Source of the DNA: Parabacteroides sp. TM07-1AC
Lineage (GTDB): Bacteria; Bacteroidota; Bacteroidia; Bacteroidales; Tannerellaceae
Direction: 5' to 3'
Length of the DNA: 64,000 nt
Assembly (NCBI RefSeq): GCF_003480915.1
Contig: NZ_QUKD01000008.1
Location: forward strand, 213,854-277,853
Position numbers and translations under genes: made by a program. Positions 1 through 64,000 of this stretch are shown here, one piece after another. The stretch's first letter is position 1; each line of letters opens with the position of its first letter. Below the pieces are notes generated by a model, which did not search any database, was not told the DNA's origin, and worked only from the letters and a program-made list of their open reading frames with translations.

Positions 1-1226
1 ACAGAAGCAATGAAACGATCGAAAAGATCAATGCCAAATGGAGCAACGCCCAGACCTTCTGCGGACCAGTCCTCTCCATCCCCTATACGACTACGCATAT
101 CGATTCGAACAATAAAACACACTACCAGGAACATGTCCTGACTATCACACCCGGAGCTCTGAATATCAATACACAATTATTCCCCGAAGAAAGATACTAC
201 GGGATATACAAAACGATCCTTTACAAAAGTGAAACAGACATTACCGGAAATTTCGACAAAATAAGTTTTCCCAAAATAGAAAACAGCACCATCCATTGGG
301 ATCAGGCTTATCTGGCTGTCGGAGTTTCCGACCTCCGGGGAATAACCGACAACATCGATTTCAGGCTGGATAACAAACAATACCCAGTCGAAACTACCGG
401 CAACCAGGATACCCAGATAGGCAAAATGCTGGCTATCCCGCTGAATGGCCCCGAAATCCTTCAAACCGGCCAGCCGCTCACCTTCAATTGCAAACTAAAA
501 CTAAACGGCAGCAGCAACATCAATTTCATCCCGATGGGAAAAACAACCAAAGTCCATATAACGGGCAACTGGAAATCACCCGGCTTTATCGGCAACTTCA
601 CCCCGGAACATACCATCACTGAAAAGGGATTCGAAGCTGACTGGAGTATCCTCAGCTTCAACCGTAGTATCCCGGAAATGTGGATCGACGGACAGGCAAA
701 TTCATTCGACGATGCTTCTTTCGGTGTTAACCTCGTAGATCCGGTAAACCATTACCAACAAAACATGCGTTCCGCCAAATATGCCATCATGTTCATTGCC
801 CTGACCTTCGTCGTCTTTTTCTTTGTTGAAATACTGACAAAAAAACGTATCCACCCGATCCAGTATCTGCTCGTCGGCCTGGCTCTGATCCTGTTCTATA
901 GCCTTCTCCTGTCCATCTCCGAACAAATCAACTTCGGCATCGCCTACCTGATTGCCAGCCTGGCGACTATCGGACTGATCACTGCTTATGCACACAGCAT
1001 CTTCAAAAACAAGATGCAGACCGGAGCACTTACAGGCATGCTGGCTTTATTATATATTTTCCTTTATATCATCCTGCAACTGGAAGATGTTGCCTTGTTG
1101 ATTGGAAGTATCGGTTTGTTTATCATACTTGGAGTCATTATGTTCTTCTCACGGAAAATAAACTGGTATAAAGAAGAAGAAACAGAAGAAAACAGTCAAT
1201 CACAACCACTAACAGAATTTAATTAA
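1..1226 (+). CDS. creD: Cell envelope integrity protein CreD-like, 5'-truncated
   Basis: This inner-membrane protein enters the window already open (reading frame starts at base 3) and ends at 1226, so its N-terminus is missing. Visible are the family's extracytoplasmic part, including a GPVLSIPY segment near the edge, and a C-terminal block of about five to six hydrophobic helices (roughly bases 780-1160) followed by a short acidic tail. This layout is that of CreD, whose molecular function is unknown and which in other bacteria is linked to envelope stress and beta-lactam responses. It is the last gene before a bidirectional terminator shared with neuC. Confidence 0.85.
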   Translation, partial: RSNETIEKINAKWSNAQTFCGPVLSIPYTTTHIDSNNKTHYQEHVLTITPGALNINTQLFPEERYYGIYKTILYKSETDITGNFDKISFPKIENSTIHWDQAYLAVGVSDLRGITDNIDFRLDNKQYPVETTGNQDTQIGKMLAIPLNGPEILQTGQPLTFNCKLKLNGSSNINFIPMGKTTKVHITGNWKSPGFIGNFTPEHTITEKGFEADWSILSFNRSIPEMWIDGQANSFDDASFGVNLVDPVNHYQQNMRSAKYAIMFIALTFVVFFFVEILTKKRIHPIQYLLVGLALILFYSLLLSISEQINFGIAYLIASLATIGLITAYAHSIFKNKMQTGALTGMLALLYIFLYIILQLEDVALLIGSIGLFIILGVIMFFSRKINWYKEEETEENSQSQPLTEFN

Positions 1227-1234
1227 ATAAAAAA

Positions 1235-1270
1235 CAGGGATATTGGTATCAAACCTAATATCCCTGCTCT
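1235..1270. terminator. Bidirectional terminator between creD and neuC
   Basis: A perfect 10-bp stem (CAGGGATATT at 1235-1244 and its complement at 1257-1266) encloses a 12-base loop. On the plus strand it is followed by CTCTTTT. On the minus strand it is followed by a run of six T within TTTTTTATTT. It lies between two convergent genes, so it can end both transcripts. Confidence 0.85.
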
Positions 1271-1293
1271 TTTAACTGTTTGTTAAATAAACT

Positions 1294-2430
1294 TCAGACA
1301 ATATTCAAATCTTTAAATTGCTTTTGCTTTGAAATATTCCAGAAAGTAAAAGTCCTCAAAACATCTAAAAACAATCCGGCACTATTTCCCTTTCCAAAAG
1401 TATATTCTGCTCTGTTCTTTGAAGGTGCAACACCGGATATCGTTCTCAATATCATACCGGACTCCTCTTTACAATTATGAATAAAAGGAGAAGAAGCCCG
1501 GTTATCCTGACGACTGCCGATATTCACACAAGGTATCTGATAAGCAGGAGCCTCACGTATACCCGCACTGGAATTACCGACTATTAAGTCTGCATTTTTC
1601 AACAACGAAAGGAAATACTCAAAACGCATGGAAGGTATTAGCCGGAAACGCGAATTGCCTTTCAACTGACGATAAGCTTTCAATATGGTCTGCGATCCCA
1701 AATCATTATTCGGATAGATCACAATATAGTTATGGGTATCCGCCAGTAAAGCATCCACCAACTGCTTCACGTGATATTCTATCCGGTCATATTCCGTCGT
1801 TACAGGATGATACATCAGAATCCCATACTTATCATAAGGAATTTCATAATATCTTTTTACTTCCTCAATCCCGGGTAAACTGTCTGAAAACATAATATCC
1901 ATATCCGGAGAACCGATCACAAAGATCGACTGCTCCAACTCTCCCATCTGCATTAAACGACTCTTTGCCCTCTCATTGGCTACAAAATGAGTATGGCTCA
2001 GTTTGCTGATTGCATGGCGGATCAGTTCATCGATCGTTCCCGACAACTCTCCCCCTTCGATATGAGCCACCAGAATATTGTTCAGACTTCCCGTTATCGC
2101 TCCGGCAAGTGCCTCCACCCTATCGCCATGAACCACGATCAGGTCGACAGGGTTCTCTTTCAAATAAGTCGACAGACCATCGATCGTCTTACTCAAAGTT
2201 AGATCCATAGTCGACTCTGAAGTCAGATTCAGAAACTTGAAAATATTCTTACAGCCACAACGTTCTACTTCCCGGTAGGTAGCACCATACAAGCTCTGCA
2301 TATGCATACCTGTTACAAACAGGGATACTTCAAAATCCAGTTGATCATCCAAAATCTTTATCAACGATTTCAACTTCCCGAAATCAGCACGCGTTCCGGT
2401 TACAAATAACACACGTTTCATCATCTTCAC
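1294..2430 (-). CDS. neuC: UDP-N-acetylglucosamine 2-epimerase (hydrolysing), NeuC-like
   Basis: The 378-residue protein has the fold signature of hydrolysing UDP-GlcNAc 2-epimerases: N-terminal [11 protein letters not shown], a middle [11 protein letters not shown] segment, and the C-terminal [11 protein letters not shown] nucleotide-binding region. Family members release UDP and yield ManNAc, the first step to sialic acid. Length fits NeuC. The start ATG overlaps the neuB stop by 4 bases, so the two are translationally coupled. LegG enzymes of the legionaminic acid pathway look similar, but no other legionaminate-specific gene is present, so NeuC is preferred. This is the last gene of the long minus-strand polysaccharide run. 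Confidence 0.9.
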
Positions 2431-3476
2431 TTCTCAATCATATCATATAATAACTGTACATCACTCTCTATATCCATTGACGCTTTTTTCCCAAGCAGAC
2501 TATCATATGCCTCTGCCAGGATACCATCCATTCCCGGACGTTTCACCCAAATATTGTCTTTTGTAAAACATTCCCCTTTTCTCACCGGACGAATCGTGAC
2601 AACGGTAGCATAAGCAAAATCTATGGTTACCTGCTCTTCCGGTAAAGGACCTTTATGCCCACCACGCATTGAATGAATGATCCGGCTTTGTTCTATCAGT
2701 TCACGCGCAGCCTGTTCATCCATCGAACAACAGATATCCGGTCCTTTCCGGTCCATCCGGTCGGTAAAATGACGCTCTACAATTGAAGCACCCAAAGCGA
2801 CAGCCGACAAACAAGCCAAATTATTTGTCGTATGATCCGATAATCCATACACACAATTCGGAAAAGCTTCAGCCATTTCCTGCATTGCACCCAAACGTAC
2901 CAGGTTAAACGGTGTAGGATACAGGTTTGTAGTATGAAGCAGAGCGACCGGTACACGATAACGATTGAAAATATCCACCGCTTTGCGGATACTGGCTATC
3001 GTATTCATTCCAGTTGACAGGATCACCGGCTTATGCGCCTGCGCAACATGTTCCAGCAACGGATAATTATTACACTCTCCCGACCCGATTTTAAAAGCCT
3101 GTACATTCATCTTCATCAATCGGTCCGCTGCAGCACGAGAAAAAGGAGTACTTAGGAATATCATACCTTTCGACTCCACGTATTCTTTCAACGCAATCTC
3201 TTCTTTTTCCGACAAAGCACAACGCTTCATGATCTCATAAATCGAAACATCCGCATTACCCGGTATTACCTTTTTAGCGGCTTCACACATCTCATCATCT
3301 ACAATATGCGTCTGATGTTTCAATATTTCCACTCCGGCACGCGCAGCCGCATCCACCATCTCGAAAGCAGTTTCCAACGAACCTTCATGATTGATCCCCA
3401 TCTCGGCTATGACCAAAGGGGGATAGTCAGGACCGATAAGGCGGTCTGCTATTTGTATTTCTTTTTTCATATTCAT
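2427..3476 (-). CDS. neuB: N-acetylneuraminate (nonulosonate) synthase NeuB-like
   Basis: A 349-residue enzyme with the NeuB TIM barrel ([10 protein letters not shown] near the N-terminus, FLSTPFS, FKIGSGE, LSTGM, YGLSDHT, ERHFTD) and a C-terminal SAF/antifreeze-like domain (about 285-349). NeuB condenses ManNAc with phosphoenolpyruvate to make the nine-carbon acid; the conserved histidines and glutamates bind metal and substrate. It is coupled to neuC by a 4-base overlap, and the product would be activated by NeuA encoded at 21111-21776. Legionaminate or pseudaminate synthases are homologous, so the exact sugar is inferred from the NeuC and NeuA partners. Confidence 0.9.
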
Positions 3477-3518
3477 TATAAATAAAATCTATCTTTCTAT
3501 TCTATTATTTGACTCATT

Positions 3519-4568
3519 TCAAAGCTTTTTCTTTAGTTTATATAGAAAACCTATCAATTGAAAATAAAGGTCTACAATCCTATCATTTTTTAAACACATC
3601 CCTATTACAGCCAATTTATAAAGCCCCTTTTCTGTTGCTGCATTTAGCCGGGGTAACAAATAACGATATTGAAATTTTTTCAAAGCATTCAATCGATCTG
3701 ACCGTGATACATTTTGCCCTGGTAGATACATCATTAATATCGCCCATTGTTCCCACCTTTGGCAAAAGAGACCAACTGTTTCACGCAAAGAGTCAGACGG
3801 ATATTTTTTTGCCAACATAGCTAAATTCCTACATCCCGTATGAGTTGCCTGGTGATATGTTTCGTAATCCATTCCAGATCTTACTAACGATGTTACTACT
3901 GAACGATAAAAATAGATAGCAGAAGAAATCAGTTTAATAGAGTCAATATGTAAACAATAAACGGAAGTAAATATAGCATCTTCAAACATCCGAAAATCTT
4001 TACAAAAAGAAATTTCATTTGATTGGATAATGTACTTTTTAAATGATTTATTACAAGTAAAACCGAATTCACCACAATCCAATAGATAAGCTAGTGGTTC
4101 TGACAAATCTCCCGTTTTTTTGGCAGACAACTCTTTTAAAGGTATAACGTTCTCTTCTCCTTCTTCCGAAACCCTGACCATTTCAGCATAAACCAAATCA
4201 TAGTCATAATCTTTACGAGCATTAACATATTGTATCAAATACCTCGGTGATACCCAATCATCAGAATCGACGAAATTGACATATTTTCCTCGGGCTACGG
4301 ATAACCCTAAATTTCTTGCCACTGATACTCCCTGATTGACAGTATGGATAACCTTTATTCGTAAGTCTTTCCCTGCATATTCATCACATATTCTACCGCT
4401 ACTATCAGTAGATCCATCATCAACCAACACTAATTCAAAGTCTGGATAAGACTGATCCAATAAACTATCTATACATTTATGCAGAAATCTCTCACTGTTA
4501 TATACAGGAACGACTATTGAAAAAGTCGGCATATTATCCGTAATCCCTGTCAATTTATTTTTTATCAT
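3519..4568 (-). CDS. Glycosyltransferase family 2
   Basis: A 349-residue GT-A enzyme. The N-terminal half has SIVVPVYNSERFLHKC, the nucleotide-binding VDDGSTDSS, and the DXD-type metal motif in NFVDSDDW. The C-terminal half is variable and probably selects acceptor or donor. A second in-frame ATG (at 4532) sits directly before the conserved strand and could be the true start. It adds one sugar to the lipid-linked repeat at the cytoplasmic membrane face; specificity cannot be read from sequence. Confidence 0.85.
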   Translation of the reverse strand: MIKNKLTGITDNMPTFSIVVPVYNSERFLHKCIDSLLDQSYPDFELVLVDDGSTDSSGRICDEYAGKDLRIKVIHTVNQGVSVARNLGLSVARGKYVNFVDSDDWVSPRYLIQYVNARKDYDYDLVYAEMVRVSEEGEENVIPLKELSAKKTGDLSEPLAYLLDCGEFGFTCNKSFKKYIIQSNEISFCKDFRMFEDAIFTSVYCLHIDSIKLISSAIYFYRSVVTSLVRSGMDYETYHQATHTGCRNLAMLAKKYPSDSLRETVGLFCQRWEQWAILMMYLPGQNVSRSDRLNALKKFQYRYLLPRLNAATEKGLYKLAVIGMCLKNDRIVDLYFQLIGFLYKLKKKL

Positions 4569-4608
4569 ACGTTATAATTTAATCAGCACCTTATATAAAA
4601 ATCAATTT

Positions 4609-5523
4609 CTATACCTGTCGACAGTTATAAACCTCACTTAAATATCTTTTGATTTTCTCCTTATCCGTTCCACAAGCCCGTTTTATTTCAAACACTTTGG
4701 CATCCACCAATGTCCTGTACCACCATCCCTGCAGGAAATTCCATAGAAATCCTTCTTTTCCCTCTAGAAATCCACCTTTGAAAAAATAACGATAACAGAA
4801 ATAAAAAAAGGAACGCCAGAAAAGTGGCATACGGACATAACGATGCTTTATCCTCCTTTTTTCTATAGCCTGAGCTGTTAGTTTTTTCTGATCGTCCGAT
4901 TGCGATACTCCATATAAATCAAATTCAATATCCAATAAATCGGCAGCCTCACGAACGGCATAATTCACATGTTTGTTACAGAACCACGAAAGGTTATTCA
5001 AATTATGATCAACAAAATCTCCCTCACAATTTACAGATGTTCCATCCAATAGCTGAATATGTTCATCCATCAGTCTTTGTTCACAAACGGCTTTACCATA
5101 ACGGAACATACGAAGCAAATAAACTGGATATATTCCCCGCTTCATCCATTTTCCTAAGAAATAATGTCGCCGCTTAAAAACGATACCGGAAACACTATCC
5201 AATAAAAACGGGATCTTCTTTATCAGTTCATCCTGTAATGCCGGTAACAAATATTCATCCGCATCCAATCGAAGCACCCATGCCGTCCGGATCGGAGCAT
5301 GTTCCAATGCCCAGTTAAACTGTTTCGCATAATTATTCTCCCACTTATTTTGCAAGATCATGACATTGTATTCTTTATATTCTTTCACAATATCCAACGT
5401 GCGATCCGTTGAAAAAGAATCTATAATATAAATATCCCTAGCCAAATCTTTTATGTTATCCAAACAACGACGAATATGAATCTCCTCATTATACGTCAAT
5501 ATAATCACCGACACATCCAACAT
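4609..5523 (-). CDS. Glycosyltransferase family 2, WaaE/KdtX-like
   Basis: A 304-residue GT-A protein beginning VSVIILTYNEEIHIRRCLDN with a DSFSTDRT nucleotide site, LRLDADEY as the DXD-type motif, and an RRHYFLGKWMKRG segment typical of the subgroup that includes lipopolysaccharide-core transferases of the WaaE type. The C-terminal region holds a short hydrophobic stretch (WRSFFYFCYRYFF) that may sit on the membrane. It belongs to the polysaccharide operon, 7 bases from the acyltransferase start. Sugar specificity is unknown. Confidence 0.82.
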   Translation of the reverse strand: MLDVSVIILTYNEEIHIRRCLDNIKDLARDIYIIDSFSTDRTLDIVKEYKEYNVMILQNKWENNYAKQFNWALEHAPIRTAWVLRLDADEYLLPALQDELIKKIPFLLDSVSGIVFKRRHYFLGKWMKRGIYPVYLLRMFRYGKAVCEQRLMDEHIQLLDGTSVNCEGDFVDHNLNNLSWFCNKHVNYAVREAADLLDIEFDLYGVSQSDDQKKLTAQAIEKRRIKHRYVRMPLFWRSFFYFCYRYFFKGGFLEGKEGFLWNFLQGWWYRTLVDAKVFEIKRACGTDKEKIKRYLSEVYNCRQV

Positions 5524-5530
5524 AAATTAG

Positions 5531-6088
5531 TTATTTTATTATACGTTTTTTTATTGGTTTTGCCGGATTTCCCCCTACAACAGTCCACGGGTCAACATCT
5601 TTAAACACGCAAGCCCGAGCTCCGACAACAGCTCCCTGTTTAATTCTTATACCCATTCCAACAAATGCATCCGCTGCTATCCATACCTGATCTTCAATCA
5701 CAATGGGAGCCGTTATCAATGGATGAAACCGATTAGTAATATCATGGGATGAAGCACATAAATAACTTTTTTGAGAAATAGTCGAATGGTCTCCTATTTG
5801 AATTAAATCCGTATTATAACAATCCACATAAGGAGCCAGGCAAGAATAGGCACCTATTTCCAGATTCCAGGGAGCCCATATTTTAACAGATGAATACACA
5901 TGTGCTTTCGGATGTACTCTGGCACCAAAAAGCCGGAGTAAAAACAACCTCCAGGGATTAAACAAGGTCAGGAAAAAAGGACGAAAGGCCAGTATATACA
6001 CAATATTCCAAATTAAACGACCAATCTTATTCTTTATACTCAATTTATTCCTGTATAAGGATAAATCGACTTGATAATCAGTATCCAT
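5531..6088 (-). CDS. WcaF-like hexapeptide-repeat O-acetyltransferase
   Basis: A 185-residue left-handed beta-helix protein. Hexapeptide-type repeats run from about residue 65 to 170 (AHVYSSVKIW, IGAYSCLAPY, IGDHSTISQK, IEDQVWIAADAFVG, IKQGAVVGARACV) and the end VVGGNPAKPIKKR is characteristic of the colanic-acid WcaF/CysE-like group. An N-terminal hydrophobic segment (IVYILAFRPFFLTLF) is also usual for this group. It likely adds acetyl groups to the polysaccharide. The gene starts one base after the stop of the upstream GT4, so coupling is likely. Confidence 0.85.
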   Translation of the reverse strand: MDTDYQVDLSLYRNKLSIKNKIGRLIWNIVYILAFRPFFLTLFNPWRLFLLRLFGARVHPKAHVYSSVKIWAPWNLEIGAYSCLAPYVDCYNTDLIQIGDHSTISQKSYLCASSHDITNRFHPLITAPIVIEDQVWIAADAFVGMGIRIKQGAVVGARACVFKDVDPWTVVGGNPAKPIKKRIIK

Positions 6089-6089
6089 T

Positions 6090-7238
6090 TTATCCGATCA
6101 TTTCCAATAAATTAGAATAACTATCACATTCTGCCTGCACAAGTTCCCGGGCATATCTTTGGGCTGCTTCTTTTTTTCTTACAATTCTATCAGAAGAAAG
6201 CGTATTCAAAAAATCAGAGACAGACTTTTCGAGGGGCACGGAATCCGGTATCAGCCAAACTGCATCAGGAAACATGCATGCCCCTTCCGACTCTTCATTG
6301 GCATTATACAAAACCGGTATTCCGGTACATATTGCGCTGACCACTTTAGACGGCACACAGACATGATTCCATGCCGGCAATAAAGAAGCCACACAAATAT
6401 CAACATATTGCATCTCTTCAGGAGTTATATAATCGAGTATGACTACCGCACCCAAAAAGGCCGCATTATCCAATATCCGTTCTACTTTTGCTCCATACAA
6501 ACGAAGCAAAATAAGATGCTTATCCGGATCCAGTTGCCGGATAAGCTCCAGCAAGAATACATCGTTATGTGCCTCTCCTATATTCCCTGCATAACAGAAG
6601 ACAATTTTATCCTTATTTGCTTTCCTCCAATAAGGCTCTGAAGTTTTCCCAGTCTGACATATCCCACACGGTAACACGATATGAGGAATGGAAAATTGCT
6701 TATATTGTCGGCACAAATACCGATACTGTTGTTCGCCTAACGCAATCAGGAAATCCGGAGCATGATGATAGACAAAAGATTCGACCATCCTATATAGGGG
6801 ATTCTGTCGAGCCACCAATCCTGCTGAAGCAAATGCTTCCGGATAGAGATCCATCGTCCAAAAGGCTAGTTTACTTCGATAAAAAGGACGGAGTAAAACA
6901 GACCAGGCATTAATCAGGGACGGATCTGTCAAAACAATTTTCATCTGATGCCGGGGTAAAAACATAGAGCTGAAAATTAACCGGAAACCATCGGTCAAAT
7001 TACCGAACAACCGAAGCCATTTATTCGTTCCACTGTAAAAATCGGCCAGTTCTATAGCTCGGTAAGGTAATGTTTCATGTACCGCTGAGACCTGTCCTTT
7101 ATAAGAAGCGCGTATGGAAAGAACGATCACATCAATCCCGTTATCCCATAAATAATCAGCCAGTTTGCGAACCGGACGTCCGGTTGCAGAAGGATGAAGT
7201 GCGCCGTATTTATTAATTATTACGACTCTTTTTTGCAT
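6090..7238 (-). CDS. Glycosyltransferase family 4 (GT-B fold)
   Basis: A 382-residue GT-B enzyme: an N-terminal Rossmann half with the GALHPSATGRP loop, then a C-terminal half with FCYAGNIGEAHND and a nucleotide-sugar site around CVPSKVVSAICTGIPVL. These fit the WbuB/WcaI-like branch of GT4. It acts on the growing lipid-linked oligosaccharide. It lies immediately before the WcaF-like gene with one base between. Donor unknown. Confidence 0.85.
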   Translation of the reverse strand: MQKRVVIINKYGALHPSATGRPVRKLADYLWDNGIDVIVLSIRASYKGQVSAVHETLPYRAIELADFYSGTNKWLRLFGNLTDGFRLIFSSMFLPRHQMKIVLTDPSLINAWSVLLRPFYRSKLAFWTMDLYPEAFASAGLVARQNPLYRMVESFVYHHAPDFLIALGEQQYRYLCRQYKQFSIPHIVLPCGICQTGKTSEPYWRKANKDKIVFCYAGNIGEAHNDVFLLELIRQLDPDKHLILLRLYGAKVERILDNAAFLGAVVILDYITPEEMQYVDICVASLLPAWNHVCVPSKVVSAICTGIPVLYNANEESEGACMFPDAVWLIPDSVPLEKSVSDFLNTLSSDRIVRKKEAAQRYARELVQAECDSYSNLLEMIG

Positions 7239-7252
7239 GTATCTTGATGTAA

Positions 7253-8038
7253 TTATATATTTATACCTTTTTCTCTTTTTCTAAATCTCAATACCCCCAT
7301 ATACTTTAAGAAACCTCTCTTTTTATTTTTCAGCAAATAACGAATACAATCAACAAAAGGCAAATCTTTAACTTTTTCAGAAGATGTATGCATAGGTTCA
7401 ATCTCACTTTGTATTTCTCCTTTTTCTGATAACCCAGCAGCTAATGTCGGATAAATACCTTCTATCCTAATTCCCTGATCATTCATATATTCAAAATCAT
7501 CTGCATAAATTGAAGCTTTGGGTGGCATTAGTAAGATTTGTGCGGCCTTTCTATTGATCAGATAAGCACATGTACCGAAAGCCATCCAAATTCTATAAAT
7601 AGAATAATTACCTAATTCATATAAAGCATGAGGATAGTAGTGGGAATGTCTGGCTAACGTAACAATACAAGCATCTTTTTCTTCCACTGTCTTTTTAACT
7701 ATTTCCGATAAAATATCTTCCAAATGGGCTGATTCCAAAAAACACACATCATCTTCGAGTATTAAAGCACATTTTTCTGATGACTCTAATAATCGATGAT
7801 AGCATTTTCTGTGGCTCAAAGTACATCCGATCTCTGCAGGAGAAGGAGATCGCAAATATCTCCTTCTAAACAGTTTACAATCAAAAAGACGATTCGTTTC
7901 TTCTTCTGGCAATTGTTTGCCATAAACCGCATTCACCAACTCTACATCCAAACAAGGATATTTAGCAGTCTCTGCCAATACATAGTTTCTTCTGTCTAGC
8001 GATTCCTCGATGTTAATAATGAATGTTTTGATTTTCAT
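7253..8038 (-). CDS. Glycosyltransferase family 25
   Basis: A 261-residue protein with the full GT25 pattern: IINIEESLDRR at the N-terminus, SPAEIGCTLSHRKCY, then ALILEDDVCF as the acidic metal/nucleotide motif, and ACYLINRKAA further on in slightly divergent form (CAYLINRKAAQ). GT25 enzymes of lipooligosaccharide synthesis are often beta-1,4- or related galactosyltransferases such as Lgt/LgtB types, so a galactose-adding role is possible but not proven. It starts 14 bases after the Wzc stop. Confidence 0.88.
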   Translation of the reverse strand: MKIKTFIINIEESLDRRNYVLAETAKYPCLDVELVNAVYGKQLPEEETNRLFDCKLFRRRYLRSPSPAEIGCTLSHRKCYHRLLESSEKCALILEDDVCFLESAHLEDILSEIVKKTVEEKDACIVTLARHSHYYPHALYELGNYSIYRIWMAFGTCAYLINRKAAQILLMPPKASIYADDFEYMNDQGIRIEGIYPTLAAGLSEKGEIQSEIEPMHTSSEKVKDLPFVDCIRYLLKNKKRGFLKYMGVLRFRKREKGINI

Positions 8039-8052
8039 AATTTGATCTAAGA

Positions 8053-10383
8053 TTATTGATATCCATAATAATTATCTCCATACCCATAACCATAATACCC
8101 ATAACCATATCCATAACCGGCATGTTTACTCCGGACATCATTCAGTAAAATTGACATATGAGGTAATTTACCTCCGGTATATAAAGCCTCCACATCCGGT
8201 AACTGCCGACGATCCATCAAACCCTCACGTATAACATAAATACACAAATCAGTAATCCGACTGATTATCTGTGCATCAGCTACCATACCATAAGGAACCG
8301 TATCAAGAATGATATATTCATATCGTTCTTTCAACAATCCGATCAATTCATCCAAAGATTGTCCTAACAACAATTCAGCCGGATTAGGCGGAATAGGTCC
8401 GGAAGTAATGACATCCAACTCTTCAAAGCCGGAATGAGGATGTATCAATTGTGTCAGATCAGTCATTTTACCGGACAAATAGTGAGTCAGTCCCGGAACA
8501 ACCTTTCCATCTTTCTCTTTTTTCGATCCCTTTCGAAGATCCATTTCTAACAATATTGTCCGTTTACCTGCTAACACCAAAGAAGCAGCCAGGTTGTATG
8601 ATACAAACGATTTGCCGGAGGTCGGATTTGAAGAGGTTAACATCAAAACCTGAGACTTCTTTCGTTTACCCAATATAAAATCGATATTGGTTCGTACAAT
8701 ACGAAAGGCTTCGGAAACCCCATCCCTTTTTTGTTTATTGACCACCATTTCTTCTTTTTTCCGGTTATGAGGTATTTCCCCCAAAAAAGGAATACTAAGA
8801 TTATTTTCAATATCTTTTCGTCCACGTACCGTAACATCCAACATCGGTGCCAAATAAAAAAATACTCCCGGTATGGCCAAGCCAACAAAGAATGCGCCTA
8901 ATAGAATTACTAGAATGTTAACACCGGCCCTTCCTACTCCGTAAGGTGAATCCACAATACGAAGATTACTCTCCAATGTTGCTGATGTCAAAGCATTCTC
9001 TTCCCGCTTATTCAATAAATACAGAAATAAATCTTCCTTTATCTTTTGTTGACGTTCTACCGAAAGGACATATTTCTGTTGCGTCGGAATACTGCTGATC
9101 TTTCCAGCTTCCAACACTTGCATTCGCCTCGCATACTCCAGCTTCGAGCTAATTTCTTCTTTGGTATTTCTAAGGCTCTGCCGGATTGACTGAGATAAAG
9201 AATTTACCTCATTATTCATCAATCGGACTGCCGGACTGTTATCACCGCCATTTTCCATCAATTTATCCCGCTGCAATAATGCCGTGTTATATTTATCTAT
9301 TAATTGTCCTATCCAAACACTTAACAAACCGGTATTAGCAGGAAGCAGGGATTCCTTTTTTAACGGATCATATAAATATTGCTGAATCAATTCAATTAAC
9401 TCTTTCTGATTACTCAGTTCTGTTACTTGCCGATTATATAAACTCCGGTTCTCCAGCGAAATTTTAGCTTCTATATCAAGATTAGCCGATTGATGCTGTC
9501 GCCGGTAATCCTCTATACTACTTTCCACATTCCCCAATTCTTCATTGATCAGATTCAGACGTTCATCAATAAAAACAGCTGTATTTTGTATAATTTGGTT
9601 TTTATCTTTCATCGATTCGTCTACATAAACACGAATCAACATATTCAAAATATCATCACCCCGTTCCGGATTTGTGTCCAAATAGGTCAATGTCAATAAA
9701 TTCGCATCTTTAACAGACCGTACTACCTCCAACTTGCCCAATTGTGAAGAGATGAGCGATTCATAATTCAGACAACAAACCTGTATCCCTTTATTCAAAG
9801 ATTCATTATTAAACGAAGAGGTACGGTTCACCACCATTTTTCCCAATGGAGTTTCTATCGCCGTTCCGAAAGTATGCTCCATCACCCCGTCCGGATCATC
9901 TTCCAAATCAATTATCCTAAAACGGTCATTAGTAATCGGAAGAATAGAAAAAGAAGCCGGGTGAGTAAAGGTCGAATCCGGAAAACTTATCTTTACAGGA
10001 GTACTCATATACAAATCCTTACTTTTAAGTCCTTCATCCATCGAATAACCAATTTCCAGTCCTAATTTCCGGATCACTTTCCCCATCAACAAACGAGACT
10101 TGAATATCAAAATCTCTCCCTCTAAACTATTATTGTCACTGTCATCGAATATTTGTTTTTCACTAAAAGCCTCTTCTGTCCTTACTTTGTTTTTAAGTTT
10201 AACAACTGCTTCCCGTTTATAAACCTCCGGAACCGTCATCATATAGACACAAGCTCCTGTCATACAAAGAAAAACAGACAAGGCAAACCAGTGCCACTTT
10301 GTCCCAAAAACATCTAAAACAGTACGAAGATTAAATTCATTAACCAAACCGAATCTTTCTGTATAAGGGGATTGTTCTTCCAT
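8053..10383 (-). CDS. wzc: Wzc-like polysaccharide co-polymerase / tyrosine autokinase
   Basis: A 776-residue inner-membrane protein: N-terminal transmembrane helix near residues 33-52, Wzz-type periplasmic region with coiled-coil stretches (about 250-430), a second helix near 485-510, and a cytoplasmic BY-kinase domain with Walker A (SSNPTSGKS, about 587), LLEMDLRKG as Walker A' and ILDTVP as Walker B. The extreme C-terminus is a Tyr/Gly cluster (GYGYGYGYYGYGYG), the usual autophosphorylation tail. It controls chain length and export with the Wza-like protein just upstream (6-base gap). The tail is unusually regular. Confidence 0.93.
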   Translation of the reverse strand: MEEQSPYTERFGLVNEFNLRTVLDVFGTKWHWFALSVFLCMTGACVYMMTVPEVYKREAVVKLKNKVRTEEAFSEKQIFDDSDNNSLEGEILIFKSRLLMGKVIRKLGLEIGYSMDEGLKSKDLYMSTPVKISFPDSTFTHPASFSILPITNDRFRIIDLEDDPDGVMEHTFGTAIETPLGKMVVNRTSSFNNESLNKGIQVCCLNYESLISSQLGKLEVVRSVKDANLLTLTYLDTNPERGDDILNMLIRVYVDESMKDKNQIIQNTAVFIDERLNLINEELGNVESSIEDYRRQHQSANLDIEAKISLENRSLYNRQVTELSNQKELIELIQQYLYDPLKKESLLPANTGLLSVWIGQLIDKYNTALLQRDKLMENGGDNSPAVRLMNNEVNSLSQSIRQSLRNTKEEISSKLEYARRMQVLEAGKISSIPTQQKYVLSVERQQKIKEDLFLYLLNKREENALTSATLESNLRIVDSPYGVGRAGVNILVILLGAFFVGLAIPGVFFYLAPMLDVTVRGRKDIENNLSIPFLGEIPHNRKKEEMVVNKQKRDGVSEAFRIVRTNIDFILGKRKKSQVLMLTSSNPTSGKSFVSYNLAASLVLAGKRTILLEMDLRKGSKKEKDGKVVPGLTHYLSGKMTDLTQLIHPHSGFEELDVITSGPIPPNPAELLLGQSLDELIGLLKERYEYIILDTVPYGMVADAQIISRITDLCIYVIREGLMDRRQLPDVEALYTGGKLPHMSILLNDVRSKHAGYGYGYGYYGYGYGDNYYGYQ

Positions 10384-10389
10384 ATCCTT

Positions 10390-11181
10390 TTATTTAAATA
10401 GTAAAATACTGATGGTAGTCAAAAGAGAAACCAACGAGATCCATGTTCCAACACTCGTAAACTGATTTTGTATACTTGCATCCGCTTTGGCACGATTCGG
10501 TTCTACATAAACCAAATCGTTCTGTGTCAGATAAAAATCAGGCGACTGGAAGATATCCCTCGAACGAAGATCATGATATAAGATTGTACGTACTCCGTCT
10601 GTTTCCCTAACAACCGCCACACGATCACGACGACCGTGAATGGTTAAATCACCAGCCATACTGAGTGCTTCAAACAACGTGATACGTTCAGAAGTTATAT
10701 TATAAGTACCTGGATGATTTACTTCTCCAAGTATTGAAATACGGAAATTAAGAAAACGTACCATTACGATCGGATCTTTTATATATCCTTCCTTCTTCAA
10801 TCTGCTTTGGATCAGATCAACCACTTGTCGCCGTGTCAGTCCAACCACCTTTATCTGTCCCAACAGCGGAAAGTTAATCGTACCGTCAGCTTCCACCAAA
10901 TACCCCTCATTATTATTTCCGCCGGAGTATCCGTAATTATTTCCGCCACCATTAATGCCAGTCCCATATTGCAGAAAAGGACGCAATAACTCCGGCTCTA
11001 CACTACTGACTGTTATATCAAGCAAATCGTCTTTCTGTATTTTCAGACTAAACGTATCGACTATGGCTGTTTTTTTCAACAACTCCTCTCCTTGCAAATA
11101 AGCAATATCTTTCACTGACCCACAAGAGAGCAACAGACTGATCAATATCCATCCCCAAAACACACTTTCAAATTTCTTCAT
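10390..11181 (-). CDS. wza: Wza-like polysaccharide export outer-membrane lipoprotein
   Basis: A 263-residue lipoprotein: signal peptide with lipobox LLLSCGSVK (Cys at about 20), a Poly_export domain (KIQKDDLLDITVSS onward), then SLBB domains (GEVNHPGTYNI). A C-terminal hydrophobic segment (WISLVSLLTTISILLF) may replace the amphipathic helix of classical Wza. A Gly/Asn-rich insert (GINGGGNNYGYSGGNN) interrupts the export domain, as in other Bacteroidales. It forms the outer-membrane exit for the polymer and is paired with Wzc downstream. HU gene directly upstream, 3-base gap. Confidence 0.92.
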   Translation of the reverse strand: MKKFESVFWGWILISLLLSCGSVKDIAYLQGEELLKKTAIVDTFSLKIQKDDLLDITVSSVEPELLRPFLQYGTGINGGGNNYGYSGGNNNEGYLVEADGTINFPLLGQIKVVGLTRRQVVDLIQSRLKKEGYIKDPIVMVRFLNFRISILGEVNHPGTYNITSERITLFEALSMAGDLTIHGRRDRVAVVRETDGVRTILYHDLRSRDIFQSPDFYLTQNDLVYVEPNRAKADASIQNQFTSVGTWISLVSLLTTISILLFK

Positions 11182-11184
11182 ATC

Positions 11185-11460
11185 CTATCTGTTTATTTTA
11201 TCAATCAATCCTTTTCCTGGTTTGAATTTCACACTAAATCGTTTACGAATTATACATTCCTGACCAGTTTTGGGATTACGCCCCATGCGCTCCACCTGCT
11301 TCCAGGACATATAGCAACCAAAATTTTGTATCATAACAGGCTCCTCATGCAGGATAGAATTACTTATCACGTCGTTCATCGTATCTATAAAACATAAAGC
11401 TTGTGTCACGGTCACAGACATACGACTTGCAATTTCTTTTGCTAAATCATTCTTATTCAT
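11185..11460 (-). CDS. HU-family DNA-binding protein in the export operon
   Basis: A 91-residue HU/IHF-like protein of normal length: N-terminal helices (MNKNDLAKEIASRM), the beta-arm region with GRNPKTGQE, and a C-terminal FKPGKGLIDKIN. HU proteins bend and compact DNA. It sits between a GT4 (16-base gap) and the wza gene (3-base gap), so it should be made with the export machine. Whether it regulates this locus or is a passenger from a mobile module is not visible. Confidence 0.9.
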   Translation of the reverse strand: MNKNDLAKEIASRMSVTVTQALCFIDTMNDVISNSILHEEPVMIQNFGCYMSWKQVERMGRNPKTGQECIIRKRFSVKFKPGKGLIDKINR

Positions 11461-11476
11461 ACTAGTTTATATTTAT

Positions 11477-12607
11477 TTAATCATATACAAATTCTGGTTT
11501 GTCTCCTCGTCCGGCAACCCAGGCATACAACTGCCCCATCTGCCGGGAAACAACATCCACCGAATATTTATCCAGTACCATCTGACGTCCGCGTTCTCCC
11601 ATAGCCTGCAGCTCTTCTTCATTTAGAAATAAAGCTTCCCGGATAGCTGTCGCCAAAGAGTTAACATCATTATTTGTCCACCAACCACACTGATATGTTT
11701 TCAGATCCCGCCATGGAGAACCGGTCGACGCTATAACAGGAACTTCCTGAAGCAAAGCCTCCGGAACAATCATTCCAAAATTTTCAAAATCACTAGGAAC
11801 AACCAAACATGTTAATGAAGCTAACAAACGATTTTTTTCTTTTCCGGAAACCCAACCTGTAAAATGAATATTACGCAATTGCAAACGTTTTACCTCTCTT
11901 TTCAAAAAGGCGACATAGTCAGGTTCTCCGTCTCCCAAAATCAACAGTTCTCCTAACTCTTGCAGATGTTTCCATGTTTCAAGTAAACGATCAACTCTTT
12001 TGACAGGATGTAAACGTCCCAAATAACCGACTCTCTTTTTCTCCTTTTCCTGTAAAATAATTTCTTTTTCCGTTATTTCTATCGGGTTAGGGATAACTGC
12101 TACCGGATTAGTAAAACCTAATGAATGATAATATTCCATCTCTTTCATACAAGTCACATGAATACAGGCAGCTTGCTGTAACTGCCGACGCTGATATAAT
12201 AATAAAGATGCTTTTTTTACCAAATAGGAATGTCGTAACGCCTCCGGATAAAGAGTCCCATGCAAAGTAATAACATAAGGCTGTCCGTGTTTCCGGGCAT
12301 ACCGTGCAGTAATATAACTGAAGTACATCCATATTCCCTGAATATGATACACATCGACACCTTCTGTTTTAGTCAGTGCCCAAGGAATAGTCTTTGTATA
12401 TCCCCAACGTTTATACAGAATACCGGAATGGGGTAAATAACGAACAGAAGGATCATCTGACACAGCTTCCTCACCCAAATCTGGCTGAAGTGTCAAAATC
12501 TCCACCTCCATTCCCAAAGCTCTGGTTCCCTGCATCGTCAATAAAGTTGTGCACGAAGGACCACCACTAGCTTTACTCATGGAAGTTATTACATGAATAA
12601 TTTTCAT
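11477..12607 (-). CDS. Glycosyltransferase family 4 (GT-B fold)
   Basis: A 376-residue GT-B enzyme beginning KIIHVITSMSKASGGP, with VITLHGTLYPEAL in the first half, and in the second half VGYLGRLHPVKRVDRLLE, GDGEPDY and the EX7E nucleotide motif region (PSDFENFGMIVPEALLQEVPVI). This is the classical GT4 pattern. It is the first intact glycosyltransferase after the replication-like cassette and the GT6 relic. Confidence 0.88.
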   Translation of the reverse strand: MKIIHVITSMSKASGGPSCTTLLTMQGTRALGMEVEILTLQPDLGEEAVSDDPSVRYLPHSGILYKRWGYTKTIPWALTKTEGVDVYHIQGIWMYFSYITARYARKHGQPYVITLHGTLYPEALRHSYLVKKASLLLYQRRQLQQAACIHVTCMKEMEYYHSLGFTNPVAVIPNPIEITEKEIILQEKEKKRVGYLGRLHPVKRVDRLLETWKHLQELGELLILGDGEPDYVAFLKREVKRLQLRNIHFTGWVSGKEKNRLLASLTCLVVPSDFENFGMIVPEALLQEVPVIASTGSPWRDLKTYQCGWWTNNDVNSLATAIREALFLNEEELQAMGERGRQMVLDKYSVDVVSRQMGQLYAWVAGRGDKPEFVYD

Positions 12608-12632
12608 TTATATTACATTTAATGATTAAAAA

Positions 12633-12824
12633 TCAAATTATATTATCGAAGAAAACGAAGTAACCTTCTGTATATACGTGCCAAATAGGAATAATGTCAT
12701 TTGACAAATCTTTGTCAATCCAACAGGGAGCTCCCTGGAAAAAGAAATGTTCTGCACTCCGATAAAAACTCTCCCAGAAAAACACATATTTTCCTGTACA
12801 GATATAAAGAATACCTATTTTCAT
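12633..12824 (-). pseudogene. GT6 (ABO-type) glycosyltransferase relic with internal deletions
   Basis: Only 63 residues remain of a family normally about 245 long. The start [13 protein letters not shown] and [14 protein letters not shown] match the N-terminus of bacterial GT6 enzymes. It then jumps to [16 protein letters not shown], which in intact GT6 lies near residue 170-190, and then to [14 protein letters not shown], resembling the LYPEGW segment close to the C-terminus. Two in-frame internal deletions are the simplest reading. A perfect 14-bp palindrome (CAGGGAGCTCCCTG, 12724-12737) lies at the first junction. Most active-site residues are lost, so no activity is expected. The family comparison is from memory, not from a search. 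Confidence 0.75.
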
Positions 12825-12836
12825 GATTTGATCCTA

Positions 12837-14048
12837 TTAATTTAATAACCAGTCCGCTTTCATCACCGGAGAATGTACTAATAGTCCGGTGACTTTTCCC
12901 AACCGTTTATGCAAAGGGATCATACGGGCGAACAGACAAGCACGTTCCTCTGCAGTCAATGCCACACGAAGTTGGGATAATATCTGTTCTATTTTCCGAA
13001 GTAAAGACGCCTCGTAGACTTCCAGGCGGCTCAAACGGGTAGCCTCTTTCATGTAACCGACAAAAGCCTCCCGCCCCATATTTTTTAACAAGGAATCCGG
13101 ATCATGCTCCGGATTGAGGACGATCCGACCGACAGAGAAACCTTTTTGGATTAATAATCCGGCAGATTTTATACCATTCGTCTGCCCCGCATCATCACCG
13201 TCAAGCATAACGATGGCATACCGGGTATACCGGCTAAGCAGAGCCACATGTTGTTCTGTCAGAGCCGTTCCGCACAAAGCAACCGTGTTCCGGAATCCGG
13301 CAGCATGCATAGCCAACACGTCTTTATAGCCTTCAGTGATATACACAAATTTATGCTGCCGGATTGCTTCCTGTGCCTGATATAAGCCGTACAAAATCTC
13401 ACTTTTATGATAGATCGGACTAGTCGGTGAATTGATATATTTCCGAATATCCGTTCCTTTCGTCTCTCCCAAATAGCGACCGGCAAAAGCAACCAATGCC
13501 CCCTTCTCATTCCGGATAGGAAAAATTAGACGATTACAATAATTCTTATAATCAGAAGGTAAAGAAGAGGGGGCTATACCTACCTCAAATATTTTGTAAG
13601 TTTCACGTAAAACCTCATCTTCCGGCATATATTCCTCCAGTAAATCTAAAAACATCCGGCAACCGCGAAACAGACTATCCATATGAAACCAGCTGACAAC
13701 TTCCGGTAATTTCGATTGTGAAATTTTCTTCACAGGCGGATATTTCACCGGTCGATATACGTCTGTCTCTGAAAGTCCGTACCATCCAGCGAGTATCTTC
13801 AACGCTTCCTTGAAATCACAACTTTCCATTTTCTGAACGAACTTAAAAATATCACCACCTTCCCCACAGGCAAAGCATTTATAATATTGTTCTTCCATAT
13901 TCACATATAGCGACGGATGTCGGTCGTCATGGAACGGACATAGCCCGACCAAAGTCTTTGCAGAACTACCATTTCGTTTCAACGAAATATAACGTTCTAC
14001 CACATCCTCCAGACGGGCTACAGATTTTATTTTATCTTTGAGATTCAT
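12837..14048 (-). CDS. Small DnaG-type DNA primase (CHC2 + Toprim), accessory
   Basis: A 403-residue primase with the CHC2 zinc finger (Cys37, His40, Cys58, Cys61 in LCPFH and CFACG), the DnaG catalytic core (about 120-215), and a Toprim domain with Glu239 (ITEGYKD) and Asp283/285 (MLDGDDAG). Chromosomal DnaG is usually 600+ residues; this one lacks most of the C-terminal helicase-interaction region, as in phage and plasmid primases. It follows the DnaB-like gene with a 7-base gap, so the pair should form one primosome-like unit. It is not expected to be the cell's main primase. Confidence 0.9.
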   Translation of the reverse strand: MNLKDKIKSVARLEDVVERYISLKRNGSSAKTLVGLCPFHDDRHPSLYVNMEEQYYKCFACGEGGDIFKFVQKMESCDFKEALKILAGWYGLSETDVYRPVKYPPVKKISQSKLPEVVSWFHMDSLFRGCRMFLDLLEEYMPEDEVLRETYKIFEVGIAPSSLPSDYKNYCNRLIFPIRNEKGALVAFAGRYLGETKGTDIRKYINSPTSPIYHKSEILYGLYQAQEAIRQHKFVYITEGYKDVLAMHAAGFRNTVALCGTALTEQHVALLSRYTRYAIVMLDGDDAGQTNGIKSAGLLIQKGFSVGRIVLNPEHDPDSLLKNMGREAFVGYMKEATRLSRLEVYEASLLRKIEQILSQLRVALTAEERACLFARMIPLHKRLGKVTGLLVHSPVMKADWLLN

Positions 14049-14055
14049 TACATTA

Positions 14056-15444
14056 TCAAATCACTTGCGGATCATAGTCCGTCAGACAAGTCATCGCAGG
14101 ATTATACCGGAACTTAGCTGCGCCGGTCGCCCCGTTACGATTCTTGGCAACCAGCAGAAGCCCTACTCCACGAAGGTCTTCCTTCGTTTTCGGATCATAA
14201 AATATATTGTATTTTTCGGCACGATATACAAAGACAACCACATCGGCAATCTGTTCAATCGCTCCCGAATTACGCAAATCACTCAATACCGGCAGATGCG
14301 GAGCCGGACGACGTTCGCTTTCACGATTCATCTGTGCCAGCAATACCACTGGAATATTCATCTCTTCCGCCATCAGCTTGATCTTACGGACTACATTCCC
14401 CAAAGCCAAATCAGTCGTCTCCTGCAAATTATTTTTCGAGACAATCAGATTGATCAGGTTCAGGTAATCGATAAACAACAACTCCAACTTTCCCTGCTTG
14501 TGCAAGGCCTGCGCCTTTGCCCGCATATCTTCGACCGTATCCGAACCACAATATTCCAGAATAAGCGGCAATTGCTCCAATGCCTCCTGCGCCTTTGCCA
14601 GGCGTTCACGTTCTGCCGCCGTAGTCCCTTTGAAACGCAAACGGTCGGTATCGACTCCGCTCAACATAGAAAGCAAACGCATTACCAACTGCTCCTTGCT
14701 CATCTCCACGCTGAAAAAAGCGACCGCTTTCCCTGCCCGGGCAGCATTCAGAGCCATCCAAAGTGCCACAGCCGACTTTCCCATGGAGGGACGGGCGGGT
14801 ATCACCACCAACTCTCCGTTATACAAACCACCGGTCAACTGATCCAGCTCACGGAAACCGGTACGGATATGCGCATTCCTGCCAGCTTCACGACCTGCCT
14901 GTTCCGCATACGATTGTTCCAGCACACGGGCAGCCACCTTTCCGGCTTCTTCCGATGTCGATGCATGAACCTGTTCGCTACGCAACGAGTCGACCAGATT
15001 ATCCAGTCCGTTCAGCAACGAAGTTACATCAGCAGAAGGCTGTACCACTTCCGTTTCTTTTTTCTTCAATTCGTCCAGCATGCGACGCAACAGGTAGTTA
15101 TTCACCAGTTCATCAGCATGATAACGGATATGATGATCCGTACGTACATCGAGCAACATGTCCGAAATGAAAGACAATCCGTTCAGCCGTTCATACTGCG
15201 ACAGATCCAAACGGATCATTTCCTGTTCGATCGTCAACATATCCACCACTTTTCCGTTCTCCACCAACGACAACGCCGAAGCATATACAAAACGAAGCCC
15301 CGGATGATAAAACATTTCCGGTTTCAGATGTCCCATCACATCAAAAATAGCATCCGGATTAGTCAGTAAACCTGCTATGACCGCTTTTTCCATATCCAGG
15401 TTGACATGTACCTGTACCTGCTGTTTATTTCCTGCTGTATTCAT
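14056..15444 (-). CDS. DnaB-type replicative helicase, accessory copy
   Basis: A 462-residue helicase with an N-terminal DnaB domain (about 15-120), linker, and RecA-type motor: Walker A ARPSMGKSAVAL, FFSVEMSKEQL, Walker B LLFIDYLNLI, LLAQMNRESE and the arginine-finger region AKNRNGATG. All motor motifs look intact. It starts within the stop of the winged-helix gene (TGATG overlap), so it is translationally coupled to it, and is followed by its primase. The location in a polysaccharide locus suggests a phage- or plasmid-derived replication cassette. Confidence 0.92.
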   Translation of the reverse strand: MNTAGNKQQVQVHVNLDMEKAVIAGLLTNPDAIFDVMGHLKPEMFYHPGLRFVYASALSLVENGKVVDMLTIEQEMIRLDLSQYERLNGLSFISDMLLDVRTDHHIRYHADELVNNYLLRRMLDELKKKETEVVQPSADVTSLLNGLDNLVDSLRSEQVHASTSEEAGKVAARVLEQSYAEQAGREAGRNAHIRTGFRELDQLTGGLYNGELVVIPARPSMGKSAVALWMALNAARAGKAVAFFSVEMSKEQLVMRLLSMLSGVDTDRLRFKGTTAAERERLAKAQEALEQLPLILEYCGSDTVEDMRAKAQALHKQGKLELLFIDYLNLINLIVSKNNLQETTDLALGNVVRKIKLMAEEMNIPVVLLAQMNRESERRPAPHLPVLSDLRNSGAIEQIADVVVFVYRAEKYNIFYDPKTKEDLRGVGLLLVAKNRNGATGAAKFRYNPAMTCLTDYDPQVI

Positions 15445-15935
15445 CAGTTCACCACTCCTTTCTGTTCATTTTGATTGGAATAAAAATTGCTGACTGTAGC
15501 GAACAGCCCACCTTCCCCCTCCGTACCTTGTGAGGGGATATCCGGCGTATGGACCGGTTCTCTTTTAACCTCGATCAACTGTTCATAATTCATCAGGATA
15601 ATCAACTTGTAATTACCCAGGTCTTTTACCTGCAGGAAATTGCATGCTTCCAACTTCTCCAGGCATTTTCTTACCGACTTGCGGCAGAGTCCCGTCAAAG
15701 TCCCTATCTCCGTAAAAGAAGTCACCCATTCACCGGGACGGCACAAATACGAAAAGTCATTCATACAAACCACACCTTCGGAGAAATAGACAAAGGTCTC
15801 TACACAAAGCAACACGCCTGCCAAACGGCGCTGATCGTCGTACCCGCTGAAAAAAGCTTTCAGCACATTTCTTCCAACTTTCAGGTAACCACACTTACGG
15901 ATGCCGGGTGTCATGTTTTCCTTACATTTCTTCAT
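15444..15935 (-). CDS. Winged-helix protein, possible replication initiator/loader
   Basis: A 163-residue protein of unrecognised family. The middle part (EWVTSFTEIGTLTGLCRKSVRKCLEKLEACNFLQV, about 68-102 overall) reads as a winged helix-turn-helix, with a short beta-hairpin after it; the tail is polar and low-complexity. Proteins with this layout commonly precede DnaB-like genes in phage and plasmid replication modules, where they bind origin repeats. The TGATG overlap with the helicase gene and the iteron-like repeats just upstream support an initiator or loader role, but this is inference. Confidence 0.65.
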   Translation of the reverse strand: MKKCKENMTPGIRKCGYLKVGRNVLKAFFSGYDDQRRLAGVLLCVETFVYFSEGVVCMNDFSYLCRPGEWVTSFTEIGTLTGLCRKSVRKCLEKLEACNFLQVKDLGNYKLIILMNYEQLIEVKREPVHTPDIPSQGTEGEGGLFATVSNFYSNQNEQKGVVN

Positions 15936-16027
15936 AATCTTACCCTTTCTGTTTAATAATTAAAGTGTCCCGGATAAAGTCCCGGCAAAGGTTTTTCTGA
16001 AAGTTCTTGATTTTTATATGTATCAGA

Positions 16028-16130
16028 CCGGTTACAATCTGTAAGGGTTACACCCCCGGTTACAACTCTCTTAAATATAGAATAAATATTATTTATAATA
16101 AAAATAAAAGAGCGAATCAAAAATTTAAAA
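16028..16130. repeat. Iteron-like GGTTACA repeats with AT-rich stretch (origin-like)
   Basis: This stretch lies in the 321-base gap between two minus-strand genes. Three direct copies of GGTTACA begin at 16030, 16046 and 16058; two are extended to CCGGTTACAA (16028, 16056). Next to them, about 16066-16130, is a stretch almost without G or C. Iterons plus an AT-rich unwinding region beside a winged-helix protein, DnaB and primase is the layout of a small replicon origin. No function is proven. The reading frame that spans this region (15953-16231) is probably not a gene. Confidence 0.5.
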
Positions 16131-16256
16131 GACCTGCCAATCACCCATTCGGTTACCAACAAATTTAAGGCACGAAGCCATCCGGACGGATTTGATGAAA
16201 AGTCAAAAAAAAGCAGGCAAAGCAAGCTCATTCTGAGCGGGTTAATTATTCAGTTT

Positions 16257-16700
16257 TTAGAATTCGTATTTTCTGTAATTATTAAAGAAACCTAAAACGT
16301 CCTCGTATTCGAGTAATTGGTCGTATAAATCCTGCTGTATACTCGATAACTGAAGTTTTACGTCAAACACAGCCACCACGGCTGCAGCCAGTTCACTGGC
16401 ATAACAGTCGAACATACCGGTTTTATGCATAGCCGTCAGTACCGCCATAAATAACCCTTTGTCAATTACTTTTACTTTAGGGATTTTCAGCACATCCGGT
16501 TTATAACCGAAATACTCCAGGATGACAGGTTGGTAATAACCGAAAAAACTATCTGCAAATTTCTTCCACGATTTCCGGCTTTCCGCCAGATTTGTCAGAC
16601 GAAGAAACAGGGCACATTCCAGTATCTTTCCAACCGGATCGGATTCTTTTTGTATATTGGATTTAAAAGTAGGGAAAGACAACTGTTTGCCTCCCGACAT
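16257..16700 (-). CDS. Hypothetical protein, first gene of the replication-like cassette
   Basis: A 147-residue, soluble, mostly helical protein with no signal peptide or membrane segment. I do not recognise the family. It has a basic and aromatic middle (KSWKKFADSFFGYY) and a C-terminal helical region (QLSSIQQDLYDQLLEYEDVLGFF). It reads into the iteron-like region and the winged-helix/DnaB/primase genes, and a set of 22-bp-spaced repeats lies just upstream of its start, so it may be an origin-binding or regulatory protein of that cassette. That is inference from position only. Confidence 0.6.
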   Translation of the reverse strand: MSGGKQLSFPTFKSNIQKESDPVGKILECALFLRLTNLAESRKSWKKFADSFFGYYQPVILEYFGYKPDVLKIPKVKVIDKGLFMAVLTAMHKTGMFDCYASELAAAVVAVFDVKLQLSSIQQDLYDQLLEYEDVLGFFNNYRKYEF

Positions 16701-16795
16701 AGCATAAAAATTTTTTATTTATCGATATTTGTTTTGTATTCATCTTTTCCACATTTATGCCCGGAAGAGAACGCTTTACCCGCTGAAAAAACAAG

Positions 16796-16860
16796 GGACT
16801 TTTGAACGTAAAATAAAGGACTTTTGAAATCAAAAGTCTAGTCTTAACATTTCAAAAGAT
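16796..16860. repeat. 22-bp-spaced GGACTTTTGAA repeats with palindrome
   Basis: GGACTTTTGAA occurs at 16796-16806 and again at 16818-16828, exactly 22 bases apart. The second copy is half of a palindrome (GACTTTTGA, two bases, TCAAAAGTC; 16819-16838), and a further inverted TTCAAAAG lies at 16851-16858. The cluster is in the 170-base gap upstream of the hypothetical gene that starts at 16700. It could be an operator for a repressor or a second set of replication iterons. Confidence 0.6.
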
Positions 16861-16870
16861 ACCTGTTTTA

Positions 16871-18016
16871 TTATTCTAAATAATTCAGATTCTCACGTGC
16901 TATACGTGGATTCTGTGGTAAATATTTTCGAAAATAACCAGCTGCATTTTCCTTATCACCATCCATCAACGACAAGACCCCTAAGTTATTGTAAGCGCGC
17001 GGATCTCCATTTACCTGCTGAAAGAAATAGCGGGCCGATTCTTTATCTCCCTGAGATAAGGCGGCGGCTGCCGCATTCAGTTGAGCGACCTTACAGGTTG
17101 GATAGGTATAGGCAGCTACTTCATAAATTTCACGGTATTGCTCCGTGCCGGGACGGTATAAAGCGGCTACGCGAAAGAAATCCCGCAGGGATACTTTATC
17201 CGGCTGGTTATAGACTTTTTCGATTAACTGAGGATCATTGACGGACACCGTTTCCGATTCGGTTTCAACGGCCAGCTCCATACGGCGCAAACGGCTGAAA
17301 AAGGTCTTCTCGATATCCTTGTAAACAGCTCCGTTGTCTATCGCCTTGATCTGTTTACGACGGCTGTCCGGATCATCGGTCAACTGGAAGATCGACAACA
17401 CACAGCTGCTGTATTTCTTATCCGATCCGGCAATAAGACGTTGTAATCCCTCCCAGTCTTCTCCTACCCAGTCTACTGTGATCAAGCCGTCATTGGGTAA
17501 ATGAAACTGCTTCTGCAGGTAATTCTTGAACTGGATCGCACGGTTACCGGCAAGCTGTTCATTCGCTTTCGTATTGCCGTCAGGCGAAGCATAACCGGTA
17601 ATACGGATCTTCTTGATTTTCCCGTTGCCGGACTGCAACAAAGGTTTCAACTGTACCTCCAGCTTCGCCAGTTCGGCACGGTTATTTCCATACTTCGGGT
17701 TGATTTGAACGTTCCCGGCTGGAAAATCAATGTAAGCATCCAGTTTTTCTACTGATACAGTAGGCAACAGCTCTTCATCAGGTGTAATATAAGTAATCAT
17801 CCGACCATATACCGATTGGGCATCGATCTGTAATTGCGGAATAGTTACACTTCTCGACAACAGCTGAGAATCTTTCTCCTGTTTCATTTCAACTGACATC
17901 GTACGAGCCACTTCATAAATATTTTCTGTTGCAACCGTCTCTTTTTGAGAACTACAAGCCGATAAAACAGCCAGTAAACCAAGACTGGCAATTCCTTCTA
18001 AAATTCTTTTTTGCAT
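16871..18016 (-). CDS. OmpA-family lipoprotein with C-terminal TPR-like repeats
   Basis: A 381-residue lipoprotein: signal peptide with lipobox LLAVLSACSSQ (Cys about 21), an N-terminal unique part, an OmpA-C-like peptidoglycan-binding domain (about 90-230; ITGYASPDGNTKANEQLAGNRA is split here as ITGYASPDGN and LAGNRA), and a tail with TPR-like helices (AYNNLGVLSLMDGDKENAAGYF). Similar proteins in Bacteroidales occur beside fimbria or surface-structure genes. It follows the fucosyltransferase by 19 bases in the same run, so it may anchor or organise the envelope near the exported glycan. Role not proven. Confidence 0.8.
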   Translation of the reverse strand: MQKRILEGIASLGLLAVLSACSSQKETVATENIYEVARTMSVEMKQEKDSQLLSRSVTIPQLQIDAQSVYGRMITYITPDEELLPTVSVEKLDAYIDFPAGNVQINPKYGNNRAELAKLEVQLKPLLQSGNGKIKKIRITGYASPDGNTKANEQLAGNRAIQFKNYLQKQFHLPNDGLITVDWVGEDWEGLQRLIAGSDKKYSSCVLSIFQLTDDPDSRRKQIKAIDNGAVYKDIEKTFFSRLRRMELAVETESETVSVNDPQLIEKVYNQPDKVSLRDFFRVAALYRPGTEQYREIYEVAAYTYPTCKVAQLNAAAAALSQGDKESARYFFQQVNGDPRAYNNLGVLSLMDGDKENAAGYFRKYLPQNPRIARENLNYLE

Positions 18017-18035
18017 GATTAATATTCTTATTATT

Positions 18036-18926
18036 TTATTTTTGCTTTTTACATAAAGAAATAAAACCTTTCAAGCGATATTTTATATAACCTTTTAAAT
18101 AATATTTTATATAGCAATATCCACCATAGAAATAATAATCGAACTTTCCTAAAGGAACAGGGACCCAATTTTTCGGACATAAATCACTAGTATCAAAATC
18201 TTTCTTATTCTTTGCCCAAAATCCAAACCAGGGATCCGGATATATTACTTTTTTATCTGGGTTAGGATTCAACCAGGCACCCCACCATGAAAAAGTTGAA
18301 TTACTAATAATATTATGCGTACACATCGATTGCAAATATAAATCAACTAAGGGAGGTTCATTTTCAATAAAATAAAAATTATCTCCTTTAAAGTGTCTTT
18401 TACACCACTCTATATCATCACTTATAATCAGAAAAAATATCGTCTTATCAAAATAACTTATTGCTTTATTAAAATAAGACATTCTGCATACAGGATGCTT
18501 ATACTCCAGCTTCAAATAATCTCCGCGACGTACATTTATAGCTACAGTTTTTCTTTGAAATATAAAACCATAGTTATCACGTATGTATTTTTCTGTATTA
18601 CTATCTATCTTAAATAAATCATAGACAAGTTTTTTATCAAAATATTTTTCAGATTGAAAATAACCTTTCAATATAAGATTATCTTGTAAAGGTAATTTTT
18701 CATATAAAAAACTAGTTCCATTATATACTGTAACATTTTCCGGGTAAACATCTTGAAAATCTATTTGGGATAAAATTGACTTTCGAAAAATTTTTAACTC
18801 TGACAAAAAAGGATAATCACATATCAAAACTCTATAAGATACTCCTAATTTTTTGGCAAGAGAAATTCCTGCAGAAATTTCAAACAGACAATTACCTAAT
18901 TTACCTTGTAAATACGTATATATCAT
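18036..18926 (-). CDS. Alpha-1,2-fucosyltransferase-like, GT11
   Basis: A 296-residue GT11 enzyme. It shows the family N-terminus (GKLGNCLFEISAGISLAKK, where most members have GNQLFQ), the GDP-fucose motif NVRRGDYLK (about residue 130) and the C-terminal motif SNSTFSWWGAWLN (about 208). GT11 enzymes transfer fucose from GDP-fucose to galactose in alpha-1,2 linkage, as in the blood-group H antigen. The coding region is very AT-rich relative to the replication and biosynthetic genes. It is 4 bases from the GT52-like gene. Confidence 0.9.
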   Translation of the reverse strand: MIYTYLQGKLGNCLFEISAGISLAKKLGVSYRVLICDYPFLSELKIFRKSILSQIDFQDVYPENVTVYNGTSFLYEKLPLQDNLILKGYFQSEKYFDKKLVYDLFKIDSNTEKYIRDNYGFIFQRKTVAINVRRGDYLKLEYKHPVCRMSYFNKAISYFDKTIFFLIISDDIEWCKRHFKGDNFYFIENEPPLVDLYLQSMCTHNIISNSTFSWWGAWLNPNPDKKVIYPDPWFGFWAKNKKDFDTSDLCPKNWVPVPLGKFDYYFYGGYCYIKYYLKGYIKYRLKGFISLCKKQK

Positions 18927-18930
18927 TATT

Positions 18931-19935
18931 TTATCCTTCTATATTATTTGTTTTTAATTTATTTGAAATACCTTCATAGATATTACGTCTTTGGGTTTCT
19001 TTTATTAATGCTGGAGTAATATCGTAACCGGCAATTATTTTTTCAATATGGTTCCCTAAATTATATATAGCTGTTGAATTCACTGTAATAACTCTACATA
19101 ATGGAATATTCTGTAATGCTAGCAATTCCATTGGACAAGAAGTTTTTATAATTTTTGATGAAGGAAAATAAACAGAATAATCTGTGATTTCTGCCGGATG
19201 AACCTTTATCAGTACTCTTGATTCATCATAGTCAGCTAATAACAGACGATATACTTCAATTTTATCAGACTCTGAAAAATTCCCCTCCGAAAATTCGCTA
19301 AATGGCTGAGTTAATAAAAGAGTATCACATTGATCAAATAGCTTTAAATCTATTCCTTGTGGTAAAAAAATATTTAATATTTTCTTTTTCTGATTAGGAG
19401 TTTTTTGTTGCCATAATGCATCCAAATCGATTATTTTTGATTTTTTCGAAATTATATCTGGTATCGGTAGAATACCAGTTAAATAAACACAATCGACATT
19501 ATTGGCTAATCCAAATCGAGGATAGATATTCCCCCACAGATATCTACGCCAAAACGTCTTTACTCTCTTCACCTTTTGATATTCAGGACGTAAAACATAT
19601 TCATAAGAAGACAATCCATCCTCCAGGTAAAAAATATGCTTAAACAGTCTCAAAAACAAATTGGAGAAAGGAGGAGCACCACTTAAATAAATTGGAATAT
19701 TACAATTACATAAAGCATACCAATATATCAGTAACAATGCTACATATCGTTTTATTAAACTTCTTTCATCCAAGATCTTTGCTCCAGATATATATTGAAC
19801 AATAGACAAAGGAAAGTTTCCATGAAAAAAGAACAAAGTACTCTCAACCTGATTAGGAAACAATAGATAGTATTGTAACAAAGCATACGGAGTTTGTAAA
19901 TAAACGATAGTTTTATATTTTCTGAATAATCTCAT
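18931..19935 (-). CDS. GT52-like glycosyltransferase, probable sialyltransferase
   Basis: A 334-residue protein with features of family GT52: FYLEDGLSSYE in the first half, LLLTQPFSEFSEG, IKVHPAE (KxHPxE nucleotide motif) and a C-terminal TVNSTAIYNLG. GT52 includes bacterial alpha-2,3-sialyltransferases that use CMP-sialic acid. The CMP-sialate synthetase gene neuA two genes upstream supports that donor. Some GT52 members use other sugars, so sialyl transfer is likely but unproven. The gene is AT-rich like its neighbours. Confidence 0.75.
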   Translation of the reverse strand: MRLFRKYKTIVYLQTPYALLQYYLLFPNQVESTLFFFHGNFPLSIVQYISGAKILDERSLIKRYVALLLIYWYALCNCNIPIYLSGAPPFSNLFLRLFKHIFYLEDGLSSYEYVLRPEYQKVKRVKTFWRRYLWGNIYPRFGLANNVDCVYLTGILPIPDIISKKSKIIDLDALWQQKTPNQKKKILNIFLPQGIDLKLFDQCDTLLLTQPFSEFSEGNFSESDKIEVYRLLLADYDESRVLIKVHPAEITDYSVYFPSSKIIKTSCPMELLALQNIPLCRVITVNSTAIYNLGNHIEKIIAGYDITPALIKETQRRNIYEGISNKLKTNNIEG

Positions 19936-19956
19936 TTTTTATAACAAATCTATATT

Positions 19957-21099
19957 TCACAAATTTCTAACAATTTTCTCTAGATAAGGAAGATCCTTAT
20001 CATACTTAAAGAAAAATAAATGAGGAATAAAATAATATTTAGTATTTTTAATCAATCCGGATTTAAACAAAGTCTCTATTTTCATATTTTTTAAATCATT
20101 ATAGCAAGCACCTAAAGATATAGGCTTTTTATCAAATTCATATACATCTATAAACTTCATGTGATACCAAAAAAATCCACCATGTACGATTTTTGAATCA
20201 TAATGAAAATTTTCAATTATACGATAAACATTATACCCCGAATTCCATTTTATACTATCTGATTGATCAGATTCTTTAGGTGATTGATAAAAAGGTATAT
20301 AAAAACTTTGATCTGAAACTTCAAAAACGAAAAGATCTCCACATCCATTGAAAACTAATGGCAATTCACATCCTTTTGTAAAGACAGGAACGCCCCATTC
20401 TTCTCTGTCCCTATACAAATTTATACCAGAAAGGGAAACCGATATTTTATTCTTATGTACCAACCTATATATATAAGATCTATACATCTCCATAATTATT
20501 CCATAAGAAGGGAGTTTATCCATTATTTTTATAGACCAATAAAAACATCTACACAATCTAAAAAAAATGCGTCCCCAGTTATAAGCTATACATTCCTTTA
20601 AAGAAAATTTATAGTCTTCAATACCTCTATATGCATCACATAACTTTAATAAACGATCTGTAAAATAAAGCTGATCGGCATCAATCTTCATCGCATACCG
20701 GTAGGTTGCTTTCGACAACGTATAATTATAATAGTTGCTTAGTAAATGAATCGAATCTTTTGGCAAGTGATATGCATACCAAAAATCTTCCTCAGTTAAA
20801 GAATGAGCATATACTGGCGGTGCATAAAAATAGGCTTTAATCTTATCCGGATATTGCTGCCTCTTTTGTTCTACGATAGCAGCAGTTTCGTCTGTTGATT
20901 CTTGATAACAAATAATTAATTCGTCCAATGCACCGATACATGTATCGATACTTTGGGCTAACCACCTAGCCCCATCTTTAACCCGTATCAAACCACTGAC
21001 ACCAATTGGACGTTTTCTTTTTAGTTTAGATAAATCAACCTGAAACTCCGATGGATCATAATTTCCTTTACTACATAAAGGACATGAACATGTTTTCAT
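19957..21099 (-). CDS. GT-A glycosyltransferase, family 2-like
   Basis: A 380-residue protein with a short Cys-rich head (CSCPLCSKGNYD), then a GT-A-like core: GVSGLIRVKDGARWLAQSID is the usual first strand and helix (shown by VSGLIRVKDG), LIICYQESTDET replaces the usual nucleotide loop, and MKIDADQLYF is the DXD-type motif. The remaining half has no strong motif. It may transfer a sugar or phosphosugar onto the glycan. It sits 11 bases after neuA and 21 bases before the GT52-like gene. The four-cysteine/His-free head could bind a metal. Confidence 0.7.
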   Translation of the reverse strand: MKTCSCPLCSKGNYDPSEFQVDLSKLKRKRPIGVSGLIRVKDGARWLAQSIDTCIGALDELIICYQESTDETAAIVEQKRQQYPDKIKAYFYAPPVYAHSLTEEDFWYAYHLPKDSIHLLSNYYNYTLSKATYRYAMKIDADQLYFTDRLLKLCDAYRGIEDYKFSLKECIAYNWGRIFFRLCRCFYWSIKIMDKLPSYGIIMEMYRSYIYRLVHKNKISVSLSGINLYRDREEWGVPVFTKGCELPLVFNGCGDLFVFEVSDQSFYIPFYQSPKESDQSDSIKWNSGYNVYRIIENFHYDSKIVHGGFFWYHMKFIDVYEFDKKPISLGACYNDLKNMKIETLFKSGLIKNTKYYFIPHLFFFKYDKDLPYLEKIVRNL

Positions 21100-21110
21100 A
21101 TTTTCTCTTA

Positions 21111-21776
21111 TTAATATTTATGTGCATAATATTCCACCATTCCAAAGTCCTCCCGTGTATCAATATCCAAAGATCCAAATGGATGATCGACAATTAAAGA
21201 AAATAATGATTCACCACGAATATGCCCTTTTAATATCTGCTCTTTACTAGTGACATACAACAGGCCATTTTCAAAATAAAGAGGCTCCATATCCTGGCTA
21301 CGCTGGCCGAAGACAAAATTCCAGGGAATAAACTTTCCATCGATCAGACGACCTAATTTCCGAACTAAAGGAGAAACTGCAAATAAACTATCATATTGAC
21401 CAGTTTCAATCACTCGGATGGCTTCGTCCATCATTCCTGCCGGACGAAGCGGATTAGTAGCTTGTAGCAGGATCATATAATCGAATTCTTTCCCTTTTAA
21501 AAGAAGCTCCGTTGCAGCATGTTGCATAACCAAATCCGTCGAGCATAAATCATCGGATAATTCATCCGGTCGTTCAATCACTTCTGCCCCATACCCACAT
21601 GCAACACGAGCTATTTCCTCACTATCAGTCGATACATATACTTCCGTATCAGGTAGAACCTGCCGGGAATAAAGAATGGAATGGGCCAACAAAGGCTTAC
21701 CTCCCAAAGGAAAAATATTTTTCCCCGGCAAGCGTTTTGATCCCCCGCGAGCAGGGATTACTGTAACATATTTCAT
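21111..21776 (-). CDS. neuA: CMP-sialic acid synthetase (acylneuraminate cytidylyltransferase)
   Basis: A 221-residue enzyme with the CTP-binding IPARGGSKRLPGKN at residues 7-20, VSTDSEEIA, LLQATNPLR and LDIDTREDF, all diagnostic for the NeuA family. It joins CMP to a nonulosonic acid. With NeuB and NeuC about 17.6 kb downstream it completes the Neu5Ac pathway, and the GT52 next to it could use the product. No own promoter of the TAnnTTTG type was found in the first 100 bases upstream. Confidence 0.9.
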   Translation of the reverse strand: MKYVTVIPARGGSKRLPGKNIFPLGGKPLLAHSILYSRQVLPDTEVYVSTDSEEIARVACGYGAEVIERPDELSDDLCSTDLVMQHAATELLLKGKEFDYMILLQATNPLRPAGMMDEAIRVIETGQYDSLFAVSPLVRKLGRLIDGKFIPWNFVFGQRSQDMEPLYFENGLLYVTSKEQILKGHIRGESLFSLIVDHPFGSLDIDTREDFGMVEYYAHKY

Positions 21777-22055
21777 ATAAGTAGAATTAAAAAGGACTTT
21801 AAAAAACTTATTTCTATATAGGTGTTTTTATAAGCAACAAAATGGGTATAGATATTTGATTACTTTTACCTGAGTAAACCAATACAATAATGATTGGATT
21901 ATCCGAAAGAATTTTGGGCATCAGTTATTGGTCCGGAATTATTACATAAATATCCGGTTATTTATTAGTTGACTTATATTAATTGGTTTATTATTATTAG
22001 TTTAAGGGTTTGGAAAGATTCACTATTTGTCAGATGTGAGTCTATTCAGATCGCA

Positions 22056-22169
22056 TTAGGGGACGCAGATGACGCAGAATACGCAGATGCTCGCAGACTT
22101 TTTATTTTCTTTAAAACAATATATTATCTGCGTTTATCTGCGCTCGTCTGCGTCATCAGCGTTCCTTAA
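22056..22169. repeat. Long imperfect hairpin built of CGCAGA units
   Basis: In the 433-base gene-free gap between neuA and the ATPase gene, arms of about 44 bases (22056-22099 and 22124-22169) are near-complementary with one gap and a few mismatches, loop about 25 bases. Each arm consists of 8-10-base units carrying CGCAGA or its complement (GACGCAGATGACGCAGAA type). Nothing else was seen in the gap. It looks like a dispersed intergenic repeat or a miniature element; its copies elsewhere cannot be checked here. Confidence 0.7.
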
Positions 22170-22209
22170 TACAAACTGAATATATAGCTCATATTTTCCT
22201 AATATATCG

Positions 22210-23775
22210 TCAATTTTCAATGACTACCCATTCTGCCAAATTCCGCAATTGGGGACTGAAAGAGGCGGCGACTTTTATCAAACGACGACCGTCTGCTTGA
22301 TAGGGGATCAGGTAACCTTTATCATCTATTTGTTTCAGGGCTTCTTCCATACTGCCGTTCAGTTTAAATTCAAATACGAATATATAATCTTTTGTTTTCA
22401 CTACAGCGTCGGCACGTCCCCTGGCACTGCGAACTTCCGCCTCACAGAACTGCCCCATCAGCTTAAATACGATATAAAAAACAACTTGATAATGACGCTC
22501 TGTCTTGTCGTTCAATTCATAAGGAAAGTCGGCAAAAAAAGCTTCCAGCCGCTTCATAAAATCGTCTACATTTCCGGCACGTAGCTCGCGAACAAACTTG
22601 CCAATGTAAAAGCCACTTTCGTCTTCCGTAATGGCTGTATAAAAAGGAGTGATAAAATCGATAAAACCATATTTCACTTCTTCATTGGGAAAGGCTAACG
22701 TGTATAAACCGAACTCTTCATCATAACCTTTTATGGTCAGATAACCACTCTGATAGAGTAATGGGATCGGATTGTTGGCTTCCACACGATATTCGGAAAA
22801 GGCAGAGGCGCGCATCTCTATACTGTCCAAAATCAGACGCAGATCGTAATCTGTCTTTTTCAGTAATTCTACCAAAAAGGTCGGAGTACCTGTCTGAAAC
22901 CAATAATTGTCAAAACGGAGCGTACGCAGGCTATTCAGGACACTGAACGGATTAAAAACGCCCGGAGTTTTCTCTCGAAAATGATAACCATCGTATTTGA
23001 GTGTCATCAGACGAACGGTTTCTTCCATTGTCAGGTTCTTTTCCACACAAAGAGCTTCCAGCTCCGGTATGAAATTCGCCTGCAATTCATCTTGGGTGAT
23101 CCCGCAAATGGTTGCATAATCGGGATACATGCTGATATCGGCCAATTGGTTTAAATCGCTGAAAACACTGACATGGGCGAATTTGGTTACACCGGTCAGA
23201 AATATAAAACGCAGGTGGGCATCTGAACTTTTCAGTACTCCGTAGAAGGCTTTTAATGTATTACGATATTCTTTCATCAACACTTCATTGCCCAGTACTT
23301 GTAATAACGGCTTATCATATTCGTCAACCAGTACAACCACCTGTTTCCCGGTCTGCAAGGCTGCACGGCGAATAATACCGGCAAAACGGGTGGATAATGT
23401 TTGCTCATCCGTTCCTTTCCCATATAATTCTTCCCAACGTGTAAGATGAGAACTTAAAATAGCATTCAAGGCTTCAGCTGAGTCGTATTTCTCTGCATTC
23501 AGATCCAAATGCAACACCGGATACGTCTCCCACTCCTGCTCCAACTGTTCGATAGCCAATCCCTCGAACAAATGCTTCTTACCCTGAAAATAGGCTTCCA
23601 GCGTAGACAACAGCAGGCTTTTGCCGAAACGTCTGGGACGGCTCAGGAAATAGGGCTTACCTGTTTTGACCAGTTTATATACCAAGGTGGTTTTATCTAC
23701 ATATACAAACCCCTTGTTACGTATATCTTCAAAACTCTGTATTCCGATTGGAAGTTTTCTGATATCTGTATTCAT
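22210..23775 (-). CDS. AAA ATPase with C-terminal PD-(D/E)XK nuclease-like domain
   Basis: A 521-residue protein of the AAA-ATPase-like/DUF1703 group common in Bacteroidales. The motor has the variant Walker A SRPRRFGKSLLL (residues 45-56) and Walker B VVVLVDEYDKPL (about 165). The C-terminal part (about 435-500) has the PD-(D/E)XK pattern GRADAVVKTKDYIFVFEFKL. Family members are multi-copy and mobile-looking, and their role (defence, toxin or genome plasticity) is not established. It follows another ATPase of the same family, 35 bases downstream of its stop. Confidence 0.85.
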   Translation of the reverse strand: MNTDIRKLPIGIQSFEDIRNKGFVYVDKTTLVYKLVKTGKPYFLSRPRRFGKSLLLSTLEAYFQGKKHLFEGLAIEQLEQEWETYPVLHLDLNAEKYDSAEALNAILSSHLTRWEELYGKGTDEQTLSTRFAGIIRRAALQTGKQVVVLVDEYDKPLLQVLGNEVLMKEYRNTLKAFYGVLKSSDAHLRFIFLTGVTKFAHVSVFSDLNQLADISMYPDYATICGITQDELQANFIPELEALCVEKNLTMEETVRLMTLKYDGYHFREKTPGVFNPFSVLNSLRTLRFDNYWFQTGTPTFLVELLKKTDYDLRLILDSIEMRASAFSEYRVEANNPIPLLYQSGYLTIKGYDEEFGLYTLAFPNEEVKYGFIDFITPFYTAITEDESGFYIGKFVRELRAGNVDDFMKRLEAFFADFPYELNDKTERHYQVVFYIVFKLMGQFCEAEVRSARGRADAVVKTKDYIFVFEFKLNGSMEEALKQIDDKGYLIPYQADGRRLIKVAASFSPQLRNLAEWVVIEN

Positions 23776-23810
23776 GCTGAACTATTTTTCCGAATGACTA
23801 ATCTTCAAAT

Positions 23811-25088
23811 TCACGCATCGCAACCGATTGCCGATTCACGTTTCTGTATGGCTTCTACCAGGTAACTGTAAATCTGTTTGCGGGCAATCTGGTTCGGTAC
23901 TCTCATAATCGTTTCACCATATTCTACCCGATCGTACGTAAGTAAACCTAAATAGTAAAGCTGAGAAATAAAATTTACAGGGTTGACTAGCTTCTTAGCT
24001 GCAAAATAGTTTTTGACCGTATTTCCATTTATCTCATTTGTATCAATTAAACGTATGATCACCGAACAACCTTCCTCTTCACGGATAAAATGGCTCAAAC
24101 TACTGAAATCATCCCGAATATCATAATTCATCATTTCAGAGGGTGGACGTTTTTTCTGTAAATAATTACTTAGAAAATAGAGTATCATATTCGAATTGTA
24201 CAAGCTCTGCCCAATACATTCTTTCGTAAAACAGTAATTACCATACCAGAGTTTCATCATTCGAATAATATCTTCAATCGGATCAGACAACATACCTTCA
24301 GACTGATAATAAGACAACATATCGGATAGTTCCGATTCACTAAAACCTACCATCGAATTAAATTGATCATCAGTCGTAATATTCATCCCGATATTGAACC
24401 CACTCGTTACATCGTCCAGTGTAACAGGCGACACACCGGTAATGAACATCCGTTTAACAGGTGCATCCGGCCCCGTAGTAATTGCTTTGACAATATTAAA
24501 AAATCCGCGATAAAAACCTGAATCATGTGTCAAGGCACGATACACATTATTACCCTCACTGGATAAGATCGTGTTGGTGAAATTATCATATTCATCGATC
24601 AGCAGATAAATAGGCAACCCTAGCATGGCAGCACGTTTACCGATAAAGTTCAACTGACTGGCAGCTGTCTTCAGCTCCCTGATTTCTTTAGGAAAATCAG
24701 GTTCAAAAAACGAAGCATATTGATCGGCAAAAGCCTCCATCTGAATTTTAGCATAGCTATTGAAGGTATCTTCCAACGCTTGTCCCGTACCACGAACGGC
24801 GCTAAAATTGAAATATAGCACCAGATATTTTCCTTGTTCACCGGTAGGATGTTTACCGATATACTGATTGCCGAATAACTCGTCAAATTTATCGGCATAT
24901 CTCACATCATAGTAACAGTAAAGCATACTTAGGAACAAAGATTTTCCGAAACGACGCGGACGGATCAGGAACAGAAACGATGCAGTCTGTTCCAGCTCTT
25001 CAATATAACGTGTCTTATCCACATAATAATAATCTTCTGTAACAATACGAAGATAATCCGTCAGTCCATAAGGTATTTTCTTTGCCAT
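23811..25088 (-). CDS. AAA ATPase of the same family, lacking the nuclease domain
   Basis: A 425-residue relative with LIRPRRFGKSLFLSML as Walker A and YLLIDEYDNFTN as Walker B. It ends soon after the ATPase/winged-helix region (IARKQIYSYL), where full-length relatives continue for roughly 130-150 residues into a PD-(D/E)XK nuclease domain. The stop lies only 35 bases before the next ATPase start, so a deletion that joined two tandem genes is plausible. It may still bind ATP, but nuclease activity would have to come from elsewhere. A TATCTTTG box at 25140-25147 could drive the pair. Confidence 0.8.
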   Translation of the reverse strand: MAKKIPYGLTDYLRIVTEDYYYVDKTRYIEELEQTASFLFLIRPRRFGKSLFLSMLYCYYDVRYADKFDELFGNQYIGKHPTGEQGKYLVLYFNFSAVRGTGQALEDTFNSYAKIQMEAFADQYASFFEPDFPKEIRELKTAASQLNFIGKRAAMLGLPIYLLIDEYDNFTNTILSSEGNNVYRALTHDSGFYRGFFNIVKAITTGPDAPVKRMFITGVSPVTLDDVTSGFNIGMNITTDDQFNSMVGFSESELSDMLSYYQSEGMLSDPIEDIIRMMKLWYGNYCFTKECIGQSLYNSNMILYFLSNYLQKKRPPSEMMNYDIRDDFSSLSHFIREEEGCSVIIRLIDTNEINGNTVKNYFAAKKLVNPVNFISQLYYLGLLTYDRVEYGETIMRVPNQIARKQIYSYLVEAIQKRESAIGCDA

Positions 25089-25139
25089 ACTCTACTTCAT
25101 TTATTCATTTCAAATCTATTCCTTCCGGTAAGGATTATA

Positions 25140-25147
25140 CAAAGATA
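25140..25147 (-). promoter_or_regulatory. Promoter -7 box for the ATPase pair
   Basis: Reads TATCTTTG on the minus strand, an exact TAnnTTTG box, placing the transcript start near 25133, about 45 bases before the ATG at 25088. No good TTTG partner was seen at the usual spacing. Confidence 0.5.
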
Positions 25148-25205
25148 ATTAATTCCCCCGAAAGCACTCTTCAATTCTCAATTTTCAACTCTCTATTTTC
25201 AATTC

Positions 25206-25448
25206 TCAGGGTTCCCCCAAAAAACGAAAGATCAGTCCGGTCTGTAGCGGAGTAAACTTACGTTGACCTTTACACCAGCCGGTTTCTATGAGAGCAGCTG
25301 CCAACTGTGTATTATGGTTGATCCAACGTTTTAATGACTGGGCTGCCGATGCCGGCTGCAAATCCGGATTATATAACAATCCTAATTCTGTAAAGCCATA
25401 ACTCTTTACCGGTATCTTTTCGTCTTCCGGATAATTATTTCTGCTCAT
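25206..25448 (-). CDS. DUF4248 family protein
   Basis: An 80-residue soluble protein with the family pattern FTELGLLYNPDLQPASAAQSLKRW (split here: FTELGLLYNPDL and SLKRWI) and the end FTPLQTGLIFRFLGEP. In Bacteroidales, DUF4248 genes usually sit beside HU-like proteins, murein hydrolases and VirE-type proteins; here the HU-like gene is divergent, 279 bases away. Possibly DNA-binding (helical, basic), but function is unknown. Confidence 0.85.
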   Translation of the reverse strand: MSRNNYPEDEKIPVKSYGFTELGLLYNPDLQPASAAQSLKRWINHNTQLAAALIETGWCKGQRKFTPLQTGLIFRFLGEP

Positions 25449-25624
25449 AGGGGTACTTTTTTATTGATTTATATATTATAAAGTAACGAAAAAAATACCA
25501 TACAAGCAAGAGAAGCGCTTCCTTATTTTATTGAATTTCAACAAATAAACAATCATATTTCATTTTATTTACTGCTATCTATTCAGAACTGTTCCTAACC
25601 GGTAACCACCCCTCCCCGCTATCG

Positions 25625-25632
25625 TACCTTTG
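25625..25632 (+). promoter_or_regulatory. Promoter -7 box for the HU-glucosaminidase cassette
   Basis: TACCTTTG fits the Bacteroidetes -7 consensus, preceded by a C-rich stretch (CCACCCCTCCCC) where a TTTG would be expected. The transcript would begin near 25639, which rules out the upstream in-frame ATG at 25635 and supports the start at 25728. Confidence 0.6.
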
Positions 25633-25727
25633 AATTGTTATCGATAACCAATCAATCAACCGCCAATCGCTTCCGGACTATTTCCATCGGCATATTGGCA
25701 CATTGTTCAATTAAAAATTTAGTCATC

Positions 25728-26174
25728 ATGTCTTTAAGTTTCCATCTAGTCAAACGTCCCGATATGAGTAAAGATGCTGCCAAAGGCGCTCAGCTCTATT
25801 ACGGACAAGTCAGGGCTTTGAAAAAAGTCAGTTTCCAAAAACTCTGTGAGATGATCGCCATGCGAAGCACTGCTTTTATCGGTGATGTCATGTTAGTTGT
25901 CGAAGGTCTTCTCTCCGTTATGCAGGAGCGACTCGAAGAGGGCGATATCATCCAGATGGGTCGCCTGGGTAACTTCCGCATGGTAGCCGGTAGTAAAGGG
26001 ACTGCCACAGAGGAAGAGTTCAACACCTCTCTTTTCAAAAACGCACGTATCGTATATGTTCCGGGTACTATGTTAAGCGACATTCGCAAGAATGCTACGT
26101 ACGAAGAAATCAAACCGTTATCCTCTGAAAAATCGTCTTCCACACCCGATGACGACAGACCGGTTATCGAATAG
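25728..26174 (+). CDS. HU-like DNA-binding protein of the DUF4248/murein hydrolase cassette
   Basis: A 148-residue protein from the ATG at 25728 (MSLSFHLVKRPD, typical start for this HU-like family; the ATG at 25635 lies in front of the likely transcript start). The HU fold covers about residues 20-120 (VSFQKLCEMIAMRST, IIQMGRLGNFRM), followed by a charged tail. Such proteins replace the Pro-tipped arm of HU by a shorter loop. It begins a short plus-strand operon inside a minus-strand polysaccharide locus, with the glucosaminidase 8 bases downstream. Confidence 0.85.
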   Translation: MSLSFHLVKRPDMSKDAAKGAQLYYGQVRALKKVSFQKLCEMIAMRSTAFIGDVMLVVEGLLSVMQERLEEGDIIQMGRLGNFRMVAGSKGTATEEEFNTSLFKNARIVYVPGTMLSDIRKNATYEEIKPLSSEKSSSTPDDDRPVIE

Positions 26175-26182
26175 GCTGCGAT

Positions 26183-26653
26183 ATGCATAAAAAAGAGTTT
26201 ATCCAAAAGTTCCTTCCGGCTGCCCAGGCAGCCGGGGAACATTACAAACTGAATCCGGTCGTTATCCTCGCCCAAGCTGCTATTGAAAGCGGTTGGGGAG
26301 AAAGTGCTCTTTGTAAAATCAATCATAATTTTTTCGGACTTACCGGATACGGTCAACCGTCACTTTACTGGAAAGGTGCTAAAACACCTAAGATTGAAGA
26401 TGGCGGAATCTCTCACCTGCAGTTTCGTATCTATGAATCGGATGAACAGAGTTTCTTCGATTTTGCCCGGTTGATCCGTACCGTTTATTCAACAGCCGCT
26501 TCTATCAGCTATCATCCGGAGGCTTATGCCAAAGAGATCGCTTACAGCCGCTACATCAGCGAAGTAAACGGCGACAACCGAGAAACTTATCGACAATTGC
26601 TCACATCAATCAGTCAATATATACAAAATACTATCCAACATGAAATATCTTGA
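26183..26653 (+). CDS. Glucosaminidase (GH73, FlgJ/endolysin-like)
   Basis: A 156-residue murein hydrolase domain: the catalytic Glu is in AAIESGWGESAL (about residue 33-44), followed by NFFGLTG and a YAKEIAYSRYI segment. These cut the glycan chain between GlcNAc and MurNAc. There is no signal peptide, so release would need a partner such as the holin-like protein encoded next, or lysis. The stop overlaps the next gene by 14 bases. This is a phage-lysis-like arrangement, but no other phage gene is nearby. Confidence 0.88.
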   Translation: MHKKEFIQKFLPAAQAAGEHYKLNPVVILAQAAIESGWGESALCKINHNFFGLTGYGQPSLYWKGAKTPKIEDGGISHLQFRIYESDEQSFFDFARLIRTVYSTAASISYHPEAYAKEIAYSRYISEVNGDNRETYRQLLTSISQYIQNTIQHEIS

Positions 26654-26847
26654 AGCCGTACTTAATTTTCTGACAACCATTGCCCGGATGCTTTTTCGGG
26701 GCAAAGGAAAACATAAACCTGGGTATCCTCCTGCTGACGATAGTGGCAATACTGGCGGTTCTCCAAAAGAATACGGAAGTAGCCCTGGCAGCCATCGGAG
26801 CGATACTCTCGATCTCCGGGAAATCTACCCGGCTCCCGAAAAAATAA
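26640..26847 (+). pseudogene. Holin-like small membrane protein with an apparent frameshift
   Basis: Starting at the ATG inside the glucosaminidase 3' end, the first 18 residues (KYLEAVLNFLTTIARMLF) read in one frame. The same frame then becomes polar and runs to 26909. Removing one base in the run near 26692-26700 (CTTTTTCGGGG) gives a continuous protein with two hydrophobic helices (LGILLLTIVAILAVL, VALAAIGAILSISG), a basic tail and stop at 26845. This is a holin-like layout of about 68 residues. Either a frameshift mutation, a sequencing error at the homopolymer, or programmed frameshifting would explain it. Confidence 0.5.
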
Positions 26848-26930
26848 TAGGAGGCGCACTCTTTGTATGTGCGACGGGAGGGTATCTGCTAAAATTACTG
26901 GAATCATAAACCTGATTCTGATAGATGAAG

Positions 26931-26977
26931 GTGCGTATTCTATGTTTTACTTACATAAAAACATAGAATGCACATCC
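26931..26977. terminator. Convergent terminator between the lysis-like cassette and ABC flippase
   Basis: A long stem (GTGCGTATTCTATGTTTT at 26931-26948 with its near-complement at 26957-26975) encloses an 8-base loop between convergent genes. It should end both transcripts. Confidence 0.7.
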
Positions 26978-26978
26978 T

Positions 26979-28706
26979 TTACTGCATATTACAAATATCT
27001 ATAATTTTGCGACATACAGACAACGATTCCGGACGATGGGAAATAACCAGAAGCGTAAGTCCGGGACATTCTTCCGACAACCGGACAATCGAATCGTTGA
27101 TAAGGTGCTCGGTCGCTTCATCCAGTGATGAAGTTGCTTCGTCAAACATCAATATCTCAGCTCTTTTATATAAAGCACGGGCTATCCCTAATCGCTGGCG
27201 CTGACCTCCGGACAACAGACTGCCACCTTCACCTACCGGTGTAAAAACACCTTCCGGAAGGGTTTCGACAAAACGATCCAAAGAAGCCAGACGTAACACC
27301 TGTTTTACCCTCTCCATACTGTTACATTCATCTGATCCCATGATAATATTATCGAGTAATGAGCCCTCCACCATAAATAATTGTTGAGACACATATCCGA
27401 TTTTACTTCGCCATGATGCCAGTTTATCGGTCGACAATTCGACTCCGTCTACATAAATTCCTCCGGAATCCGGCTTCAAAAAGCCCAATATCAGATGAAA
27501 CAATGTCGACTTACCACAACCGGATTCTCCCCGAAAACCGATAAAGTCTCCTTTCTGAATATTCAAAGAGTAGTTGTTGAATATTTGCTTCTCCTTACTA
27601 TACGAGAAACTGAGATTACGGATTGAGATCAATTCTTTAAATTCTATCGGATGTTGCTCAACAATACCTGTTGCTGACTCTCCTGATTCCATATCCGACA
27701 ACAGATTTATGGTAAATGAGTTTGCTTTCATTTGAAACATATATCCGGTACTTTTAATTATTCCCGGCAAAACACGATAAACAGCAATGGCAAACACACC
27801 AACAATCAGTCCTAAAGAGGGAAAATCAAACAACTGTGAAGCAACGATCAATACCACCACCGAACATATAACCGCTACTTCCAATACTTTCTGTAATGAA
27901 TTACTTAATAATAAATTACGTACTATACAATAATTTTGTTCTTCCAGTAAATCAGAAAATCGCTTCGTACTATTCGGAAACGTATTATTCATCTCCATAT
28001 CCGTAAATCCAATAAAAGTTTGTTGTAATAATTTCCCTTTTTGAGGAGCTAGCAAAAACAACCTTCTTCCATACTCTTTGATCCGTGAACGGGAGAAACG
28101 ATAATAAAGTAAAGTGATAGGAACAAATGTAAGTACCACTAACAAAAAAACATAAATATCGAATATTATCAATCCGATAAGAATAGAACCGGAAACAATA
28201 CATTCACATAACAATTGCGTATAAGAAACAAAATACCCTTTAATCAAATTGTCTGCAATACAATTTACCTGATTGACTAATCGATGACTATTATTTCGTT
28301 TAATATATAAATACCCTTTAGAATAATAAAAACGATATAACCGCATGGACAAATAACTGGATATCGAAAATAAGCGTTGATTTTGTTTATATTGCAATCG
28401 GGCAAGCAAACAGACACGTACTATAGAAAAAAGCAGAACCGACATACAAATAAAAAACATAAACGACCGGATACCATCAAAATTCCCCCAATCATATAAC
28501 GAAGCTAAATATTTATTTTCCAGTACAACCTCCTCATTGAGAACCAGCAGCAGTACAGGCAATAAAATTCCTGTTCCCAACAAATCCAAAACAGCCATCA
28601 CCAAAACAGAAACACCGACTCCCAACAAACGCAATCTGTACAAACGTGGTAACACTTTATATAAATGTCTTATTGCATTAGGTATCAATCTTATCATACC
28701 AATCAA
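26979..28706 (-). CDS. ABC transporter, fused permease-ATPase; probable glycan flippase
   Basis: A 575-residue half-transporter: six-helix membrane domain (about 20-320) and an ATPase domain with Walker A GESGCGKST (about 395), signature LLSGGQRQRLG, Walker B ILMFDEATSSLD and H-loop VISHRPE. This MsbA/PglK-like layout moves lipid-linked oligosaccharides across the inner membrane. No Wzx gene was found in the window, so it is the best candidate for that step here. It overlaps the polymerase stop by 4 bases. Confidence 0.85.
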   Translation of the reverse strand: MIGMIRLIPNAIRHLYKVLPRLYRLRLLGVGVSVLVMAVLDLLGTGILLPVLLLVLNEEVVLENKYLASLYDWGNFDGIRSFMFFICMSVLLFSIVRVCLLARLQYKQNQRLFSISSYLSMRLYRFYYSKGYLYIKRNNSHRLVNQVNCIADNLIKGYFVSYTQLLCECIVSGSILIGLIIFDIYVFLLVVLTFVPITLLYYRFSRSRIKEYGRRLFLLAPQKGKLLQQTFIGFTDMEMNNTFPNSTKRFSDLLEEQNYCIVRNLLLSNSLQKVLEVAVICSVVVLIVASQLFDFPSLGLIVGVFAIAVYRVLPGIIKSTGYMFQMKANSFTINLLSDMESGESATGIVEQHPIEFKELISIRNLSFSYSKEKQIFNNYSLNIQKGDFIGFRGESGCGKSTLFHLILGFLKPDSGGIYVDGVELSTDKLASWRSKIGYVSQQLFMVEGSLLDNIIMGSDECNSMERVKQVLRLASLDRFVETLPEGVFTPVGEGGSLLSGGQRQRLGIARALYKRAEILMFDEATSSLDEATEHLINDSIVRLSEECPGLTLLVISHRPESLSVCRKIIDICNMQ

Positions 28707-29872
28707 TTATTTAGTTTAACTACTCTATTACATTCAGATAATAACAACCATAAGAAAAAGCAGGAATAAGCTCCGGATGCTATTACATATCCTTCAAAAA
28801 TCATATGAAACAAACACAAGAACAAAAGAGCGCCCAACAAATATCCATTGATTCCACCTGACTCTTTTGTAAACAGCCGATAAACAATCTTGAAAACAGG
28901 AATCGCAAAAGACAAAAAACCAACGATTCCCATAGAGGACAATATAAACAGCCAACTACTTCCCGGCTCTATCGTTCCGGTAACCTGATCCCTTTGCCCC
29001 TCTACTATACTTGCAAAGCCAACTCCAAAAACCGGAAATGCCTTAAATTCATTCATTCGGTCTTCCCATAACGCATCTCTTGAACTCGTCAGGCTTCCTG
29101 ATTTTTCACCATTTTCCATTTTTTCTCGCAATCTTTCCGTATGAGACCACCAAAAACCCGAAGTCAAAACAGCCAGGCATAATATTGTAAAAACAACTTT
29201 CCCCAAGCGCATCACATGATGACGGTATATCCGACTGTAAAAAAAAGCAACAGCAACCATCGTACTCCCTAAGGCCGAACGAGAACCCGCTAATATCAAG
29301 ATCAGTAAGGAAACAACCATTATACCACTTTCCTTATAACGAGTTGATAATCTAGGAAATAAATAAAACCTGTATAAACTATATAGAAGAGAAATCCCAG
29401 CTAACAATCCAAGTAACATGGACTGACTGGCAAATCCTTCAAAACCACTCTTCCCATACACCAAATCCTTTTTAATTATCCAAGCTAAAAATGAAAAAAT
29501 TACAATACAGCGGATAAATGTCAAACTATGAATAAATAATAAACGCCTCCACATCGTTATTATTGGATTTACCAGAAAAGGGCCTATTGTTAAAGTCACT
29601 GACAAAAAGGCAATTACCCGAAATCCTACTTGGAAATAAGCCGGTATATCATTTACTACGATCGAAAGAAATATAGCAACCAAGAAAGGTAGCCAGGTAT
29701 ATGAAAGTATGAATCCTCCCCTAAAAACCATCCAAAGCAAAGATGCCACAAAAACACCATAATAAACCGGATCCGGTATAACAGGTAAATAAGGTACTAC
29801 TTTGGTAAAAGACATCAGAAGTAGGCAAAGTAACATAATACGAGCTATGCCGTCAACCGTACTTGTCCTCAT
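28703..29872 (-). CDS. wzy: O-antigen polymerase/ligase-type protein, Wzy-like
   Basis: A 389-residue protein with about ten transmembrane segments and a large periplasmic loop holding SSRDALWEDRMNEFKAF and FGVGFASIVEGQ, the pattern of the O-antigen ligase/polymerase superfamily. It sits between a glycosyltransferase and the flippase, with 4-base overlaps on both sides, which favours block polymerisation of the repeat unit. Wzy and WaaL cannot be separated by sequence alone, so the symbol is provisional. Confidence 0.8.
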   Translation of the reverse strand: MRTSTVDGIARIMLLCLLLMSFTKVVPYLPVIPDPVYYGVFVASLLWMVFRGGFILSYTWLPFLVAIFLSIVVNDIPAYFQVGFRVIAFLSVTLTIGPFLVNPIITMWRRLLFIHSLTFIRCIVIFSFLAWIIKKDLVYGKSGFEGFASQSMLLGLLAGISLLYSLYRFYLFPRLSTRYKESGIMVVSLLILILAGSRSALGSTMVAVAFFYSRIYRHHVMRLGKVVFTILCLAVLTSGFWWSHTERLREKMENGEKSGSLTSSRDALWEDRMNEFKAFPVFGVGFASIVEGQRDQVTGTIEPGSSWLFILSSMGIVGFLSFAIPVFKIVYRLFTKESGGINGYLLGALLFLCLFHMIFEGYVIASGAYSCFFLWLLLSECNRVVKLNN

Positions 29873-30942
29873 TTTGCAGAAATCATTCTAGTCTTCCGGT
29901 ATTTCCTGTAAAGAAACTCCAGACGATATCTGAGAAACAATAATACAGAACAACAAAAATCCATCAATAATGGAGATGTATAAAGTAATAACCCACGAAA
30001 CAGTCTTTGATGAACATCCTCTACCGGTGTTTTTTTTACCATCCTTTTTAGCAATAGCGACGAGAAATATTCAGTCTCCAAGATATTCAAACGTTCTTTT
30101 CGCGACAACTTCGTACCGGGACGATATAAAGTATACATAAAAACACGATAATCACGAACCTTCATTCTGCAGAGATAATCATCGGATACGGTTTTATTTA
30201 TTCCAAACTGATCAAAAAATGATTGAAAAATAGATTCTTTCTGCTTATGAGCTTCTAAAAATCGAGGTCGGTAAGAAGAAATAATAGTCATTACGTCTCT
30301 ACGCATATAATGATAAAAGGTATTCGGTAATACACTTACAGTTTTAATCACTTTCAATACCTCTAGATTAAAAGCAATGTCTTCAAAAGGAGCCTCTACC
30401 CGAAAATTCAAATTATTATCCCTGAGAAGTTGTGTCCGATATATTTTATTCCAGGCATAATTGAATAAATGTAATTGCGATAGTTCCACAAACAGAGAAT
30501 AAAAATTCATCGAGTCCCGCTCTGTATATTCCTGACTAATCTTTTCATAAGAAACATAACCATCTTTCGTATATTCCACAGCAACACTACAAATAACAAT
30601 ATCCGAACCCTCTCGTAGTGCCACTTTATACATAGACGAAAACATATCTGCTTCTATCCAATCATCCGCATCTACAAATGCAATATATTCTCCTGTAGCC
30701 TGTTTCATTCCAGCATTTCGGGAGGCACTTAAATGGGCGTTTACCTGATGAATAACCCGGATACGTGGATCTTCCGCAGCATATTGATCAGCAATCTTTC
30801 CGCTATCATCCGTCGATCCATCATCTACAATAATTATCTCGATTTCTTTTAAATCCTGATTGACAATACTGTCCAGGCATGCCACCAAATAACCACCTGC
30901 ATTATAAACTGGAACAACAATTGAAATCAAAGGCTTTTGCAT
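29869..30942 (-). CDS. Glycosyltransferase family 2
   Basis: A 357-residue GT-A enzyme with SIVVPVYNAGGYLVACLDSI, VDDGSTDDSGKIAD, SASRNAGMKQATGEYIAFVDADDW (shown by AFVDADDW, the DXD motif) and a variable helical C-terminal half. It follows the WecA-like gene by 11 bases and should add the second sugar to the undecaprenyl-linked first sugar. Specificity unknown. Confidence 0.87.
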   Translation of the reverse strand: MQKPLISIVVPVYNAGGYLVACLDSIVNQDLKEIEIIIVDDGSTDDSGKIADQYAAEDPRIRVIHQVNAHLSASRNAGMKQATGEYIAFVDADDWIEADMFSSMYKVALREGSDIVICSVAVEYTKDGYVSYEKISQEYTERDSMNFYSLFVELSQLHLFNYAWNKIYRTQLLRDNNLNFRVEAPFEDIAFNLEVLKVIKTVSVLPNTFYHYMRRDVMTIISSYRPRFLEAHKQKESIFQSFFDQFGINKTVSDDYLCRMKVRDYRVFMYTLYRPGTKLSRKERLNILETEYFSSLLLKRMVKKTPVEDVHQRLFRGLLLYTSPLLMDFCCSVLLFLRYRLEFLYRKYRKTRMISAK

Positions 30943-30953
30943 CTTTTTTCTAT

Positions 30954-32135
30954 TTACTTTTTCAATCCGGACATCGATACTTTATGAGCTATTTTTCTTT
31001 GCCCTATTTTAATTCCTAACAAGTAATTCATCAATATACCAAACAGCATGTTGACAACTACCACTATATTAAAATTCACATATTCTACAAGCATCAAATT
31101 AAATAGCAGCATGATCAGCGTATATCCAAGCAACAAACCTGTTGCCTGTAAATGTGTAAAACCGGCATCCAGGCATTTATGATGAATATGGTTTCTGTCG
31201 GCCAAAAAGACAGGAACACGTTGATAAAACCGGACAATCATCACACGTAACGCATCAAAAACCGGAATAAACAACAAGGAAAACGGAATAATCATATCCT
31301 CTACATGATATCCGGACTCAGGAATATACATAGCATACTTAATAGCAAAAAATGCTAGTAAATATCCTAAAGACAAAGAGCCGGAATCACCCATAAATAT
31401 TTTTGTTCCATGTGAGACCGAACCTAATGTATTATAAAACAAAAAAGGTAACACACAGCCCACAATGGAAAAAGCCAGCATACAATAAACCCATTCTGAT
31501 TTTAGAAAGAAAAGTATACCGAACGTTATGAAAGAAATCAAGCTCCCTCCTGCCGCCAGACCGTCAATCCCATCCATTAAATTTATGGCATTCGTTATAT
31601 ATACAACCAATACGATACTAAAAGGAACTGCTATCAATGCCGGTAATTCATAAACACCGAATAATCCATACATGTTATTCAGATATAAGCCGGAGAGAGG
31701 AAATAAAGAAGCTACCAGAAATTGTGCCATAAATTTTTTCCGATAACGAACTCCTATTAAATCATCCTTTACTCCTACCAGATATAAAAATAAAGCTCCG
31801 GTTAATAAAAATAATAGCTCCAACAATGTATACCCTGTCAATGCCGAATTAAAAGGAAAATTCATCATGAATCGAACGGCTGTTGTAAATGACAGGGATA
31901 TACATATTGCAGGAACAAATACAAAGCCTCCTAAACGAGGAACTGCTTGTGTATGACTTTTACGTGCATTCGGATCATCATACAAACGTTTTCGTTTGGA
32001 AATGACTAATACACGAGGCAGAACAAATGCAGAAAAGAATAATGATATTAAAAAACAAAGAACAATTAGAAATTCTGCTTTTTCTTTTTCCCCCAAGGCA
32101 GAGGCTAAAAAGCCTGTAATAGAATCTGTTGCCAT
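30954..32135 (-). CDS. WecA/MraY-type undecaprenyl-phosphate sugar-phosphate transferase
   Basis: About 393 residues from the ATG at 32135 (MATDSITGF), which is preferred over the ATG ten codons earlier because the extension is polar and not part of the family. It has about eleven helices with ITNAINLMDGIDGLAAG, FMGDSGSLSLGY and RNHIHHK, the catalytic Asp and His-box signatures of the family. It starts glycan synthesis by moving a sugar phosphate (GlcNAc-1-P in WecA) to the lipid carrier. First gene of the operon; expression should depend on the invertible segment upstream. Confidence 0.88.
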   Translation of the reverse strand: MATDSITGFLASALGEKEKAEFLIVLCFLISLFFSAFVLPRVLVISKRKRLYDDPNARKSHTQAVPRLGGFVFVPAICISLSFTTAVRFMMNFPFNSALTGYTLLELLFLLTGALFLYLVGVKDDLIGVRYRKKFMAQFLVASLFPLSGLYLNNMYGLFGVYELPALIAVPFSIVLVVYITNAINLMDGIDGLAAGGSLISFITFGILFFLKSEWVYCMLAFSIVGCVLPFLFYNTLGSVSHGTKIFMGDSGSLSLGYLLAFFAIKYAMYIPESGYHVEDMIIPFSLLFIPVFDALRVMIVRFYQRVPVFLADRNHIHHKCLDAGFTHLQATGLLLGYTLIMLLFNLMLVEYVNFNIVVVVNMLFGILMNYLLGIKIGQRKIAHKVSMSGLKK

Positions 32136-32213
32136 GTATTTAAATTTAGTTTTTCTGCATAACAAAGTTCGTCAGTCCCATCATTTCGGGCGACATACTA
32201 GTGCGTTTCGTTT

Positions 32214-32240
32214 TGACCCTTATTTACTAAATAAGGGTCA
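32214..32240. repeat. Left inverted repeat (recombination site)
   Basis: Perfect 13-bp arms TGACCCTTATTTA / TAAATAAGGGTCA around a single C. The palindromic site would bind recombinase subunits on both arms; the central base breaks symmetry and sets orientation. Confidence 0.8.
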
Positions 32241-32646
32241 TTGGGTTTAAACCACTATATATCTGATATATACAATACTAAAAAGAAACTTCAGGAAGAG
32301 AAATTTCACCGATAATAGGTTTCTTTCTTATTTTGTTATGATTTATTTTCTTCAAATAGAGGGAAGAGAAATCCGAAATGTTAGGTAGTAGTATTTATTT
32401 AGTAAAATAATATTATAAACCCGGCGATTCTTTAAATAAACGTCAATGAATTTATTTCTTATCATTTTGTAGTTCTGCTAAGTTCGGTTAAAGGATTTTT
32501 AGCGGCAGCCTTTGAATTGTATAATCATCTCATTTCTAGCATTTTTAGCAGTATCTTTTCGCAAATTCCAGTATCATTAATTTAATATTAACCTTTTTTA
32601 TGACACAAAATATCTTCCGGCTAAAGTTTTATCAATTTAAAAAATT

Positions 32647-32654
32647 TACCTTTG
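32647..32654 (+). promoter_or_regulatory. Promoter -7 box inside the invertible segment, facing right
   Basis: TACCTTTG is an exact Bacteroidetes -7 box, with a weak T-rich -33 region about 17-20 bases upstream (AGTTTTATC). In this orientation it directs RNA toward the recombinase 3' end, away from the operon. After inversion the box would occupy about 32320-32327 on the minus strand, giving a leader of roughly 180 bases before the WecA-like start. Confidence 0.65.
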
Positions 32655-32733
32655 CGCTGTCATAGATTTTCAAGCCTTTTGGTAGTATAGGGTATTACTG
32701 ATTATGATTTTTCACCTACCATTTTTAAGGCAA

Positions 32734-32760
32734 TGACCCTTATTTAGTAAATAAGCGTCA
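32734..32760. repeat. Right inverted repeat (recombination site)
   Basis: TGACCCTTATTTA, central G, then TAAATAAGCGTCA: one base (32756) departs from the perfect palindrome. The last three bases are the stop codon of the recombinase gene on the minus strand, so inversion would leave the recombinase coding sequence intact. Confidence 0.8.
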
Positions 32761-33702
32761 ATTTTTAATCGATTGTTTATTTACCCATTTTTCTACAAAC
32801 CCTATAATTTTCATATTCACCCTATCAATTATCGATTGGTCCAGTTCTTTTAGATAAAAACGAGTCGTTTCTTCAGAAGTATGTCCCAGTGCCTGACTGA
32901 TCACCGATATCGGTGCTGAATTTTCTTTAGCACTCATTGCCCAGGAATGGCGGGCAACATACGATGTCAGCTTTACCGGACAACTTAACTTATTCCCTAT
33001 CCTCTCCAAACGACGGTTATAAGTCCTTAGAGCCACCTTATATGTTTCATAAGAGGCATCTAATGATTTTAATATAGGAAATAATGCGTTCGAATTAGCA
33101 TCAGCATACTTTTCCAAAAGGCGACGCATACCCGAAGTAATCTTTACGCGGATTTCCGTTTTAGTCTTAACACGAGAGTATACCAACTCGTTACCATGTA
33201 TATTTTTATAAGTCAGGTGGGCAAGATCGACGAAAGCCATCCCACAAGCCATAAAACTAAAAAGAAACAGATCGCGTGCAAAATCCAGCGATTTGTTTGC
33301 TTTCAAATCCATTTGTGTCATTTCCTTTATTACATCAGCTCCTACCGAACGTTTATAAGACTGAACCGGCCGCAGGCGAAGCTTTTGAAAAGGATTTTCA
33401 CCAGGAGCAATTAAGTTTTCAGAAAGTGCACAATTATAAACGGCGCGAAGTATGCTGGTGTAATTACTTACTGAATTACGGCTCAGGTTCAATGACTCCA
33501 GATGGTCGACAAAATCATTTACCAACTGGGTATTCACACGTTTGAAATCCAATTTGCGTTGACCGATAAATAATGCCAACTGATTTCGGGTTGCTTTGTA
33601 TAAACTGGCTGTTCCTTTTTTACCGGAGGCATATTTATCTCTTTCAAGAGAATCCATATAACCCAATACTCCTTTGTCTGCAATCTTTCCTGTTGTTTCC
33701 AT
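32758..33702 (-). CDS. Tyrosine site-specific recombinase, probable promoter invertase
   Basis: A 314-residue phage-integrase-type protein: N-terminal SAM-like/core-binding domain (about 10-105) and catalytic domain with a Lys-bearing KTKTEIRVKIT hairpin, SYVARHSWA (Arg-His), LGHTSEETTRFYL (His and the nucleophilic Tyr). The usual first catalytic Arg before GM(A/S)FVD is Cys here (MACGMAFVD). Its stop codon lies inside the right inverted repeat, so it is placed to flip the neighbouring segment. Such linked recombinases control capsule promoters in Bacteroides. A promoter box lies at 33731-33738. Confidence 0.88.
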   Translation of the reverse strand: METTGKIADKGVLGYMDSLERDKYASGKKGTASLYKATRNQLALFIGQRKLDFKRVNTQLVNDFVDHLESLNLSRNSVSNYTSILRAVYNCALSENLIAPGENPFQKLRLRPVQSYKRSVGADVIKEMTQMDLKANKSLDFARDLFLFSFMACGMAFVDLAHLTYKNIHGNELVYSRVKTKTEIRVKITSGMRRLLEKYADANSNALFPILKSLDASYETYKVALRTYNRRLERIGNKLSCPVKLTSYVARHSWAMSAKENSAPISVISQALGHTSEETTRFYLKELDQSIIDRVNMKIIGFVEKWVNKQSIKN

Positions 33703-33730
33703 AACAATGTTTTTATAAGATAAATAAGAA

Positions 33731-33760
33731 CAAAAATAAGAGATTTATAGTTTACCCAAA
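33731..33760 (-). promoter_or_regulatory. Promoter of the recombinase gene
   Basis: On the minus strand: TTTG (33757-33760), 18 bases, TATTTTTG (33731-33738), close to the Bacteroidetes consensus. It lies outside the invertible segment, so recombinase expression should not depend on orientation. Confidence 0.55.
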
Positions 33761-33793
33761 AGCAAAAACCATTGATATACATAAGAAATGGAA

Positions 33794-33823
33794 AAAGGAG
33801 GATACCTCCCGGCATCCTCCTTT
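33794..33823 (-). terminator. Terminator of dps
   Basis: Perfect stem AAAGGAGGAT / ATCCTCCTTT with a 10-base loop, followed on the minus strand by a T-run. It separates dps from the recombinase gene downstream. Confidence 0.85.
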
Positions 33824-33866
33824 CTAACGCAACGAATGAATTATTTATATTTACACTTACTTCTCA

Positions 33867-34355
33867 TTACTTCTTGCAATCGCAAGTGGAATAAGCTACT
33901 AACATCCAAACCAATTTTTCCTGTTCTTTCAGATAATCGCTCATCAGCGCTACTGTAGCTTCATCACCTGCTTCCGACGCAAGAGAAAGGAGTTTACGCT
34001 CTTCGGCGATGAACTGTCCGTAAGTATTCAGGATATTTTCCAGAGCTTCATCACCACAGGAAACGCCTGATACTTCTTTAACTCTTGCCACTTTCAGGTA
34101 TTCACTGAATTTATTTACCGGTACGCCACCCAACATCAGGATACGTTCTGCCAGTTCGTCTACCTTTTCGGCTGCATCGTCGTACATTTCTTCAAATTTA
34201 CTGTGAAGCACGAAGAATCCATGTCCTTTTATATTCCAGTGGAATCCGCGAAGGTTTGTATAAAATACCTGATAGTCGGCTAATAACTGCTGTAATGCTT
34301 CTACTACTTTGTTTGCTGCTGATGCATCTAAATGCAAATAATCTAATGTCTTCAT
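33867..34355 (-). CDS. dps: Dps-family ferritin-like DNA-protection protein
   Basis: A 162-residue four-helix protein with the Dps ferroxidase signature (FHWNIKGHGFFVLH then EMYDDAAEKVDELAERI, seen as FHWNIKG and EKVDELAERI). Dps oxidises and stores iron with peroxide and protects DNA, and in Bacteroides is under OxyR control; an oxyR gene lies 6.3 kb away in this window. The C-terminus carries a small Cys motif (STCDCKK). Promoter at 34400-34431 and terminator at 33794-33823 make it a single-gene unit. Confidence 0.92.
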   Translation of the reverse strand: MKTLDYLHLDASAANKVVEALQQLLADYQVFYTNLRGFHWNIKGHGFFVLHSKFEEMYDDAAEKVDELAERILMLGGVPVNKFSEYLKVARVKEVSGVSCGDEALENILNTYGQFIAEERKLLSLASEAGDEATVALMSDYLKEQEKLVWMLVAYSTCDCKK

Positions 34356-34399
34356 AATTCTTATTTTTTATATGTTATACTTTTTTATTTCTTGTACTG

Positions 34400-34431
34400 C
34401 AAAGATACAGCATATATAAACACCTGTCAAA
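34400..34431 (-). promoter_or_regulatory. Consensus promoter of dps
   Basis: Minus strand: TTTG (34428-34431), 20 bases, TATCTTTG (34400-34407). Both boxes and the spacing match the Bacteroidetes primary sigma consensus. Transcription would start near 34393, about 38 bases before the ATG. Confidence 0.75.
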
Positions 34432-34737
34432 CAGATAATTGCTATACATACATAGATAAAATCTATTAAACAAACGGCAGCCATTCATATCAAGAGCATA
34501 TCATCCATAAAAAATGACTGACAGCTTTAAAATGCTATTATTAAAAAAAACTAAACGACACAATAATTCCGGATATACTTTTTTTTCGATAAGACAACAC
34601 CTCCTGATACACCACATTAATTGAAGTTCTTAGACTGAGCTCATCTATCTACATTTCAATTATTTATCTTCAGATGTCAACACATGCTAAATCTTACAGA
34701 AAAAAACTCATAATCTGCGTTAATTGACGTAAGAGTA

Positions 34738-34769
34738 ATTGTAAACAAAAAAAGTTTAAACTACTTTTG
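34738..34769 (+). promoter_or_regulatory. Promoter upstream of the T9SS surface protein gene
   Basis: ATTG (34738-34741), 20 bases, TACTTTTG (34762-34769). The RNA would start near 34776 and have a leader of about 235 bases before the ATG at 35013. The rest of the 657-base gap toward dps shows nothing else clear. Confidence 0.55.
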
Positions 34770-34801
34770 ACATTTATTGCTATACCACTAATTTTTTTAA
34801 C

Positions 34802-34873
34802 ATGTTACGAAAGGACTTTATTTTATTGCTGTTACTTTATTTTATATATCGAAATCCGACAGAAGGTGACTGA
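34802..34873 (+). CDS. Possible 23-residue hydrophobic leader peptide
   Basis: A short frame from ATG at 34802 gives a basic head (MLRKDF), a hydrophobic core (ILLLLLYFIY) and a polar tail, stop at 34871-34873. It lies 26 bases after the predicted transcript start and ahead of two palindromes. It could be a leader peptide, a small membrane protein or chance. No ribosome site is visible, which is not unusual in this phylum. Confidence 0.25.
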   Translation: MLRKDFILLLLLYFIYRNPTEGD

Positions 34874-34950
34874 CAAAGCGAACTGAAAGTTCCGCGTGCA
34901 CGGAATAAAAGAAAGGTAGTTACATAAATTTTTATTTTTATAGAATTAAT

Positions 34951-34992
34951 ATAAGTAAAGCGCCGGCGCTTTACTTATCTGCTTATAAGCAG
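34951..34992. promoter_or_regulatory. Two abutting perfect palindromes in the leader
   Basis: A 28-bp perfect palindrome (half ATAAGTAAAGCGCC, 34951-34978) is followed with no gap by a 14-bp perfect palindrome (CTGCTTATAAGCAG, 34979-34992). The ATG follows 20 bases later with AGGAG at 35001-35005. In RNA these form two adjacent hairpins just before the ribosome site; in DNA they could be protein-binding operators. Confidence 0.75.
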
Positions 34993-35012
34993 GCTGAGAA
35001 AGGAGAGAAAAC

Positions 35013-38000
35013 ATGAAAAAAATTTTATTCGTACTATTTCAAATAGTATTATGTATCACAGCTCCTGCTGTGGCACAAACAAGCACGAATGTAAATTCAG
35101 TTGCAGAGTTACAAACGATGGTCAGCACAGCATCCACAGATTCCAAATTCACATTGACGGATGCCTTCGTGACTGATTTCAACAGTCAGGCTTCGGCTAT
35201 AAACTTAACGATAAATTCATCAGCAAAAATCACAGTAGACGGAGCTAATTTAACACTGAAAGCAGCAGCGAATCAACGACATTTCACCATCGGTGGATCG
35301 GGCAATGGAACATTGACTATCCAGAATATGACGCTCACGGGATTAGTAAAAGATTCAGAGTTAACAAACGGAGAATACCCCAAAAACTGGAATCCGGATG
35401 CTTCTACTATTGGCGGAGGAATAACCGGAGGCTTCTCCGGCGAGTTACGAGTTATCGGTTGTTTTTTAACAAAAATGCGACCTGCATCAAGTAGTATAAG
35501 TGTTACAGCCAAAAAGGTAACAATAAAAGAATCCTCTTTCATTTCCATCGGAAAGATAAATATGGACGATGGCGGGTCTGTCATTTATACAGGTAATGTT
35601 TCTTATGAGATAGAAAATTGCACATTTGCCTATAATTTTGCCAGATCAATAGATGCATACGGTGCTGGAATCATTTATATAACCAAGAATCTGGCTGAGA
35701 TTTTCTCAATCAAAAACAGCCGGTTGTATAAAAATACTACACTGACAGCAAAAACAGACGGAGCAGCAGGTGGAGGAGTAATCTCCTTGAAAGATGCTTA
35801 TCCCAATACATTCATTATCGATAATTGTGAATTTACCGAAAACGAAGTAGACTCTTATAACGGTGGTTATACGGGAAATACAGCAGATGGCGGAGCTGTT
35901 TATTTCTATGCACATAATGGTGGAGGAAGCAGCAAGATCGAAGTCTTGAACAGTACCTTTATGAATAATACTGCATTCGACGAAGGAGGCGCTATTGCTT
36001 TTGTCGGTCAGTATCTGACCAATGTACTTGTCAGGAATAATACCTTTTATGGAAATACGGCAAGAGGCGATCAACGTAAAGGGACATATACAGCGGATGG
36101 TTTTGACGGAGGAGGAGCCATAGAAGTCGATACAAAAGCCGTAGTTACATTCGAAAATAACACAATTGTCAAAAATACTGCACTAAAAGGTACAGCTACT
36201 TCCGGAAATGCCGGAGGAGGTATTTCCGTATACGGCAGTGGAAAGGCTACTTTAAGAAACAACATTATCAGTGGAAATGAAAGTACGTATAGTTATTCCG
36301 GTGGATATCCTGATATATATCCAGCCATCACATCTACTTCATGGACATCTAAAACAGGTACAAATATCATCGGAGAACCCCTGATTAATATTTTCGGATT
36401 AACCGATCCGAAGCCAATCGCCTATGGCAGTAAAAAAGCTGGAGATCCGAGATGGAACGGAACAAATGAAAATTACTACGGCGTTATCAAAACAATACCG
36501 ATACTGCCGAATGACAAGAGCCTGGCAGACATACTGCCGAGCGGTCTTGCCGATGATACGGTCGATAACTCTACTTTAAGCGATCTGTTAGGCAAAGACC
36601 AGAATGACAACACGCGTATCATCGCTGATGACGGTTTTTCCGATTCCGGTGCCGTTGAAATCCTTTGGGTACGTTTTAACGCAAACGGTGGAAACTGGGA
36701 AAATCTAGGAGAAAACAATTACGCCGGTACTGACTACTACAACCTGGAAGATGGTAAAACCACCTATTATTATAAAGTAACCAATCACAAGGGAAAAGTA
36801 GACAGTCCAACTACTGCTGCCGATAAACTTGTTCATCCCGAAGGAAAACAATTTCTAAAATGGGTAACAGACGATGCAGAAGAGAAAGACTGGGTAAGTT
36901 CGGATGCCGTCACTGAAAATAAAAAATATAAGGCTCTATGGAAAGAGGATGCTTTGGAGGTAACCTATCATTCTAATTTCGATCCGGATAAAACATATAA
37001 ACAAGCTTACGACGGTGGGGAAGTTACTACTGCCACCTATCCTGCTACCAATTTGCCCAACCGTCCAAATTACATTTTCGTAAAATGGACAACCCATGCC
37101 GATGGCAGCGGTACAGTTTACCTGCCGGGAGCTATGTTTACAATCACTGAAAATATCGACCTCTACGCCCAATGGGAACCAAACTCAACACTGAAACTAC
37201 AATGGTCTGTCTCTAAAACAACTGCCGACCTGTATGAATTCAATGATGTGGAAAACAATTCCACGACATCCGTCATGGTGGGTACACCTGTGTATGTGCA
37301 AATTCGTCCGACAGGTCTCGAACATATCGATTTCGACACCTGGACCATCGAATACTCTGCTACACCCGTTGACTATCACTATCCAATAGACGAAAGCATT
37401 GCTAAAACGGTACGTTATAATTTCAATAAGGGAGAGGCCCACACGCTTGAAGGTATTTATCACTATAATGTAACCAAACTGATCCTCTACAAGAGTGGAA
37501 CGGAAGTCGCTACGTATATCTACCGTAATGCATCCTGCACACATACAGTAGTCATTCAGGATAAACCGGTCGTGATAGATCCTAAGCTACAATGGTCCGT
37601 TTCCACCGTTACCAGTGAACAACCCTATTTCAAGGACGTAAAGGATCAGACCACCACTTCCGTTAATTACGGGACTCCCGTCTTCGTACAGATACGTCCG
37701 ATAAAACATGAAGGCATCGTCTTTGAACGCTGGGATATAGAATATTCCGTAACTCCGGCAGAACATTATTACGGAATGACACCCAAACTGAAGACCGAAC
37801 GACACCATTTCAATAACCGGGAGGCTCACACTGAAAAGGGAACCTATATGTATGTTGTCACAAAACTGACACTATATGATATGTACGGCAACCAGGTCGT
37901 TAAAACTTACGACTATAACAATTCTCCGTACCGGCATACTATCGTGATCAGTGACAGCGAAGGACCTGGTCCCGGACCGGGAACAGGGGGAGGATTACAA

Positions 38001-39374
38001 TGGTCCGTATCTACAACAACCAATAAGCCAGAGGAGTTTATAGATGTGGACAACCTGACTACAACATCCGTAAACAAAGGGACTCCCGTATATGTACAGA
38101 TACGACCGGTCGGTTTCAACGATGTGACTTACGACAGTTGGGAAATCGAATACACTGCGACTCCAGTCAGCTACCATTATCCGTTGGATGAAACTGTTCC
38201 CCGCACCAAACGCTATACTTTCAACAAAGGAGAAGCCCATACACTGGTCGGGACCTATATTTACAATGTCTACAAACTAACATTGTATGACGGAGAACGT
38301 ATCGCGACGGAAGAATACTATCCGCAACCCGCCTATAACCATACGATTATCATACGTGATGGCGTTTTGGGTGATATCGCACCGTATTGCGGTATAGAGG
38401 GTGAATTCAGAATTCCGATCCTGTTGACTGATCCTGATAATAGCCTCGAATATTCTGTCCGTTTCTCCGAAGAAGGGTTGAAAGCCGGCTTCAAAGATAC
38501 GGATTACAGAGATGTAACGCCCCATTACCTCACGGTGCCTGTCAACAACATTATTGCCAAAGGTATCTACACGGGGACCGTATACATACGCAGGAAAAGC
38601 GATCCGGACCTCGTCGAACTTCATCCGTTTGAAATAGAAGTATTACAAACTACCACGATCACCAAACAGCCACAATCGGTAAAGGTCTGTGACGGCGATG
38701 CATTCACCCTGACAGTCGAAGCGATCGGTATCAATCTGAGTTACCAGTGGTTCTTCAATAATGAAGTTATCATCGGAGCTACATCAGATACATATACGGC
38801 TGCTCTGACCCCGGACAAGGAAGGCAAGTACCATGTCGACGTATACGGCGATTGCGGACTGGAAAGTAGTCGTGTAGTAACCGTGAACAAAAACGGTCTG
38901 CGTATACTGGTGAAATGGAATGAGTTCCTGTACATCACCAACCCTGACAACGAATTTGTGCGCTTCCAATGGTACAAGGACGGGCAAAAGATCGAAAAGA
39001 ACGGCACTTCCATCTACTATTCCGTGCCGGAAGGTCTGTTGGGTACTTATTTTATTCAGGCATACCGTGCCGATGATACCTATGTGGTCAGCTGTCCGAT
39101 CACGTTCGAGACATTGACCCAGTTCCCGATCACACGCGTTTATCCGACAATGGTGAAAAAGAGTGATAAAATCACGGTCAGCCTGGGAGTTCCGGAAGAA
39201 ACATCTGAATCTGCCGTTATCGAGATCTATAACCTGAACGGTCAGTTGATAGAAAAAAAGACTACTATGACTACGGAGACCAAAATCTCTGCCGACATGG
39301 CATCCGGTAGTTATATCGTAAAAGTTACTACCGAATCAGGAAAAACAACAACTCATAAAATCATCGTAAAATAA
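35013..39374 (+). CDS. Large secreted beta-helix/repeat protein with T9SS sorting domain
   Basis: A 1453-residue surface or secreted protein. Order: signal peptide (about 1-21, ends AVAQ), right-handed beta-helix region with Gly-rich turns (about 80-430), two InlB/Listeria-Bacteroides-type repeats (about 548-725; WTTHADGSG, LYAQW), three tandem repeats of about 130 residues each beginning LQWSVS (about 729, 859 and 995) with FNKGEAHT in two, an Ig-like domain (about 1210-1290; LSYQWFFNN) and a type IX secretion C-terminal domain (about 1376-1453; ending HKIIVK). It should be exported by T9SS and anchored or released. The downstream beta-barrel gene starts 11 bases later. Confidence 0.88.
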   Translation: MKKILFVLFQIVLCITAPAVAQTSTNVNSVAELQTMVSTASTDSKFTLTDAFVTDFNSQASAINLTINSSAKITVDGANLTLKAAANQRHFTIGGSGNGTLTIQNMTLTGLVKDSELTNGEYPKNWNPDASTIGGGITGGFSGELRVIGCFLTKMRPASSSISVTAKKVTIKESSFISIGKINMDDGGSVIYTGNVSYEIENCTFAYNFARSIDAYGAGIIYITKNLAEIFSIKNSRLYKNTTLTAKTDGAAGGGVISLKDAYPNTFIIDNCEFTENEVDSYNGGYTGNTADGGAVYFYAHNGGGSSKIEVLNSTFMNNTAFDEGGAIAFVGQYLTNVLVRNNTFYGNTARGDQRKGTYTADGFDGGGAIEVDTKAVVTFENNTIVKNTALKGTATSGNAGGGISVYGSGKATLRNNIISGNESTYSYSGGYPDIYPAITSTSWTSKTGTNIIGEPLINIFGLTDPKPIAYGSKKAGDPRWNGTNENYYGVIKTIPILPNDKSLADILPSGLADDTVDNSTLSDLLGKDQNDNTRIIADDGFSDSGAVEILWVRFNANGGNWENLGENNYAGTDYYNLEDGKTTYYYKVTNHKGKVDSPTTAADKLVHPEGKQFLKWVTDDAEEKDWVSSDAVTENKKYKALWKEDALEVTYHSNFDPDKTYKQAYDGGEVTTATYPATNLPNRPNYIFVKWTTHADGSGTVYLPGAMFTITENIDLYAQWEPNSTLKLQWSVSKTTADLYEFNDVENNSTTSVMVGTPVYVQIRPTGLEHIDFDTWTIEYSATPVDYHYPIDESIAKTVRYNFNKGEAHTLEGIYHYNVTKLILYKSGTEVATYIYRNASCTHTVVIQDKPVVIDPKLQWSVSTVTSEQPYFKDVKDQTTTSVNYGTPVFVQIRPIKHEGIVFERWDIEYSVTPAEHYYGMTPKLKTERHHFNNREAHTEKGTYMYVVTKLTLYDMYGNQVVKTYDYNNSPYRHTIVISDSEGPGPGPGTGGGLQWSVSTTTNKPEEFIDVDNLTTTSVNKGTPVYVQIRPVGFNDVTYDSWEIEYTATPVSYHYPLDETVPRTKRYTFNKGEAHTLVGTYIYNVYKLTLYDGERIATEEYYPQPAYNHTIIIRDGVLGDIAPYCGIEGEFRIPILLTDPDNSLEYSVRFSEEGLKAGFKDTDYRDVTPHYLTVPVNNIIAKGIYTGTVYIRRKSDPDLVELHPFEIEVLQTTTITKQPQSVKVCDGDAFTLTVEAIGINLSYQWFFNNEVIIGATSDTYTAALTPDKEGKYHVDVYGDCGLESSRVVTVNKNGLRILVKWNEFLYITNPDNEFVRFQWYKDGQKIEKNGTSIYYSVPEGLLGTYFIQAYRADDTYVVSCPITFETLTQFPITRVYPTMVKKSDKITVSLGVPEETSESAVIEIYNLNGQLIEKKTTMTTETKISADMASGSYIVKVTTESGKTTTHKIIVK

Positions 39375-39385
39375 AGAATATAGAT

Positions 39386-40462
39386 ATGAGCACAATAATT
39401 TTAAATATAAAGAAAACTATCATCGTGTTTGTTGCAGGTAGCCTTGCCTGCAACGTTTCCGCCCAGCAAAGAACGGGTAGCAGAGAACACAGCCAGCAAC
39501 AACAACGTCTACAACGTGAGTACCGCAATGAATACAAGGAAGAGAAAAAAGACACGACAAAAACCTCTTACCTGACGGTTTCCGGAGGCGTGGGTTCTTC
39601 CACTTTCCGTTACAAGCTGAATTATCAGATCGAAGGGTTTGAAGAAAAAGGGAAACGGAATGCGAAACCGGGCTATGAGATAGATGTCCGCTACAGCTAT
39701 TTCTTCAATCGTCATTGGGGCTTTTCTACGGGAGCAGGCATCTCCCGTTATGCCACTACCGGCAAACTAAAAGGTGATATGTCCAACGAAAAATATATGA
39801 AGCTGGGCAATATGATCGACGATGACGATTTCTCCGGGCATCCCCGTGAATTTGAGCTCCGTGCCCGACTGAAGAACCTGGAAGAGAAACAGACAGCTTT
39901 CCTGTTGGATGTACCTTTGATGGCGATGTATCAAACACGCTTCGGCGAAAAAGAAAACTGGGGATTGTATGCCGGACTAGGGATTAAGCTGCAGATACCA
40001 GTTAAGGCAAAATATAAAGTGCAAGGAAATACTGCCACCGAACTGAATGTGTCGGGATATTATCCACACATCCCTTCCGATGTAGGTTCACCATCTGAGT
40101 CACCTGTCCCTCACCATGGTTTCGGTACGATTAACGATCCGGGTAAAGAACTTGATTGGAGCGGCAAGAACAAACTGAAACTGGGGGTTGCAGGAACGGC
40201 AGAACTGGGTTTTATGGTTTCACTGAATGAGGATAAAGATATTGATCTGCTGCTGGGCGGCTATATAGATTACGGTTTTACCAACATGAAGAAGAAAAAG
40301 GCCCAGGGCTTACTCTCCTCTCCTGCTTCTTATCATCCCGAAGGAAATAAGATCGTCGGTCAAGGTATCCCGTACAACGGGATGTTGAATTCGAATGTGA
40401 CCGATAAGGTAAAAGTGATGTCGTTCGGAGTAAAACTAGGATTACGATTCAAGTTGAATTAA
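39386..40462 (+). CDS. Outer-membrane beta-barrel protein (porin-like), partner of upstream gene
   Basis: A 358-residue protein with a signal peptide (hydrophobic to about residue 27, NVSAQQ), a Gln/Arg-rich linker (about 30-55), then alternating beta-strand segments ending in a C-terminal aromatic-type strand (SFGVKLGLRFKLN), the pattern of an outer-membrane barrel. The family is not recognised beyond porin-like/OMP_b-brl. The 11-base gap and shared terminator suggest it is made together with the T9SS protein and may hold or export it, by inference. Confidence 0.75.
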   Translation: MSTIILNIKKTIIVFVAGSLACNVSAQQRTGSREHSQQQQRLQREYRNEYKEEKKDTTKTSYLTVSGGVGSSTFRYKLNYQIEGFEEKGKRNAKPGYEIDVRYSYFFNRHWGFSTGAGISRYATTGKLKGDMSNEKYMKLGNMIDDDDFSGHPREFELRARLKNLEEKQTAFLLDVPLMAMYQTRFGEKENWGLYAGLGIKLQIPVKAKYKVQGNTATELNVSGYYPHIPSDVGSPSESPVPHHGFGTINDPGKELDWSGKNKLKLGVAGTAELGFMVSLNEDKDIDLLLGGYIDYGFTNMKKKKAQGLLSSPASYHPEGNKIVGQGIPYNGMLNSNVTDKVKVMSFGVKLGLRFKLN

Positions 40463-40501
40463 ACACTAGGAATATATCATTCATTAGTAAAATAAACAGT
40501 T

Positions 40502-40530
40502 AAAGCCGGGAGTCTCTTTCCGGCTTTTCT
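40502..40530 (+). terminator. Terminator after the beta-barrel gene
   Basis: Stem AAAGCCGG / CCGGCTTT (40502-40509, 40520-40527), 10-base loop, followed by TCTTA with a short T-run. Confidence 0.7.
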
Positions 40531-40553
40531 TATGTGACCTATCAAAAATTTTA

Positions 40554-40561
40554 TATCTTTG
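40554..40561 (+). promoter_or_regulatory. Promoter -7 box of oxyR
   Basis: TATCTTTG is an exact -7 box, 45 bases before the oxyR ATG. The -33 match is weak, as often when a regulator is needed. Confidence 0.55.
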
Positions 40562-40605
40562 TAATTGATTTTGGTAAGGATTAATATCATGAGAATTGTA
40601 AAATA

Positions 40606-41532
40606 ATGAATATACAGCAACTAGAGTACATCCTGGCGGTAGACACTTACCGCCATTTTGCCAAAGCGGCAGAACATTGCAGAGTGACACAGCCTACCCT
40701 CAGTATGATGATCCAGAAACTGGAAGACGAACTAGGGATCAAACTTTTTGATCGTAATACACAGCCGGTATGCCCTACTCCTGCCGGACGTAAGGTGATC
40801 GACCAGGCACGCACGGTTCTTTACCAGGCTTCGTTGATCAAAGATATCGTTAATGAGGAAGAGCAGTCACTGAAAGGCACATTCCGCCTGGCAGTACTCC
40901 CGACCATTGCTCCGTACCTGCTCCCCCGCTTTTTCCAGCAGTTGTCGGAAAAACATCCGGAACTGGATATCCGTATCCTGGAAATGAAAACGGCTCCAAC
41001 CATGTCAGCCATCCTGAACGGGGAAATCGATGCCGCTATCATTGCCAACCAACCGACAGAAAATCAGTTGCAGGGCGATACATTATATTATGAACAATTC
41101 TTCGGATATGTAGCCAAGAACGATCCGGTCTTCAAAAAGGATCTGATCCGTACGGCAGATATCAGTGACGAACATCTCTGGCTGCTGGATGAAGGACATT
41201 GCTTCCGCGACCAGTTGATGCGTTTCTGCCAGATGGAAAAAGTGAAACTACGCCAGGCGGCTTACCGTTTGGGAAGCCTGGAGACATTCATGCGAATGGT
41301 GGAAAGCGGCAATGGGGTCACTTTTATTCCGGAACTGGCGACACTGCAGCTTAGCGAAGACCAGAAAACATTGGTTCGTCCTTTCGCGATCCCCAAACCG
41401 GCACGCGAAATTGTCTGGATCACCCGTAAGGACTTTATCCGCCATACGATTGCCGGCATGCTGATAGAGAGTATCAAAAAGTCCGTACCGAAAGAAATGT
41501 TGACGCTACAACCCGGATTAAAAGTAGTCTGA
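40606..41532 (+). CDS. oxyR: LysR-type hydrogen-peroxide regulator OxyR
   Basis: A 308-residue LysR-family protein: N-terminal helix-turn-helix (about 1-60; FAKAAEHCRVTQPTLSMMIQ in part) and an effector domain with the two redox cysteines nine residues apart in GHCFRDQLMRFC. In OxyR, peroxide joins these cysteines and turns on detoxification genes such as dps and catalase. The gene is single, between a terminator and the Phe operon promoter. Confidence 0.92.
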   Translation: MNIQQLEYILAVDTYRHFAKAAEHCRVTQPTLSMMIQKLEDELGIKLFDRNTQPVCPTPAGRKVIDQARTVLYQASLIKDIVNEEEQSLKGTFRLAVLPTIAPYLLPRFFQQLSEKHPELDIRILEMKTAPTMSAILNGEIDAAIIANQPTENQLQGDTLYYEQFFGYVAKNDPVFKKDLIRTADISDEHLWLLDEGHCFRDQLMRFCQMEKVKLRQAAYRLGSLETFMRMVESGNGVTFIPELATLQLSEDQKTLVRPFAIPKPAREIVWITRKDFIRHTIAGMLIESIKKSVPKEMLTLQPGLKVV

Positions 41533-41571
41533 ACATTATTTTTAGGAGGCAACACAAAAAAAATATCACTT

Positions 41572-41605
41572 TTTGCTTGTAGTTTCCAAAAAAGCGTTAC
41601 TTTTG
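41572..41605 (+). promoter_or_regulatory. Promoter of the phenylalanine/tyrosine operon
   Basis: TTTG (41572-41575) and TACTTTTG (41598-41605); spacing 22 bases, or 18 if TTG at 41577-41579 is used. Start of RNA near 41612, about 20 bases before the leader-peptide ATG. Confidence 0.65.
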
Positions 41606-41632
41606 CTGCGTATTTAAAAACAAACGAGACAA

Positions 41633-41707
41633 ATGAATCGATTTAGCTTTACATATTTCTTTTATTACTTTTACTTTAGCAAAGTGAAGGCAGGAATTTA
41701 TATGTAA
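41633..41707 (+). CDS. pheL: Phe/Tyr-rich leader peptide (attenuation)
   Basis: A 24-residue frame in which 10 of the 12 residues from position 4 to 15 are Phe or Tyr except for S and T (FSFTYFFYYFYF), six Phe and four Tyr there, plus one Tyr later. Stop TAA at 41705-41707. Such runs measure charged tRNA-Phe and tRNA-Tyr. It lies between the promoter and a terminator, and the genes behind it make phenylalanine and tyrosine, which is the classical set-up of E. coli pheL. Read directly from the sequence; too short for usual gene callers. Confidence 0.85.
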   Translation: MNRFSFTYFFYYFYFSKVKAGIYM

Positions 41708-41776
41708 AGCGTTGATGATAGATAATATGTATCAATAATAATATGAAGTCCTGCCGGTTACGGTGGGACTTTTTTT
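41689..41776 (+). promoter_or_regulatory. Transcription attenuator: antiterminator and terminator
   Basis: Terminator stem of 11 bp (41746-41756 with 41761-41771, two G-U pairs, 4-base loop) followed by seven T. The left arm (TCCTGCC, 41749-41755) also pairs with GGCAGGA at 41689-41695, inside the end of the leader peptide. Ribosome stalling at the Phe/Tyr codons (41642-41677) would leave that antiterminator free; fast translation to the stop would cover it and allow the terminator. Confidence 0.85.
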
Positions 41777-41795
41777 ATGACTTTAAGACAGAAAG

Positions 41796-42641
41796 ATGAA
41801 AAAGAGAGTAGCAATTCAGGGAATAGCCGGTTCGTATCACGACATCGCAGCCCGTAGCTTCTATGAAGGTGGAGAAATTGAGATCGTTGGATGCAATACA
41901 TTCAGAGATGTAATCACGACCATCAAGAAAGATCCGGCGATACTGGGTCTGATGGCCATCGAGAATACGATTGCAGGAAGCCTGCTGCAGAATCATGAGC
42001 TGATACGCGAAAGCGGTCTGCGGGTGATAGGAGAATACAAACTGCGTATTTCGCATTCGCTGGTTGCACTACCGGGTACGACGATACACGATATCACGGA
42101 AGTCAACTCCCACCCGATCGCGCTGATGCAATGTACCGACTTCCTCGATACCCTGCCGAATGTGAAGATGGTGGAAAAAGAAGACACTGCCATGAGCGCC
42201 CGATGGATTTCCGAGAATAAGCTGAAAGGACACGCCGCCGTCTGCGGTAAACTGGCCGCCCAGATCTACAATATGGAAATCCTTGCCGAAGGGATCGAGA
42301 CAAACAAACGAAACTTCACCCGTTTCCTTGCCCTGGCAGACCGATGGACGGCTGAAGACCTGCTTGAAAAGGCAGACGTCAACAAATCCTCACTGGTATT
42401 CGCTCTCCCCCATACCTCCGGCAGTCTTTCCAAAGTGCTTTCCATCCTCTCTTTTTACGACATGAATCTTTCTAAAATACAATCGCTCCCGATCATCGGC
42501 CGCGAATGGGAGTATTTGTTCTATATCGACCTGACATTTACTGATTATACCAGATACAAACAAGCATTGGATGCAATCATCCCATTAACAAAGGACTTAA
42601 AAATTTTAGGTGAATATGCAGAAGGAAAACAAAGTGTGTAA
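41796..42641 (+). CDS. pheA: Prephenate dehydratase
   Basis: A 281-residue enzyme with the periplasmic-binding-type fold of prephenate dehydratase (IQGIAGSYHDIAARSF, MAIENTIAGSLLQN), the catalytic TRF motif (NFTRFLAL) and a C-terminal ACT domain (about 200-281; SGSLSKVLSILSFYDMNLSKI in part) for Phe feedback. It decarboxylates and dehydrates prephenate to phenylpyruvate. There is no fused mutase; that activity is on the DAHP synthase two genes later. Under attenuator control; its 3' end overlaps the aminotransferase by 32 bases. Confidence 0.93.
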   Translation: MKKRVAIQGIAGSYHDIAARSFYEGGEIEIVGCNTFRDVITTIKKDPAILGLMAIENTIAGSLLQNHELIRESGLRVIGEYKLRISHSLVALPGTTIHDITEVNSHPIALMQCTDFLDTLPNVKMVEKEDTAMSARWISENKLKGHAAVCGKLAAQIYNMEILAEGIETNKRNFTRFLALADRWTAEDLLEKADVNKSSLVFALPHTSGSLSKVLSILSFYDMNLSKIQSLPIIGREWEYLFYIDLTFTDYTRYKQALDAIIPLTKDLKILGEYAEGKQSV

Positions 42642-43806
42642 CATCACACCTGCCGACCGCGTCGGCAGCGTACAGGAATACTACTTCTCGAAGAAGCTGA
42701 AAGAGGTAGCCGAAATGAATGCCGCAGGCAAGAATGTGATCAGCCTCGGCGTAGGTAGTCCCGACCTGCCTCCTTCGGAACAGACGATCGAGACGTTGTG
42801 CGAACATGCCCATAATGCCAATGAGCATGGTTATCAGCCGTATGTAGGTATTCCGGAATTACGTAAAGGTTTTGCTGACTGGTATAAGACCTGGTACGGT
42901 GTGGAGCTGGACCCGAAGACGGAGATCCAGCCGCTGATCGGTTCCAAGGAAGGTATCCTGCATATCTCGCTGGCTTTCCTGAATCCGGGCGACGGCGTAT
43001 TGGTTCCCAACCCGGGTTATCCGACTTACAGTTCGGTCAGCAAGCTGGTACAGGCAAACCTGATCCCCTATGAACTGAAAGAAGAATTGGGATGGCAGCC
43101 GGATTTCGAAGCTTTGGAAAAGAGCGATCTTTCCAATGTGAAACTGATGTGGGTAAACTACCCCAATATGCCGACGGGAGCCAATGCCAGCAAAGAGCTT
43201 TTTGAGAAGCTGGTTGCTTTCGGACGCAAACACGGTATTATCATCTGTAATGACAATCCGTACAGTTTCATTCTGAACGAGCATCCGTTAAGTATCCTCA
43301 GTGTGCCGGGAGCCAAAGACATCTGCATCGAAATGAATTCGATGAGCAAGGCGCACAACATGCCCGGATGGCGTATGGCAATGCTGGCTTCAAATGCACA
43401 GTTCGTTCAATGGATACTGAAAGTAAAGAGCAATATCGACTCAGGACAGTTCAAACCGATGCAACATGCTGCGGTGGAAGCCCTGAAAGCACCGAAAGAA
43501 TGGTACGATAACATGAACCGTACCTATCGCAGCCGCCGTGACCTCGCCGGACAAATCATGCATACCCTGGGATGTACTTTCGATGAGAACCAGGTGGGAA
43601 TGTTCCTTTGGGGAAAGATTCCGGCTGAAGCGGAAGGCAGCGAAGCGCTGGCAAACAAAGTGTTGTACGAAGCCAACGTCTTTATCACTCCCGGATTTAT
43701 CTTCGGCAGCTGCGGCGAGCGTTATATCCGTATCTCCCTTTGCTGCAAGAACGAAGCGTTACAAGAAGCATTAAACAGAATCAAACAATTAGAAATAAAC
43801 AAATAA
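42610..43806 (+). CDS. PLP-dependent class I aminotransferase of the Phe/Tyr operon
   Basis: A 398-residue fold-type I aminotransferase with the PLP lysine in SMSKAHNMPGWRMAM, the GSKEGILHISLAF cofactor loop and WVNYPNMPTG. Its position between pheA and the DAHP synthase suggests it converts phenylpyruvate and hydroxyphenylpyruvate to Phe and Tyr; sequence resembles LL-diaminopimelate/aspartate-type enzymes, so other substrates are possible. Two start codons (42610, 42616) overlap the pheA end; both are compatible with coupling. Confidence 0.88.
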   Translation: MNMQKENKVCNITPADRVGSVQEYYFSKKLKEVAEMNAAGKNVISLGVGSPDLPPSEQTIETLCEHAHNANEHGYQPYVGIPELRKGFADWYKTWYGVELDPKTEIQPLIGSKEGILHISLAFLNPGDGVLVPNPGYPTYSSVSKLVQANLIPYELKEELGWQPDFEALEKSDLSNVKLMWVNYPNMPTGANASKELFEKLVAFGRKHGIIICNDNPYSFILNEHPLSILSVPGAKDICIEMNSMSKAHNMPGWRMAMLASNAQFVQWILKVKSNIDSGQFKPMQHAAVEALKAPKEWYDNMNRTYRSRRDLAGQIMHTLGCTFDENQVGMFLWGKIPAEAEGSEALANKVLYEANVFITPGFIFGSCGERYIRISLCCKNEALQEALNRIKQLEINK

Positions 43807-43818
43807 AAGTATATCATC

Positions 43819-44886
43819 ATGGAAATGGAATTAGAATCAATCTTATTACCCGGTGTGGACCCTCAGCGTCCCATCATCATTTCGGGACCGTGTAGCGCCG
43901 AAACAGAAGAACAAGTTATGGATGCAGCTACTCAGCTTGCTTCAAAAGGTGTAAAGATATTCCGTGCAGGAATCTGGAAACCGCGTACTAAACCGGGAGG
44001 ATTCGAAGGTATCGGTGCAGTCGGGCTGCAATGGCTGAAACGGGTAAAGAAAGAAACCGGCATGTATGTCGCAACTGAAGTGGCAACAAAAGACCATGTA
44101 TTTGAAGCGTTGAAAGCCGGAATCGACATTTTATGGATCGGTGCACGTACCACCGTTAATCCGTTCGCTGTACAGGAGATTGCCGATGCGCTGAAAGGTG
44201 TAGATATTCCAGTCCTGATCAAGAACCCGGTTAATCCGGATTTGGAATTGTGGATCGGTGCATTCGAACGTTTGTACGGAGCAGGTCTTCGTCGCTTGGG
44301 AGCTATCCACCGCGGATTCAGCTCATATGACAAGAAGATGTACCGTAACCTGCCGCTGTGGCATATTCCTATCGAACTGCGCCGCCGCATGCCGAACCTG
44401 CCGATCTTCTGTGACCCCAGCCATATCGGAGGCAAGCGTGAACTGATCGCCCCGCTTTCACAGCAGGCTATGGACCTGAGTTTCGACGGTCTGATGATCG
44501 AATCGCATCCGTGTCCGGATTGTGCCTGGAGCGATGCTTCACAGCAGATCACCCCGGATGTATTGGATTATGTTGTCAATTTACTGGTTATCCGCAACGA
44601 GACACAGACCACAGAAAACCTAGCCGAACTGCGTCGCCAGATCGATGGTATCGACGAACAACTGCTTGAACTGCTGGCTAAACGTATGCGTATCTCCCGT
44701 GAGATCGGTGTGTATAAGAAAGAGCATAATATGCCCATCCTGCAATCACCCCGTTACAGCGAGATCCTGGAAAAACGTTCGGACATGGGACAGACAATGG
44801 ACCTGAATACCGAGTTTGTAAAGGAAATATTGAAAGAGATACATGAAGAGTCTGTTCGTCAGCAGATGATCATCATGAATGAATAA
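43819..44886 (+). CDS. DAHP synthase / chorismate mutase fusion
   Basis: A 355-residue bifunctional enzyme. Residues about 1-255 form a type-Ibeta DAHP synthase (IIISGPCSAETEEQV, GIWKPRTKPGGFEG, RTTVNPF, CDPSHIGGKREL), joining phosphoenolpyruvate and erythrose 4-phosphate. Residues about 268-350 form an AroQ chorismate mutase (ELRRQIDGIDEQLLELLAKRM, first half shown). Such fusions let the mutase domain sense feedback products. It is 12 bases from the aminotransferase stop. Confidence 0.93.
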   Translation: MEMELESILLPGVDPQRPIIISGPCSAETEEQVMDAATQLASKGVKIFRAGIWKPRTKPGGFEGIGAVGLQWLKRVKKETGMYVATEVATKDHVFEALKAGIDILWIGARTTVNPFAVQEIADALKGVDIPVLIKNPVNPDLELWIGAFERLYGAGLRRLGAIHRGFSSYDKKMYRNLPLWHIPIELRRRMPNLPIFCDPSHIGGKRELIAPLSQQAMDLSFDGLMIESHPCPDCAWSDASQQITPDVLDYVVNLLVIRNETQTTENLAELRRQIDGIDEQLLELLAKRMRISREIGVYKKEHNMPILQSPRYSEILEKRSDMGQTMDLNTEFVKEILKEIHEESVRQQMIIMNE

Positions 44887-44901
44887 AAATAATTATCTAT
44901 A

Positions 44902-45675
44902 ATGAAGATATTAATATTAGGTGCCGGAAAGATGGGTTCTTTCTTCACCGACTTGCTGAGTTTTGACCACGAAGTAGCAGTATTGGAAAATGATCCGAAG
45001 CGCATGCGTTTCATCTACAATGCCGTACGGTTACAAAAGCCGGAAGAGGTGGCAGACTTTGCTCCCGAACTGGTTATCAACTGCGTTACGTTGAATTATA
45101 CGATCGACGCGTTCAAAACCGTTCTTCCTTATCTGCAACCGTATTGTATTATTTCAGATATCGCTTCCGTGAAAACGCATCTGAAAGAGTTCTACGAAAC
45201 CTGCGGATTCCCGTATGTCTCCACTCACCCGATGTTCGGTCCGACTTTTGCCAATCTGGGAAATCTGGAAAAGGAAAATACGATCATCATATCGGAAGGT
45301 GACCATTTGGGAAAGATCTTCTTCAAAGATATCTATTCCAGCCTGCGCCTGAATATACGTGAATATACGTTTGAGGAACATGATAAGGTGGTTGCTTATT
45401 CTTTAGGTATACCGTTTGCTTCGACCATGGTATTTGCCGCCATCATGAAACATCAGGATGCACCGGGTACAACGTTCAAACGTCACATGAAGATTGCACG
45501 CGGATTGCTGTCTGAAGATGATTATCTATTGACAGAAATTCTCTTTAATCCGCGTACTCCGAAACAGATCGCTCGTATCCAGGAAGAGCTGAATATTCTT
45601 CAGGATATTATTAAGGATAAAGATTCGGAAGCGATGAAAGGTTATCTGACCAAGATTCGTAAAAACATTGAATAA
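44902..45675 (+). CDS. tyrA: Prephenate dehydrogenase (TyrA)
   Basis: A 257-residue NAD(P)-dependent enzyme with the Rossmann GAGKMGSFFTDLL, the catalytic-site region STHPMFGPTFAN and a helical dimerisation half (KRHMKIARGLLSEDDYL). It makes 4-hydroxyphenylpyruvate from prephenate. It closes the attenuated operon, with strong hairpins directly after it. Confidence 0.9.
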   Translation: MKILILGAGKMGSFFTDLLSFDHEVAVLENDPKRMRFIYNAVRLQKPEEVADFAPELVINCVTLNYTIDAFKTVLPYLQPYCIISDIASVKTHLKEFYETCGFPYVSTHPMFGPTFANLGNLEKENTIIISEGDHLGKIFFKDIYSSLRLNIREYTFEEHDKVVAYSLGIPFASTMVFAAIMKHQDAPGTTFKRHMKIARGLLSEDDYLLTEILFNPRTPKQIARIQEELNILQDIIKDKDSEAMKGYLTKIRKNIE

Positions 45676-45676
45676 C

Positions 45677-45771
45677 AGTTGTCACTACCCGCGCAGGTAG
45701 TCGTAATTACCCGCACGGCTGTTTTTTTATTCCCCGCGCAGCCAGTTGTCACTACCTGCGCAGGGATTTTT
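45677..45771. terminator. Repeat-bearing convergent terminator after tyrA
   Basis: A 21-bp sequence starting AGTTGTCACTACC occurs twice (45677-45697 and 45744-45764, one mismatch). The second copy's GCGCAGG arm forms a strong stem with CCCCGCGCAG (45732-45741), followed by TTTTTT, acting as the terminator of the Phe/Tyr operon. The first copy can form CTACC / GGTAG. The convergent esterase gene ends at 45808. Confidence 0.7.
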
Positions 45772-45807
45772 TATCTTTAGACTATATTTATCAGTCAAAT
45801 CGCGATC

Positions 45808-48315
45808 TTATTCTGTAATAAAATGACCTTGCTTTACACTCCAGTCGTTACCGAAGAAACCGGATACTTCAACTCCATGAATACCATCTTTCAGGACATC
45901 CACATTGAAGATCAGTAGGTCGGGGAAACCAGTAATACCGGAGATGTAATCATTCGGATAGGTTGCTTTCATTCCTTCAATCCCTGTTCCGGCTACAACA
46001 CCTACACTGGCTGTACGGCTGTCGGGACGAGGATAAACAAAATAAGCACCCAGATTGTTACCTTTCAACACTTTACCTCCCATGCGGATCTCACCTTTCA
46101 GCACCTGTACCGGAGCATTCTTCAGGAGCTTGTTCCAAGCTTTGTTGTTGGCTGCATTCCCGTAAAGGACCACATTGCGATCGGCATAAGCAGACGGGGT
46201 AAAGTCCTTGTCTGCAATCACGTCGATTGAACCGTTTCCTCTATAAAGGAAAGTCTCGGCATCGAAACGAGCCTTGTTCTGATACCAATTGTTTTCTTCC
46301 TTATTACCTCCTGTAGCATATACAAATACCACATTCTTGTCGAACGCCTGTTTGAAGCCTCCGTAACGAGACGGATATTTCTCTGTTGCAGGAATTTCAT
46401 TCACCAATGTCCATTTACCGGAAACTTTCTTCAGCACAGCCGGCTGGGTAGCATCTGCCGAAATTGTTTCATTGTCGATGATGATACTTGCTGTTGCCGG
46501 GAGTTTCAAGGCTGGCAGATCGAATGTCAGCGATGCCACGTTGGAAGTCGTACCCGAAATGCCATTATCCGTCTGTTTGAAAGAAACGGAAGAGAAAGCA
46601 TAGGCCGTATCCTGCTGATTGATGGTTACCCAATAATCCTTAGCTGAGATAGCAGGGGAAGCAGTATGGAACTCCAGTTGCTTTACTTCGCCGTCTGCAG
46701 GTACTTTATGCCAGCGAAAATAATCGAAAATCGGTTTCCAGTCAACACTCTCATTACTGTACCAGTGCGACCCGCCCGGATATTCATAATAACAGAAGTC
46801 CGGATGGAATGTGCCTAATACTTCGCGCATCTGACGTACCTGCTGGATAGGAACGACATTATCCGAATCACCATGAAGAATATAGATACCCGATTGCAGG
46901 AAGTTCCTTTTCAAATCCAGCACACGTCCGGCATTGGCTGCCTGACAGATCGTTGTGAAATGTTTCTCGCCCACATTGGCTGCATCGGCATTCGGCCGCG
47001 AATAACGGGCTATATCCGGATAACTGGCACAAGGAGCGATAGCGGCAAAACGATCGGGATAGGTGACACCCAGGAACCAGGTACCGTGTCCGCCCATCGA
47101 ATGCCCGGTAAGATAGGTGTGGGCAGGATCTGTTTTAAATACTTTCTCCGCTTCAGCCAGCACTTCCATCGCATCGATACGTCCCCACTCTTCCCAGTTA
47201 AAACCGAACGGGCGGCGATTGGTCGGAGCGATGATGTGTCCCCAATCTTTCGGAGCATAAGCACGAGCCTGATTACGGGCTTCCACAGATGCTCCGTGAA
47301 CAGACAAGAACAAAGCCTGATTATCACCTTGGGTAGTAGAAGGATTCACACTGTAATACTGTACACTCCCATCCACATCGCTGATGAAAGTACGTTCATG
47401 TATGACAGATGCGTCTTTTTGCTGCAAAACAATTTCCGTACGGTCGATCTCCTTGCCAGATTTGTCCTGCAGGGTAACCGTTGCTTTCGTTGCCCCCGTC
47501 TTCGTCGACGTAGCAGCAGGGATACGGAATTTAACCTTGCGAACCATCATCGGCATGATATCATCCGTTGTCAGGGTGGCTGTTTCCCCATTTTCCAGTT
47601 CACATTGTATCTTTAATCCGGAAAGCGCTTTTTCCTGTGCATTCACGACACGGATAGCTCCCCACTTCTCTCCTTCTCCATTGATAATATCCGGAAGCGT
47701 CATATCCCGTTTGGTCAACATCACCGGTTTGAACGGAAGGATCAGTTTAGCGGCAACTCTGCCAAAACGTCCGGGCGTGAAAATAAATTCATTATTACCC
47801 TTCTGCATCCGGAAAGGGATCAACGTATAAGCAAAATCGTAATGATCTCCTTCGTGAGGCATACCGTTGATAAAAGTACGGGTGTTTCCGCTTGATTCGA
47901 GTAAGGCAATCTGAGGTTTATCGGCATTATATTCGGTAAAGACATAGGCACGGCGTAAAGCACGGTTGGCGAACTTACCGGTAGAATCAGCCTCGATCGG
48001 TGTCCATTGTACAGCTTCACGGGTTCGTCCGTAGTTGGTTGCTGTCAGGTTGTTTTCGGAAGGAGCCTTGAACTTACCGGTCGCAATCTCCCATCCCAGT
48101 CCGTCAGAGGTAGTGAATAAATAGCCGGAAGGAGCCGTTACCGGAACAAAATATCCCTGTTTGAAAGAGTGAAGTACGATACCTTCATCCACCCGTTCTA
48201 CTCTTTCTTTTCCGAAATACTCGACAATATTACCTGTCTTCTGTTGTGCCGCCAACGGGCTTAGTCCCAGAAAGAGACTGGCAACAGTCATAATATAAAC
48301 ATTCTTCATTTCCAT
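45808..48315 (-). CDS. Secreted alpha/beta-hydrolase (prolyl oligopeptidase/esterase type)
   Basis: An 835-residue exported protein: signal peptide (about 1-24, ends AAQQ), a large N-terminal beta-rich region, a hydrolase domain at about 310-560 with the nucleophile GHSMGGHGTW, aspartate in LHGDSDNVVP and His in GGSHWY, and a C-terminal region of unknown fold. The catalytic triad looks complete. It could cut peptides or sugar esters (acetyl or feruloyl type). It is co-oriented with two sulfatases, so a role in host or plant glycan breakdown is likely. Confidence 0.82.
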   Translation of the reverse strand: MEMKNVYIMTVASLFLGLSPLAAQQKTGNIVEYFGKERVERVDEGIVLHSFKQGYFVPVTAPSGYLFTTSDGLGWEIATGKFKAPSENNLTATNYGRTREAVQWTPIEADSTGKFANRALRRAYVFTEYNADKPQIALLESSGNTRTFINGMPHEGDHYDFAYTLIPFRMQKGNNEFIFTPGRFGRVAAKLILPFKPVMLTKRDMTLPDIINGEGEKWGAIRVVNAQEKALSGLKIQCELENGETATLTTDDIMPMMVRKVKFRIPAATSTKTGATKATVTLQDKSGKEIDRTEIVLQQKDASVIHERTFISDVDGSVQYYSVNPSTTQGDNQALFLSVHGASVEARNQARAYAPKDWGHIIAPTNRRPFGFNWEEWGRIDAMEVLAEAEKVFKTDPAHTYLTGHSMGGHGTWFLGVTYPDRFAAIAPCASYPDIARYSRPNADAANVGEKHFTTICQAANAGRVLDLKRNFLQSGIYILHGDSDNVVPIQQVRQMREVLGTFHPDFCYYEYPGGSHWYSNESVDWKPIFDYFRWHKVPADGEVKQLEFHTASPAISAKDYWVTINQQDTAYAFSSVSFKQTDNGISGTTSNVASLTFDLPALKLPATASIIIDNETISADATQPAVLKKVSGKWTLVNEIPATEKYPSRYGGFKQAFDKNVVFVYATGGNKEENNWYQNKARFDAETFLYRGNGSIDVIADKDFTPSAYADRNVVLYGNAANNKAWNKLLKNAPVQVLKGEIRMGGKVLKGNNLGAYFVYPRPDSRTASVGVVAGTGIEGMKATYPNDYISGITGFPDLLIFNVDVLKDGIHGVEVSGFFGNDWSVKQGHFITE

Positions 48316-48419
48316 TATTTTAGTGGTTTATTAATTGTTTAGAAACAAAAAGAAGACTGCGGCACGGGCTATCCAGTCCTTATGTCACAGCCTCCTTTTT
48401 CAGTAAAAGCGTATAAACA

Positions 48420-50003
48420 TTACCAGTAATACTGGTCCATTATTTCCTTCATCCGAGGTGTATCGGCATCTGTATCACCGACATCCGCACGGAGTTTCAA
48501 CAGTTCCTGTTTCATCTCCTTGATCACATCGGCATATTGAGGATCGTTATACATGTTCTTGTCTTCTTTCGGATCGACCTTCAGATCATGAAATTCCCAT
48601 GCCGGCGTAGTCGGTGTTTCTTCCGAACCGGTTGCATTCAGACGGTCGCCATAGAGGAACATCAGTTTATAACGTTCGTTGCGGATACCCATATGAGCCG
48701 GGCGAATGGAATGATGTGTCCAGTAACGGTAGTACATCGCCTTGCGCCAGTCGGCAGGAGTCTCGCCTTTCAGGTTTTCACGGAAACTTTCTCCCTGCGA
48801 TCTTTCCGGAGCTTTTATTCCGGCATAGTCGGCAAGTGTAGCGGCAAAGTCCACGTTCAGGATAATATCCTTATTACGTGTTCCTGCAGGAATTTCTTTC
48901 GGATAACGGATCACGAACGGCATGTGCAAAGGTTCTTCATACATCATGCGTTTATCGAACATACCGTGTTCACCCAGGAAATATCCCTGATCGGATACAT
49001 ACACGACGATCGTATTCTTGCTCAGTCCCTCTTCATCGAGCATCTTCAGCAAACGACCGATATTATCGTCGATCGTAGCACCGCAACGCAGATAATCCTT
49101 AATCATCTTCTGGTAAATCTTCTTACGGGCAGCCACTTTATCCATTCCCTTGGTAGAGAAAGGCAGTTCCGGATAACGACACCACCAGGCATCCGGGTCT
49201 TTCGAGGCAGTCTCCCAACGCCAGCCCATATTCTCCAGCTGCTGTCCTTGGAAAGCTCTGCCCGATTCCTCCGGTCCGAACTCCATCATGCTCTCCGGTT
49301 CCGGGAAAACGACATCGTCATAGAGGTGCTTCATCCGTTCGGGGAAATCCCAGGGTTCGTGGGTTGCTTTGAAGTGGCAGCACATCATGAAAGGTTTCGT
49401 TTTGTCGCGGTTGCGTATCCATTCCATCGTCTGGTCGGTAACGATATCGGTCGAGAAACCTTTTACCTCAACGCCTTGTTTGCCTTTATCGTCGTCCACC
49501 CAGTTTTCAGCCGTCTTAAAAATAGGGTTAACATATTCGCCCTGGTCATGGAATACATTGAAATGGTCGAAACCGGCAGGTTGTCTCTTCAGATGCCATT
49601 TGCCGATCAGAGCTGTCTGGTAACCGCCGGCCTGCATCTGTTTGGCGATATTGTCGACAGCCGGATCCAGCCCGTCCTCCAATGTATACACTCCGTTGCG
49701 ATGACTGTAAGCACCGGTCATGATAGCTGCACGGCTGGGAGCAGATATCGAATTCGTGCAAAAGCAATTATCCAGCACGCAACCCTCCTGGGCCAAACGG
49801 CGGATATTCTCATTCTTAACATAGTCAGCCAGGATACCTCCATAGATACCCCATGCCTGACCGGTGTGGTCGTCAGACAAAATAAAAAGGATATTCGGGC
49901 GTTCCTCCGCCTCTTTCTCCGTCTTTTTGTTTGAGTTGCAACCAATGATAGGCAGGCATGTTGCTAACAGACCAGCCTTCAAAATTAGATCAGCGTTTTT
50001 CAT
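48420..50003 (-). CDS. Serine-type sulfatase (lipoprotein), family S1
   Basis: A 527-residue S1 sulfatase. The lipobox is LPIIGC (Cys22). The modification motif is S-A-P-S-R at residues 87-91, so the formylglycine comes from serine and needs an anaerobic maturase. LSDDHTG holds metal Asp residues. The ending (EFHDLKVDPKEDKN) is near that of iduronate or GlcNAc-6-sulfate enzymes, but subfamily is uncertain. It sits 19 bases after the next sulfatase stop and upstream of the hydrolase gene. Confidence 0.88.
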   Translation of the reverse strand: MKNADLILKAGLLATCLPIIGCNSNKKTEKEAEERPNILFILSDDHTGQAWGIYGGILADYVKNENIRRLAQEGCVLDNCFCTNSISAPSRAAIMTGAYSHRNGVYTLEDGLDPAVDNIAKQMQAGGYQTALIGKWHLKRQPAGFDHFNVFHDQGEYVNPIFKTAENWVDDDKGKQGVEVKGFSTDIVTDQTMEWIRNRDKTKPFMMCCHFKATHEPWDFPERMKHLYDDVVFPEPESMMEFGPEESGRAFQGQQLENMGWRWETASKDPDAWWCRYPELPFSTKGMDKVAARKKIYQKMIKDYLRCGATIDDNIGRLLKMLDEEGLSKNTIVVYVSDQGYFLGEHGMFDKRMMYEEPLHMPFVIRYPKEIPAGTRNKDIILNVDFAATLADYAGIKAPERSQGESFRENLKGETPADWRKAMYYRYWTHHSIRPAHMGIRNERYKLMFLYGDRLNATGSEETPTTPAWEFHDLKVDPKEDKNMYNDPQYADVIKEMKQELLKLRADVGDTDADTPRMKEIMDQYYW

Positions 50004-50021
50004 TACCTATATAATAATATA

Positions 50022-51431
50022 TTATTTCAGTTTCCCCGGTTCACGACGTCCAGGACCTTTCACACGTGTCAGGTTATCTCCCAAATCCTTGCGCATATCA
50101 TCGGCGATCTTCATCAGCTTGGCTGCTTCTTCCGGATATTGGGAAATGACATCGTAACGTTCTCCCGGATCACGGCGCAGGTCGTACATTTCAGCCTTTT
50201 TCAATTCCAGGTTCGTCAAATCACCCGGCTGACCGTCATTACCCGGCACGTAAGCACCATAAGTTACATACTTATGCGGGAAAACGAGTTTGAACTTGCC
50301 GTCTGTCACTGCTTCCAGATCATTCTTATGATAATAATAGACGAACGATTCACGCGGATTAGCATCCTTTTCTCCCTTGATTAACGGCAGGATACTTACA
50401 CCGTCAATCTTACGCTGCGGCAGCGGAGCACCACTGATATCTGCCAGCGTAGGCAACAGGTCGATATTGGAAGCTAGTTTGTTGCAGGTTGTTCCCGGTT
50501 GGGTCACCCCTTTCCAGTACATGACGCAAGGAATACGGTTACCGCCATCGAAAGTGGTGGCCTTTGCTTCACGCAATCCTCCGGCAGAACCGGCATGGTT
50601 TCCGTAGTTAGCCCAGGGACCGTTATCGGAAGTGAGGACGATCAGGGTATTTTCTTCCAATCCCTGTTCACGTAAAGCTTTCAACACTTCACCGACACTC
50701 CAGTCGAGTTCCATCATTACATCACCATATAACCCCTGTTCACTCTTTCCTTTAAACTTATCGGAAACAGCCAGTGGCACGTGCGGCATGGAATGCGCCA
50801 AATAGATAAAGAACGGTTTATTTTTGTTTTTCTTGATGAAGTTTACCGTACGATTCGTATAATCGGTTGTAAATTGGGTCTGATCGGTATTATAACCGAC
50901 TATTTCGTTTCCATCGTAAGTCGGCAGATCCGGGAAATTGAACACTTCCCCCTGTTGCGGATGGAAAGGCCACATATCATTGGAATAAGGCAGCCCGTAA
51001 TATTCATCGAAACCGTTCTGCAAAGGAAGGAATTGTTTGGCGTCTCCCAAATGCCATTTACCAAAGACAGCCGTACTATATCCTTTTTGTTTCAGCAACT
51101 CTCCTATCGTCATTTCATCAGGACTGATGCCATAATCGGAACCCGGACCCGGTGCTCCGGCAAAACCGATACGGTTCGGATAGCAACCGGTCAGCAATCC
51201 GGCACGCGATGCTCCGCTGATAGGTTGTCCGGCAAGGAAATGAGTGAAACGAACTCCCTCGGCAGCCATACGGTCGATGTTTGGCGTTTTATATCCGTAG
51301 GCACCGTTATAAGAGAAATCCCCATAACCTGCATCGTCGAGGTTGATGATGATAAAGTTGGTGTAGTTTGCGGCCACACCAGACATTGAAAATGCGGATG
51401 CAGCAGCCAGTAAGAATAGTTTGCTGTTCAT
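50022..51431 (-). CDS. Serine-type sulfatase (arylsulfatase-like), family S1
   Basis: About 469 residues from the ATG at 51431, preferred over one 22 codons earlier because it starts the signal peptide (MNSKLFLLAAASAFSMSGVA). Motif S-G-A-S-R at residues 72-76 is the formylglycine site, with Ala in place of the usual Pro. Metal Asp32/Asp33 are in NLDDAGYGD. It is the first gene of the sulfatase-sulfatase-hydrolase run, divergent from topB. Substrate unknown. Confidence 0.87.
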   Translation of the reverse strand: MNSKLFLLAAASAFSMSGVAANYTNFIIINLDDAGYGDFSYNGAYGYKTPNIDRMAAEGVRFTHFLAGQPISGASRAGLLTGCYPNRIGFAGAPGPGSDYGISPDEMTIGELLKQKGYSTAVFGKWHLGDAKQFLPLQNGFDEYYGLPYSNDMWPFHPQQGEVFNFPDLPTYDGNEIVGYNTDQTQFTTDYTNRTVNFIKKNKNKPFFIYLAHSMPHVPLAVSDKFKGKSEQGLYGDVMMELDWSVGEVLKALREQGLEENTLIVLTSDNGPWANYGNHAGSAGGLREAKATTFDGGNRIPCVMYWKGVTQPGTTCNKLASNIDLLPTLADISGAPLPQRKIDGVSILPLIKGEKDANPRESFVYYYHKNDLEAVTDGKFKLVFPHKYVTYGAYVPGNDGQPGDLTNLELKKAEMYDLRRDPGERYDVISQYPEEAAKLMKIADDMRKDLGDNLTRVKGPGRREPGKLK

Positions 51432-51449
51432 GATATTATGTTTCTTGTT

Positions 51450-51492
51450 AAACTTTGCGCACCTTTTAGGCAAGACAAAGTTCGCAAAGTTT
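51450..51492. repeat. Inverted repeat in the divergent sulfatase/topB region
   Basis: AAACTTTGCG (51450-51459) and its exact complement CGCAAAGTTT (51483-51492) are 23 bases apart, between the sulfatase ATG and the topB promoter. It may be an operator. No regulator is adjacent. Confidence 0.4.
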
Positions 51493-51549
51493 TCCAAAGA
51501 AACAAGTATCTGAACAGAACTTTCTCATGGAAATATCAACAGGAAAGCG

Positions 51550-51557
51550 TACATTTG
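51550..51557 (+). promoter_or_regulatory. Promoter -7 box of topB
   Basis: TACATTTG is an exact -7 box, 30 bases before the preferred topB ATG at 51588. It supports that start over the in-frame ATG at 51438. Confidence 0.55.
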
Positions 51558-51587
51558 TATGATTTTTACGAAAGGATTAGATTGCAG

Positions 51588-53651
51588 ATGAAAGTATGTA
51601 TTGCTGAAAAACCGAGTGTGGCACGCGAGATTGCCGAAGTACTGGGGGCTACAAAAAAGATGAACGGGTATATTGAAGGAAACGGATATCAGGTTACCTG
51701 GACATTCGGACATCTGTGTACACTGAAGGAGCCTCATGACTATGCCGACGAATGGAAACGGTGGAGCCTGAGTGCGCTTCCGATGATCCCGCCCCGTTTC
51801 GGTATCAAACTGATCAGTAACCCGACTTACGAGCAGCAGTTCAAAGTGATCGAAACCCTCATGCAGAATGCGGAAATGGTGATCAACTGCGGTGATGCCG
51901 GCCAGGAAGGGGAATTGATACAACGTTGGGTGATGCAGAAAGCCGGCTGTACCTGCCCGGTCTACCGGTTATGGATCTCTTCTCTGACCGAAGAGGCCAT
52001 CCGCGAAGGTTTCCAGCATCTGAAGGAACAAACCGAATTTAAGACATTATACGAAGCCGGACTGTCACGTGCCATCGGCGACTGGCTATTGGGTATGAAC
52101 GCCACCCGTTTATACACGATCCGTTACGGACAAAACCGCCAGGTCCTTTCCATCGGACGCGTTCAGACACCGACACTGGCACTGATCGTCAACCGGCAGG
52201 CAGAAATAGACAATTTCAAGCCCGAACCTTACTGGGAATTGAAGACGGTCTACCGGAATACGACGTTTTCCGCCACTAAAGGTAAATTTACCAAGAAAGA
52301 GGAAGGGGAAGCTTTCCTTGAAATCGTACAGCAGGAGGACTTCACCGTCACCGATATCTCCGAAAAAAAAGGGAAAGAATATGCTCCCCGTCTTTTCGAC
52401 CTGACCTCGTTGCAGGTAGAGTGCAATAAGAAATTTGCCTTTACCGCCGACGATACGTTGAAACTGATCCAGTCATTATATGAAAAGAAAGTGACGACCT
52501 ATCCGCGTGTAGATACCACATTCCTGAGTGAAGATATTTATCCGAAAGTCCCGAATACGCTGAAAGGTCTGGTGGACTATACCGAGCTGACTGCTCCGTT
52601 ACTGAACGCCAAGATTCCTAAAAGCAAAAAGGTATTCGACAACTCGAAGGTTACCGATCACCATGCGATCATCCCGACCGGTGTTCCGGCCCGTAATCTG
52701 ACGGAAAACGAACGGAAGGTGTATGACCTGGTTGCCCGCCGCTTTATAGCCGCCTTTTATCCGGATTGCGAAATATCAACTACTACCGTACTCGGTAAAG
52801 TGGGTAAGGTGGATTTTAAAGTGACCGGAAAGCAGATATTGAAGCCGGGATGGCGTGTCGTTTTCGGAGCGGAACAGAAAGACCCAGATGTCGAACCGAC
52901 CGAAGAAGAAGGTGTTTTGCCTGACTTTACGAAAGGAGAGTCAGGTCCTCACAAACCATTGCTGAAGGAGACATGGACGACTCCCCCCAAGCCATATACG
53001 GAAGCGACCTTGCTTCGTGCCATGGAGACAGCCGGTAAATTAGTGGATAATGAAGACTTGCGGGATGCCTTGAAAGAGAATGGCATCGGTCGTCCTTCCA
53101 CCCGTGCCGCAATTATCGAAACATTATTCAAACGGAACTATATCCGGAAAGAACGTAAGAACCTGTTCCCTACCGCAACAGGAAAGGAACTGATCGGTAC
53201 GATACATGAAGAGCTGCTCAAAAGTGCCGAACTTACCGGTTTATGGGAAAAGAAACTGCGTCAGATAGAACGGGGCACATATGAAGCCCGGACTTTCCTG
53301 GAAGAACTGAAACAAATGGTAAACCAGGTAGTCATCAACGTACTGTCCGACCAGTCTACCCGCACGATCACTATCGAGGAAGCTGCCAAAGAAGCTCCGA
53401 AAGCAGAAAAAGGGACTAAAGAGGAGAAAAAGGAAAAGAAACCTCGTAAGCCACGTGCTAAGAAGGAAGAGAAACCGAAAGAAATAGAAAAACCTGTTTG
53501 TCCGATCTGTAAGAAAGGAAATATCCTGCGGGGAAAAACGGCATACGGCTGTTCCGAATATAAAAACGGCTGCACGTTCCGTCTGGATTATGCGACTTAT
53601 GGAGAAGGGTTATCGGATAAGGAATTGGCGGATGTTATAAAAGCATTATAA
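51588..53651 (+). CDS. topB: DNA topoisomerase III-type (TopB)
   Basis: A 687-residue type IA topoisomerase from the ATG at 51588 (MKVCIAEKPSVAREIAEVLG is the Toprim start). Toprim acidic residues are in NCGDAGQEGELI; the active Tyr lies in KVTTYPRVDTTF; the last about 110 residues hold a Lys/Glu-rich linker and a zinc-finger-type end (CPICKKGNILRG, YGCSEYKNGC). It decatenates and relaxes DNA. It may be chromosomal or, like many Bacteroidales TopB copies, linked to conjugative elements; no transfer genes are nearby. Confidence 0.9.
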   Translation: MKVCIAEKPSVAREIAEVLGATKKMNGYIEGNGYQVTWTFGHLCTLKEPHDYADEWKRWSLSALPMIPPRFGIKLISNPTYEQQFKVIETLMQNAEMVINCGDAGQEGELIQRWVMQKAGCTCPVYRLWISSLTEEAIREGFQHLKEQTEFKTLYEAGLSRAIGDWLLGMNATRLYTIRYGQNRQVLSIGRVQTPTLALIVNRQAEIDNFKPEPYWELKTVYRNTTFSATKGKFTKKEEGEAFLEIVQQEDFTVTDISEKKGKEYAPRLFDLTSLQVECNKKFAFTADDTLKLIQSLYEKKVTTYPRVDTTFLSEDIYPKVPNTLKGLVDYTELTAPLLNAKIPKSKKVFDNSKVTDHHAIIPTGVPARNLTENERKVYDLVARRFIAAFYPDCEISTTTVLGKVGKVDFKVTGKQILKPGWRVVFGAEQKDPDVEPTEEEGVLPDFTKGESGPHKPLLKETWTTPPKPYTEATLLRAMETAGKLVDNEDLRDALKENGIGRPSTRAAIIETLFKRNYIRKERKNLFPTATGKELIGTIHEELLKSAELTGLWEKKLRQIERGTYEARTFLEELKQMVNQVVINVLSDQSTRTITIEEAAKEAPKAEKGTKEEKKEKKPRKPRAKKEEKPKEIEKPVCPICKKGNILRGKTAYGCSEYKNGCTFRLDYATYGEGLSDKELADVIKAL

Positions 53652-53678
53652 TAGCTCTATCATTTGTTATTATAATGC
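53643..53678. terminator. Convergent inverted repeat spanning the topB and toxin stops
   Basis: GCATTATAATA (53643-53653) and its complement TATTATAATGC (53668-53678) lie across the ends of two convergent genes. AT-rich, so a weak terminator or simply a shared stop-region repeat. Confidence 0.45.
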
Positions 53679-53938
53679 TCTTTCGCTTGTACTACTGTTA
53701 CGATTACTTTGTCTTCCTCAACCGTATAAATTAATCGGTCTTTTTTATTGATACGGCGAGACCAGTAGCCGGACCAGTTTCCCCGCAAAGCCTCAGGTTT
53801 ACCGGTGCCGGTGTAAGGATGTTCACGTAATTCATTTAATAATGCATTCACTTTCTTAGCAGCTGCTTTATCACCTGTACTAGAGAAGGAAGCAATATCC
53901 ACCTTAGCTTTCTCAGTAATAATCAGTTTATATTTCAT
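53660..53938 (-). CDS. YoeB/Txe-type toxin (RelE superfamily)
   Basis: A 92-residue small basic protein with the YoeB pattern: NELREHPYTGTGKPEAL, YWSRRINKKDRLIY and the terminal AKEHYNNK with the catalytic His/Tyr. YoeB cuts mRNA on the ribosome. It overlaps the antitoxin gene by 4 bases (antitoxin first), the normal order for a toxin-antitoxin operon. Confidence 0.9.
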   Translation of the reverse strand: MKYKLIITEKAKVDIASFSSTGDKAAAKKVNALLNELREHPYTGTGKPEALRGNWSGYWSRRINKKDRLIYTVEEDKVIVTVVQAKEHYNNK

Positions 53939-54183
53939 AAACCAAGCAACTCTTTCTGAAGTTCAGGTGTCAACTCCACGACTTCTCCGTTTTCCTTCTG
54001 TTGCACAGATTTCCGGAAATGCGCCAAGTTTGCCGGGTTGGTAAAGAAAGGATCTTCTTTCGGAGTAGTAATACGTTTGATAGAGGCTTTTACTTTCTTT
54101 ACTAAATCCATATCATCCAAGGCTAATACAATTCTTGCCAATTCAGCTTTTTCTGCTTCCAGGGCCATAGTTGATTTTGTCAT
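53935..54183 (-). CDS. Antitoxin partner of the YoeB-like toxin
   Basis: An 82-residue acidic protein, not a Phd/YefM type: it has a helical N-terminus (EAEKAELARIVLALDD), KKVKASIKRI, and a C-terminal segment (ELTPELQKELLGL) that probably covers the toxin. Overlap with the toxin gene suggests tight coupling. Name and class are inferred from position. Confidence 0.75.
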   Translation of the reverse strand: MTKSTMALEAEKAELARIVLALDDMDLVKKVKASIKRITTPKEDPFFTNPANLAHFRKSVQQKENGEVVELTPELQKELLGL

Positions 54184-54210
54184 AGTTATTTCTTTTTATT
54201 ATGTCCTTTG

Positions 54211-54241
54211 CAAAAGTAATAATTAAAATCCATATTCCAAC
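54211..54241 (-). promoter_or_regulatory. Promoter of the toxin-antitoxin operon
   Basis: Minus strand: TTG (54238-54240 region), 19-20 bases, TACTTTTG (54211-54218). It faces the antitoxin start at 54183 and partly overlaps the divergent Nudix promoter. Confidence 0.5.
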
Positions 54242-54254
54242 CTCCTTTATTCCT

Positions 54255-54262
54255 TATCTTTG
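54255..54262 (+). promoter_or_regulatory. Promoter -7 box of the Nudix gene
   Basis: TATCTTTG, 22 bases before the Nudix ATG at 54285; the leader would be about 15 bases. Confidence 0.5.
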
Positions 54263-54284
54263 CATGCTCAAAATATAGAAAAAG

Positions 54285-54776
54285 ATGAAAGAAGAATGGT
54301 TCCCTCTGGTCAACGAAGAGGGAGAAACAATAGGTAAGGCGACACGCCGGGAATGCCATAGCGGGAGCAAACAATTACATCCGGTCATCCACCTGCATAT
54401 CTTTAATGATGCAGGAGAATTGTATCTACAAAAGCGTTCGATGAATAAAGATATCCAACCCGGCAAATGGGATACGGCTGTCGGCGGACATATCGATTAC
54501 GGAGAAACAGTGGAAGAAGCCCTTCGCCGAGAAGTTCGGGAAGAATTAGGTATAACCGAGTTTACACCACAATTCATCACCCGCTATGTTTTCGAATCGG
54601 TCATCGAAAAAGAACTGGTCAATACTTTCCGTACCGTTTATAACGGAGAAATCCAACCGGATGCCGAAGAGTTGGATGGCGGACGTTTCTGGCCGATGGA
54701 AGAGATAAAAGCCAATCTGGGGAAAAGCGTGTTTACTCCCAATTTCGAGCAGGAGTTTCAACGATTATTCTTATAA
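54285..54776 (+). CDS. Nudix hydrolase, IPP-isomerase-like group
   Basis: A 163-residue protein with a complete Nudix box from GGHIDYGE to REVREELGI (residues about 65-90) that binds Mg and splits nucleoside diphosphate-linked compounds. The surrounding KRSMNKDIQPGKWDTAVGG pattern is shared with IPP isomerase-like Nudix proteins such as YfcD. Substrate unknown. Single-gene unit followed by repeat elements. Confidence 0.88.
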   Translation: MKEEWFPLVNEEGETIGKATRRECHSGSKQLHPVIHLHIFNDAGELYLQKRSMNKDIQPGKWDTAVGGHIDYGETVEEALRREVREELGITEFTPQFITRYVFESVIEKELVNTFRTVYNGEIQPDAEELDGGRFWPMEEIKANLGKSVFTPNFEQEFQRLFL

Positions 54777-54795
54777 CATATTAAAAATAGCATAA

Positions 54796-54911
54796 AAACC
54801 GTTCACCGTTCACCTAGACACACTCAACACATTGTAAAACAAGACATATCTGCAATAAACACAGGTGAACGGTTTCAAAAAAAGGTGAATGGTTAATAGA
54901 AACCGTTCACC
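54796..54911. repeat. Left cluster of AAACCGTTCACC inverted repeats
   Basis: AAACCGTTCACC at 54796-54807 and 54900-54911, complement GGTGAACGGTTT at 54864-54875, variant GGTGAATGGTTA at 54884-54895, plus a partial CCGTTCACC at 54806-54814. They make two hairpins. The same repeat family recurs at 58068-58184 beyond the VirE/HU genes. The 338-base gap holds no gene. Confidence 0.8.
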
Positions 54912-54946
54912 TTCATATTTTGTCAGTTTTGAATGTAGTGTCGTTG

Positions 54947-55086
54947 GTAGGGGCGGTTCGCGAACCGCCCTTACAGGCGCCGTCATAATGGAACAGGCAG
55001 GTTCGACCGTAGGGGCGGGGTCTGCCCGCCCTTCTTCACCGGTTGTTATATTATTGTCGCAAAGGGCGGGCAAACCCCGCCCCTAC
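54947..55086. repeat. GC-rich palindromic repeat element
   Basis: A 28-bp palindrome (half GTAGGGGCGGTTCG, 54947-54974, one mismatch) is followed by a long inverted repeat of about 25-bp arms (GTAGGGGCGGGG... at 55009-55033 and its complement at 55061-55086) around an AT-rich loop. Composition differs sharply from the surroundings. It looks like a dispersed REP/MITE-type element. Confidence 0.75.
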
Positions 55087-55114
55087 AAAACCTGTCATTT
55101 GGGTTCATTATTTT

Positions 55115-57175
55115 CTACACTTTCCTCACCAAACAATAATAATTCCCAGTCCTCGTATGTATCTTCCGAATCCCTGAGGCATTCAGCATTTTACCGAAAC
55201 GACAAGCCGACGTATTACTGAACTTCCGTTTGGAGCGTTCCGAAATAATATCCAACAATTCGACTGACGTAAACCGCTCTTTCCGCTCCCCTTCTTCCGG
55301 CAAACGGAAATAACTGAACAGATATTGCATCTCCAACGGCTCGTCTTGAAAACCGGCATTACTCTGCGTCAACAGCTGCTCTTCTTCCGTATTCAGCCAA
55401 TAACGTTCGCCCGAACGAATAGCATGGACTGCCTGCGCATACAACTGTTCGTACTCCAACGGAGAAGAAACATCGATCGGCCCCGTTACCTGTACACATA
55501 CATACCGACGACTGCCGGTCGGATCGGTCAGCAACTCCATCGGATTGGCCGTAGCCGAAAAAGAAGCCAAACGCCTCATCTGCTGAAATGTCTTCTGATG
55601 CGGGCGGCGTATCTTCACTTCCGGTTTCTGGATCAGGTGTTTCAAATCAGCCTGATACTTCCGGCTCAAACGGTCGAACTCATCGATCGTGATCAACACG
55701 TTCTGAGCCATCAATAACTCCGCTTCACTCTTATTCTCCAAATTAATACTTTCCGCATGATAATCCCTTAACACAGGCGGCAGAAGCAAACGGAAAAACG
55801 TCGATTTCGAAATCCCTTGTCCGCCAACCAGTACCGGCACCAGGCTGTTCGCATACAGCCGGTCTGTCTTTTGCCAATGCGCAACCATGCTGACAAACCA
55901 GACATAAAAACGATTCCTCCACTCCGGATCCGATGTCGGCACCGTATCCGCCAATGCACGTATCCGGTCCTTTCCGTCCCATCCCGGCAAATTGTATAGA
56001 AACTCCTCCAGCGGATTATAGTTCGGTACCCGCGGTGAATAAATATAACGCCTCACATCTTTATCCCAGATATCGAGCCCTTCCTCCATCGCATTCAGAC
56101 AGATCCCGTTCAGCACCTCCGGCGTCACCGGTCGGAAACGAAAACAGAAAGAATGTTTCTCCCTGTACTCTACCTCCCCGATAATCTCGTTCTTCCGAAA
56201 CTCATACCGCCGTTTCAGAAACTCCTCCATCCGTGCCAGCAGGTTCATCGGCTGCGGCAGGCAAGGTTTTTTCCCGAACGATTTACGCGAAAGATACACA
56301 TTATGAACCGTCAGCCTCAACAAAGGCTGATCGCCAAGACTCCACATCCGGAAATAAAGCCAGCGCACGACATCTTCCTCCGGAACACCCGAATCGAAAC
56401 AAAGCGCACTGACCGCCGCTATAAAATCTTTCGGTTCCTTCTCTCCCCAATCGGGACCCTGTTCGCGATACACCTGATTCAGGCAAGTCTCGAAAAGCAT
56501 TGCCATCTTATTATATTGCTCCACACCCGGCAAGATACGTGCCAGCGGATCATCAGAAACCCGTATCTGTTCCGTATATGCGGAATCTTCAGGCATCTTC
56601 AACGGCTGTTCCATCCGGACAGGCAACGACTCCGGATTATAAAAACACTCCGGATCGAACGACAAGCGGCATCCCCGGTCGAGCGACGGCTCCTTGAAAT
56701 CGACCGGCCACTGTAATTGCGCCTGATAATGCAATACCGCCCTGCGATAGGCATGTGCATGAAAACAATCCGCCGCCTCTTTCTCCACCGGCAGCGAACC
56801 GTCCGGCAGCGTATAGCGAACCACGACCTTCACACTCAATCCGCTTGAACCGATAAAGGCCAATAAAGGCTGGTTGTACTTTGTAATCTCATCACGCAAC
56901 CGCCTGGCCTCCGCCCTGTTTGCCAAACGATTAAATTCCAGTAAAACCAAACCGTTATACTGCTTCCAAACCTGCTCCTTATAACCGGAAGCAAAGAGTA
57001 CCACCGGAATTTTTTCCGCATCAGCCAACCGGCTTCCGGGCGAACAATAAGGAATCATTTCACGCATATCCCTCACCCGCCGGGCTTGATCCTCATCCTT
57101 TATACGTTCCGCGACGGTTTCCAGTGCCACCAGCTTGCCGGAACTCAGATTTCCTTTCAATAATGTAACTTTCAT
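55115..57175 (-). CDS. VirE-family primase/helicase-like protein
   Basis: A 686-residue protein with a BT4734-like N-terminal domain (about 60-190), a middle linker, a VirE-type superfamily-3 helicase-like ATPase (about 400-600) with Walker A VGGQGISKSTFF and Walker B VLITIDEFDRLS, and a C-terminal wing domain of about 70 residues. Such proteins resemble phage or plasmid primase-helicases. It starts one base after the HU-like stop. A 22-bp tandem array lies upstream of the pair. No integrase or mobilisation gene is nearby. Confidence 0.85.
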   Translation of the reverse strand: MKVTLLKGNLSSGKLVALETVAERIKDEDQARRVRDMREMIPYCSPGSRLADAEKIPVVLFASGYKEQVWKQYNGLVLLEFNRLANRAEARRLRDEITKYNQPLLAFIGSSGLSVKVVVRYTLPDGSLPVEKEAADCFHAHAYRRAVLHYQAQLQWPVDFKEPSLDRGCRLSFDPECFYNPESLPVRMEQPLKMPEDSAYTEQIRVSDDPLARILPGVEQYNKMAMLFETCLNQVYREQGPDWGEKEPKDFIAAVSALCFDSGVPEEDVVRWLYFRMWSLGDQPLLRLTVHNVYLSRKSFGKKPCLPQPMNLLARMEEFLKRRYEFRKNEIIGEVEYREKHSFCFRFRPVTPEVLNGICLNAMEEGLDIWDKDVRRYIYSPRVPNYNPLEEFLYNLPGWDGKDRIRALADTVPTSDPEWRNRFYVWFVSMVAHWQKTDRLYANSLVPVLVGGQGISKSTFFRLLLPPVLRDYHAESINLENKSEAELLMAQNVLITIDEFDRLSRKYQADLKHLIQKPEVKIRRPHQKTFQQMRRLASFSATANPMELLTDPTGSRRYVCVQVTGPIDVSSPLEYEQLYAQAVHAIRSGERYWLNTEEEQLLTQSNAGFQDEPLEMQYLFSYFRLPEEGERKERFTSVELLDIISERSKRKFSNTSACRFGKMLNASGIRKIHTRTGNYYCLVRKV

Positions 57176-57176
57176 T

Positions 57177-57788
57177 TCACACCTCTTTTTTCTCCGCTAA
57201 AACATAAACAGCTACTTTCGGACCTCCCAGACGAACGATACGCCCCTCTTCTCTCAACAACTTCAGATCCTGCTGGGCTATATAACGGGAACAGACATTC
57301 ACCCCCATGCAATCGGAACTGGTGACCTCCCTGTGATTCGACAGATAACGGAGAATACGTTCCTGACGTTGCCCGGGAATGTAGGCCACTTTTTTTCGAT
57401 AATCCGTCGCCCTCTCGAAATGCATGGAGCTCATCTCCTTTTTCAGTTCCTTACAGGCCCGGAAAACAACTTTCGAAAACCGGATACTTTCCGCCCTGAT
57501 CTCTTTGGGGTCACGTATAGGCGGACATTTAGCCGTAACATAAAACGAACCTATCCCATCGATCTCCACCGAGTCACCGTCTTTCAGTGCCCGAACCAAC
57601 TCTTCTTTAAAAAAAGTCATTATACCTTTGACCTCTCCTTCATTGAAGGTACCGCGATCGGCAATTATCTCACATAACTTTTCAAAACGCAGCACCTGCC
57701 CTTCCACGACACGGGCATGCAATACGCCTTCTTCTTCTTCCTGTCCGGGAGAATGAGGATTTTTGTAAAACAAATACTTTGCTGGCAT
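57177..57788 (-). CDS. HU-like DNA-binding protein with C-terminal winged-helix-like region
   Basis: About 203 residues from the ATG at 57788 (MPAKYLFYKNPHSPG, usual start for the family); an earlier ATG at 57821 adds 11 residues. The HU-like domain covers about 20-120 (IGSFYVTAKCPPIRDPKEIRA in part). The C-terminal part (about 130-200; ERILRYLSNHREVTSSDCM, LLREEGRIVRLGG) resembles a winged helix. It is the first gene of the VirE operon and could bind the tandem array upstream; that is inference. Confidence 0.8.
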   Translation of the reverse strand: MPAKYLFYKNPHSPGQEEEEGVLHARVVEGQVLRFEKLCEIIADRGTFNEGEVKGIMTFFKEELVRALKDGDSVEIDGIGSFYVTAKCPPIRDPKEIRAESIRFSKVVFRACKELKKEMSSMHFERATDYRKKVAYIPGQRQERILRYLSNHREVTSSDCMGVNVCSRYIAQQDLKLLREEGRIVRLGGPKVAVYVLAEKKEV

Positions 57789-57874
57789 ATATACGATTGT
57801 TTTTTCTACTCCCTGCCTCACTTGTAAGTAAGGAGTAAGTCAGTACTATTTAAGGCAAACCCTATAACTCTTTC

Positions 57875-57960
57875 ACTTAACGACCGTGGTCGGCATGCTT
57901 AACCACCTCCGTCATCAAGCTTAACGACGGAGGTCGCAAAGCTTAACGACAGCCATCCTT
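57875..57960. repeat. Tandem array of four 22-bp units (iteron-like)
   Basis: Units begin at 57875, 57897, 57919 and 57941, exactly 22 bases apart, with core GCTTAACGAC (first two units have one or two changes, the last is incomplete). Units two and three contain an inverted ACCTCCGTC / GACGGAGGT pair. The array is 87 bases upstream of the HU-like gene. Plasmid iterons have this size and spacing, and a helicase-primase gene follows. Confidence 0.8.
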
Positions 57961-58067
57961 TGATTTCAAAGTCGTATCTAAAGGTATAGTTTATTATTGG
58001 TTTTGTGGTAATATACAGGGAGAAAAGTGTTACTTATTTTAAGTGCGGGAAAATATGAAACTCAAAA

Positions 58068-58184
58068 GGTGAACGGTTTAAGCCAACCATTCACCTTTCA
58101 GAGAAACCGTTCACCCTCCATTCACCCACTTAAAGTAAAACAAACCAGTACTTTAAGAAGGAAAAGGTGAAGGGTGAATGGTTT
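58068..58184. repeat. Right cluster of GGTGAACGGTTT inverted repeats
   Basis: GGTGAACGGTTT at 58068-58079, AACCATTCACC at 58085-58095, AAACCGTTCACC at 58104-58115, CCATTCACC at 58118-58126 and GGTGAATGGTTT at 58173-58184. The last three form one long nested hairpin with an inner CTTAAAGTA / TACTTTAAG pair (58129-58137, 58149-58157). It matches the family at 54796-54911 on the other side of the VirE/HU genes. The 424-base gap (57789-58212) holds these and the 22-bp array only. Confidence 0.8.
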
Positions 58185-58212
58185 ATAAGCGTTTTTATAT
58201 GTATTCTTTGGA

Positions 58213-59601
58213 TTACTTACACATCTCGTTGATCACCGCGATCAGTTCGCCGCCAATCTCTTCAGCTTCTTCCATAGTGTGAGCTTCTGAATAGATACGG
58301 ATGATCGGTTCTGTATTACTTTTACGAAGGTGAACCCACTTATCCGGGAAGTCGATCTTCACACCATCGATATCTGTAATATCATATTGAGCGAATTTCT
58401 CTTTTACTTTAGCCAGGATAGCATCCACATCGATATCCGGAGTCAGTTGTACTTTCTGTTTAGAGATGAAATACGGAGGATAGCTGGCACGTAACTCACT
58501 TGTCTTCATTTTCTTCTTTGCCAGATGAGTCAGGAACAAAGCGATACCTACCAACGCATCACGACCGTAATGGCTGGCCGGATAGATCACACCGCCGTTG
58601 CCTTCACCGCCAATCACTGCATTGGTTGCTTTCATCTTCGTAACAACATTTACCTCACCTACAGCAGCTGCATTGTATTCGCAACCATGAGCACGAGTGA
58701 CATCACGCAATGCACGGCTTGAACTCAGATTGCTGACAGTGTTACCGGGAGTATGACTCAAAATATAATCGGCAACAGCTACTAATGTATATTCTTCACC
58801 AAACATTTCACCGTCTTCGCAGATAATAGCCAAACGGTCTACATCCGGATCGACAACGAAACCGACATCTGCTTTCGCATGCTTCATCAGGTCTGAAATC
58901 TCTGTCAGGTTTTCAGGGATAGGTTCCGGATTATGAGAGAAGTTTCCGTGAGGTGCACAATGCAGTTTAAAGATTTCCTTTACACCCAATGCATACAGCA
59001 AATCCGGCAAAACGATACCACCCACAGAGTTCACTGCATCAATAGCTACCCGGAAGTTAGCCGCCTTGATAGCTTCTACGTCCACCAGGTCAAGATTGAG
59101 TACACTCTCGATATGTTTCTGTTTATATGTATTGTCGACAATCACTTTTCCCAAATGATCGACATCTGCAAATTCAAAACTTTCGGAAGCTGCAATATCC
59201 AGTACCTCAGCACCTTCAGCAGCATTCAGGAACTCACCTTTCTCGTTCAACAACTTCAAGGCATTCCATTGTTTCGGATTATGACTGGCAGTCAATATAA
59301 TACCGCCGCATGCTCCTTCCATAGCTACGGCTAATTCAGTAGTCGGGGTTGTAGCCAGATCGATATCGACAACATCGAATCCCATACCTGTAAGCGTACC
59401 CAAAACCACCTGTTTAACCATCGGTCCTGAGATGCGGGCATCGCGTCCGACTACGATTTTATTTGTTGTAACTGTCGTGTTTTTTCTGATGAAGGTAGCA
59501 TAAGCTGCTACAAACTTCACTATGGCCAACGGATTTAGTCCGTCCTCCGGTGCTCCGCCTATTGTACCGCGAATACCGGAAATAGATTTAATTAGAGTCA
59601 T
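58213..59601 (-). CDS. glmM: Phosphoglucosamine mutase
   Basis: A 462-residue alpha-phosphohexomutase with the phosphoserine motif TASHNPKQWN, metal loop DPDVDRLAI, sugar-binding GEGNGGVIYP and a C-terminal phosphate loop (RKSNTEPIIRIYSEA). GlmM converts glucosamine-6-P to -1-P for UDP-GlcNAc, the precursor of murein and of the glycans made by the polysaccharide locus. Last gene of a housekeeping run, 12 bases after the DUF4827 stop. Confidence 0.92.
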   Translation of the reverse strand: MTLIKSISGIRGTIGGAPEDGLNPLAIVKFVAAYATFIRKNTTVTTNKIVVGRDARISGPMVKQVVLGTLTGMGFDVVDIDLATTPTTELAVAMEGACGGIILTASHNPKQWNALKLLNEKGEFLNAAEGAEVLDIAASESFEFADVDHLGKVIVDNTYKQKHIESVLNLDLVDVEAIKAANFRVAIDAVNSVGGIVLPDLLYALGVKEIFKLHCAPHGNFSHNPEPIPENLTEISDLMKHAKADVGFVVDPDVDRLAIICEDGEMFGEEYTLVAVADYILSHTPGNTVSNLSSSRALRDVTRAHGCEYNAAAVGEVNVVTKMKATNAVIGGEGNGGVIYPASHYGRDALVGIALFLTHLAKKKMKTSELRASYPPYFISKQKVQLTPDIDVDAILAKVKEKFAQYDITDIDGVKIDFPDKWVHLRKSNTEPIIRIYSEAHTMEEAEEIGGELIAVINEMCK

Positions 59602-59613
59602 AAGTAAATTAGA

Positions 59614-60198
59614 TTATTTTTCAAATGTATATCTTACTTTTTTGAAATAAACCGGGAAATATTGGCTTTGAAAAGTATTTCCCATCCGCTTAAACGGAAC
59701 AATCAGTCGAACGACAGCCCCTTCCCCTACATGATATAGAGGCGTTGCCAACCCTTCGCCGACAAATTGATCAGGGAAGTAATTTACATATTCTCCGGAA
59801 TAAACATTATAACCGAAAACAAATTCAGTTGGATATCCATAGACATATGATGGTCCGTAAGTTAGGTTATTAGCCATTAAATAAGCTGTATCCGAATCCA
59901 GTATTCCATACGCTTCAAACCGGCAAAAGACCTTTGTTTGTCCCAATACCGCCCTATTCCCATTACCGGAATCTATCACGTTCAGATACACATCATTGTC
60001 CAACTTCACAAATTCATTTTCCTTAAAAACACCATCTGACGGATAGTTTTTAAGAATCTTAAATCCCTCATGATCAATCAACCGATCAATCGCTTTCCTC
60101 TCATCCTTCAAATGCTCAGTATACGACTTCGTTTTATCGCACGAAGCCACCAGCAGAGCCACACACAAAATCATCAGGATATTAAAACCTCTCTTCAT
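59614..60198 (-). CDS. DUF4827 lipoprotein, FKBP-like
   Basis: A 194-residue lipoprotein with lipobox LLVASC (Cys20), then a mostly beta protein of the DUF4827 group, regarded as FKBP-type peptidyl-prolyl isomerase-like in Bacteroidales. It has no clear catalytic site to read. It precedes glmM in the same direction and has its own possible promoter box at 60228-60235. Confidence 0.8.
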   Translation of the reverse strand: MKRGFNILMILCVALLVASCDKTKSYTEHLKDERKAIDRLIDHEGFKILKNYPSDGVFKENEFVKLDNDVYLNVIDSGNGNRAVLGQTKVFCRFEAYGILDSDTAYLMANNLTYGPSYVYGYPTEFVFGYNVYSGEYVNYFPDQFVGEGLATPLYHVGEGAVVRLIVPFKRMGNTFQSQYFPVYFKKVRYTFEK

Positions 60199-60227
60199 CT
60201 GTTATTCTTTAATGTATAAATGAGCGA

Positions 60228-60235
60228 CAAATGTA
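60228..60235 (-). promoter_or_regulatory. Promoter -7 box before the DUF4827 gene
   Basis: TACATTTG on the minus strand, about 30 bases before the ATG at 60198; -33 box weak. Confidence 0.45.
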
Positions 60236-60253
60236 AATAATATCTGCCATATC

Positions 60254-61303
60254 TCAGGCAAGTTTCTCTATTTCTTCTGTTTTATTAGGATTAAATTCTT
60301 TCAATCCCTTTTCAAACGTAGCTACAGCATCCTCCAAAGAGCCGAAAAACTCTCCGCCGGAAGCATTTTTATGTCCGCCGCCATTAAAATACTGACAAGC
60401 AAACAGGTTACAAGGAAAATCACCTACCGAACGGAGTGAGACTTTAATATAATCTCTGTCTTCACGGATAAAGACACTGAATGTAACTCCCTCAATACTT
60501 AACGGCATATTGACAAAACCCTCCGTATCCCCTGTTTTGTAATGGAACCGATCCAATTCCTCCTTTGAAAGAGTTATCAGGGCCGCATGATGTTCCGGAT
60601 AAATCCTCATCTTTTCATACAAGACATACCCTTGCATGCGCAGACGAGATTCAGAGTAAACCTGGAATACCTTACGATATATCAAGTCTTTATCGATCCC
60701 TTTCTTGATCAGCTCACTGATGATCGTATAAATTTCCGGTTTATTGGAATTATAAGTAAACGAACCGGTATCCGTCATCATCCCTGTATAGATACATGCA
60801 GCCGCCTCTTTCGTCATCAGATCGAACATTCCCATACGGCAAATGAAACGGAAAACCATCTCGCTGGTCGACGACATTTCCGGATACGACATCGTTACCC
60901 GACAGAAATCGGCCGGATTCAGATGATGATCGATCATCACCTTACGCCCTTCAGAAGCGATAACGGCAGGAGCCAGCTTCTCGATACGCTTAGGCTCGTT
61001 AAAGTCCAGGCAAAAAATAACATCCGCATCATGGATCAGCTGTTCGGCAAAATCAGGATACTTCTCATGAATCACAATATCTTTTGCTCCCGGCATCCAT
61101 CTGTAGAACGAGGGAAATTCATTCGGGACAACAACTGTTACATTATCTTTACCATACGTAGTAAGGAAATGGTACAACCCCAAAGAAGAACCAATAGCAT
61201 CACCGTCAGGGGTGACATGGGTTACAATGACAAAACTTTCGCCTTTCTCAACGTATTTCTTGGCTTTCTGTATTTTCTCTTCGTGAATGATTTTTGTAAT
61301 CAT
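60254..61303 (-). CDS. DHH-family phosphoesterase, NrnA-like (oligoribonuclease/pAp phosphatase)
   Basis: A 349-residue protein with the DHH metal motifs THVTPDGDAIGSS, CLDFNEP and MIDHHLNP, and the DHHA1 domain end GGGHKNASGG. NrnA enzymes degrade short RNAs and 3'-phosphoadenosine 5'-phosphate. Start at 61303, with a promoter box at 61325-61332. Gene order rpe, comEC, DHH, DUF4827, glmM is a compact housekeeping run. Confidence 0.88.
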   Translation of the reverse strand: MITKIIHEEKIQKAKKYVEKGESFVIVTHVTPDGDAIGSSLGLYHFLTTYGKDNVTVVVPNEFPSFYRWMPGAKDIVIHEKYPDFAEQLIHDADVIFCLDFNEPKRIEKLAPAVIASEGRKVMIDHHLNPADFCRVTMSYPEMSSTSEMVFRFICRMGMFDLMTKEAAACIYTGMMTDTGSFTYNSNKPEIYTIISELIKKGIDKDLIYRKVFQVYSESRLRMQGYVLYEKMRIYPEHHAALITLSKEELDRFHYKTGDTEGFVNMPLSIEGVTFSVFIREDRDYIKVSLRSVGDFPCNLFACQYFNGGGHKNASGGEFFGSLEDAVATFEKGLKEFNPNKTEEIEKLA

Positions 61304-61324
61304 ATATAATCTTGTTTACAGTGA

Positions 61325-61332
61325 CAAAGGTA
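61325..61332 (-). promoter_or_regulatory. Promoter -7 box of the DHH gene
   Basis: TACCTTTG on the minus strand, about 22-29 bases before the ATG at 61303. RNA start near 61318. Confidence 0.5.
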
Positions 61333-61347
61333 GTACTTTTTTGCGTT

Positions 61348-62625
61348 CTACCCAGTAAAAAAACGTTCAATAAGCAATTCAAAGAATATAAATAACAATA
61401 GAAGTAAACCTGCCAGAAGAAACCCCGGCCGCCTGGTTTTGACATACAATAAGAATGAGAGTATGGAAGAATATCCCAGCACGGTAAACCATACATCGAT
61501 ACGCCCCTGAAAAGTAACCTGCGTCACGCGACTGAAAGCATCTACGATCCAAAACAAGGTATGCGTCAGCTTTTCTACAAACAGCTGCAACAATCCGTAT
61601 CCGGGAATACCGGGAGGAAGCAAGAGCCAGACAAGCCCTGCCGGAATAAGAAAGGTCGACAGGAAGGTCAATGGCAGATTGGTGCAAAGGAAGACCAGCG
61701 AGAACTGCCGGAAATAATAGAGGCAAAGCAAGGTCGTTCCCGCCTGAGCTGCCAGTGTGACGGTTATCCAGCCCCAGGGTATTGCCACCAACGGATTTCT
61801 CACGACGATAAGGTTCTGTAAACGAGGTTGTAGAAACAAGATCGCCAAGACAGCCAGATAGCTCAACTGAAAACCGACATCGAAGAGATACAACGGATTA
61901 AAGACCAACATGCAGAAAGCTGCTGCCGCCAATGTATTATACCCGTCAGTCCTCCGCCTAAGTACCTGCCCGGTCAGATAAAGCGTCAGCATCAAACCGG
62001 CACGAACAGCCGACGGTGCCAATCCGGTTACCACCACAAAACACCAAAGCAGGCAAAGTGTCGACAAATACCTCCCCCATCTACAGAAACCACTCTTAGG
62101 CAAAAAAGAGAACAGGAAAGACAGGAACCCGCAGACGACAGCCACATGAAAACCACTTACTGCCAAAAGATGGGCAACACCGGTGACGGAAAACCGCTTC
62201 CTCACATCACGGCTCATATCTTTACGATATCCCAGCGTAATGGTTGCCAGCACCGACTTCTCTTCTTTAGACAGATTCAGCCGGTCGAAAGGCTTCAGCA
62301 AGTCGGCTTGTTCCTGCCGGGCAAATTTCATTAATGAGGAAACAGCAGGTTCTTCCCTCCTGTCCTGCCAGTAAGCAGTCCGCTGTATCGAAAAGCTAAG
62401 CAATAAAGAAAGGAATACCACGCCCCATATCCAGCGTAATTCATAATTACAACCTTCCGGCTGCATGCCCGGAGCCAGCCAGGCAAAAGCGACGAAGATC
62501 ATAGAAACTACGATCAGTAACAACGAGACGAGACTACAATGAAAGGAAGATTGCAGCAAGATTCCGGTTATCCAAATGAAAAGCGGCCTGACAAACGGCC
62601 GCTTCTGTATTTCTTTCAGGATCAT
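61348..62625 (-). CDS. ComEC/Rec2-type channel protein, short form
   Basis: A 425-residue membrane protein with the competence domain (GVAHLLAVSGFHVAVVCGFLSFL in part: AHLLAVSGFHVAVV) and about ten helices. Classical ComEC has about 650-800 residues, with an N-terminal OB-type and a C-terminal metallo-beta-lactamase domain. Here both are missing: it starts with two helices and ends shortly after the last helix (LLLLFIFFELLIERFF). It may be a shortened DNA-uptake channel or a relic of one. 33 bases from rpe. Confidence 0.82.
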   Translation of the reverse strand: MILKEIQKRPFVRPLFIWITGILLQSSFHCSLVSLLLIVVSMIFVAFAWLAPGMQPEGCNYELRWIWGVVFLSLLLSFSIQRTAYWQDRREEPAVSSLMKFARQEQADLLKPFDRLNLSKEEKSVLATITLGYRKDMSRDVRKRFSVTGVAHLLAVSGFHVAVVCGFLSFLFSFLPKSGFCRWGRYLSTLCLLWCFVVVTGLAPSAVRAGLMLTLYLTGQVLRRRTDGYNTLAAAAFCMLVFNPLYLFDVGFQLSYLAVLAILFLQPRLQNLIVVRNPLVAIPWGWITVTLAAQAGTTLLCLYYFRQFSLVFLCTNLPLTFLSTFLIPAGLVWLLLPPGIPGYGLLQLFVEKLTHTLFWIVDAFSRVTQVTFQGRIDVWFTVLGYSSILSFLLYVKTRRPGFLLAGLLLLLFIFFELLIERFFTG

Positions 62626-62658
62626 ACAAAGGTCGGTTTTGGTTGGTTATCAAATTCT

Positions 62659-63309
62659 CTACATCTCTTTCAGCTCTTTTATCGTTTGTATCGGATCAGG
62701 AGAGCTGAAAACAAAGCTACCGGCAACCAGTACATCCGCCCCGGCTTCAAGCAATCGTTTTCCTGTTTCCAGATTCACGCCGCCATCTACCTCGATCAGC
62801 GTATCCAGTCCCCTCTCGCGGATCATTTCTTTCAGACGAGTCGTCTTATTGACTGAATGCTCGATAAAACGTTGTCCGCCGAAGCCCGGATTAACCGACA
62901 TCAGCAAAACCATATCCAAATCCTGAATAATATCTTCCAGCAAACTGATCGGAGAATGCGGATTTAAAGTAACAGCCGCCTTCATACCAGCCTCTTTTAT
63001 CGCACCGATAGTCCGATGCAGATGCGTACAGGCTTCATAATGCACATTCATCATATAAGCACCTGCCGCAGCTACTTCCTTGACAAATTTCTGGGGTTCG
63101 ACAATCATCAGATGTACATCCATCGGTTTCTTCAGGATAGGCTTGACAGCATCCAGCACCGGAAAACCGAAAGATATATTCGGGACGAAAACACCATCCA
63201 TAATATCCATGTGCAACCAGTCTGCCTCACTATTATTGATCATTTCCACCTCTTTTTGCAGGTTCAGGAAATCGGCAGACAACAAAGAAGGAGCAATTTT
63301 ATGTTTCAT
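62659..63309 (-). CDS. rpe: Ribulose-phosphate 3-epimerase
   Basis: A 216-residue TIM-barrel enzyme from the ATG at 63309 (MKHKIAPSLLSADF). The ATG at 63330 is not used because the promoter box lies at 63328-63335. Metal and catalytic residues are in HMDIMDGVFVPN, LMSVNPGFGGQ and EVDGGVN. It interconverts ribulose-5-P and xylulose-5-P in the pentose pathway. First gene of the housekeeping run. Confidence 0.93.
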   Translation of the reverse strand: MKHKIAPSLLSADFLNLQKEVEMINNSEADWLHMDIMDGVFVPNISFGFPVLDAVKPILKKPMDVHLMIVEPQKFVKEVAAAGAYMMNVHYEACTHLHRTIGAIKEAGMKAAVTLNPHSPISLLEDIIQDLDMVLLMSVNPGFGGQRFIEHSVNKTTRLKEMIRERGLDTLIEVDGGVNLETGKRLLEAGADVLVAGSFVFSSPDPIQTIKELKEM

Positions 63310-63327
63310 AATCTCAAGTCTTTTTGG

Positions 63328-63335
63328 CAAAGGTA
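63328..63335 (-). promoter_or_regulatory. Promoter -7 box of rpe
   Basis: TACCTTTG on the minus strand. RNA would start near 63321, 12 bases before the ATG at 63309, which fixes the start choice. Confidence 0.6.
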
Positions 63336-63343
63336 CAAAAAAA

Positions 63344-63376
63344 GGAAAGAGAACACGATGTTAGTGTCCTCTTTCC
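63344..63376 (-). terminator. Terminator upstream of rpe
   Basis: Stem GGAAAGAGAACAC with its complement at 63364-63376 (one mismatch), 7-base loop, then seven T on the minus strand. It ends the small ORF at 63386-63568 and isolates rpe. Confidence 0.75.
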
Positions 63377-63385
63377 TTCAATTTC

Positions 63386-63568
63386 TTAGTTCATCACATA
63401 ACCACAGAGTTCCGGTTGCAATGCAGGCTCTACGTGGTAGCTCCTTGCAAATTGAGAAAGGAAATCAAGCGTTTGTCTGCTTGGTGTACTTTTCTTCTCG
63501 TTCCGGTTCTTTTTAGTTCTATCTTTCAATCCATCCATACATTGTGTAGAAAATCTCTTCATAGGCAT
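63386..63568 (-). CDS. Small conserved-looking hypothetical protein
   Basis: A 60-residue basic protein (an alternative ATG is at 63562). The C-terminal half (TLDFLSQFARSYHVEPALQP, first part) has the look of a short helical domain seen near sigma-factor genes in Bacteroidales, from memory only. It lies between the ECF sigma gene and rpe, with a good terminator after it. Function unknown. Confidence 0.5.
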   Translation of the reverse strand: MPMKRFSTQCMDGLKDRTKKNRNEKKSTPSRQTLDFLSQFARSYHVEPALQPELCGYVMN

Positions 63569-63681
63569 CCCCTTTTTATTCGTTTGATAATAAAACGGGA
63601 GATTATTCTACTTATTATATGAACCGGAGAATATTTTTTACCGGATGATAAAAATCACAATTGGCTCGCTTCGTGAACCGA

Positions 63682-64000
63682 TCATGCCATAGATAACTCT
63701 ATGCTGTTTTCTTCAGCCATACGGCGCATGTTCAGGATCGCATAACGCATGCGCCCCAATGCCGTATTTATACTGACACCTGTGATATCGGCAATTTCTT
63801 TAAAGCTCAGATCCTGATAATACCGCATCTCCAGCACTTCACGCTGACTGTCGGGCAAATGTTTTACCAGTTTCTTCACATCCGACAATACCTGGTGGCG
63901 TACGATGTTATCTTCAATCGTTCCGTCGCAAAGTTTTATATTATTGAACAGATCCACTTCCACTTCATCGTTGGAAACCGTATTCTCACTGCGTTCCTGG
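63682..64000 (-). CDS. RNA polymerase sigma-70 factor, ECF type, N-terminus outside the window
   Basis: The C-terminal about 105 residues are visible: the sigma-4 region with LPDSQREVLEMRYYQDLSF and EIADITGVSINTALGRMRYA (helix-turn-helix for the -35 element), ending in a short acidic tail. The frame stays open to base 64000 (the GTG at 63961 is internal), so the start lies beyond the edge. Target genes cannot be seen. Confidence 0.82.
   Translation of the reverse strand, partial: QERSENTVSNDEVEVDLFNNIKLCDGTIEDNIVRHQVLSDVKKLVKHLPDSQREVLEMRYYQDLSFKEIADITGVSINTALGRMRYAILNMRRMAEENSIELSMA

Follow-up and report, generated by a model that had tools for sequence, protein, structure and literature searches.

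A probable invertible promoter with a linked tyrosine recombinase before a WecA-type glycan operon in Parabacteroides

Inversion of capsule-operon promoters is well described in Bacteroidales, and some of these promoters have a tyrosine recombinase gene linked to them. A first reading of the present locus from its sequence alone (hereafter the sequence-only reading) had started from this background, of which Mpi and Tsr19 of Bacteroides fragilis are examples (PMC4747536). Tsr19 (BF2766) is a tyrosine recombinase whose gene adjoins an invertible promoter, mostly OFF, that serves an operon for extracellular polysaccharide; deletion of the recombinase gene stops inversion, and the enzyme also inverts a distant promoter (PMC4747536). 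In each of the three B. fragilis genomes described, the Tsr19-linked promoter was OFF, and its repeats are duplicated at one or both ends (PMC3090145). In P. distasonis, an integrase, palindromic repeats and an invertible promoter region of 314-345 bp precede 10 of 12 CPS operons (PMC12118408), and an integrase is reported at each CPS cluster (PMC9409006). The consensus of the Bacteroides -7 promoter element is TAnnTTTG (PMC4747536), and surface-glycan switching is linked to how sensitive gut Bacteroidales are to phages (PMC12118408).

The locus analysed here lies in a 64-kb stretch of DNA, called the window throughout. Its closest known counterpart is B. fragilis Tsr19 (BF2766) with IVp-I before the large-capsule EPS operon, a likeness of arrangement. 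Both have a linked tyrosine recombinase immediately upstream, an invertible promoter (predicted as such in the window), a polysaccharide operon and the OFF orientation, which for IVp-I prevails in culture and in the three genome sequences (PMC4747536; PMC3090145). As in the Tsr19 type, a tyrosine recombinase gene adjoins inverted repeats placed around a Bacteroidales consensus promoter. The operons differ, that of Tsr19 having WbaP-, Wza- and Wzc-like genes (PMC3090145) and that of the window being of the order WecA-GT-Wzy-ABC. The Mpi capsule promoters of B. fragilis are invertible and precede polysaccharide operons (PMC4747536), but Mpi, which serves many loci, belongs to the serine recombinases, whereas the enzyme linked to the window locus is a tyrosine recombinase. 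The CPS loci of P. distasonis, which belongs to the same genus, and of B. thetaiotaomicron share with the window an integrase and a promoter region between palindromic repeats (PMC12118408). Those repeats, however, are of the GTTAC/GCTAC class (GCTACTYRGNRAGTAGC; CCGTTACCTA...), and in P. distasonis the operons behind them start with a NusG gene (PMC12118408). The sites in the window read CTTATT-N5-AATAAG, and the window operon starts with wecA. The Glycos_transf_4 type of this first gene, in place of a NusG-like UpxY, also sets the locus apart from UpxY/UpxZ-type capsule loci. No description of CTTATT-N5-AATAAG sites was found in the open-licence literature, which is no proof of novelty.

We propose, with a probability of about 0.88, that the locus is a phase-variation switch inverted by its linked recombinase. 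It would most likely be a switch of known kind within a large Parabacteroides family, typical of that family except for a near-symmetric spacer.

Sites, promoter and genes of the window locus

The features of the locus are collected in Table 1. Two near-palindromes of 27 bp were found in inverted orientation, 547 bp end to end, with the coordinates and the sequence that the sequence-only reading had given; the TGA stop of the recombinase gene falls inside the right one, as had likewise been claimed. The left site is a perfect palindrome except for its central base and the right site has one mismatched pair more. The inverted match is longer than the palindromes, reaching 39 bp at 90% identity (32213-32251 and 32723-32761), because an ATTG just inside both sites is common to them. 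The view that a single central base sets the asymmetry therefore holds inside the left 27-mer and not for the whole 39-bp repeat with its shared ATTG. When CTTATT-N5-AATAAG was searched with at most one mismatch, the 64-kb window gave two matches, which are the two sites, both exact. By chance 0.34 matches are expected in the window; two matches, at any position, are reached in 5 of 100 shuffles. Judged by the rarity of the motif in the window together with its conservation in relatives, the arrangement of the sites exceeds chance.

Table 1. Features of the locus, in window coordinates
Feature	Position	Strand	Remarks
ABC transporter, PglK/MsbA-like	26979..28706	-	below curated cut-offs of both
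Wzy_C polymerase/ligase-type membrane protein	28703..29872	-	no NCBIfam match
Family 2 glycosyltransferase (GT2)	29869..30942	-	
wecA-like sugar-phosphate transferase (Glycos_transf_4)	30954..32135	-	first operon gene
Leader motif ATGGGACTGACGAACTTTGTTAT	32159..32181	-	between operon-side site and wecA
Operon-side recombination site (putative)	32214..32240	.	27-bp palindrome TGACCCTTATT-TACTA-AATAAGGGTCA
Predicted invertible segment, 547 bp	32214..32760	.	OFF orientation in present sequence
Conserved internal block TATTTTACTAAATAAA	32394..32409	.	includes 'partial third core'; in 8 of 9 aligned cassettes
Half-site-like TTGACGTTTATTT	32434..32446	-	11/13 identical to recombination arm TTGACCCTTATTT
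Imperfect dyad CTGCTAA...TTAGCGGCAG	32475..32508	.	conserved except in L058, 5' of promoter; by eye
Conserved sequence 5' of box (CTAAAGTTTTATC...)	32613..32646	+	probable -33 region
Bacteroidales -7 promoter box TACCTTTG	32647..32654	+	points toward recombinase (OFF)
Recombinase-side recombination site (putative)	32734..32760	.	one arm mismatch; recombinase TGA stop inside
Tyrosine recombinase, 314 aa	32758..33702	-	Phage_int_SAM_5 and Phage_integrase (Pfam, above cut-off)
TATTTTTG box	33731..33738	-	28 nt 5' of recombinase start; likely its own promoter
Terminator-like hairpin	33792..33825	-	between upstream ferritin-like (Dps-type) gene and recombinase

The segment contains one exact TAnnTTTG box, the consensus box by which the promoter is called, and this box is aimed away from the WecA-like first gene, in agreement with the sequence-only reading. 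After inversion in silico it lies at 32327-32320 (minus strand) and faces the operon, as had been expected (about 32320-32327).

The reading frame of the recombinase is open. In an alignment of 14 family members, R143, K179, R251, H274 and Y283 are invariant, and from its place in the alignment Y283 is presumably the nucleophile. At residue 156, where comparison with a XerA-type structure places the first catalytic arginine, the protein has alanine. R143 was considered as its substitute, after the example of the CTnDOT integrase, and was rejected: the other arginine used by that integrase lies further downstream, whereas R143 lies upstream (PMC8138268). The best match of the recombinase was P0001 (99% identity, 45 member sequences), known from a contig of 3,739 bases, and the organism-named entries among the 120 matches listed of 5,696 were from Parabacteroides. 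A search of a genome collection by two peptide patterns gave 23 relatives, all 23 in Parabacteroides records. In viral contigs, the search with the site pattern gave zero matches and the recombinase search only one relative, at 27% identity. The window is Bacteroidales DNA, most likely from Parabacteroides.

The operon was annotated as WecA-GT-Wzy-ABC, and both this annotation and the relatives support its earlier assignment as a polysaccharide operon with a WecA-like first gene. Its ABC transporter is probably a lipid-linked glycan flippase. The wecA ATG (32135) lies only 78 nt from the operon-side inverted match (32213), and beyond the operon the next two annotated genes (HU-like, glucosaminidase) are on the opposite strand.

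In the mechanism that we propose, the recombinase (33702-32758) would pair the two CTTATT-N5-AATAAG sites and invert the segment of about 0.5 kb between them. In the OFF state the promoter would fire toward the 3' end of the recombinase gene, away from the operon. In the ON state the same promoter would transcribe wecA-GT2-wzy-ABC through a leader of about 180 nt, which would include the hairpin of the site as well as the conserved leader motif. The products of these genes would synthesise a surface glycan linked to undecaprenyl and flip it. That the window locus inverts, that its own recombinase acts, that the ON state transcribes the operon, and which glycan is made are all points that we infer.

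Related cassettes and the recombinase family

Nine loci were aligned from the recombinase stop to the operon start, namely the window locus and, in four genomes, eight relatives: L054 and L068 (G070), L055, L069, L075 and L078 (P. gordonii), L056 (P. goldsteinii) and L058 (P. bouchesdurhonensis). All nine have both sites, the promoter box (one base short in L058) with the sequence upstream of it, and the leader motif; all nine are in the same orientation. In these close cassettes the recombinase stop overlaps a site or lies close to it. In longer versions of six of the eight relatives (L001, L002, L003, L004, L006 and L007), the alignment region is followed by genes identical to those of the window at 58-65% (wecA), 45-55% (wzy) and 61-74% (ABC), about 45-75% overall; both G070 loci are also followed by wecA, wzy and ABC homologs. 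The identity of GT2 is about 41-42% in L002 and L003 and 76% in one G070 locus; between wecA and wzy, L001 has no GT2 match and L004 has a GT4-type gene in place of GT2. By these comparisons, the glycan cassette is repeated in Parabacteroides, with four copies in P. gordonii, and it adds a repeated WecA-type cassette to the local switches of the Tsr19 sort.

Beyond the close cassettes, a search with the recombinase alignment (E <= 1e-25, fragments included) found between 2 and 18 matches in each of eight genomes; at E <= 1e-70, the window recombinase was matched in 14 of the 123 genomes of the taxonomic family. The eight-genome search comprised 81 matches, of which 50 were fetched, the rest being mostly weaker or at contig ends, with some duplicates of other loci. 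Of 72 loci, three scored under 120 bits and were dropped, which left 69 distinct recombinase loci. In these the arms alone were searched (TTATT-N5-AATAA, spacer free). A locus was taken as testable when one site fell between 80 nt ahead of the recombinase stop and 60 nt past it, with a second site over 200 nt beyond the first. The two spacers were identical in inverted order in 39 of the 39 testable loci, and mononucleotide shuffles gave 0.008 arm-only sites per region. Of the other 30 loci, one (L030) had all its sites remote from the stop, 22 were without sites and seven were on contigs too short for a decision.

The 39 testable loci have 13 different spacers. A search for inverted repeats, which favours matched spacers and for which the arm-only search is the control, gave 14 spacers among 40 loci; with TATAG/CTATA and TATAA/TTATA being reverse complements, these 40 loci have 12 spacers without regard to orientation, and a spacer is common to 93 of the 780 locus pairs. 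By these searches, the arms are common, with a spacer that is matched within the locus and varied between loci, which makes for a clean comparative set: the same arms, many spacers, and a match within every testable locus. The spacer of the window locus, TACTA, differs from its reverse complement at one of five positions and the other 13 spacers do so at three or five, so that the earlier remark on its unusual near-symmetry was well founded. Same-spacer tandem duplications of a site, 23-33 nt apart and at one or both ends, were seen in L066, L063, L071, L072 and L042, and the duplicated repeats of the Tsr19 system are alike in this respect (PMC3090145).

Orientation and rival explanations

Direct comparison of two distant family members gave one natural inversion. 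L066 (P. distasonis NM39_I3, the same locus as L009) and its ortholog L074 (G041) are 95.0% identical in the upstream flank (2444 bases) and 96.7% in the downstream flank (938 bases), and between these flanks about 510 bp align in reverse at 82%. Opposite segments between near-identical flanks indicate that the family inverts, in members whose recombinases are only 43-44% identical to that of the window. Together with the comparison of the family, this case supports the assignment of the locus to invertible promoters with a linked tyrosine recombinase, as made in the sequence-only reading.

Among 41 loci with repeats, 31 were read as OFF, one as ON (L066) and nine were unreadable, by a bracket that places the box 75-135 nt from the segment end and that was set after the first positions had been seen. 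Outside this bracket, boxes face the operon in L062 and L063, and they occur in both directions in L036, L020, L083 and L060; L074 is among the nine unreadable loci, its box pointing OFF but lying outside the bracket. All 12 readable loci of P. gordonii were OFF (L015, L055, L069, L075, L078, L080, L081, L083-L086 and L091). The segments of the OFF loci L070, L076 and L079 are identical and those of two other pairs about 95% alike. OFF is the typical state in assemblies, and the OFF state read in the window is thus the usual one and no peculiarity of one read. Since an assembly gives the majority state, the census speaks for ON as the minority state and not for frozen loci. Within 160 nt of the recombinase, a contig end was present on the downstream side in 7 of 69 loci and on the upstream side in 1 of 69; this excess is compatible with mixed orientations and is given little weight, as the ends are not exactly at the sites.

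Loss of inversion, which would leave the promoter as no more than a source of antisense RNA toward the recombinase gene, would account for a box toward the recombinase in 31 of the 32 loci that could be read among the 41, including 12 of 12 in P. gordonii, and the single orientation of the nine aligned cassettes is also expected of a frozen element. B. fragilis IVp-I, however, is likewise mostly OFF and yet inverts (PMC4747536). Spacers are matched in 39 of 39 testable loci, a match that drift would break, the recombinase frame is open with catalytic-type residues invariant in the 14 aligned members, and the family has its natural inversion in L066 and L074. We consider a frozen relic very improbable on these grounds. 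Somewhat less improbable, though still unlikely, is inversion of the segment mainly by the recombinase of another locus, a trans-acting paralog beside which the linked enzyme would be dispensable. In its favour, the relatives carry 2 to 18 matches to the family per genome, fragments included; some loci of one genome share a spacer (TATGG in L055, L069 and L078 of P. gordonii), and B. fragilis Tsr19 acts also on a distant promoter (PMC4747536). Such an enzyme would leave unexplained why the site overlaps the recombinase stop or lies close to it in the close cassettes, and why each recombinase of the 39 testable loci adjoins its own matched site pair. The adjoining tyrosine recombinase would also suit attachment sites of a small integrating element. 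The two sites are inverted, however, and not direct, no reading frame of at least 90 aa lies between them, the promoter box is conserved and the wecA-type operon is on the same side in all eight close relatives, which leaves this last explanation with hardly any credit.

A phase-variation switch inverted by the linked recombinase is therefore the reading that we prefer, and within it the 5-bp spacer may have a role of its own. We suggest, as a doubtful but conceivable addition, that it is a locus address: across the genus, the many switches of one genome would be kept apart by a separate spacer for each site pair, which the inversion reaction itself would keep matched. We further suggest that the near-symmetric TACTA would lead to leaky behaviour, with a sometimes permanent loss of the segment. 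Lox sites with symmetric spacers provide the analogy for other tyrosine recombinases. By this analogy, we predict that a TACTA site could recombine in parallel alignment and so delete the segment; if the address reading is true, one base pair of TACTA would decide between inversion and deletion. The comparative set opens two questions, whether spacer identity is a barrier between paralogous switches and why nearly all loci are OFF in assemblies.

Leader and elements inside the segment

The leader motif at 32159-32181 could be the start of a short frame, MGLTNFVMQKN. Searched as ATGGGACTGACNANCNTYGTTAT, it gave 11 matches in 7 of the 123 family genomes and the reversed control gave zero. Eight matches are at close cassettes and three elsewhere (L103/L118, L108/L119 and L109/L120): L120 has it before a Polysacc_synt_2 operon, with no recombination site of this kind within 700 nt upstream, L119 before a 665-aa frame, similar by eye, and L118 at a contig end. 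ATGGGACTGACNANCNTYGTTAT may belong to a leader common to these operons or to a short frame, MGLT..., which spans 8-35 codons across 12 distinct sequences. A general Bacteroidales element was rejected, the motif being matched in 1 of 198 genomes of the order, the centre G001 itself. No RNA family reached its gathering score in 26000-36000.

In the OFF arrangement, the operon-side site together with the leader folds better than 200 of 200 shuffles (z -3.4), largely because of the palindrome. A terminator scan found one candidate at this site, on the plus strand, among four found against 1.3 expected. A terminator of the OFF transcript at the recombinase-side site was rejected: its fold has -8.5 kcal/mol (z -1.6), 14 of 200 shuffles are equal to it, and the scan shows none there.

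Within the segment, the sequence-only reading had noted a partial third core at 32395-32406. The 12-mer is present; when the segment was shuffled by mononucleotides, it or its complement turned up in 6 of 2000 shuffles. It is not, however, a decayed third copy of the site of this locus, and was rejected as such: the surrounding block TATTTTACTAAATAAA is found in the window cassette and in seven relatives (L058 being without it), and these seven carry TATGG, TACGG or TATAG in their terminal sites. With the block kept beside other spacers, its likeness to TACTA here is not a matter of descent from the site of this locus. The half-site-like stretch at 32434-32446 is conserved in the aligned cassettes except L058 and is possibly an accessory binding site, although alone it is weak, 11 of 500 mononucleotide shuffles matching equally.

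Distant members of the family (L013, L015, L017, L043, L085-L087, L089, L091 and others) have segments of about 400 bp and precede frames that are secreted- or lipoprotein-like by eye, not wecA-like. In the close cassettes, TTGACRTTTRTTT stands beside the block TATTTTACTAAATAAA (32394-32446 in the window) and is kept in eight of the nine that were aligned; the stretch is possibly an accessory site for the recombinase or for a regulator.
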